From a virus, in the IMG/VR virus record IMGVR_UViG_3300003324_000599, positions 1 to 20,521 of that record: DNA of 20,521 nucleotides; one strand, given 5' to 3'. Position numbers and translations under genes: made by a program. The notes beneath the pieces are model-generated. The model ran no database searches. It was not told where the DNA came from and was given only the letters and a program-made list of their open reading frames with translations. The first letter of the stretch is position 1. Every line of letters starts with the position of its first letter. Positions 1 through 20,521 of the stretch are shown piece after piece.

Positions 1-221
1 TGCTGCGGCGTGAGCTTCGCGTCCTTCACCTGCTGCTCGAGGGTCGTGACCTTCGCTTCGAGGGTCGACTTGTCGGTTGTGAGCGTGGCGACCTGGCCCT
101 CAGCCGTGTCGGCGCGGGCCTTCTCGTCGCGGACCTGGCCCTGCAGCTTCTCGATCGCGGCCTTGGCCTCGTCCGACACGTTCGGAACCTGAAGGCCGTC
201 GATGATCAGCGTGTGCGGCAT
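1..221 (-). CDS. Candidate internal in-frame product of the DUF2213 gene (scaffold-like)
   Basis: An ATG at 221 inside the DUF2213 gene, in the same frame, is preceded by GGAGAA at 228-233, about 6 nt from the start. That is a better ribosome site than the one for the full gene. The product would begin MPHTLIIDGLQVPNVSDEA and continue as a coiled-coil-like helix (EKLQGQVRDEKARADTAEG). Lambda Nu3 is made this way, from an internal start in protease gene C. That the same happens here is inference, and the C-terminus lies outside the window. Confidence 0.4.
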   Translation of the reverse strand, partial: MPHTLIIDGLQVPNVSDEAKAAIEKLQGQVRDEKARADTAEGQVATLTTDKSTLEAKVTTLEQQVKDAKLTPQ

Positions 222-920
222 TGTGACTTCTCCATCTTGGAGCCGGTTTCCCGGCTCACTGGGATTGCGCGTCTCACGACGGGCTGACCGGTCAGTTTTA
301 TCGCCGGTCGAACCGGGGTTGTAGGTTCGTTCGTCGGTGAAAATTGCGAGCAGTTCGTCGGCGGGGAGCGGGACGCATGCGGCGGCGTCGCTGATGCGGC
401 ACATCGGCCCTGCGCGGCCACGGTCCACGACCGCGACATGGTTGCCGCGAATCTGGCGCTGGATCGCATCATATTGCTCGCCGGCGTCAGTCTCTCCTGG
501 CTCGATGTCGATGACGCTCTTGTAGCCGTTCGACAGCTCGCGCTTGCCGCCCTCGACGTCGTCGATCGTCGCCTTGTCCATGAGCACGATGTCGAAGGCC
601 AAATAATCGCCGTCGCGCATCGCCTTGCCGATCGCGCCTTTCGCGTAGTCGCGCCAGTTATCGGCGGTCACCGGCTCGCGCGGGTGGTCGTTCGTCACCG
701 GCTTCATGAGGAAGCTCGCAACGCTATCCTGCGCGAAAACTTCCTCCTCCGGCCGATAGACCTTCACCGTCTGATCGGCGGCGAAATGCTCACCTTTCGG
801 GTCGATCTCGCGCCCGAGATAATCGTAGATGCCGGCGCGAGCAGCGCGGGCCCTCACGACCATGTAGCCGTCGGCCGTCTTGCGCGGATGGTCGAAGTTG
901 AGCTTGTCGGCGAACAGCAT
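1..920 (-). CDS. DUF2213 phage protein, putative capsid protease plus scaffold (3' end outside window)
   Basis: This frame is open from ATG at 920 to the left edge (306 codons, no stop seen), so the gene is partial at its C-terminus. The protein starts MLFADKLNFDHPRKTADGYM and contains YDYLGREID, VTNDHPREPVTADNW and KRELSNGY, which I recognise as the DUF2213 family found next to portal and MuF genes. The His in NDHP and the Ser in ELSNGY lie in an order that resembles HK97-type prohead proteases, so a head maturation protease is plausible but inferred. After about residue 200 a low-complexity linker leads to a coiled-coil-like, E/K/Q/A-rich tail, typical of scaffolding. It follows the MuF-like gene and a 58-aa gene with a 41-bp gap. 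The frame is continuous across the internal ATG at 221, so this is one gene, not two. Confidence 0.85.
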   Translation of the reverse strand, partial: MLFADKLNFDHPRKTADGYMVVRARAARAGIYDYLGREIDPKGEHFAADQTVKVYRPEEEVFAQDSVASFLMKPVTNDHPREPVTADNWRDYAKGAIGKAMRDGDYLAFDIVLMDKATIDDVEGGKRELSNGYKSVIDIEPGETDAGEQYDAIQRQIRGNHVAVVDRGRAGPMCRISDAAACVPLPADELLAIFTDERTYNPGSTGDKTDRSARRETRNPSEPGNRLQDGEVTMPHTLIIDGLQVPNVSDEAKAAIEKLQGQVRDEKARADTAEGQVATLTTDKSTLEAKVTTLEQQVKDAKLTPQ

Positions 921-921
921 G

Positions 922-937
922 GCCCGAAATTACGGGC
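922..937. other. Short stem-loop directly upstream of the DUF2213 start
   Basis: On the minus strand GCCCG and CGGGC pair perfectly around the loop TAATTT, ending one base before the ATG at 920. It occupies the place where a ribosome site would sit, so it might limit initiation of the full-length protein. A 5-bp stem in GC-rich DNA can also be chance. Confidence 0.3.
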
Positions 938-961
938 GCTCGCCGTCAGGCTGTAGGTTCG

Positions 962-1138
962 TTAGCCTTTCAGGAACGAAACCCGAAACTCGCGCCGATC
1001 GGGTGCGGTGCTCGTTAAGTAAATGAGCGCCTCGTCCTCAACCTCGCGCACTTCGCCGAGAGCGAAGCCGTTGTCGGCGGCGAACTTGGCCATGATCCGC
1101 TCCGCCGCTTCTCGTCGATTTTTCTCGGAGGTGTTCAT
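962..1138 (-). CDS. Small hypothetical phage protein, 58 aa
   Basis: Starts at ATG 1138, which overlaps the TGA of the MuF-like gene (ATGA, 4 nt), the same coupling used across this operon. The product begins MNTSEKNRREAAERIMAKFA and ends FRVSFLKG. It is charged, with a predicted N-terminal helix and a short beta-rich C-terminal half (GEVREVEDEALIYL). I see no signal peptide, membrane segment or known motif and do not recognise a family. Its place between the MuF-like gene and DUF2213 suggests a head-assembly or regulatory accessory. Coupling and the conserved operon position support it being real. Confidence 0.6.
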   Translation of the reverse strand: MNTSEKNRREAAERIMAKFAADNGFALGEVREVEDEALIYLTSTAPDRREFRVSFLKG

Positions 1139-1911
1139 TCGCCGAACGTTATCACCCCCTGCGCCGTGCATCCACAGTAAGGCGGAACGCCGGGCATGTC
1201 GTCGGCGGGAATGCCGGAGCCTTCCCAGGGGTAGACCTTCCCATCGCGCGCCTCGTGCCAGATGCGCGGGTGAGCCTTTGCCGAATGCCGCCACTTGAAG
1301 TGCGTGAGGCCCGCCTGCTGCTGGCGCGCACGGTTCAGCCGCTCGCCGAGCTTGATCGTCTGGTCGGAGGCGATGCGCCGCGCCCTGGAGCGAGCCATGC
1401 CGACCGTATCCCGGATCTCGCGAGCCACTTCCCGAGCTGGCTTGCGCTGTTGCAGTCCGGCGAAGATGGCGTTCGCGATCCGCCGGCGCGTCTCGTCGCT
1501 GATATCGCGGATGAGGCTGACGTTCCACGCGATTTGCGCCTGCAGCGTGTCCTCGACGTCGCCGGCCGTCAGGACCGTGTCGAGATCGACGTCCGTGGCC
1601 GAGAGGACGCTCGACACCCACTTGTCGCGTTGAACGGCTTCGACGCGCATGGCCCACTGGCGAAGATCGGGCGTCAGGAGGATGACGAGCCGCTGGATCT
1701 CGGCCGAAACCTCGTCGAGGCCGCCCTTGATGTCGTCGGCGCTGTCGGTGGTCAGCTCGAAGAGCGTTTTCTCATAGGCCGCGTTGATGCGCTCGGCAGC
1801 GGCGGCCCACGCCGCCGGAACCTTGAGATAGATGACGGCGAGCGCGTCGGCCTGCGCCTTGGTCGACGTGATGCGCGCGAGCGGAATCGGCTTCTTCGAC
1901 GGCCGTTTCAT
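1135..1911 (-). CDS. Phage head morphogenesis protein, Mu gpF / SPP1 gp7-like
   Basis: The C-terminus carries the minor-head-protein signature: HFKWRHSAKAHPRIWH, then DGKVYPWEG, then GVPPYCGCTAQ, with the Cys-x-Cys and spaced His residues typical of the MuF domain. The middle (ETRRRIANAIFAGLQQRKPA and REVAREIRDTVGMARSRARRIA) is the helical region that usually precedes it. Such proteins bind the portal and enter the procapsid with it. I chose ATG 1911 (258 aa). A GTG at 1944 would add 11 residues and overlap the upstream gene by 20 nt, and cannot be excluded. It lies one small gene plus the glycoside hydrolase downstream of the portal gene; an intervening hydrolase is unusual. Confidence 0.9.
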   Translation of the reverse strand: MKRPSKKPIPLARITSTKAQADALAVIYLKVPAAWAAAAERINAAYEKTLFELTTDSADDIKGGLDEVSAEIQRLVILLTPDLRQWAMRVEAVQRDKWVSSVLSATDVDLDTVLTAGDVEDTLQAQIAWNVSLIRDISDETRRRIANAIFAGLQQRKPAREVAREIRDTVGMARSRARRIASDQTIKLGERLNRARQQQAGLTHFKWRHSAKAHPRIWHEARDGKVYPWEGSGIPADDMPGVPPYCGCTAQGVITFGE

Positions 1912-1924
1912 CCGGCTCGCGAGA

Positions 1925-2158
1925 TCAATCTTTGTCGGTAGCACGGATGAAGTCCGCCTTCATGCGCTCGATGCAGCCGATCAGAGTCGATGCACTCGGG
2001 GCTTCGGACCAGTTCCAGTTCGAAGTTCCATCGCGATAGACAAGCGCAATGGCCACCGATGAGAGAGCGCCGTTGCGCGCATCTTTCAGAGCGCTCTCGA
2101 GCAGCTCGACGATGCCCGGGCCCGCCGGCTCGGCCTCGATGACGCGAAGGTCCGCCAT
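1925..2158 (-). CDS. Small hypothetical protein, 77 aa
   Basis: ATG 2158 shares one base with the TAA of the glycoside hydrolase gene (TAATG), indicating translational coupling. The product begins MADLRVIEAEPAGPGIVELL and contains SSVAIALVYRDGTSNWNWSE, a helix followed by strands, then a C-terminal helix. Small proteins of this look are frequent in phages and prophages of alphaproteobacteria, but I know of no function. No signal sequence or metal site is visible. A longer reading from 2203 would overlap the hydrolase and is less likely. Confidence 0.65.
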   Translation of the reverse strand: MADLRVIEAEPAGPGIVELLESALKDARNGALSSVAIALVYRDGTSNWNWSEAPSASTLIGCIERMKADFIRATDKD

Positions 2159-3387
2159 TACGCCGCGATCCTGATGAGCGTCAGCTGGTCCGCCGCGAAC
2201 CACTTGATCATATTTCCCGCGCCAACCGTTTGGGCCTCAGCGCTGAACGTCGGTTGGTAGATTTCGAAGTTCACGGCCTTGGCGAGGTTCACGGTCACCG
2301 GAAGCGCCGTCTCGATGTCGCGGCCGCGGTTCCAGCTGTCGACGTCGAGCCACAACGCGAGCAGGAACGAGCCGTCGCTCTTGCTCAAGGCCATCGACTT
2401 CAACGACGCCGGAGCGCCGGAGAACGAATAATCGAGCGCGCCGGAGCTAACGTAGCGGTCCTTCACCAGCGCCGCGAGGTTCTTGAGCGCGTTGAACGAC
2501 GGCTTCGGATTGGCCCGCAAATCGGTGAGGCCGAAATCCCCGCCGGCCTTGCCGTCGTCCATGAGCTGATACATGAACAGCTTCTCGACGCCGTAGCCGA
2601 ACGCATCGAAATAGTCCCTCAGCACGTACTTCGCTTGCGCCCTAAGGCTGATCGGCTGGTTGCCGGTCGGCGCCTGCCAGCCCGTTTCCGTCATCCATAT
2701 CGGCTTGCCGGGAGCGATGATCGCGGCGTTGCGAAGCGAGCTTTCCATCGTGCCGCCGCCGGTGAGCGTCGGCCGGCGGTTGCCCGAGTAATAATGGATG
2801 CAGCCCTTGTCGACGAAAGCGGAGATGTCGCCGAGCGCCTGGTAGTCGGCGAGCAGCCGCTTCCAGATCGAAGGCGCGATGATCGGCACTTCGCGGAACG
2901 AGGCGTCGGCCCTGACAGTGTCGTGAAGCCAGTGGCAGAAGTCGCGGAGGTTCGCGGTCCAGTTCGGCGGATGGCCGTTGTTATATTCGTTCGGCCCTTC
3001 GACGCCGGAGACGCGCTGAACGCCGACATATTGCTTGAGGAATGCGAGGTTCTTTTCAGCGGCCGTCTTGTCGAGCGTGTCGCCACTGCTGGCGACGAGC
3101 GTCGAGTTGATGCGGCCGCCATTGGCGAAGAACGGGCCGAGCTTCGTGATAAAGTCGCGGCTGGTCCCCACCTTGCCGCGCACGTTTGGAACGCCGAGCT
3201 CCACGAGGCGCTGCGGCCACGGGTTGGTGACGTACCAAGCATGGGCATTGAGGCCGAGCGCGTTGTAGAAGTTCACCGCCGGCACCGTCTGCGGCGCGGC
3301 GATCGCCTCGCCTGGCAGCGCCAGCGCGGCCGCAGTGGCGAGCGAGCCGCCGATGAACGTGCGGCGTGACAGCGGGAATCGAGTCAT
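2158..3387 (-). CDS. Tat-exported glycoside hydrolase-like protein, 409 aa
   Basis: The N-terminus is a twin-arginine signal: LSRRTFIGG at residues 6-14 (consensus SRRxFLK), a hydrophobic stretch, and an Ala-rich cleavage region near AIAAP at 29-32. The mature part resembles a clan-A (beta/alpha)8 glycoside hydrolase: EGPNEYN gives a candidate acid/base Glu134, IHYYSG lies near 197-202, and WMTETGW gives a candidate nucleophile Glu234. A beta-rich C-terminal part (about residues 320-409) follows. I cannot assign a GH family or substrate. ATG 3387 is well supported by AAGGGAAGGA just upstream; the frame extends farther upstream only through the portal gene. The gene sits between portal and MuF-like genes, where a folded, exported enzyme is not a head component. 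It looks like cargo that acts on host or neighbouring-cell polysaccharide. Confidence 0.85.
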   Translation of the reverse strand: MTRFPLSRRTFIGGSLATAAALALPGEAIAAPQTVPAVNFYNALGLNAHAWYVTNPWPQRLVELGVPNVRGKVGTSRDFITKLGPFFANGGRINSTLVASSGDTLDKTAAEKNLAFLKQYVGVQRVSGVEGPNEYNNGHPPNWTANLRDFCHWLHDTVRADASFREVPIIAPSIWKRLLADYQALGDISAFVDKGCIHYYSGNRRPTLTGGGTMESSLRNAAIIAPGKPIWMTETGWQAPTGNQPISLRAQAKYVLRDYFDAFGYGVEKLFMYQLMDDGKAGGDFGLTDLRANPKPSFNALKNLAALVKDRYVSSGALDYSFSGAPASLKSMALSKSDGSFLLALWLDVDSWNRGRDIETALPVTVNLAKAVNFEIYQPTFSAEAQTVGAGNMIKWFAADQLTLIRIAA

Positions 3388-3416
3388 CGTCCTTCCCTTC
3401 CGATGCCCCCGCGTGG

Positions 3417-5291
3417 TCACTCTTCCTCGACGGTCGACTTCCAGTCCTCGTTGACCTGTTCGAAGATCTCCGGGCCGAAGATCAGCTCGCCGCGGTAAGG
3501 CTCTACCGTCGATAGATCGAAGCCGTCCGGCGTCTCGTAGGTGAGCGTGATGTGCGGCGCGTAGTCGTCGTAATCCGAGCTCGCGCCCTTCGCGATCATG
3601 TCCTGATGTCGCCAGCTCAACGACGACGAGTTGAACAGCAGCACGGTCGCCTCTTTCAGGCTCCCGAACTCGTCGAGCATACGCGGTCCGCCAGGCGGAA
3701 CGCGGAGCTTGCCGTCGTTGTCCTGGTCCCACGGCTGACCCATGGCCATCCAGTCGACTGGCGTTCGCGAGTAAACGACCGTGACGTGCACCTCGTCGGC
3801 CGGTAGCGTCGTCGTGAAGCCCTGTCCCTTGGCCCACGCGATCACGTCGTCGGCATTGAGGAGCTTGCGGCTGACGTACAGCGTCCGCGGCGCAGCGTCG
3901 GTGAGCAGGCTAGCGGCCTGGTCCGCGGTGACCGTGCCCCGCTTCTCCATGGCCGAAAGCCGCTGCTCGAGCGTCTGCAGGTCCGCCTCGTTCTGGTCCG
4001 GCTCCGGATTGGCCTCTGCCTCTTCGAACGCGGCCTCGGAACCTGGCCACCGGCCGCTTTCGATGATGCGGTTCTTCGCCAGCGCGGAAAGCGCCTGGTC
4101 CGGCAAGAGGCCCGTATCGGAGTAGTTCTTGACCGTTTGCGACGCCTGGAACTCGATCGCCGCCGCATCCTTCTCGTCCATCACGCTCAATGGCGCGAAC
4201 TCGTAGTAGATGTCGGACGGCCGCGAGCCGAGCGCGGAGGGGATCAGCACCTCGTCGATCCGGTCGAGCGCCGGCGCCAGCAGCTCGTTCTGACGAGCCC
4301 GGATCATCGACAGGTAATCGCGTTCTTCTCCGTCTCCGTTCGATTGAAGGCCCTTGGGGCTGACGCCTAGGAGACGGGTGAGCGGGATATCGGCCGCGCC
4401 GGCCACGACGTTGAGGAACGCGAAGAGGATGTCGGGAATACCGGGCCAAGAGACCTCGCGCGTGTCCCATTCTTCCGCCCCGTCGAGGATCTTCGCCCGC
4501 CACGTCGACTGGCCAAGCTTCACGAGGCCAAGGCGGTCGAGCAGCTTCTTCTCGTAGTCCGCCGAGCCGACGTTCTGCATCAGGTCCGGGATCTTGTAGA
4601 CGTCGAGCTTCGCCTCATCGATCAGGGCCGCGAAGCCGCCCTGCGCGGTGTCGGCATTCTTCACCGCCTCGCCGATCGACTGCATGATCGGATCGCCCCA
4701 AAACCATGAGCCGGATTGGTAGTAGGCGCCCTCGGGCGCACGCTGGCCGACGAATGCGATGACGCGAGAAGGATGGAGTTTCACCTGCTGCCCATTGCCG
4801 CCCGTCAGGGTGAAGTAGTCGGGCTGCATGAACCACGGATCGGCCGGATCCAAGCGCGGCTGACCCTCGCCCAGCTGCTGGCGCGAGAGGACGTGGACGA
4901 ACTTGAGACCGTTGGCCTTCACGAGCCCGACGTTGAGCGGCTGCTCGGTGTTCGTGTCGCCGGTGCCGAGGATCAGCGCGCCGCCGCCGTAGAGGCGAGC
5001 CAGGATCAGGGCGCGCTGGCATTTGTAGGCGAGCTGCAGCCGCTTCTCTTCGGCCTCGACCTTCTCGATGTCGGCGGATTCGGCCTGCCAGTCGCGCCAC
5101 TCGCGCGTCATGTCGAACGGCGGGACGTCGACGATCTTCCGGACGAGCCAACTGGTCCGGTAGGCGGCTTCCGCCTCCTGGCCGGACATGACTTCGAACA
5201 GGTAGAAGGCGGCGGCCCGCTTGTCGGCCGTCGTGCCCATGCCGGACATGACGTTCACCAGACGATCGAAGAAGTGCGTCACCATGCCCAT
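3417..5291 (-). CDS. Portal protein (DUF1073 type) with C-terminal Acb1-like 2H phosphodiesterase domain
   Basis: The 624-aa product has two parts. Residues about 20-440 match the DUF1073 portal family (ARLYGGGALILG, HPSRVIAF, ADIPLTRLLGVSPKGLQSNG), which forms the DNA channel of the head. Residues about 465-624 form a 2H phosphoesterase-like domain with two His-x-Thr motifs, HVT at 502-504 and HIT at 580-582, the catalytic pairs of this superfamily. The wording around them (TLYVSRKLLNA, SRTPVDWM, YRGELIFGPEIFE) is like Acb1, the phage enzyme that destroys cyclic-nucleotide signals of CBASS defence. I recall that databases now name DUF1073 after Acb1. An acidic linker (EEAEANPEPDQNEADLQ) joins the two. 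A stop codon just upstream in frame fixes the start at ATG 5291 or a little later; no clear ribosome site is seen. Confidence 0.92.
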   Translation of the reverse strand: MGMVTHFFDRLVNVMSGMGTTADKRAAAFYLFEVMSGQEAEAAYRTSWLVRKIVDVPPFDMTREWRDWQAESADIEKVEAEEKRLQLAYKCQRALILARLYGGGALILGTGDTNTEQPLNVGLVKANGLKFVHVLSRQQLGEGQPRLDPADPWFMQPDYFTLTGGNGQQVKLHPSRVIAFVGQRAPEGAYYQSGSWFWGDPIMQSIGEAVKNADTAQGGFAALIDEAKLDVYKIPDLMQNVGSADYEKKLLDRLGLVKLGQSTWRAKILDGAEEWDTREVSWPGIPDILFAFLNVVAGAADIPLTRLLGVSPKGLQSNGDGEERDYLSMIRARQNELLAPALDRIDEVLIPSALGSRPSDIYYEFAPLSVMDEKDAAAIEFQASQTVKNYSDTGLLPDQALSALAKNRIIESGRWPGSEAAFEEAEANPEPDQNEADLQTLEQRLSAMEKRGTVTADQAASLLTDAAPRTLYVSRKLLNADDVIAWAKGQGFTTTLPADEVHVTVVYSRTPVDWMAMGQPWDQDNDGKLRVPPGGPRMLDEFGSLKEATVLLFNSSSLSWRHQDMIAKGASSDYDDYAPHITLTYETPDGFDLSTVEPYRGELIFGPEIFEQVNEDWKSTVEEE

Positions 5292-5335
5292 GAGCGGCCA
5301 AGGTTACTCATGGGGCGCTGGCGGCTGTAGGGCCG

Positions 5336-5590
5336 CTACCTCAGCGTCCGCTCCTTGCGGATCATGGCGACGGGGATGGTGAAGAGGTCGCAAGCCTGCG
5401 GCTCGTCACGGCTGTCCTGATAGCTCATCGCCAGCGTCAGCCTGTCTTCGGAGCGCTGGAGCTCGAAGCCTACGGTGATCACGACGACGGGGTTCACGTC
5501 CTCATCCGGCAAGCTCGAAACGTCGAACCAGTCATGGTTGCCGTTGTAGGCATCTTCCCACTCGACGAGCTTGAGGGGCGGGCGGGCCAT
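5336..5590 (-). CDS. Small hypothetical protein between terminase and portal, 84 aa
   Basis: ATG 5590 shares one base with the TGA of the terminase gene (TGATG). The product begins MARPPLKLVEWEDAYNG and is mostly short strands (NPVVVITVGFELQ, RLTLAMSYQD), ending RKERTLR. I recognise no domain, signal or membrane segment. The acidic, Trp-containing N-terminal third and small size would fit a connector or regulatory accessory, but that is only position-based. A 44-bp gap separates it from the portal start. Confidence 0.7.
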   Translation of the reverse strand: MARPPLKLVEWEDAYNGNHDWFDVSSLPDEDVNPVVVITVGFELQRSEDRLTLAMSYQDSRDEPQACDLFTIPVAMIRKERTLR

Positions 5591-7248
5591 CAGAGGTTGC
5601 TCAGCGTGTAGCTGCTAGCGCGCGGGCATGGCCAGTAGGCCATCACCACCGCGTCGGCCATGTTCGGCGAGCGTGTGCCCTCCGGCGTCTTGTTGACGAC
5701 CATCTTCAGCGCGCCGGTCTTGCCGCGCGTCGCCTGGCTCAGCTCCTTCCTCAGCTTCTGCAGGTTGGACAAGTCGGACGGCAGGCTGATGAGCGTCGCC
5801 GGATCGTGGCGTTCATCCTCCGTCACCGCTTTGTGCGTTCGCTCGAAGCGCCTGCGCAGTTCCCACCATCCCTGCGCCTTCAGGTTCGCGTAGAAGTCCT
5901 TGTTGAGCGGGCTCTCCTCGTCACGGCCGTCAGGCTCGACGCGCTGCTCGGGGTTTAGCACTGCGGCGCTCGCGGACCAGGCGACGAAATGCAGACCCTT
6001 GGGCAGCAGCGGCTTGCCGTCGCCGTCCTTCTCGCTGGCAAGGCGGTTGGCCTCGGATTTGACGCCGGCGCCGACGCCGATGCAGTCGTACTGGATATCG
6101 ACCGTGAGGCCCGACAGGTGCTCGACTGCCTTGCGCGTCGCTTCACCGACGTCGCCCTTGCCCCAGTCCTCGACGTGCTTCAGCACCACGCCCTTGCGCA
6201 GGGCGAGCGCATGGAGGTCACCGCCTTCGTCGGCCGGATCGAGACCGGCTGAATAGCCGCCGCTGTCGTCGAAGCCGAGCTTCAGGTGCGCATCGATCGC
6301 GCTCGTCACCCATGCGGCCGGAATGATCACGCCTTCGACGCTCGCCGAATAGTCGCGGTCGACCTCCTGCGCGAAGACGTGAAGCAGGCCGTCGCTCTCC
6401 GCCTTAGCCCTACGCTCGTCGTACCACCGCTGGTCCTTCGCCGGATGGTCGCGCCAGTCCATGATGAACACGTTGACGCGATCGCGGACCAGGGGCTTGC
6501 CCGGCCGATATTCGGTTCCCGCTTCCCGTCGGCGATGGAAGACGTTGCCGAGGCCGTTCACGCTCGAGATGTCGACCTGGCAGTTCGTGTTGTCAGCGAG
6601 CGCTGCCTCGATCTTCTCGGGCCGCTCGTAGTGCGCGCTCTCGTCCTTGAAGTAGATGAGCTTGCGCCCGCCGCGTCCGATGTTGTCGCCGGCCTCGCCG
6701 GTGATCGTCGCCCCGGTTTCGCGGTTCACCAGCTTCATGAACGGCATGTCGTCGGATTCGCTGAAGCCGGCCGGCAGCATGAACTTTGGCAGGTTGCGGA
6801 TCAGGATGCGCATCTTCTCGAAGATCGAGTCCGGATCACCGATCTTGTCGACGAGCTGCTCCTTGCGGCTTCCCCATCCAACCGCCGCGCCCGGCCAGTA
6901 GAGCCAGAGCCAGACGGAGAAGGCGCACGCGATCCAGGTCAGGCCCATGTCGCGCGACTTCTCGAACAACCCGTTCTGCTGCCCGCGGACCAGCGCATGA
7001 AGGAACTCGACGGCTTCGACCTGGCGCCGGAACAGCACGAACGGCATTGTCGTCGGAATGTCCGTGCCGGCGACGCGAGGGTCGTAGGTCACGGCCCAGT
7101 GATTGATCCACGCGACCGGATCGTCGCGGTAGCGCTCCTTCAGTCCGAAACGGAGAACGGCGTCGGCCCGGATCCTGCGGATGCGGTGCTGGCGAGCGGC
7201 ATATTCGGCGACGTAGTCGGGCGGCCATGGCTGACGCGGAGAAAGCAT
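5590..7248 (-). CDS. terL: Terminase large subunit
   Basis: ATPase-nuclease motor that cuts and packages phage DNA. At 552 aa it is of normal length. A Walker A-like element EKSRDMGLTW lies at residues 96-105. A Walker B-like strand LIYFKDE lies at 197-203, with Glu203 as the probable catalytic acid. The C-terminal RNase H-like nuclease starts at SAGLDPADEGGD (first acidic residues Asp337 and nearby) and ends near PNMADAVVMAY, whose Asp is the probable last metal ligand. ATG 7248 starts 3 nt after the stop of a 27-codon ORF that links it to the small terminase gene; no ribosome site is visible, so it probably depends on coupling. The TGA overlaps the next start. Confidence 0.95.
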   Translation of the reverse strand: MLSPRQPWPPDYVAEYAARQHRIRRIRADAVLRFGLKERYRDDPVAWINHWAVTYDPRVAGTDIPTTMPFVLFRRQVEAVEFLHALVRGQQNGLFEKSRDMGLTWIACAFSVWLWLYWPGAAVGWGSRKEQLVDKIGDPDSIFEKMRILIRNLPKFMLPAGFSESDDMPFMKLVNRETGATITGEAGDNIGRGGRKLIYFKDESAHYERPEKIEAALADNTNCQVDISSVNGLGNVFHRRREAGTEYRPGKPLVRDRVNVFIMDWRDHPAKDQRWYDERRAKAESDGLLHVFAQEVDRDYSASVEGVIIPAAWVTSAIDAHLKLGFDDSGGYSAGLDPADEGGDLHALALRKGVVLKHVEDWGKGDVGEATRKAVEHLSGLTVDIQYDCIGVGAGVKSEANRLASEKDGDGKPLLPKGLHFVAWSASAAVLNPEQRVEPDGRDEESPLNKDFYANLKAQGWWELRRRFERTHKAVTEDERHDPATLISLPSDLSNLQKLRKELSQATRGKTGALKMVVNKTPEGTRSPNMADAVVMAYWPCPRASSYTLSNL

Positions 7249-7251
7249 GCG

Positions 7252-7335
7252 CTAGCCCATCAGCATTTGGGCTTTCGCGCCGCGAGCGAGCATCTGCCTC
7301 AGGCCAACCTCGAGGATCTGCTCGGCTGTCATCAT
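7252..7335 (-). CDS. Tiny ORF between terminase subunits, 27 aa
   Basis: ATG 7335 shares one base with the TGA of the small terminase gene (TGATG) and the frame closes at TAG just before the large terminase ATG. The product begins MMTAEQILEVGLRQMLARGA, an amphipathic helix. It fills the whole gap, which suggests that ribosomes pass through it to reach terL. It could be a real micropeptide or only a coupling device. Confidence 0.4.
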   Translation of the reverse strand: MMTAEQILEVGLRQMLARGAKAQMLMG

Positions 7336-8078
7336 CAGCCGAGCTCGTCGCGGTAGGCTTCGGCTGCCTTCTTCGGCGACATGCCGCGCTCGATGAGCGC
7401 AGCAATGATCGCGTCCGGGTTTTCGAGCCTCAGCTTGTCGTTGAACATGCCGAGATGCCGGGCGACGTTCTCAAGCGCCTTGCCCTGGTCCTGCAGCTTG
7501 ATCTCGAATCCCGCCTGCGTCTCCTTCACGCCGGCGAACAGCGCCCGCGCTTGAGGCGACAGCTTGCGCGTGTCGGTGGCAAAAATGGTGGCGACCCCTT
7601 CGCCGTAACAATGCGGGCAGTCCTCGTGAGGGTCATTGCGGCGATCGTAGCCGTAGCCGCCGATGTCGGTCGGTGCGCCATCCGGCAACTCGTCATCTCC
7701 AGCATCGTCGTCCTTGCCACGCCGGGCGAAGGCGGCGAGCGCAGCTGCGAACTCTTCGGCATCGCGCCACTGAAACCGGTGGTCCTTGCCATGGCAGTAG
7801 CGGCAGCAGCGGCGCCGAAACTGGATCAGCTCGTTCGGATCGGCCGTCGCGATTTGCCAGAAGCGCTCGAGGACCGCCTGCTGCGTGATCTCAAGCTTTT
7901 CAGCCACTTGCGCCTGACGTTTGGCCACAGCTGCCGCAATTTCAGGTTTCCTCAGGTTTTCCTCGCCGATCGAGTAGGCCGTTTTCGCGCTGTAACCAGC
8001 GCGGATCGCAGCCTGCGTCGCGTTCATGTCGACCAGGTATTCTTCGACGAAGCGCTGCTGTTTTGCCGTGAGAGGCAT
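7335..8078 (-). CDS. terS: Terminase small subunit with zinc-ribbon-like insertion
   Basis: Recognises the packaging site and recruits the large subunit. The N-terminus (LTAKQQRFVEEYLVDMNATQ, AAIRAGYSAKTA) is the helix-turn-helix of the small terminase family. Residues about 60-75 and 170-215 (VAEKLEITQQAVLERFW, LENVARHLGMFNDKL) form the oligomerising part. Between them lies an insertion of about 90 residues with CRYC at 92-95 and CPHC at 154-157, a plausible zinc-binding pair separated by an acidic loop. This makes the protein, at 247 aa, longer than the usual 150-190. ATG 8078 lies 3 nt from the stop of the gene before it. Confidence 0.9.
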   Translation of the reverse strand: MPLTAKQQRFVEEYLVDMNATQAAIRAGYSAKTAYSIGEENLRKPEIAAAVAKRQAQVAEKLEITQQAVLERFWQIATADPNELIQFRRRCCRYCHGKDHRFQWRDAEEFAAALAAFARRGKDDDAGDDELPDGAPTDIGGYGYDRRNDPHEDCPHCYGEGVATIFATDTRKLSPQARALFAGVKETQAGFEIKLQDQGKALENVARHLGMFNDKLRLENPDAIIAALIERGMSPKKAAEAYRDELG

Positions 8079-8081
8079 GGC

Positions 8082-8768
8082 TCAGCGTTTTACCTCGCCG
8101 TTGCCGTAGTCCTGTAGGGCCGACGGCAAATCGTCATCGACCCAGTTGGCTCCGATCTTGAGGTCAGCACGGTTGCGCTCGGCAAAGAGGCGCTCAGCCC
8201 AATCGACCTTGTAGCGACTGAAGGCGGCCGATGCCGCTTCGATCGGCTTGCCCATGGGCCGGTGAGGCTCGGCATCCGGCTCCTCACGCGAGCTCGTCGC
8301 TTCGAAGCCCTTCTCCTTCGCCAGGTCGACCATCTGCGCCGCCGAGAGCAGGCGGCTTCCGACACGCCAGTCGCCGTTGGGCGCGGGGCTGACGACGTAG
8401 CCGCCGTTCCGCATGACCCTCAGGTGCTGAGCTGCGTGGCGGGCGGTGGTGAAGTCGACCTTGCGCTTGTCCCGGATGGGCAGCGACCGGCCGGCACTGC
8501 GGACGTCGCGATGCTCGACGAGGTTTGACGACCTGGTCAGCCACTGGCCGTTGGCGCGCTGGTGCGCGACGTAGGCCGCTCGTGCCTTGATCAGGCGGTC
8601 CTTGCCCTTCTCCTTCAGCCAGCGCGTGATCGTGTCGCGTCGGGCCCGATACCAGGCTTCGCATCCGACGCGCCCCTGCTCGACGAAGATGACCTCGAAG
8701 TCGTCCGGGCATGGCCGAAGCGGCGGCCGGCCTTTCGGGCCGGACAGCGTTGACCGTGACGCTGCCAT
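8082..8768 (-). CDS. Putative DNA-binding protein upstream of terS, 228 aa
   Basis: ATG 8768 overlaps the stop of the preceding small membrane-protein gene by one base (TGATG). The product is basic. An N-terminal segment (CEAWYRARRDTITRWLKEKG) looks like a helix-turn-helix with a recognition helix. A central segment (ARHAAQHLRVMRNGGYVV, then NGDWRVGSRLLS) resembles a winged-helix or beta-hairpin DNA-binding unit. A C-terminal tail is acidic to mixed. I know of no function; proteins of this look often sit before terminases in related phages. A frame reading back to 9092 runs across two other genes and is rejected. Confidence 0.7.
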   Translation of the reverse strand: MAASRSTLSGPKGRPPLRPCPDDFEVIFVEQGRVGCEAWYRARRDTITRWLKEKGKDRLIKARAAYVAHQRANGQWLTRSSNLVEHRDVRSAGRSLPIRDKRKVDFTTARHAAQHLRVMRNGGYVVSPAPNGDWRVGSRLLSAAQMVDLAKEKGFEATSSREEPDAEPHRPMGKPIEAASAAFSRYKVDWAERLFAERNRADLKIGANWVDDDLPSALQDYGNGEVKR

Positions 8769-8917
8769 CAGCACGCTCCACCTTCGCGCTTCCGCTGCTC
8801 GATGATGGAGGCGGTGAGGCTGGCCATCTCGCCTACAGCGACGATCATCACGGCCAGCCCGAGAAGGCGGGCGGACCAGACGCTGATCGCGATGATGCCG
8901 CGGGTCGTTGTGTTCAT
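8768..8917 (-). CDS. Small single-pass membrane protein, 49 aa
   Basis: Starts at ATG 8917, overlapping the stop of the nuclease gene (ATGA), and ends in a TGATG overlap with the next gene. One hydrophobic segment (IIAISVWSARLLGLAVMIVA, about residues 8-27) is followed by a polar tail with EQRKREGG. The size and single helix would fit a small membrane-acting phage protein, such as a holin-like or superinfection-exclusion product. No lysis genes are next to it, so function stays open. Confidence 0.6.
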   Translation of the reverse strand: MNTTTRGIIAISVWSARLLGLAVMIVAVGEMASLTASIIEQRKREGGAC

Positions 8918-9396
8918 GACCGTTGAACCCATTGGCAGATTTGAGCCGCACAGCCGCGCGGATCGCGAACGATCTCCGAACCTGTGAAGCGCATAACCGC
9001 CAAGCCATTCGCAGCACAAAAGCGGCCCCTGCGTTTGTCCCGAGCGATCTGTTGAGGCGAGCTATGGAATGCTGCGCCGTCACATTCGACAACGAGCTTC
9101 CGTCCCTCGGTCTCGATCAGAACGTCGGCGCGATAGACGCCGATGGGCGCTTGGGTCGTAACGTCGGCCGCAATCTCGAAGTGCTCCAGCCAGGCCTTGA
9201 CAGCATCAACCAGAAGCTTCTCGATCGGGCTTTCGGTCCTCTCCGCAATCCTTCGCCTTACCCTTGGCGCTCGGCTATCGCGAACCTCGTACCGACAGCG
9301 ATGGAATGCCTTACGGATATTCCCTCGGCTGCCGACGCAATGGCATCCGGGTTCCGCTCCGCACTTGCCGCACGATTTGCTGAGGGGATTGGCCAT
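8914..9396 (-). CDS. DUF559/Vsr-like PD-(D/E)XK endonuclease with Cys-rich N-terminus
   Basis: The core follows the DUF559 pattern: SPIEK (Glu59), then GVYRADVLIE (Asp91), then KLVVECDGAAFH (Glu104, Asp106 and His111), then a basic helix DKRRGRFCAANGL. These are the acidic catalytic and metal-binding positions of a Vsr-like nuclease, which cuts or nicks DNA. The N-terminus carries CGKCG, CHC and a HRCR motif (C9, C12, C18, C20, H32, C34) that could bind zinc. GTG 9399 and ATG 9396 are adjacent; I chose the ATG, with GAGGG upstream. Its place before the packaging genes recalls phages where a nuclease helps the terminase, but this is inference. Confidence 0.8.
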   Translation of the reverse strand: MANPLSKSCGKCGAEPGCHCVGSRGNIRKAFHRCRYEVRDSRAPRVRRRIAERTESPIEKLLVDAVKAWLEHFEIAADVTTQAPIGVYRADVLIETEGRKLVVECDGAAFHSSPQQIARDKRRGRFCAANGLAVMRFTGSEIVRDPRGCAAQICQWVQRS

Positions 9397-9426
9397 CACC
9401 GCGCCCTCACCCTCTGAGCGTAGTGA

Positions 9427-9457
9427 GGGATACGTCCCCCTTTAGGGGGACTATCCC
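9427..9457. repeat. Long hairpin in the intergenic region upstream of the DUF559 nuclease
   Basis: GGGATA (9427-9432) pairs with TATCCC (9452-9457) and GTCCCCC (9434-9440) with GGGGGAC (9445-9451), with one bulged C at 9433 and a TTTA loop, giving 13 base pairs. No T-run follows on either strand, so it is not a typical intrinsic terminator. Related sequences, GAGCGTAGTGAGG and GAACGCAGCGAGG, flank it on both sides. It lies in the 219-bp spacer at 9397-9615, the largest non-coding gap in the leftward operon. It may be a REP-like element or an RNA-processing site. Confidence 0.65.
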
Positions 9458-9580
9458 GAACGCAGCGAGGCGACCGCGCGCGCGTGTGTACGCGAGAGAC
9501 CGCTTGCTCGCCGGGTTTTGGGCATCATGCCCGCACCTGCTTCGGCTCACAAATGGCTGATTTCTCGCGTTTTGCCGCGA

Positions 9581-9602
9581 TAGTGCCGCAGTAGTGCCGC
9601 AG
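9581..9602. repeat. Tandem 11-bp repeat
   Basis: TAGTGCCGCAG occurs twice without a gap, just after a similar TTTGCCGCGA. It is in the same spacer as the hairpin and 14 bp from the stop of the GIY-YIG-like gene. Function unknown. Confidence 0.55.
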
Positions 9603-9615
9603 TGGAAAAGGCGGC

Positions 9616-9993
9616 TCATTTGCCACCTCGGAACGGCGCGCCGAGCGGCATTTCGAAATAGTCTAGCTCATAGTCTCCTTCGTCTCCGATGCGCTCCATC
9701 GCGCGATCGAACAGCACGCGTGGCGACGTTCCGCTGCAGCCGGCCAGGACGTTGACGAGGAAGCGAAGGTCGCCGTCCAGGCGGAACCATTCTCCATGAG
9801 AGCGCAGGTCCGAGAACGTCCGGTGAAGCTGTCGCTCTTCGTTCGCCGTGCCTTCGAAATAGGCCAACAACTTCAGTGGTGCCGGGCAACCGGTCTGAAG
9901 CTCCCTGAGCCTTCGATCCGGGTGCGAATCGCTGAAGCCAATCTTCACAACGCCGAGCTTCTCCGCCTCGATGAAGTAGACGAAGCCGCTCAT
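9616..9993 (-). CDS. T5orf172 / GIY-YIG-like protein, 125 aa
   Basis: Starts at ATG 9993, overlapping the TGA of the helicase gene (ATGA). The first 85 residues carry the T5orf172 (Mug113) form of the GIY-YIG fold: FVYFIEAEKLGVVKIGFS, then RRLRELQTGCP, then EERQLHRTFSDLR and HGEWFRL. Arg28 or Arg30, His57 and the Glu residues near 52-53 are candidate active-site positions. The C-terminal 40 residues are acidic and not recognised. Members of this family are presumed nucleases of phage and mobile elements, but few have been tested. It follows the replication genes, so a role in DNA processing is likely. Confidence 0.8.
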   Translation of the reverse strand: MSGFVYFIEAEKLGVVKIGFSDSHPDRRLRELQTGCPAPLKLLAYFEGTANEERQLHRTFSDLRSHGEWFRLDGDLRFLVNVLAGCSGTSPRVLFDRAMERIGDEGDYELDYFEMPLGAPFRGGK

Positions 9994-11288
9994 TGGTTGA
10001 GGTCCGCCCATCGTCCGACCTCGATGAACTCGCGGATTTCGCGGCGCTCGTCCTGTTTCTCGACGGTGACGAGAGCGCCGTTGTCGAGCCAGGTCTTGAT
10101 CATCTCGTCGATGCGCTGGCGGACGCCCTGCTTGTCGAGGTTAAGGTCGAGCACGAACGCGACCATCTTCCCGACCCACGCATTCGACTTCGAATGCTTC
10201 CGGGCTTTCATCGGATTTTCGTCGATGATCCGCTGGATGTTGTAGAGCTGGCGAGTCGTGACGCCTCCGAAGACGTCGGGCGGTTGCCAGCGCTGAACGG
10301 CTCCGATGCTGTCCTCCGGTCCGGTCTCATCGCCGTTCCCAAGGCCGATGCTGAGGAACTGATACCAATCCGGCCGCAGAGCGGCGGCGGCCTTGTTGTT
10401 CTTGTCGTCATAGACCTTGAAAAAGGTCTTCCGATCACACTCCGGGATTTGCAGGCGAAGGGCCTCGTCCGGGCTCATCCGCTGCAGCACGAGGCACGAG
10501 CGAGCGGCGTTGATCATTGCTCCGGCGCCGCGCGCGTCGTTGGCGGTGAACTCCGCGGCGGTCGTCTTGCGGATGTGGTGAGCGAGGCTGATCGCGCAGT
10601 CGGTGGCGCGGGCGACCGCAAGCCATTCCTTGGCGATGGCGTCGATCGCCTGGTTGCTGTTCTCGTCGACCGCGTGGCTCGAGACGAACGGATCGACCGC
10701 GAGATGGTCGATCTTCTTCGCCTTCAGTTCTTCGATCAGTGCTTCGATGACCGGGCGCTGGATCTTGAATCCGCGGAAGTCGGCCTCGACCGCGATCTTC
10801 AGGCCCGACGAGCCGATGCTGTCAGCGCCGTTGATGTAGAGCCGGCCCTCGAGGTCGGCCGGGCTGAGGTTCCACAGCTTCAGGAAGGCGTGGACGGTCT
10901 TCTCGACCTCTTCGAACTCATCCTCGAGGTTCCACAGCCAGCAGGTATGCGGGCCGTTCCACGAGCGATGTCCGAAGAAGTCGCGGCCGGTCGCCATGCA
11001 GATTGCACGGCCGACCTGGAGCGTCGTCTTGCCTGCCGCGCCGGGCGCGATGATCGCCGAGATTTGCCGGCGACGGAGCTCGTAGCCGTAGAGCCAGTTG
11101 CGGCGCGGGATCGTGTTCGGATCGCGCCACGTGAACGGCTGCGCGCTGAAGCTGCGCCTTTCCGATTCCGGCTCTCCGAGCGGCGGAGCGAAATCAGGGC
11201 CGACATAGCGGGCGCTGGCAAGCGCCTCGCGCACGGCCTCGCCGCCAAAGTCGCGATCGATGTCTTCGAAGTCGCGGGCCACGCTCAC
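9990..11288 (-). CDS. RepA-like RecA-fold hexameric helicase / AAA ATPase
   Basis: The 432-aa protein has a Walker A motif APGAAGKT at 81-88, a Walker B strand IDHLAVDP at 193-200 (Asp199) and AHHIRKT at 236-242, which resembles motif 3 of RepA/KaiC-like ATPases. This family includes plasmid RSF1010 RepA-type replicative helicases. The C-terminal third has a winged-helix-like end (LDNGALVTVEKQDERREIRE). It starts at GTG 11288, overlapping the TGA of the primase gene (GTGA), so primase and helicase are translated together. Together they would form the phage primosome. Confidence 0.88.
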   Translation of the reverse strand: MSVARDFEDIDRDFGGEAVREALASARYVGPDFAPPLGEPESERRSFSAQPFTWRDPNTIPRRNWLYGYELRRRQISAIIAPGAAGKTTLQVGRAICMATGRDFFGHRSWNGPHTCWLWNLEDEFEEVEKTVHAFLKLWNLSPADLEGRLYINGADSIGSSGLKIAVEADFRGFKIQRPVIEALIEELKAKKIDHLAVDPFVSSHAVDENSNQAIDAIAKEWLAVARATDCAISLAHHIRKTTAAEFTANDARGAGAMINAARSCLVLQRMSPDEALRLQIPECDRKTFFKVYDDKNNKAAAALRPDWYQFLSIGLGNGDETGPEDSIGAVQRWQPPDVFGGVTTRQLYNIQRIIDENPMKARKHSKSNAWVGKMVAFVLDLNLDKQGVRQRIDEMIKTWLDNGALVTVEKQDERREIREFIEVGRWADLNQ

Positions 11289-12145
11289 GCCGCCTCCGCA
11301 TTTGGTGCAATGGGAAGCGCGATCTTCGCGCCGATCTCTTCAGCGACGGCTTCGGCGGCCTTCAGGCCGACATTGCCGTTCGGATTGTCCGCGTCATCGT
11401 CGGCGCAGATGATGTAGTTGAGGTCCGGCCGGGCCGCGTTCCACAGCCGCGCCACGGCCGCCATGTTCTTCGCCGAGAAACAGACGATGCAGGGGTGGCC
11501 GGAGGCGCGATGGACGGCCGCGCAGGTTGCATAGCCCTCGCCGATGCAGAAGGTCCGCGCGTCGCTCGTGTTGTAGCCGACCAGGTGGAACAATCCGTCG
11601 GTCCGTCCGCCGCGAAGGAAGCGCTTGGTCCCGTCGCCGGCGATGCGCTGGAGGTTCCACAGCTTGCCCTGGCTATCGACCATCGGCACGAGCAGCTTGC
11701 CGTCGAGCTCGCGCAGCGGCGAAGGATCCAGGCGCTTGCGGATGACATAAGGATGATCAGCCGACGCCGGCGATGCCCGCCGCCACATTTCGAGCGCCTC
11801 GACCGCCGCCTCGACCTCGCACCGCTCCTGTTCCTCGCGCCGCTTTTGCTTGGCCTCCGCCCATTCGCGCTGAAGCTTCTGCTTCTCCTCGTGCGAGAGC
11901 GGCGCATAGTCAGCTCCGCTCTTCCATTTGCGGTCGATGCCGAGCCGGTAGTTACCGAACGCGCCGGCCGGACGCTCGTCGAGATAGACGATCGCCCATC
12001 CGTTCTGGCGGCCACGGCCGTCGCCTTCGCAGCGGAAGCGGATCAGCTCGCCGCTGGTCAACCGCTGCTCGATCGGCTCGATCGGACGGATGCCCTCGAT
12101 CTCCATCGCTCGGATGAGCTCGTTGATGGCGTCGAGGGCGCTCAT
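11285..12145 (-). CDS. Toprim-domain primase
   Basis: Synthesises RNA primers for phage replication. The C-terminal half is a Toprim domain: FCIGEGYATCAAV gives Glu203, and YIICADDDAD gives the acidic Asp249/Asp251 pair. The stretch LLVPMVDSQGKLWNLQRI at 151-168 is the beta-rich primase segment seen in TraC/P4-like members. A charged coiled-coil (EEKQKLQREWAEAKQKRREE, about 86-105) joins it to a small N-terminal domain. I see no N-terminal zinc finger. I chose ATG 12145 (286 aa); ATG 12181 would add 12 residues (MVDAHFPTWRAP) with no better ribosome site. It is coupled to the downstream helicase. Confidence 0.85.
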   Translation of the reverse strand: MSALDAINELIRAMEIEGIRPIEPIEQRLTSGELIRFRCEGDGRGRQNGWAIVYLDERPAGAFGNYRLGIDRKWKSGADYAPLSHEEKQKLQREWAEAKQKRREEQERCEVEAAVEALEMWRRASPASADHPYVIRKRLDPSPLRELDGKLLVPMVDSQGKLWNLQRIAGDGTKRFLRGGRTDGLFHLVGYNTSDARTFCIGEGYATCAAVHRASGHPCIVCFSAKNMAAVARLWNAARPDLNYIICADDDADNPNGNVGLKAAEAVAEEIGAKIALPIAPNAEAA

Positions 12146-12181
12146 TGGCGCCCGCCATGTGGGGAAGTGCGCATCGACCAT

Positions 12182-12254
12182 TGTCTGCGCGCACCATGCC
12201 TGTTTCTACAAGCGAGAACGACGATAGCACATCTGTGGATAGCCGGTGCGCGAA
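12182..12254. other. Short non-coding spacer with one near-DnaA box
   Basis: This 73-bp gap between the primase and the helicase-methyltransferase genes has no ORF. It contains CTATCCACA on the minus strand (plus strand 12234-12242), one base off the DnaA box TTATCCACA. A single site is weak evidence for an origin. Confidence 0.3.
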
Positions 12255-15218
12255 TCACGCCGCAGCCTCCATTTCCAGCATCGCGAACAGCGACGGCGTT
12301 TCGCGATCAGCGGCGGCCTCGCGGCAATAATGCACCGCGTCGCGCCACGAGACTTCGTTCAGCTCGACGCCGAAGCCGCGGCGACCAAGCTTCAGGGCCC
12401 TCATCGGCACGGTGCCGAGGCCGGCGAACGGATCGAACACGAGGTCGCCGGGATTGGAGTAGAGCCGGATCGTCCGGTCGACGATGTCGAACTGCAGCGG
12501 ACAGATATGCGCCTCGACGCGACGACGGCTCTGCTCGCTGTTCAAGGTCCGCATCCGCGCGACGTCGGTCCACACGTCGTCGCGAAGGCATCCCGGCTTC
12601 AAAACCGAAAAGGTCTTCGGCAACGCCTGGCGCTCGGCGAGGCCTTCGCCGATGGCGACGTGCGCCTCGTGGTCGTAGACGTCCTGGACCGACCATGCCG
12701 GGAACAGCTTTGCCAGCGCATCGGGCGGCATCAGCGCCAACTCGTCGGCCGTGAGCGGTCGATCGCCTGACGAGCGCCACAAGGCGTCAGCGTCGATTTG
12801 CCACCGCGCGAGGCTGTACTCCTCGGCATCCTTGGTGACCGGCTCGTCGGCATAGCCGTTCGACCGGTCAGTCGGCAGCTTGAAGAAGAGGAGCAGGAAC
12901 TCCGGCGAGCCGCAGCCCATCTTTGAGCTGTCTTTGCGCAGCTCCTTGTAGGTCAGGCGGTACGTCTGGTTGTTCTCGCGCACGACGTCGGTGGCGATGA
13001 ACCGAAGTCCCATGTAGCCGAAGCCGTGGCGGCGGAAGTGCGCGATCGTGTCGGCGTGGAACGGCTCGACCGTCGGCCGCGTCATGCCGGTCACCGAGGC
13101 GAACTGGATACGGTCCTTGACGTGGATCGCGGCGATCCGTCCGGGCTTCAGGATCCGCAGCAGCTCCGGCGTCAGGAAATCCATCTGCGCGAAGAAGTGC
13201 GCGTGATCGTCGGTGTGGCCGAAGTCGTTGTAGCTCTCGGAATATTCGTAATGGTTGCCGAACGGCACGGACGTGACGATGAGGTCGACCGAGTTGTCCG
13301 GCATGCGCCGGACCTCATCGACGCAATCGTTACGCACCATCGACCAGGCGCCGTCGCTTCCCGACGCTTCCTCGCGCTCGCAGCCGATGGTGCGTTTCAG
13401 GCTTTCCGCCGCGGCATCGTGGTTGAGGCCGAACTCGCGGATGATCTCGCTCATGCGCGCCATCAGCTCGTCGTGGCGTTGCCACTTCTGCTGGAGCGAG
13501 CGGAGGACTTCGGTCTCCGTCTCCGAATAGATAACGTCCACGACGCACGGCCGCTCTTGGCCGAAGCGGTGAATACGGTGGATGCTCTGGATGAAGTCCT
13601 GAAACTTGAACCCGATTCCAGCGAAGATCATCCGATTGCAGCGCTGAAGGTTGACGCCCGCGCCGTACATTGTCGGCTTGCTGATGAAGGCGGCCGTTTC
13701 GCCGCGCCGCCATTCTTCGAGCGTCAGCTCGCGCTTATCGAGCGACTGCGTGCCCGTAAGCGATGAGTAGGTCAGCCCTTCGGCGCTGACCGCTCTTTCG
13801 CAGGCCTTCTGCTCGTCGTTGAGGTCGCACCAGATGATGCACTGCTCAGATAGCGAATCGCCGCCCTCATGAGCTTCACATTCTCCTGGAATTGGCCGAT
13901 CGCCAGATTGCAGTGCTGGCAGAGAAGCCCTCGTACCTTCCCGGTCTGGTGGCAGTGATCGACTGCGAGCCTCTTCTTCGCTCGGCACGGCTTGCGGCAG
14001 ATCGCACAGGCGCTGCCCTGCTTCAGCAACAGGGCTTGGTAGTCTTCGAGGGTGATCCCGTACGACTTCAGATGGCTTTTCAGCTTTTCCAGCGGACGAG
14101 TCCGGCTGCGAGCATTCGCGTACCGCCGCGCCCTTTCCTGCTGCTGAGGACTGGCGGCATACAGCTCCCGCTTCCGCCGTCGAGCGGCCTCCTTCTGCTC
14201 CGGCGTCTTCTCCGGACGTTTGTATGTCTTGAGATACTCCCGCATGTAGGCCTTGCGGTCGAAGGAGCTGCGCGACTTTTGCAATCCTGACATCAATGCT
14301 CTTCCTCTTCGCTCGGCTGGCGTCCACGACGCCGATCGCAGCGTCGGCAATCAGACGACGCTGCCCATTGGATTCAGTGCCAGCGTCGGACAGGTCCGCC
14401 TCGACCATGTGATACCTGACTTCGAACGGCGGCAGGTCGTAGCCTTCATCCGAGAAACCGAGGTCGGACGGCTTCTGCAGGAACACGCCCCACGAGTTGA
14501 GCCACAGCCAGAACTCGGCTTCCTTGTGCGGGTAGAGCGTGAGGTCGTTGGCCTTCTCGCTGTTGCGCTGGAAAAAGCGGGTGAGCGCCTGGCCGGTGTC
14601 CATGACGCCGAGGAAGCCGGCATAGTGGATCAGCTCCTTGTACCGGTTCGGCGAAGGCGTGGCCGTGGCGACGTGCCGGTAGGGCACGGCGTCGAACAGC
14701 GGCAGGAACTCCTGGTAGGTCTTCGAGCCGTAGGACCGCAGCACCGAGGCCTCGTCGAGCGACGCCCAGCCGAACCGGCCGACGTCGATCTTGCCCTCGC
14801 GCACGCTCTCGTAGTTGGTGAGGAAGATCGGCGGCTCGACGTCGTTGTCGGGGTCGAGCGCGTCGATCTCGGCGTCGGATTTGACGAACGCGACCTTGAT
14901 GTCGAGCAGTGCGGCGTCGATCATGAACTCGCGCCGGACGCCGAGCGGAAGGACGATCAGCCCTAGGCAGCCGGTCTTCGTTGTAATCAGCCGTCCGATC
15001 TCCAGCTGCATCATCGTCTTCTGAAGGCCGAAGCTCGCGAAGATGCCGCGCCGCCCGCCCTGAACCGCCCATCGGACGATATGGCGGACGTGCTCCTTCA
15101 TCGGACGGCCGTCGGTCAGGTGCGACTGGACCTCGTCGAGCTCGCACGGCAGGCCGACGCTCGCCGGCGATGCGATCTTCGCCTCGAGGAAGGCGCGGTA
15201 TGGATCGGGCGCGTTCAA
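12255..15218 (-). CDS. SNF2-like helicase fused to beta-class DNA methyltransferase, interrupted by an HNH insertion
   Basis: The 987-codon frame has three parts. Residues 1 to about 319 are the first helicase lobe: a Walker A-like FGLQKT at 63-68 (Gln where Gly is usual), DEAS at 155-158 and ATATPSPN at 184-191. Residues about 457-600 are the second lobe, with IHRIHRFGQ (motif VI) near 546-554. Residues about 625-987 are a methyltransferase with TSVPF at 649-653 as the catalytic motif and DPFAGLG at 929-935 as the SAM site; that order marks the beta class, acting on adenine N6 or cytosine N4. Between the lobes, residues about 310-456 resemble no helicase and are the out-of-frame reading of an HNH gene. 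The start is TTG 15218, overlapping the upstream TGA, with GGAG 6 nt upstream. Whether one long protein is made is unknown. Confidence 0.85.
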   Translation of the reverse strand: MNAPDPYRAFLEAKIASPASVGLPCELDEVQSHLTDGRPMKEHVRHIVRWAVQGGRRGIFASFGLQKTMMQLEIGRLITTKTGCLGLIVLPLGVRREFMIDAALLDIKVAFVKSDAEIDALDPDNDVEPPIFLTNYESVREGKIDVGRFGWASLDEASVLRSYGSKTYQEFLPLFDAVPYRHVATATPSPNRYKELIHYAGFLGVMDTGQALTRFFQRNSEKANDLTLYPHKEAEFWLWLNSWGVFLQKPSDLGFSDEGYDLPPFEVRYHMVEADLSDAGTESNGQRRLIADAAIGVVDASRAKRKSIDVRIAKVAQLLRPQGLHAGVSQDIQTSGEDAGAEGGRSTAEAGAVCRQSSAAGKGAAVRECSQPDSSAGKAEKPSEVVRDHPRRLPSPVAEAGQRLCDLPQAVPSEEEARSRSLPPDREGTRASLPALQSGDRPIPGECEAHEGGDSLSEQCIIWCDLNDEQKACERAVSAEGLTYSSLTGTQSLDKRELTLEEWRRGETAAFISKPTMYGAGVNLQRCNRMIFAGIGFKFQDFIQSIHRIHRFGQERPCVVDVIYSETETEVLRSLQQKWQRHDELMARMSEIIREFGLNHDAAAESLKRTIGCEREEASGSDGAWSMVRNDCVDEVRRMPDNSVDLIVTSVPFGNHYEYSESYNDFGHTDDHAHFFAQMDFLTPELLRILKPGRIAAIHVKDRIQFASVTGMTRPTVEPFHADTIAHFRRHGFGYMGLRFIATDVVRENNQTYRLTYKELRKDSSKMGCGSPEFLLLFFKLPTDRSNGYADEPVTKDAEEYSLARWQIDADALWRSSGDRPLTADELALMPPDALAKLFPAWSVQDVYDHEAHVAIGEGLAERQALPKTFSVLKPGCLRDDVWTDVARMRTLNSEQSRRRVEAHICPLQFDIVDRTIRLYSNPGDLVFDPFAGLGTVPMRALKLGRRGFGVELNEVSWRDAVHYCREAAADRETPSLFAMLEMEAAA
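13772..14293 (-). CDS. HNH endonuclease (phage endonuclease VII type) nested inside the helicase gene
   Basis: This ORF is offset one base from the helicase frame. It has its own ATG at 14293, with AGAGGAAGAG at about 14299-14308 as ribosome site. The product carries the endonuclease VII form of the HNH fold: CAIC at 96-99, VDHCH at 111-115 and LLCQHCN at 123-129, then a short helix MRAAIRYL at 142-149. A basic N-terminal region (MREYLKTYKRPEKTPEQKE) precedes it. After RYL the ORF only continues in the wrong frame of the helicase, so residues after about 150 are probably not part of the ancestral domain. The first 11 residues also overlap helicase sequence, so the inserted module seems to be about 14260 to 13852. 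A homing endonuclease that invaded the gene is the simplest reading. Confidence 0.85.
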   Translation of the reverse strand: MSGLQKSRSSFDRKAYMREYLKTYKRPEKTPEQKEAARRRKRELYAASPQQQERARRYANARSRTRPLEKLKSHLKSYGITLEDYQALLLKQGSACAICRKPCRAKKRLAVDHCHQTGKVRGLLCQHCNLAIGQFQENVKLMRAAIRYLSSASSGATSTTSRRPAKERSAPKG

Positions 15219-15568
15219 GCTGCCGCTCCAAACATCATCCCGACAGGCGCGCGGCTATGCCTGCATCCGATGTCGTGACGAGTGCCGCAACGCGGGCACG
15301 GATCGCGATCGACGGGTGGTGCGAGAGGAATGACCGGCTCGGCTCGGCGGATGCCGGCCGCGGTCCGCCCGACGGGCTTGCCGTCGACGTGGCAACCGTA
15401 TTCCGGAATGAGGCCGCCAGCGCGAAGCCGTTTCCAGATTGCCGGACGCTGGACGTCGTACTTCGTGGCGAGGTAGCCGATGACGCTCTCCTGAGCCTCG
15501 CCGGCAGCAATCGCGGCCTCGTAAAGCTCGCAAGTCTCGCGCGTGATGGGCCAGAGACCGATGCTCAT
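15215..15568 (-). CDS. Small DNA-binding protein with HTH and Cys/His cluster, 117 aa
   Basis: ATG 15568 overlaps the stop of the small upstream gene (ATGA), and its TGA overlaps the TTG start of the helicase gene. The N-terminal half has an HTH-like pattern (AQESVIGYLATKYDVQRP, AIWKRLRAGG). The C-terminal half has CPRCGTRHDIGCRH (two Cys, then His, Cys, His), a possible zinc site. It could be a regulator or a replication accessory of the methyltransferase-helicase. No family assigned. Confidence 0.7.
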   Translation of the reverse strand: MSIGLWPITRETCELYEAAIAAGEAQESVIGYLATKYDVQRPAIWKRLRAGGLIPEYGCHVDGKPVGRTAAGIRRAEPVIPLAPPVDRDPCPRCGTRHDIGCRHSRAPVGMMFGAAA

Positions 15569-15738
15569 GACGCTTGCGGTCCCAGTTCTTTGCGGATGCG
15601 CGAGAACGGGCTGTTCGCGTAATCTCGGTTGAGGCCGAGGCGCTCAGCGGCGGTCGAAACGTCGCCGCACTCCGCCAATTCCTCGGCGAAGCGGTCGATC
15701 ACACGCTCGCCGCGCGGCTTTCGCCTCCCCCACGCCAT
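15565..15738 (-). CDS. Small HTH-like protein, 57 aa
   Basis: ATG 15738 overlaps the TGA of the VRR-NUC gene by one base and its own stop overlaps the next ATG (ATGA), so both ends are coupled. The product begins MAWGRRKPRGERVIDRFAEE and continues GDVSTAAERLGLNRDYAN and SRIRKELGPQAS. The pattern of a helix, a turn at GLNRD and a basic helix suggests a small DNA-binding protein. Too short for many gene finders. Confidence 0.65.
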   Translation of the reverse strand: MAWGRRKPRGERVIDRFAEELAECGDVSTAAERLGLNRDYANSPFSRIRKELGPQAS

Positions 15739-16124
15739 CACGCAGCGACCTTCGCTTCGGTGATGACTGTGGCGCGCAGGATGACACCCCAGGCGCGAAG
15801 GCAGCGCTCGACCTCTTCCACCGATCGAACGACGGCGACCTTTGCGCCGGCGGCCACCATTCTGCCTTGTGTAAGTTTTTGCGCTTCAGTGAGCGATCCG
15901 GACTTGCTCTTAACCTCGAAGCCGTAAAGCCGGCCGTCGATTAGACAGAGTAGATCGGGAATGCCGGGAACGACGCCCAACCCCCTGAGTAGCGCAGTTT
16001 CCCATTTTGCACGGGTGCCGCGCTGGTTGGGTGTGTGCCATACGAGCGCATCGGCGGGCAGAGAGATGGCCAGGAACTGCAGAATGCTTTTCTGCGCCGC
16101 CTCTTCTGGATGAGCGCGCCGCAT
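15738..16124 (-). CDS. VRR-NUC domain nuclease, 128 aa
   Basis: The PD-(D/E)XK nuclease core of VRR-NUC is visible as GIPDLL at 54-59 (Asp57), then LYGFEVKSKSG at 67-77 (Glu70 and Lys72), then LTEAQ. An N-terminal EEAAQKSILQFL helix precedes it. Stand-alone VRR-NUC proteins of phage are structure-selective nucleases that cut branched or junction DNA, related to FAN1 in eukaryotes. A role in resolving replication or recombination intermediates would fit. ATG 16124 is coupled (TGATG) to the HNH gene before it. Confidence 0.88.
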   Translation of the reverse strand: MRRAHPEEAAQKSILQFLAISLPADALVWHTPNQRGTRAKWETALLRGLGVVPGIPDLLCLIDGRLYGFEVKSKSGSLTEAQKLTQGRMVAAGAKVAVVRSVEEVERCLRAWGVILRATVITEAKVAA

Positions 16125-16690
16125 CAGCTGGCAACCTTCGATCTGCGCTGGCGGCCCAGCTCAAGCCCGCCAAGGTCCAAGCGACCCTTTTGAAGAGCGT
16201 CCCGGACGTTCTCTTCGTTCGTTCCCCACCAAAGGTGGTCTGGATTAGTGCACGGCGGATTGTCGCATTTGTGGCACGCGAAATGCATTGGTGACGGGCG
16301 CGGCCGACCGTGCAGTTCAAGCGAAACGTGCGTCGCCTGGACAGGCCTTTTGTCCACCGACAGCTTGGGATAGCCGTTTGCATCACAATGTCCGGACCAG
16401 GACCAACAGCCATTCGGACCGTTTTTTTCGACTTTCTCGAAAAATCGTTCGGCAACTGGCCGCCGCTGGCTCGCTGAGCGCTTCGCCGAAGCCGCTGCCG
16501 TGTGTGTAGCGGCAATCCTGCGACGACGGACTTCATCAGGAGAAAGACGGAAACCGGCGCGCTTCGCGGCGAGTCGGGCGCCAGTATCGGAAAGCCCAAA
16601 CGGGGCATCGGCTTCTTCGAAGGATTTGCCGGATGCGACGGACGCCGCGATTGCCTCGTTTCGCGCAGCTCTCGCCGCGCGAGCACTCAC
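16124..16690 (-). CDS. HNH endonuclease with HTH-like N-terminus, 188 aa
   Basis: The HNH core reads GCWSWSGHCDANGYP, then ATHVSLELHG (His121), then FACHKCDNPPCTNPDHLWWG (Cys139, Cys142, Cys147, His152), then NEENVRDALQKG. This is the pattern of phage HNH_3-type endonucleases. The N-terminal 75 residues are Ala/Arg-rich (NEAIAASVASGKSFEEAD, then GLSDTGARLAAKRAG), with an HTH-like element that probably targets DNA. It starts at GTG 16690, overlapping the previous TGA (GTGA). A free-standing homing-type or branch-processing enzyme are both possible. Confidence 0.85.
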   Translation of the reverse strand: MSARAARAARNEAIAASVASGKSFEEADAPFGLSDTGARLAAKRAGFRLSPDEVRRRRIAATHTAAASAKRSASQRRPVAERFFEKVEKNGPNGCWSWSGHCDANGYPKLSVDKRPVQATHVSLELHGRPRPSPMHFACHKCDNPPCTNPDHLWWGTNEENVRDALQKGRLDLGGLELGRQRRSKVAS

Positions 16691-17022
16691 TCAAACCTCC
16701 ATGAGCTGGCCCGCCAAACGATGGCGTTACGCTTGCTGTCGTTGAGATGTCGAACGCCGGTGTCGACGATCTTGTCGAGCGCCGACAATTCGCTGAACCG
16801 CGGACGGATGCTGAGCTTGTCGACCTGCAGATGCTCGGCGCACTCGTCGGCCGTCATCGGGCCATGGAGCATCAGCGCGTCGAGACAGAGCTGCTGCAGT
16901 CGCGCCGCCTTGGGCTTCACGTGTTCCGCAGCGGCTTGGGCCGTGTCGCGGGCCTTCCAGCCAGGCGAGAGCGGATACGGCTCTTCCAGTCTGCTGAAGA
17001 GGTCCCCAGCCGGATGGTTCAC
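16687..17022 (-). CDS. Winged-helix DNA-binding protein, 111 aa
   Basis: Starts at ATG 17022 in an ATGA overlap with the gene before and ends in a GTGA overlap with the HNH gene. Residues about 38-90 look like a winged helix: LDALMLHGPMTADECAEHL, then LSIRPRFSELSALDKIVDTG as the second and recognition helices, with a beta wing around GVRHL and AIVWRA. Regulators of this type often sit among early phage genes. No ligand-binding domain is present. Confidence 0.75.
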   Translation of the reverse strand: MNHPAGDLFSRLEEPYPLSPGWKARDTAQAAAEHVKPKAARLQQLCLDALMLHGPMTADECAEHLQVDKLSIRPRFSELSALDKIVDTGVRHLNDSKRNAIVWRASSWRFE

Positions 17023-17471
17023 GCGACTGATCCTTTCGGACCGAGCCGCGCGAGCTGCGCATTGATGGCGTCGCGGGCGTTCTCAAGGGTCGAGCGATTG
17101 GCGCGAATGTCGTCGTCGGAGAGGTCGCCGTCCTCGCGCGCCTCTTCTATCGCGAGCGCGGCGGCCAGGATGCGATGCTGCGTCTGGTTGCAGGAGATGC
17201 GGTCGCCGCAGCCTTCGATCAGGCGATCGAGCGAGCCGGTGAACCTGCCGCCCCACGCCTTGCGGCCCTTGGCGAAGGCGACGATGCCCATCTCGGCGGT
17301 GCCGTCGGCATATTTCGCCGCCTGGTCGTCGGACTTACCAAGCACCTCGCCGATGTCGACCCACGTAAGACCGTCTTCGCTTCTGATGAGCGAGAGATCG
17401 TCGCCGATCGCGGAAAGCACCGATGAAGCGGTAATCGCGCGCGGTTTGCCGTGGATTTGCGGGGCGCTCAC
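17019..17471 (-). CDS. Hypothetical early phage protein, 150 aa
   Basis: The start is GTG 17471, with GGGAG about 9 nt upstream and a GTGA overlap with a 14-codon ORF. The N-terminal half has an HTH-like arrangement (LTWVDIGEVLGKSDDQAAKY) followed by AFAKGRKAWGGRFTGSL. The C-terminal half is helical and acidic (LAIEEAREDGDLSDDDIR, STLENARDAINAQLARLG). It is the second or third gene of the leftward transcript and probably regulatory, but I know of no function. Confidence 0.65.
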   Translation of the reverse strand: MSAPQIHGKPRAITASSVLSAIGDDLSLIRSEDGLTWVDIGEVLGKSDDQAAKYADGTAEMGIVAFAKGRKAWGGRFTGSLDRLIEGCGDRISCNQTQHRILAAALAIEEAREDGDLSDDDIRANRSTLENARDAINAQLARLGPKGSVA

Positions 17472-17512
17472 AGGTTAGCGCTCCCAACATGGACGATCTC
17501 GGCTGGCTTCAT
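17468..17512 (-). CDS. 14-codon coupling ORF after cro
   Basis: ATG 17512 overlaps the cro stop (ATGA) and its own TGA overlaps the GTG of the next gene. The product would be MKPAEIVHVGSANL. It fills the entire gap between the two genes, so it may serve to carry ribosomes onward and need not encode a functional peptide. It also overlaps the ribosome site of the next gene. Confidence 0.3.
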   Translation of the reverse strand: MKPAEIVHVGSANL

Positions 17513-17709
17513 GCTGCGGCGCTCGCCTCAGCCGGAGGATCAGGGAGCTTCACGCCTCTCTGTTCGGCGATGAGCTTCAGGTGAGCGAGCCGCGAAGACG
17601 GAATGCCAATCTTTCGCCAGCTGTGCACAGTCGAAGTTGGCGCTTCGGTCGCAAGCGCTACAGCGGTTGTTCCGCCTAGCGCGTCGATGACTTGGTCTGC
17701 GTAGGTCAT
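17509..17709 (-). CDS. cro: Cro-like HTH repressor, 66 aa
   Basis: First gene of the leftward transcript, divergent from the repressor. The sequence (MTYADQVIDALGGTTAVAL, then TSTVHSWRKIGIPSSRLAHL) resembles the small HTH family known as carph-isopro or YdaS-like, Cro analogues of alphaproteobacterial phages. It has one HTH, with TSTVHSWRK as the recognition helix, and no other domain. An operator at 17721-17733 lies 11 bp upstream of its ATG. The leader is very short or absent and I see no ribosome site, so a leaderless mRNA is possible. Confidence 0.85.
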   Translation of the reverse strand: MTYADQVIDALGGTTAVALATEAPTSTVHSWRKIGIPSSRLAHLKLIAEQRGVKLPDPPAEASAAA

Positions 17710-17720
17710 GCGATGAGATA

Positions 17721-17782
17721 TGCGATAATCGGAACTTCATCGCAAGCTTTTTCTTCCGATAATCGCGATTGCGATAATCGCA
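17721..17782. promoter_or_regulatory. Operator array between cro and the repressor (three sites)
   Basis: Three copies of a 13-bp near-palindrome centred on CGATAATCG occur: TGCGATAATCGGA at 17721-17733, TCCGATAATCGCG at 17755-17767 and TGCGATAATCGCA at 17770-17782. The third is a perfect palindrome around its central A. AATCGCGATT at 17761-17770 links the second and third. The divergent promoters must lie here; GATAAT within the third site is a fair -10 for the repressor, so bound protein would block it. Three sites between two divergent regulators recall the lambda right operator. Confidence 0.8.
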
Positions 17783-17805
17783 GAGACGTGTCCTATGTGA
17801 GGGGC

Positions 17806-18471
17806 ATGGCGGGACGGCGGGCGCAGCAGCCTGAAGCGATAGAGATTTTCCAACGCCTGGAAGCGTTGGGGATCAAGCAGCGCGACCTCGCGCAAGCTCT
17901 GGGCATAGAAGAAAACAAGCTCTCAAAGGCGAAGGTTGGTGAGAGGCAGTTAAAGGCAAGCGAGGTACTGAAGGCTCGAGAGTGGTTGGCCAATGTTGAG
18001 CGCAGCCGACGGGCCGGATTCATGCTTACCGCTCCGGATGAGCCTGTCGGTCCGATGCAGCTCTCCTATGTGTCGATCGACATCATGCCGACATTTGCCG
18101 GCATGGGCGGCGGAGGAACCGGCGAGGGCGATGTCGAGCGGGCGCTCGTGCCGCGTTACCTAATCGAAGACGTGTTCCGCGGCGCGCCATCAGATTTCGT
18201 CATCATCCGTACGCGCGGCGACAGCATGAGCCCGGATTTCGAGCACGACGACGAGCTGCTGTGCGACAAGCGCGACCGCAATCCTGTCCAGCCTGGTCCG
18301 TTCGCGGTATGGGATGCTGACGAGGAGGCGTATGTCGTGAAGAACGTAGAGAAGCTGCCGGGCGGTCGCTTCCGCATATTCTCGACGAACACCAAATACA
18401 CGCCGGCTGAGGTCTCGCGCGAAGAGACGCACATCATCGGGAGGCCTGTATGGTATGGGCGCCGGCTCTGA
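17806..18471 (+). CDS. LexA/CI-like autocleaving phage repressor (S24 family)
   Basis: Maintains lysogeny by binding the operators and is inactivated by RecA-stimulated self-cleavage. An N-terminal HTH lies at about residues 18-48 (KQRDLAQALGIEENKLSKAK). A Gly-rich linker with Ala98-Gly99 (FAGMGGGGTG) is the candidate cleavage region. The peptidase-like fold at about 125-221 has GDSMSP with catalytic Ser140, and AYVVKN with Lys179 as general base. I chose ATG 17806, with GAGG just upstream (221 aa); longer readings would run through the operators. The gene points rightward, toward the recombination operon, and overlaps the next gene by 22 nt. Confidence 0.93.
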   Translation: MAGRRAQQPEAIEIFQRLEALGIKQRDLAQALGIEENKLSKAKVGERQLKASEVLKAREWLANVERSRRAGFMLTAPDEPVGPMQLSYVSIDIMPTFAGMGGGGTGEGDVERALVPRYLIEDVFRGAPSDFVIIRTRGDSMSPDFEHDDELLCDKRDRNPVQPGPFAVWDADEEAYVVKNVEKLPGGRFRIFSTNTKYTPAEVSREETHIIGRPVWYGRRL

Positions 18472-18845
18472 TCTTGGCGGGTCAGGCAATGGCCGTGACG
18501 CTTCAGCACCAGGTGCCCATGCCCTCGACTCGCCCCATAACGGCCGCCGAGAGGTCCGCCATTGCGCGAGCGGTCAGCGACCAGCTTAGAGACCCCGAAG
18601 ACGCTCGTTTCCGTTGGACGCCGAACATAGGCGCAAACGGGCGCTACTGCGGCCTCGTTAATGGCCAGAACGGTTACGGCGGTTATGCAGGCTACCGTCC
18701 ATTTCAGGTCAGCGTTGCTAGGGCACCTGACGGCGCCATCATGGTCCGAGATGTCACAATCGGCTTGAACCCCGATTTTGCCGAAGCGATTACCAGCGGC
18801 TGCTCAATGGCCGGGCTCGACTTGCAAAAGGCCGAGCCGAATTGA
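18450..18845 (+). CDS. Probable exported protein downstream of the repressor, 131 aa (lysogenic-conversion candidate)
   Basis: ATG 18450 lies inside the 3' end of the repressor gene, with GGGAGG 5 nt upstream. The N-terminus (VWAPALILAGQAMAVTL) is hydrophobic and looks like a short signal peptide, although it lacks a basic residue before the hydrophobic part. The mature part has an acidic helix (TAAERSAIARAVSDQLRDPE) and the pattern YCGLVNGQNGYGGYAGY, PFQVSVA, which I have seen in small secreted proteins of alphaproteobacteria but cannot name. Cotranscription with the repressor would give expression in the lysogen. No function assigned. Confidence 0.7.
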   Translation: MVWAPALILAGQAMAVTLQHQVPMPSTRPITAAERSAIARAVSDQLRDPEDARFRWTPNIGANGRYCGLVNGQNGYGGYAGYRPFQVSVARAPDGAIMVRDVTIGLNPDFAEAITSGCSMAGLDLQKAEPN

Positions 18846-18866
18846 ATCGGAAGAAAGTTTCCGATT
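18845..18866 (+). terminator. Stem-loop after the repressor operon, possible terminator
   Basis: AATCGGAA (18845-18852) pairs perfectly with TTCCGATT (18859-18866) around the loop GAAAGT, directly after the stop codon. A short T-run (CATTTTCT) follows only after five other bases, so it is a weak intrinsic terminator at best. Its right arm is also part of an operator-like site, so it may instead be part of the operator. Confidence 0.4.
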
Positions 18867-18908
18867 GTCGCATTTTCTAGATTGACGGACTTCCGATAAT
18901 CGCATAGT
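18859..18908 (+). promoter_or_regulatory. Operator pair and promoter region for the rightward operon
   Basis: Two more operator copies occur here: TCCGATTGTCGCA at 18860-18872 and TCCGATAATCGCA at 18892-18904, 32 bp apart. TTGACG at 18882-18887 is a good -35 element. The best -10 candidate, CATAGT at 18903-18908, leaves only a 15-bp spacer and is weak. The second operator would lie over the spacer, so the same repressor probably silences this operon. Confidence 0.65.
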
Positions 18909-18933
18909 CAGTTCCTCGAAAATGAGGAACGCT

Positions 18934-19182
18934 ATGGAAACGCCATCCTTCGACATCGTCACGCCGTTCGGGCTGGTCCGTGAGCCGTCCGGTTTGCGCA
19001 TCGCCCGGTCGGCGATTCACGAAGCCCCGGTCGAGCCGGTCCGTCCGACGACCGTCGAGCGCATCCGCCACCGCGAGAGTATCGCGCAGCGTCAGTTGCT
19101 GATCGGCGTCGCTTGCGTCATCCTGGCATGGGCGACGCTCGGCTATTTCGTCGGCCGCGTCCTTTGGGCAGTGCTCTCGTGA
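18934..19182 (+). CDS. Small membrane-anchored hypothetical protein, 82 aa
   Basis: First gene of the rightward operon. ATG 18934 has GAGGAA about 5 nt upstream, and an earlier ATG at 18922 is less well placed. The N-terminal 50 residues are polar (METPSFDIVTPFGLVREPSG) and the C-terminus is one strong transmembrane helix (LLIGVACVILAWATLGYFV, then GRVLWAVLS). The likely topology is a cytoplasmic N-domain and a C-terminal anchor. Role unknown; early small membrane proteins of phage can affect host physiology or superinfection. Confidence 0.75.
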   Translation: METPSFDIVTPFGLVREPSGLRIARSAIHEAPVEPVRPTTVERIRHRESIAQRQLLIGVACVILAWATLGYFVGRVLWAVLS

Positions 19183-19427
19183 TTCGCCCGCGTCTCTATC
19201 CGGTGATCTCGCTCACCGGCGGTCCATTCCGGCCGACGCCGGGCACGGTCGCGATCTTCTTCACCTGGTCCGACGCGGTGAGCTTCATCAACGCGGAGCT
19301 GCCGGAACGTAACCTCTACCTCGGCGCTGAGCGCGAAGATCGTCGCGCAACCGGCTACCGATGGCGTGAGCGCGCGGACCTCGAGCCGAAGGAACTGCCC
19401 AACGGGCGGTTTCAAGTGGCCGCATGA
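19179..19427 (+). CDS. Hypothetical early phage protein, 82 aa
   Basis: Starts at GTG 19179 in a GTGA overlap with the gene before. The frame extends upstream only as antisense or out-of-frame shadow. The product begins MIRPRLYPVISLTGGPFRP and has VAIFFTWSDAVSFINAEL and RNLYLGAERED. It looks like a small alpha/beta protein without signal or membrane segment. No family known to me. Confidence 0.6.
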   Translation: MIRPRLYPVISLTGGPFRPTPGTVAIFFTWSDAVSFINAELPERNLYLGAEREDRRATGYRWRERADLEPKELPNGRFQVAA

Positions 19428-19454
19428 TCGGCCGCCAGTGCCTCTGGATCGAGC

Positions 19455-19769
19455 ATGGCGACGGAGCCGCGAAAGCGCATGCTGCGCTTCAGTGCGGCGA
19501 CTCCTCGCCTCGCAGTGATCGACGGACGCCGTCAACGCGCAATGCCCCTGCGCCTGATCGGCGAGGCCGGAACCGGGGAACGGTTGGTCCCCACCAGCGA
19601 CCTGGTTCCGGCCGCCCCACTCACTGCCGCCGAAGAGGCGGAATATGCGCGCCTCGACGCGCAGCTCGCCGGCACGCTCGGCGAAGCGCGGACGCTCAAG
19701 CGCTTCAACGGCCTTCGGCTGCGATCACTCGTGTTTGGGGAGGGGAAGGATGGACGTGCGTGTGACTAG
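19455..19769 (+). CDS. Hypothetical early phage protein, 104 aa
   Basis: ATG 19455 begins 27 bp after the previous stop, with a weak ribosome site (GGATCGAG). The product begins MATEPRKRMLRFSAATPRLA and contains an acidic helical part (TAAEEAEYARLDAQLAGTLG) and a basic part (EARTLKRFNGLRLRSL). An overlapping frame from 19424 (ATGA-coupled) gives an Arg/Pro-rich, unlikely protein. Not recognised. Confidence 0.55.
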   Translation: MATEPRKRMLRFSAATPRLAVIDGRRQRAMPLRLIGEAGTGERLVPTSDLVPAAPLTAAEEAEYARLDAQLAGTLGEARTLKRFNGLRLRSLVFGEGKDGRACD

Positions 19770-20004
19770 GTCCGCCGCGCTTCGATATGGCGAGCGTGTC
19801 GAGCCCTGCTCATTGGAGCGGGCGCGCGCGTCCATCCTGTCTCACTCCCGCGCGATCGAGGCCGCCGCCGATTTCGGATGCCAGGTCGTCCGCTGCGGCA
19901 CCGGCGAGCGCCTGGTCCTCGAAGGCGCGACCGTCGTCGGCGTCTATGAGCGCGGCAACCTCCCGCGCCAGTGCCGCTCGCCGTTTCGGGAAGGGCGGTT
20001 CTGA
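19750..20004 (+). CDS. Hypothetical early phage protein, 84 aa
   Basis: ATG 19750 lies inside the end of the previous gene (20-nt overlap), directly after AGGGGAAGG. The product (MDVRVTRSAALRYGERVEPC) has EAAADFGCQVVRCGTGERLV and ends QCRSPFREGRF. Small alpha/beta protein with no recognisable motif. The TGA shares one base with the next ATG (TGATG). Confidence 0.6.
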   Translation: MDVRVTRSAALRYGERVEPCSLERARASILSHSRAIEAAADFGCQVVRCGTGERLVLEGATVVGVYERGNLPRQCRSPFREGRF

Positions 20005-20285
20005 TGCCTCCACACAACCTCGCCACCATCACTCCGCCGCGCACGATCGCCAATGTGCTGCTCGACCTGCGCGAGGCTCGCCGTGATTGGGAGCAGGCGC
20101 TGAGAGACGCCGAACGCGCCGCGCGCGAGAACAATCCTCGGCTTGAGGAAGAGTACGGCGACCGCATGAGCGAAGCGGATAGGCGCATCGACGACTTGCG
20201 CGACGAGTTCGCCGAGCGGTTCGTCAAAGCGACCGGCCTCACCTGGAAGCAGGTTCAGGAAGCGGTCGAAAGGGCGGACCTGTGA
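20004..20285 (+). CDS. Coiled-coil hypothetical protein before the exonuclease, 93 aa
   Basis: Coupled to the gene before by TGATG and to the exonuclease by GTGA. The sequence (NVLLDLREARRDWEQALRDA, then EADRRIDDLRDEFAERFVKA) is strongly helical and charged, probably a coiled coil or helical hairpin. The place directly before a YqaJ exonuclease suggests an accessory of recombination or DNA replication, but there is no recognisable annealing-protein signature. Confidence 0.65.
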   Translation: MPPHNLATITPPRTIANVLLDLREARRDWEQALRDAERAARENNPRLEEEYGDRMSEADRRIDDLRDEFAERFVKATGLTWKQVQEAVERADL

Positions 20286-20521
20286 ACGCACCCGATCACT
20301 CGACCATCGACGACGCTCGGTTCCGCGCGCAGCATGTCGGCGCATCCGAAGTGGCAGCGCTGTTCGACTGCTCGCCCTATCTGACCCACTTCGAGCTGTG
20401 GCACCGCAAGAAGGGTAACATCGCCGAGCCGCAATTCAATGAAATCGCCGACGATGGAACGCCTGAGAATGAGCGCATCTATTGGGGCGTTCGTCTCGAA
20501 GCGGCGATCATCGAGGCGGCG
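20282..20521 (+). CDS. YqaJ-type phage recombination exonuclease (partial, 3' end outside window)
   Basis: GTG 20282 overlaps the previous TGA (GTGA), and 80 codons are visible without a stop. The start of the protein has the YqaJ/lambda exonuclease signature: VGASEVAALFDCSPYLTHFE, then LWHRKKGNI, then NERIYWGVRLEAAI, where the last Glu is a conserved active-site neighbour. These 5'-3' exonucleases make single strands for annealing-type recombination. The metal-binding core (D...ExK) lies outside the window. Confidence 0.88.
   Translation, partial: MNAPDHSTIDDARFRAQHVGASEVAALFDCSPYLTHFELWHRKKGNIAEPQFNEIADDGTPENERIYWGVRLEAAIIEAA

Follow-up and report, generated by a model that had tools for sequence, protein, structure and literature searches.

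The stretch of DNA analysed (the window, 20,521 nucleotides) carries on its minus strand, as for all features given below, a helicase-methyltransferase gene at 12255..15218, whose product joins an SNF2/SF2-type helicase to an N6/N4 DNA methyltransferase and comprises 987 aa, insert included, with no internal stop. Helicase lobe 1 (residues 1-319; 14262..15218) is 77-78% identical to that of the uninserted relatives L012 and L013. Helicase lobe 2 and the methyltransferase domain (residues 456-987; 12255..13853) were delimited by domain matches and a structure model, the Pfam match to Helicase_C starting at residue 457 and that to N6_N4_Mtase at residue 644. Between the lobes lies an inserted segment of 408 nt (residues 320-455; 13854..14261), and nested there is a 173 aa Endonuclease VII-type HNH gene (13772..14293), in +1 to the helicase frame. 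The original prediction had described a complete HNH ORF with its own ATG, one base out of frame between the two lobes, and a helicase match that ends at about residue 319 and resumes at about residue 457; the coordinates and Pfam matches confirm both.

In 223 uninserted relatives, the interlobe linker measures 17-35 residues (mostly 19 or 22), as opposed to 152 in the window and 152-204 across the inserted loci, and the insert is therefore about 130-133 codons long by this comparison. The roughly 140 open codons with correct re-entry that had been foreseen for the outer frame were found at close to that length (about 136 codons), within one continuous ORF that is not divided into separate ORFs. 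Alignment to the same 223 relatives, the proposed means of setting the insert edges, placed them at approximately 13854 and 14261; as the native linker has 3-9 residues, these edges are uncertain by some 20 nt. Flanking sequences, once joined, aligned to the empty alleles L302 and L354. In an AlphaFold model of the inserted helicase, the lobes mostly reached a pLDDT of about 90 or more and the loop at residues 327-455 fell below 50; the insert, as read in the helicase frame, is accordingly predicted to form a disordered interlobe loop.

The nested ORF was assigned by Pfam to PF02945 Endonuclease_7 (E = 1.4e-25), and T4 Endonuclease VII is among its best matches in the PDB, by sequence and by fold. 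The catalytic and zinc-binding signature, placed by alignment at C96-x2-C99 ... D112-H113-x-H115 ... C125-x2-C128-N129 (13907..14008), is invariant in all 11 of the aligned nested copies. The HNH ORF is longer than the insert, occupying about 32 nt of lobe-1 codons and about 82 nt of lobe-2 codons; its C-terminal tail and TGA stop (13772..13853) are thus host-encoded, being lobe-2 codons read out of frame, and this tail is of low confidence in the HNH structure model. An insert conserved in the helicase frame, with no conservation of the HNH, had been named as the pattern that would speak against nesting, and the reverse was observed: identity across copies was 40% in the HNH frame versus 27% in the helicase frame, and the copies differ mostly at HNH codon position 3. 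By these comparisons, conservation lies in the HNH frame, and the HNH is under selection.

The arrangement was found to recur in 10 distinct alleles at the same site (site 1): the window, L017=L177, L030, L032=L033, L088, L176, L181, L182, L193 and L356=L357. The nine alleles beyond the window come from prophages of Variovorax, Acidovorax, Gellertiella and Dactylosporangium and from IMG/VR contigs, and five of the loci (L176, L177, L181, L182 and L193) lie in bacterial isolate genomes; carrier isolates include Gellertiella hungarica DSM 29853 and Variovorax paradoxus ISL-3 and ISL-79. In all 10, the site and phase of the diverged Endonuclease VII HNH are the same, and together these alleles account for 13 of the 236 full-length family members aligned. 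When annotated phage records were searched with the nested HNH and with the complete inserted protein, no further site-1 carrier appeared among the matches listed, and the examples are therefore from IMG/VR and bacterial genomes. Several members of the helicase-methyltransferase family have in-frame inserts of about 300-350 aa that resemble inteins.

In 4.1% of synonymous shuffles of the window HNH, no stop arose in the helicase frame, in agreement with the earlier estimate of a few per cent for GC-rich DNA. Over the ten site-1 alleles, however, there were 0 helicase-frame stops versus about 33 expected from such shuffles. The product of the per-copy probabilities is about 4e-20 if the copies are independent, an assumption made despite their shared ancestry, with codons that are widely diverged (mean 40% aa identity); taken singly, the values of several copies are not surprising (0.17 for L176 and 0.13 for L181). 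The host frame was open over 150 codons in 10 of 10 nested copies, a count that leaves out the AT-rich L092, as against 1 of 48 free-standing Endonuclease VII genes of similar GC3 (Fisher p = 1.1e-9, with the nested copies counted as 9/9). The sole open control, L257, was at first a candidate for another nested copy, but on inspection proved to be a free-standing gene. L092, occupied at site 1, was rejected as a nested copy, its helicase frame being full of stops and its helicase gene split; an open host frame is therefore not obligatory for the element. An AT-rich copy at another site, L096 (about 30% GC), uses the other phase; its host frame is free of stops (shuffle P = 2.5-3.5e-4) and its third frame contains 32 stops. 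At site 2, the inserts of L183 and L069 also leave the host frame open, but not significantly so for their codon make-up (shuffle P 0.54 and 1.0), and they were therefore excluded as evidence of selection. At the level of sequence, the recurrence in at least ten diverged copies shows selection keeping the host frame open.

A ribosome site of its own had likewise been predicted for the HNH gene, and the Shine-Dalgarno-like AGAGGA found 9 nt before the ATG (14303..14308; anti-SD dG -5.8 kcal/mol) bears this out, with the correction that it consists of host codons, those of lobe 1. In the site-1 copies, host codons supply the Shine-Dalgarno of the HNH gene, often its start and always its stop, and a start codon with a Shine-Dalgarno stands at the insert edge in nearly all copies. 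A GGAG-type motif was present in 11 of 13 inserted loci versus 13 of 98 empty loci with a lobe 2 of the WC type.

That the element moves is shown, as far as sequence comparison can do so, by its recurrence at the same site in diverged copies. The helicase tree has 9 changes of carrier state, against a shuffled mean of 9.8, i.e., carriers are scattered on it, and the HNH tree has 4, against a shuffled mean of 9.7, i.e., they are clustered there, this latter tree being built on 99 columns and poorly resolved. The sister helicases L176 and L182 (90% identical) carry distant HNHs. Directly 3' of the insert, a block of about 75 codons was swapped relative to the nearest empty relative in 9 of 10 carriers: all carriers have a WCDLN-type block, and for these nine the nearest empty relative has the WHDLEDER type. 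In the window, the block is of the WCDLNDEQ type (about residues 456-530; 13629..13853). Counted over independent pairs, the block swap stood at 6.9 to 0 (median p 0.016). L176 and L354, for example, are 99/96% identical upstream, but 36-43% identical within the block and 83% beyond it. The swapped block resembles the outcome of homing and is a putative co-conversion tract; the scattered carriers and discordant trees, however, could also reflect ordinary recombination of an HNH-bearing WC-type module, without homing.

Taken together, these observations are most probably explained by a homing endonuclease gene whose dual coding leaves its helicase-methyltransferase host intact. A mobile HNH gene of the Endonuclease VII family would have inserted between the helicase lobes, one base out of frame, with a length that preserves the host frame. 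Having few stops in the other frame, it would be read through by ribosomes, and the host protein would be made, probably still active as a helicase, with a disordered loop of about 130 residues. The nuclease would be initiated internally, from the Shine-Dalgarno and start at the 5' edge of the insert, which are partly lobe-1 codons, and terminated at the out-of-frame stop within lobe-2 codons. Spread would follow from site-specific cleavage of empty alleles, whose repair would copy the HNH together with the tract of about 75 codons of donor lobe 2. The earlier suggestion, in which a single stretch of DNA codes for two proteins and the host tolerates the insertion as a loop between its lobes, was strengthened by the nine further alleles, the empty-site relatives and the AlphaFold loop. 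A more specific proposal, to which we give somewhat less than an even chance, is that what moves is a dual-coding cassette, consisting of the Endonuclease VII ORF and the adjoining lobe-2 module that brings the out-of-frame stop, and landing beside a host Shine-Dalgarno; host-frame readability would be selected in the nuclease codons, base composition would set the phase (+1 in GC-rich copies and +2 in the AT-rich copy), and the host gene would be split where no phase is open. If this is true, one homing event would deliver a translatable nuclease and leave the host protein unharmed.

Other explanations were weighed against this one. The HNH might be a domesticated accessory nuclease, serving junction resolution or a restriction-like function, whose nesting would allow co-expression and whose spread would be due to ordinary recombination involving the adjacent lobe-2 module. 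T4 Endonuclease VII resolves branched DNA, the host here is a DNA helicase/methylase, the insert is always accompanied by the WC-type block and the catalytic residues are intact, all of which would suit such a function. We nevertheless regard it as unlikely, as the insert occurs in only 13 of the 236 aligned members, scattered on the tree, as unrelated HNH families occupy other sites of the same gene, and as a terminase intein contains one Endonuclease VII HNH out of frame, all of which is hard to fit with a helicase role. Ribosomal frameshifting from lobe 1, yielding a lobe 1-HNH fusion and no free nuclease, would be compatible with the window, L030, L032, L176 and L356, whose HNH frame continues without a stop upstream into lobe 1. 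In L017, L088, L181, L182 and L193, however, a stop closes the HNH frame shortly 5' of the junction, so that internal initiation is the simple route to the HNH, and the Shine-Dalgarno and start codon at the edge also make frameshifting very improbable.

Equally improbable is removal of the insert before the helicase acts, by a self-splicing intron, translational bypass or an intein, for which the similar HNH nucleases of group I introns and inteins and the bypass in T4 gene 60 offer precedents. Removal would demand neither an open host frame nor an insert length that is a multiple of three, but 10 of 10 copies have both, and the outer-frame segment is poorly conserved and predicted to be disordered. 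Rfam gave no intron in the window region (E <= 5) or in the ten occupied loci (gathering threshold), and Pfam gave no Hint/intein splicing domain in the 987-aa ORF; a group I/II intron and an intein were rejected on these grounds. A chance open frame, an assembly artefact or a decaying insertion was given almost no weight. The window alone, with its 4% shuffle probability, might suggest chance, but chance was ruled out by the recurrence and the 48 free-standing controls; the same layout in five isolate genomes and several independent contigs, with both frames and all active-site residues intact, also argues against this reading.

Selfish nuclease genes usually spare the host gene by means of a self-splicing intron or intein, or by intergenic landing, and dual coding would be a further route to this end. 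The layout is not new in kind, as 'hidden' out-of-frame HNH insertions in phage methylases were published by Arsenault, Gosselin and Gogarten in 2025 (PMC11855218); new here are the Endonuclease VII family and the interlobe site. That description covered a few mycobacteriophages and left translation of the nuclease unexplained (PMC11855218). Added here are an openness far beyond chance, host codons that could plausibly serve as the ribosome site, and a replaced 3' block, as well as the recurrence of dual-coding insertion, with a nuclease family unrelated to the published ones, in actinobacteria and in prophages of alpha- and betaproteobacteria. Since empty and occupied alleles are up to about 90% identical upstream of the site, homing is directly testable. 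For annotation, the finding is a warning that a longer host ORF masks nested nucleases.

Among known systems, T4 Endonuclease VII (gp49) belongs to the same Pfam family and shares the CxxC ... DHxH ... CxxCN signature, but is a free-standing junction resolvase gene, whereas its relative in the window is nested in another gene. Inteins with a nested homing endonuclease also keep the host frame open, but the window insert has no splicing domain and its nuclease is not read in the host frame. In phage Aeh1, the homing endonuclease gene mobE divides nrdA into two parts encoding two proteins. It too is a homing endonuclease gene within a conserved phage gene, but there the host gene is divided and here it is one ORF; the split-gene counterpart is the AT-rich L092, at the same site. 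The original prediction had chosen mobE/nrdA as its parallel, and a closer one is provided by the out-of-frame HNH insertions in phage methylases, one of them in the same family (PMC11855218). The window element displays the features of the ShiLan and Pacc40 type: an inserted same-strand HNH, an open host frame, no intron or intein and discordant trees. Mycobacterium phage Pacc40 gp60 (PMC11855218) is of the same helicase-methyltransferase family, matches the family model end to end, and has in common with the window an out-of-frame HNH, an open host frame and a patchy distribution. Its insert, however, lies in lobe 1 before the EGYDLP motif (model position ~266) and not in the interlobe linker (~334), and its HNH is of another family, the NCxWAT type found in the homologous inserts of L183 and L069, in phase +2. 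The ShiLan domain of Mycobacterium phage ShiLan gp65 is an out-of-frame HNH insertion for which its authors found no ribosome site (PMC9957025, PMC11855218). It resembles the window element in its out-of-frame HNH, open host frame, absence of intron or intein features and disjunct distribution, but its host methylase has no match to the helicase-methyltransferase model and its HNH (HVHHVNGVKSDNRPANL) matches neither the Endonuclease VII nor the NCxWAT model, and the ribosome site missing there is present in the window element, within host codons.

The helicase-methyltransferase gene of the window (an IMG/VR virus record of 20,521 bases, GC 64%) occupies 15218..12255 on the minus strand and encodes a 987-aa protein in which a helicase precedes a DNA methyltransferase, with matches to Helicase_C (residues 457-553), N6_N4_Mtase (644-955) and PHROG 16 'DNA helicase'. 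The original prediction had placed an HNH ORF one base out of frame within this gene, and all of the elements described were found; the nested 173-aa ORF lies at 14293..13772 (minus strand) and matches Endonuclease VII (PF02945, E = 1.4e-25). The alignment to uninserted relatives that had been proposed for fixing the insert edges was carried out by comparing the flanking lobes with all fetched relatives, the linker being measured from a conserved lobe-1 arginine (R311 in the window) to a lobe-2 tryptophan (W463). As this linker is 152 residues long in the window and 17-35, mostly 19 or 22, in uninserted members, the insert was determined to comprise about 130-133 codons, at about 13854-14261 on the minus strand, some native linker included. 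The HNH ORF starts about 32 nt before the insert and stops about 82 nt after it, so that both of its ends are supplied by host codons. In RefSeq phages NC_026593, NC_051716, NC_028946, NC_011287 and others, the helicase-methyltransferase is labelled 'anaerobic ribonucleoside reductase large subunit', apparently an annotation error that has propagated. More nuclease genes are present on the window minus strand, namely an HNH (16124-16690), a weak VRR-NUC match (15738-16124) and a T5orf172/MUG113 protein (9616-10011), and an ORF at 3417-5291, also on the minus strand, encodes both a phage portal protein (PF06381) and an Acb1 anti-CBASS domain (PF23474) in a single reading frame.

Among the first 80 IMG/VR relatives, four further distinct alleles shared with the window both the interlobe position (site 1) and the phase of the HNH. 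With the addition of bacterial genomes and a second scan, ten distinct alleles were obtained: the window and the loci L017 (= L177, a prophage of Gellertiella hungarica), L030, L032, L088, L176 (Variovorax ISL-3), L181 (Acidovorax A1169), L182 (Variovorax ISL-79), L193 (Dactylosporangium sucinum) and L356. Every insert was a multiple of three, and the helicase ORF was uninterrupted in all ten (987-1383 aa). Assembly error was removed as an explanation because five of the alleles come from isolate genomes. Identity across the insert was 40% in the HNH frame versus 27% in the helicase frame, with HNH third positions changing most, and four cysteines, the DHxH motif (DHSH in L017) and the CN asparagine were invariant in 11 nested copies. 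Among PDB entries, T4 Endonuclease VII and Hpy99I matched a profile of the nested HNHs. The predicted HNH structure, whose top fold match was T4 Endonuclease VII with modest scores, was confident over roughly its first 150 residues and weak in the remainder, which is read from host lobe-2 codons; in the predicted helicase structure, the lobes were confident on both sides and residues 327-455 had pLDDT <50.

Chance retention of the open host frame was assessed by shuffling synonymous codons within each HNH, keeping the protein and codon usage. Shuffling yielded a mean of 1.4-6.2 helicase-frame stops per copy (32.9 in total), compared with none observed in the ten site-1 alleles. The per-copy probability of an open frame ranged from 0.17 to 0.00015, giving a product of about 4e-20, which is overstated as far as the copies share ancestry, although mean identity between them is only 40%. 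The third frame contained 2-10 stops in each nested copy. The empirical control consisted of 48 free-standing Endonuclease VII genes, mostly actinobacterial and with a GC3 of 0.66 or higher, read over the same 150 codons; only one was open, versus 9/9 nested copies (Fisher p = 1.1e-9), and the tenth, a later addition outside this count, was likewise open. The AT-rich locus L096/L365 (about 30% GC; empty relative L366) carries an Endonuclease VII HNH at a different helicase site (model position ~380) in phase +2, and its host frame is open for about 190 codons (shuffle P = 2.5-3.5e-4), with 32 stops in the third frame; the requirement for an open host frame is thus satisfied there by a different phase.

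At site 2, in lobe 1 (model position ~266; loci L183 (= L363, L405), L069/L067 and Pacc40 L485), an HNH of another type (NCxWAT) was found in phase +2 with the host frame open. In the AT-rich locus L092, an Endonuclease VII HNH lies at site 1 (1379-1974) with the helicase split into separate ORFs: lobe 1 and the HNH region overlap by ATGA, where lobe 1 stops, and an ATG after GAGGA allows lobe 2 to restart. In-frame inserts of ~300-350 aa, probably inteins, occur in the same family at model positions ~790 (L001, L002, L190, L193, Pacc40) and ~87 (L251, L341), L193 combining one with a nested HNH in one gene. A terminase large subunit gene of Hyphomicrobiales genome G1083 (L297:464-2734, C1 near 218461) contains an intein (PF14890, E = 2e-15) with an Endonuclease VII HNH (PF02945, E = 1e-16) out of frame in its middle, the intein and terminase frame being open.

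An ATG, GTG or TTG was located at or near the 5' edge of the insert in nearly all site-1 copies, and most of these starts are preceded, at normal spacing, by a GGAG-type motif in lobe-1 codons, usually in the context ATG/GTG-GAG-ATC (Met/Val-Glu-Ile). The window ATG lies farther upstream, with AGAGGA 9 nt ahead of it. GGAG-type motifs were seen in 11/13 inserted loci (duplicates counted) versus 13/98 empty loci with the WCDLN (WC-type) lobe-2 block, and the HNH stop fell 16-79 nt beyond the insert, within lobe-2 codons, in 10/10 alleles. For the HNH of ShiLan, no ribosome site was found by the authors of PMC11855218; a putative ribosome site in host codons offers an answer to the question left by that report.

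Placing the ten carriers on the helicase tree required nine changes, no fewer than expected by chance (mean of 9.8 for random labels); on the HNH tree, built from just 99 columns and with support for few of its forks, they required four, compared with a mean of 9.7. The helicases of L176 and L182 are 90% identical and their HNHs distant; the HNH nearest to the L182 one is carried by L181, which has a distant helicase. With a tree built without the lobe-2 block, the nearest empty relative had a WHDLEDER-type block after the site for 9/10 carriers, versus WCDLN in 10/10 carriers (independent carrier/empty pairs 6.9 to 0, median p 0.016). Identity between L176 and the empty locus L354 was 99 and 96% upstream of the site, 36-43% across the 75 residues that follow and then 68, 64 and 83%; between the window and locus L012 it was 90 and 85% before the site, 29-48% in the block and then 68-82%. 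A swapped 3' block is what one-sided co-conversion in homing would leave, although a module carrying the HNH could instead have spread by ordinary recombination, with no homing needed. On sequence grounds, we infer that both proteins would be made, that the helicase would be active and that homing would proceed by cleavage.

The nested HNH was confirmed, and the accompanying suggestion of a tolerated insertion, with two proteins from one stretch of DNA, is supported on stronger evidence than it first had, with ten alleles that are all open, both products being predicted. 'Hidden' HNH insertions, out of frame and leaving the host frame open, were described by Arsenault, Gosselin and Gogarten (2025, PMC11855218) in ShiLan gp65 and Pacc40 gp60, and the present finding is therefore not a new kind. 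The term endonuclease VII is absent from the main text of that paper, and no description of an interlobe site or of proteobacterial carriers of such a site was found there. ShiLan gp65 has no match to the helicase-methyltransferase family, and its HNH matches neither the Endonuclease VII nor the NCxWAT model. Pacc40 gp60 belongs to the same family as the window gene, differing in that the published insert sits at site 2 and the window insert at site 1. The window arrangement is a variant on these published insertions, of a general kind already known.
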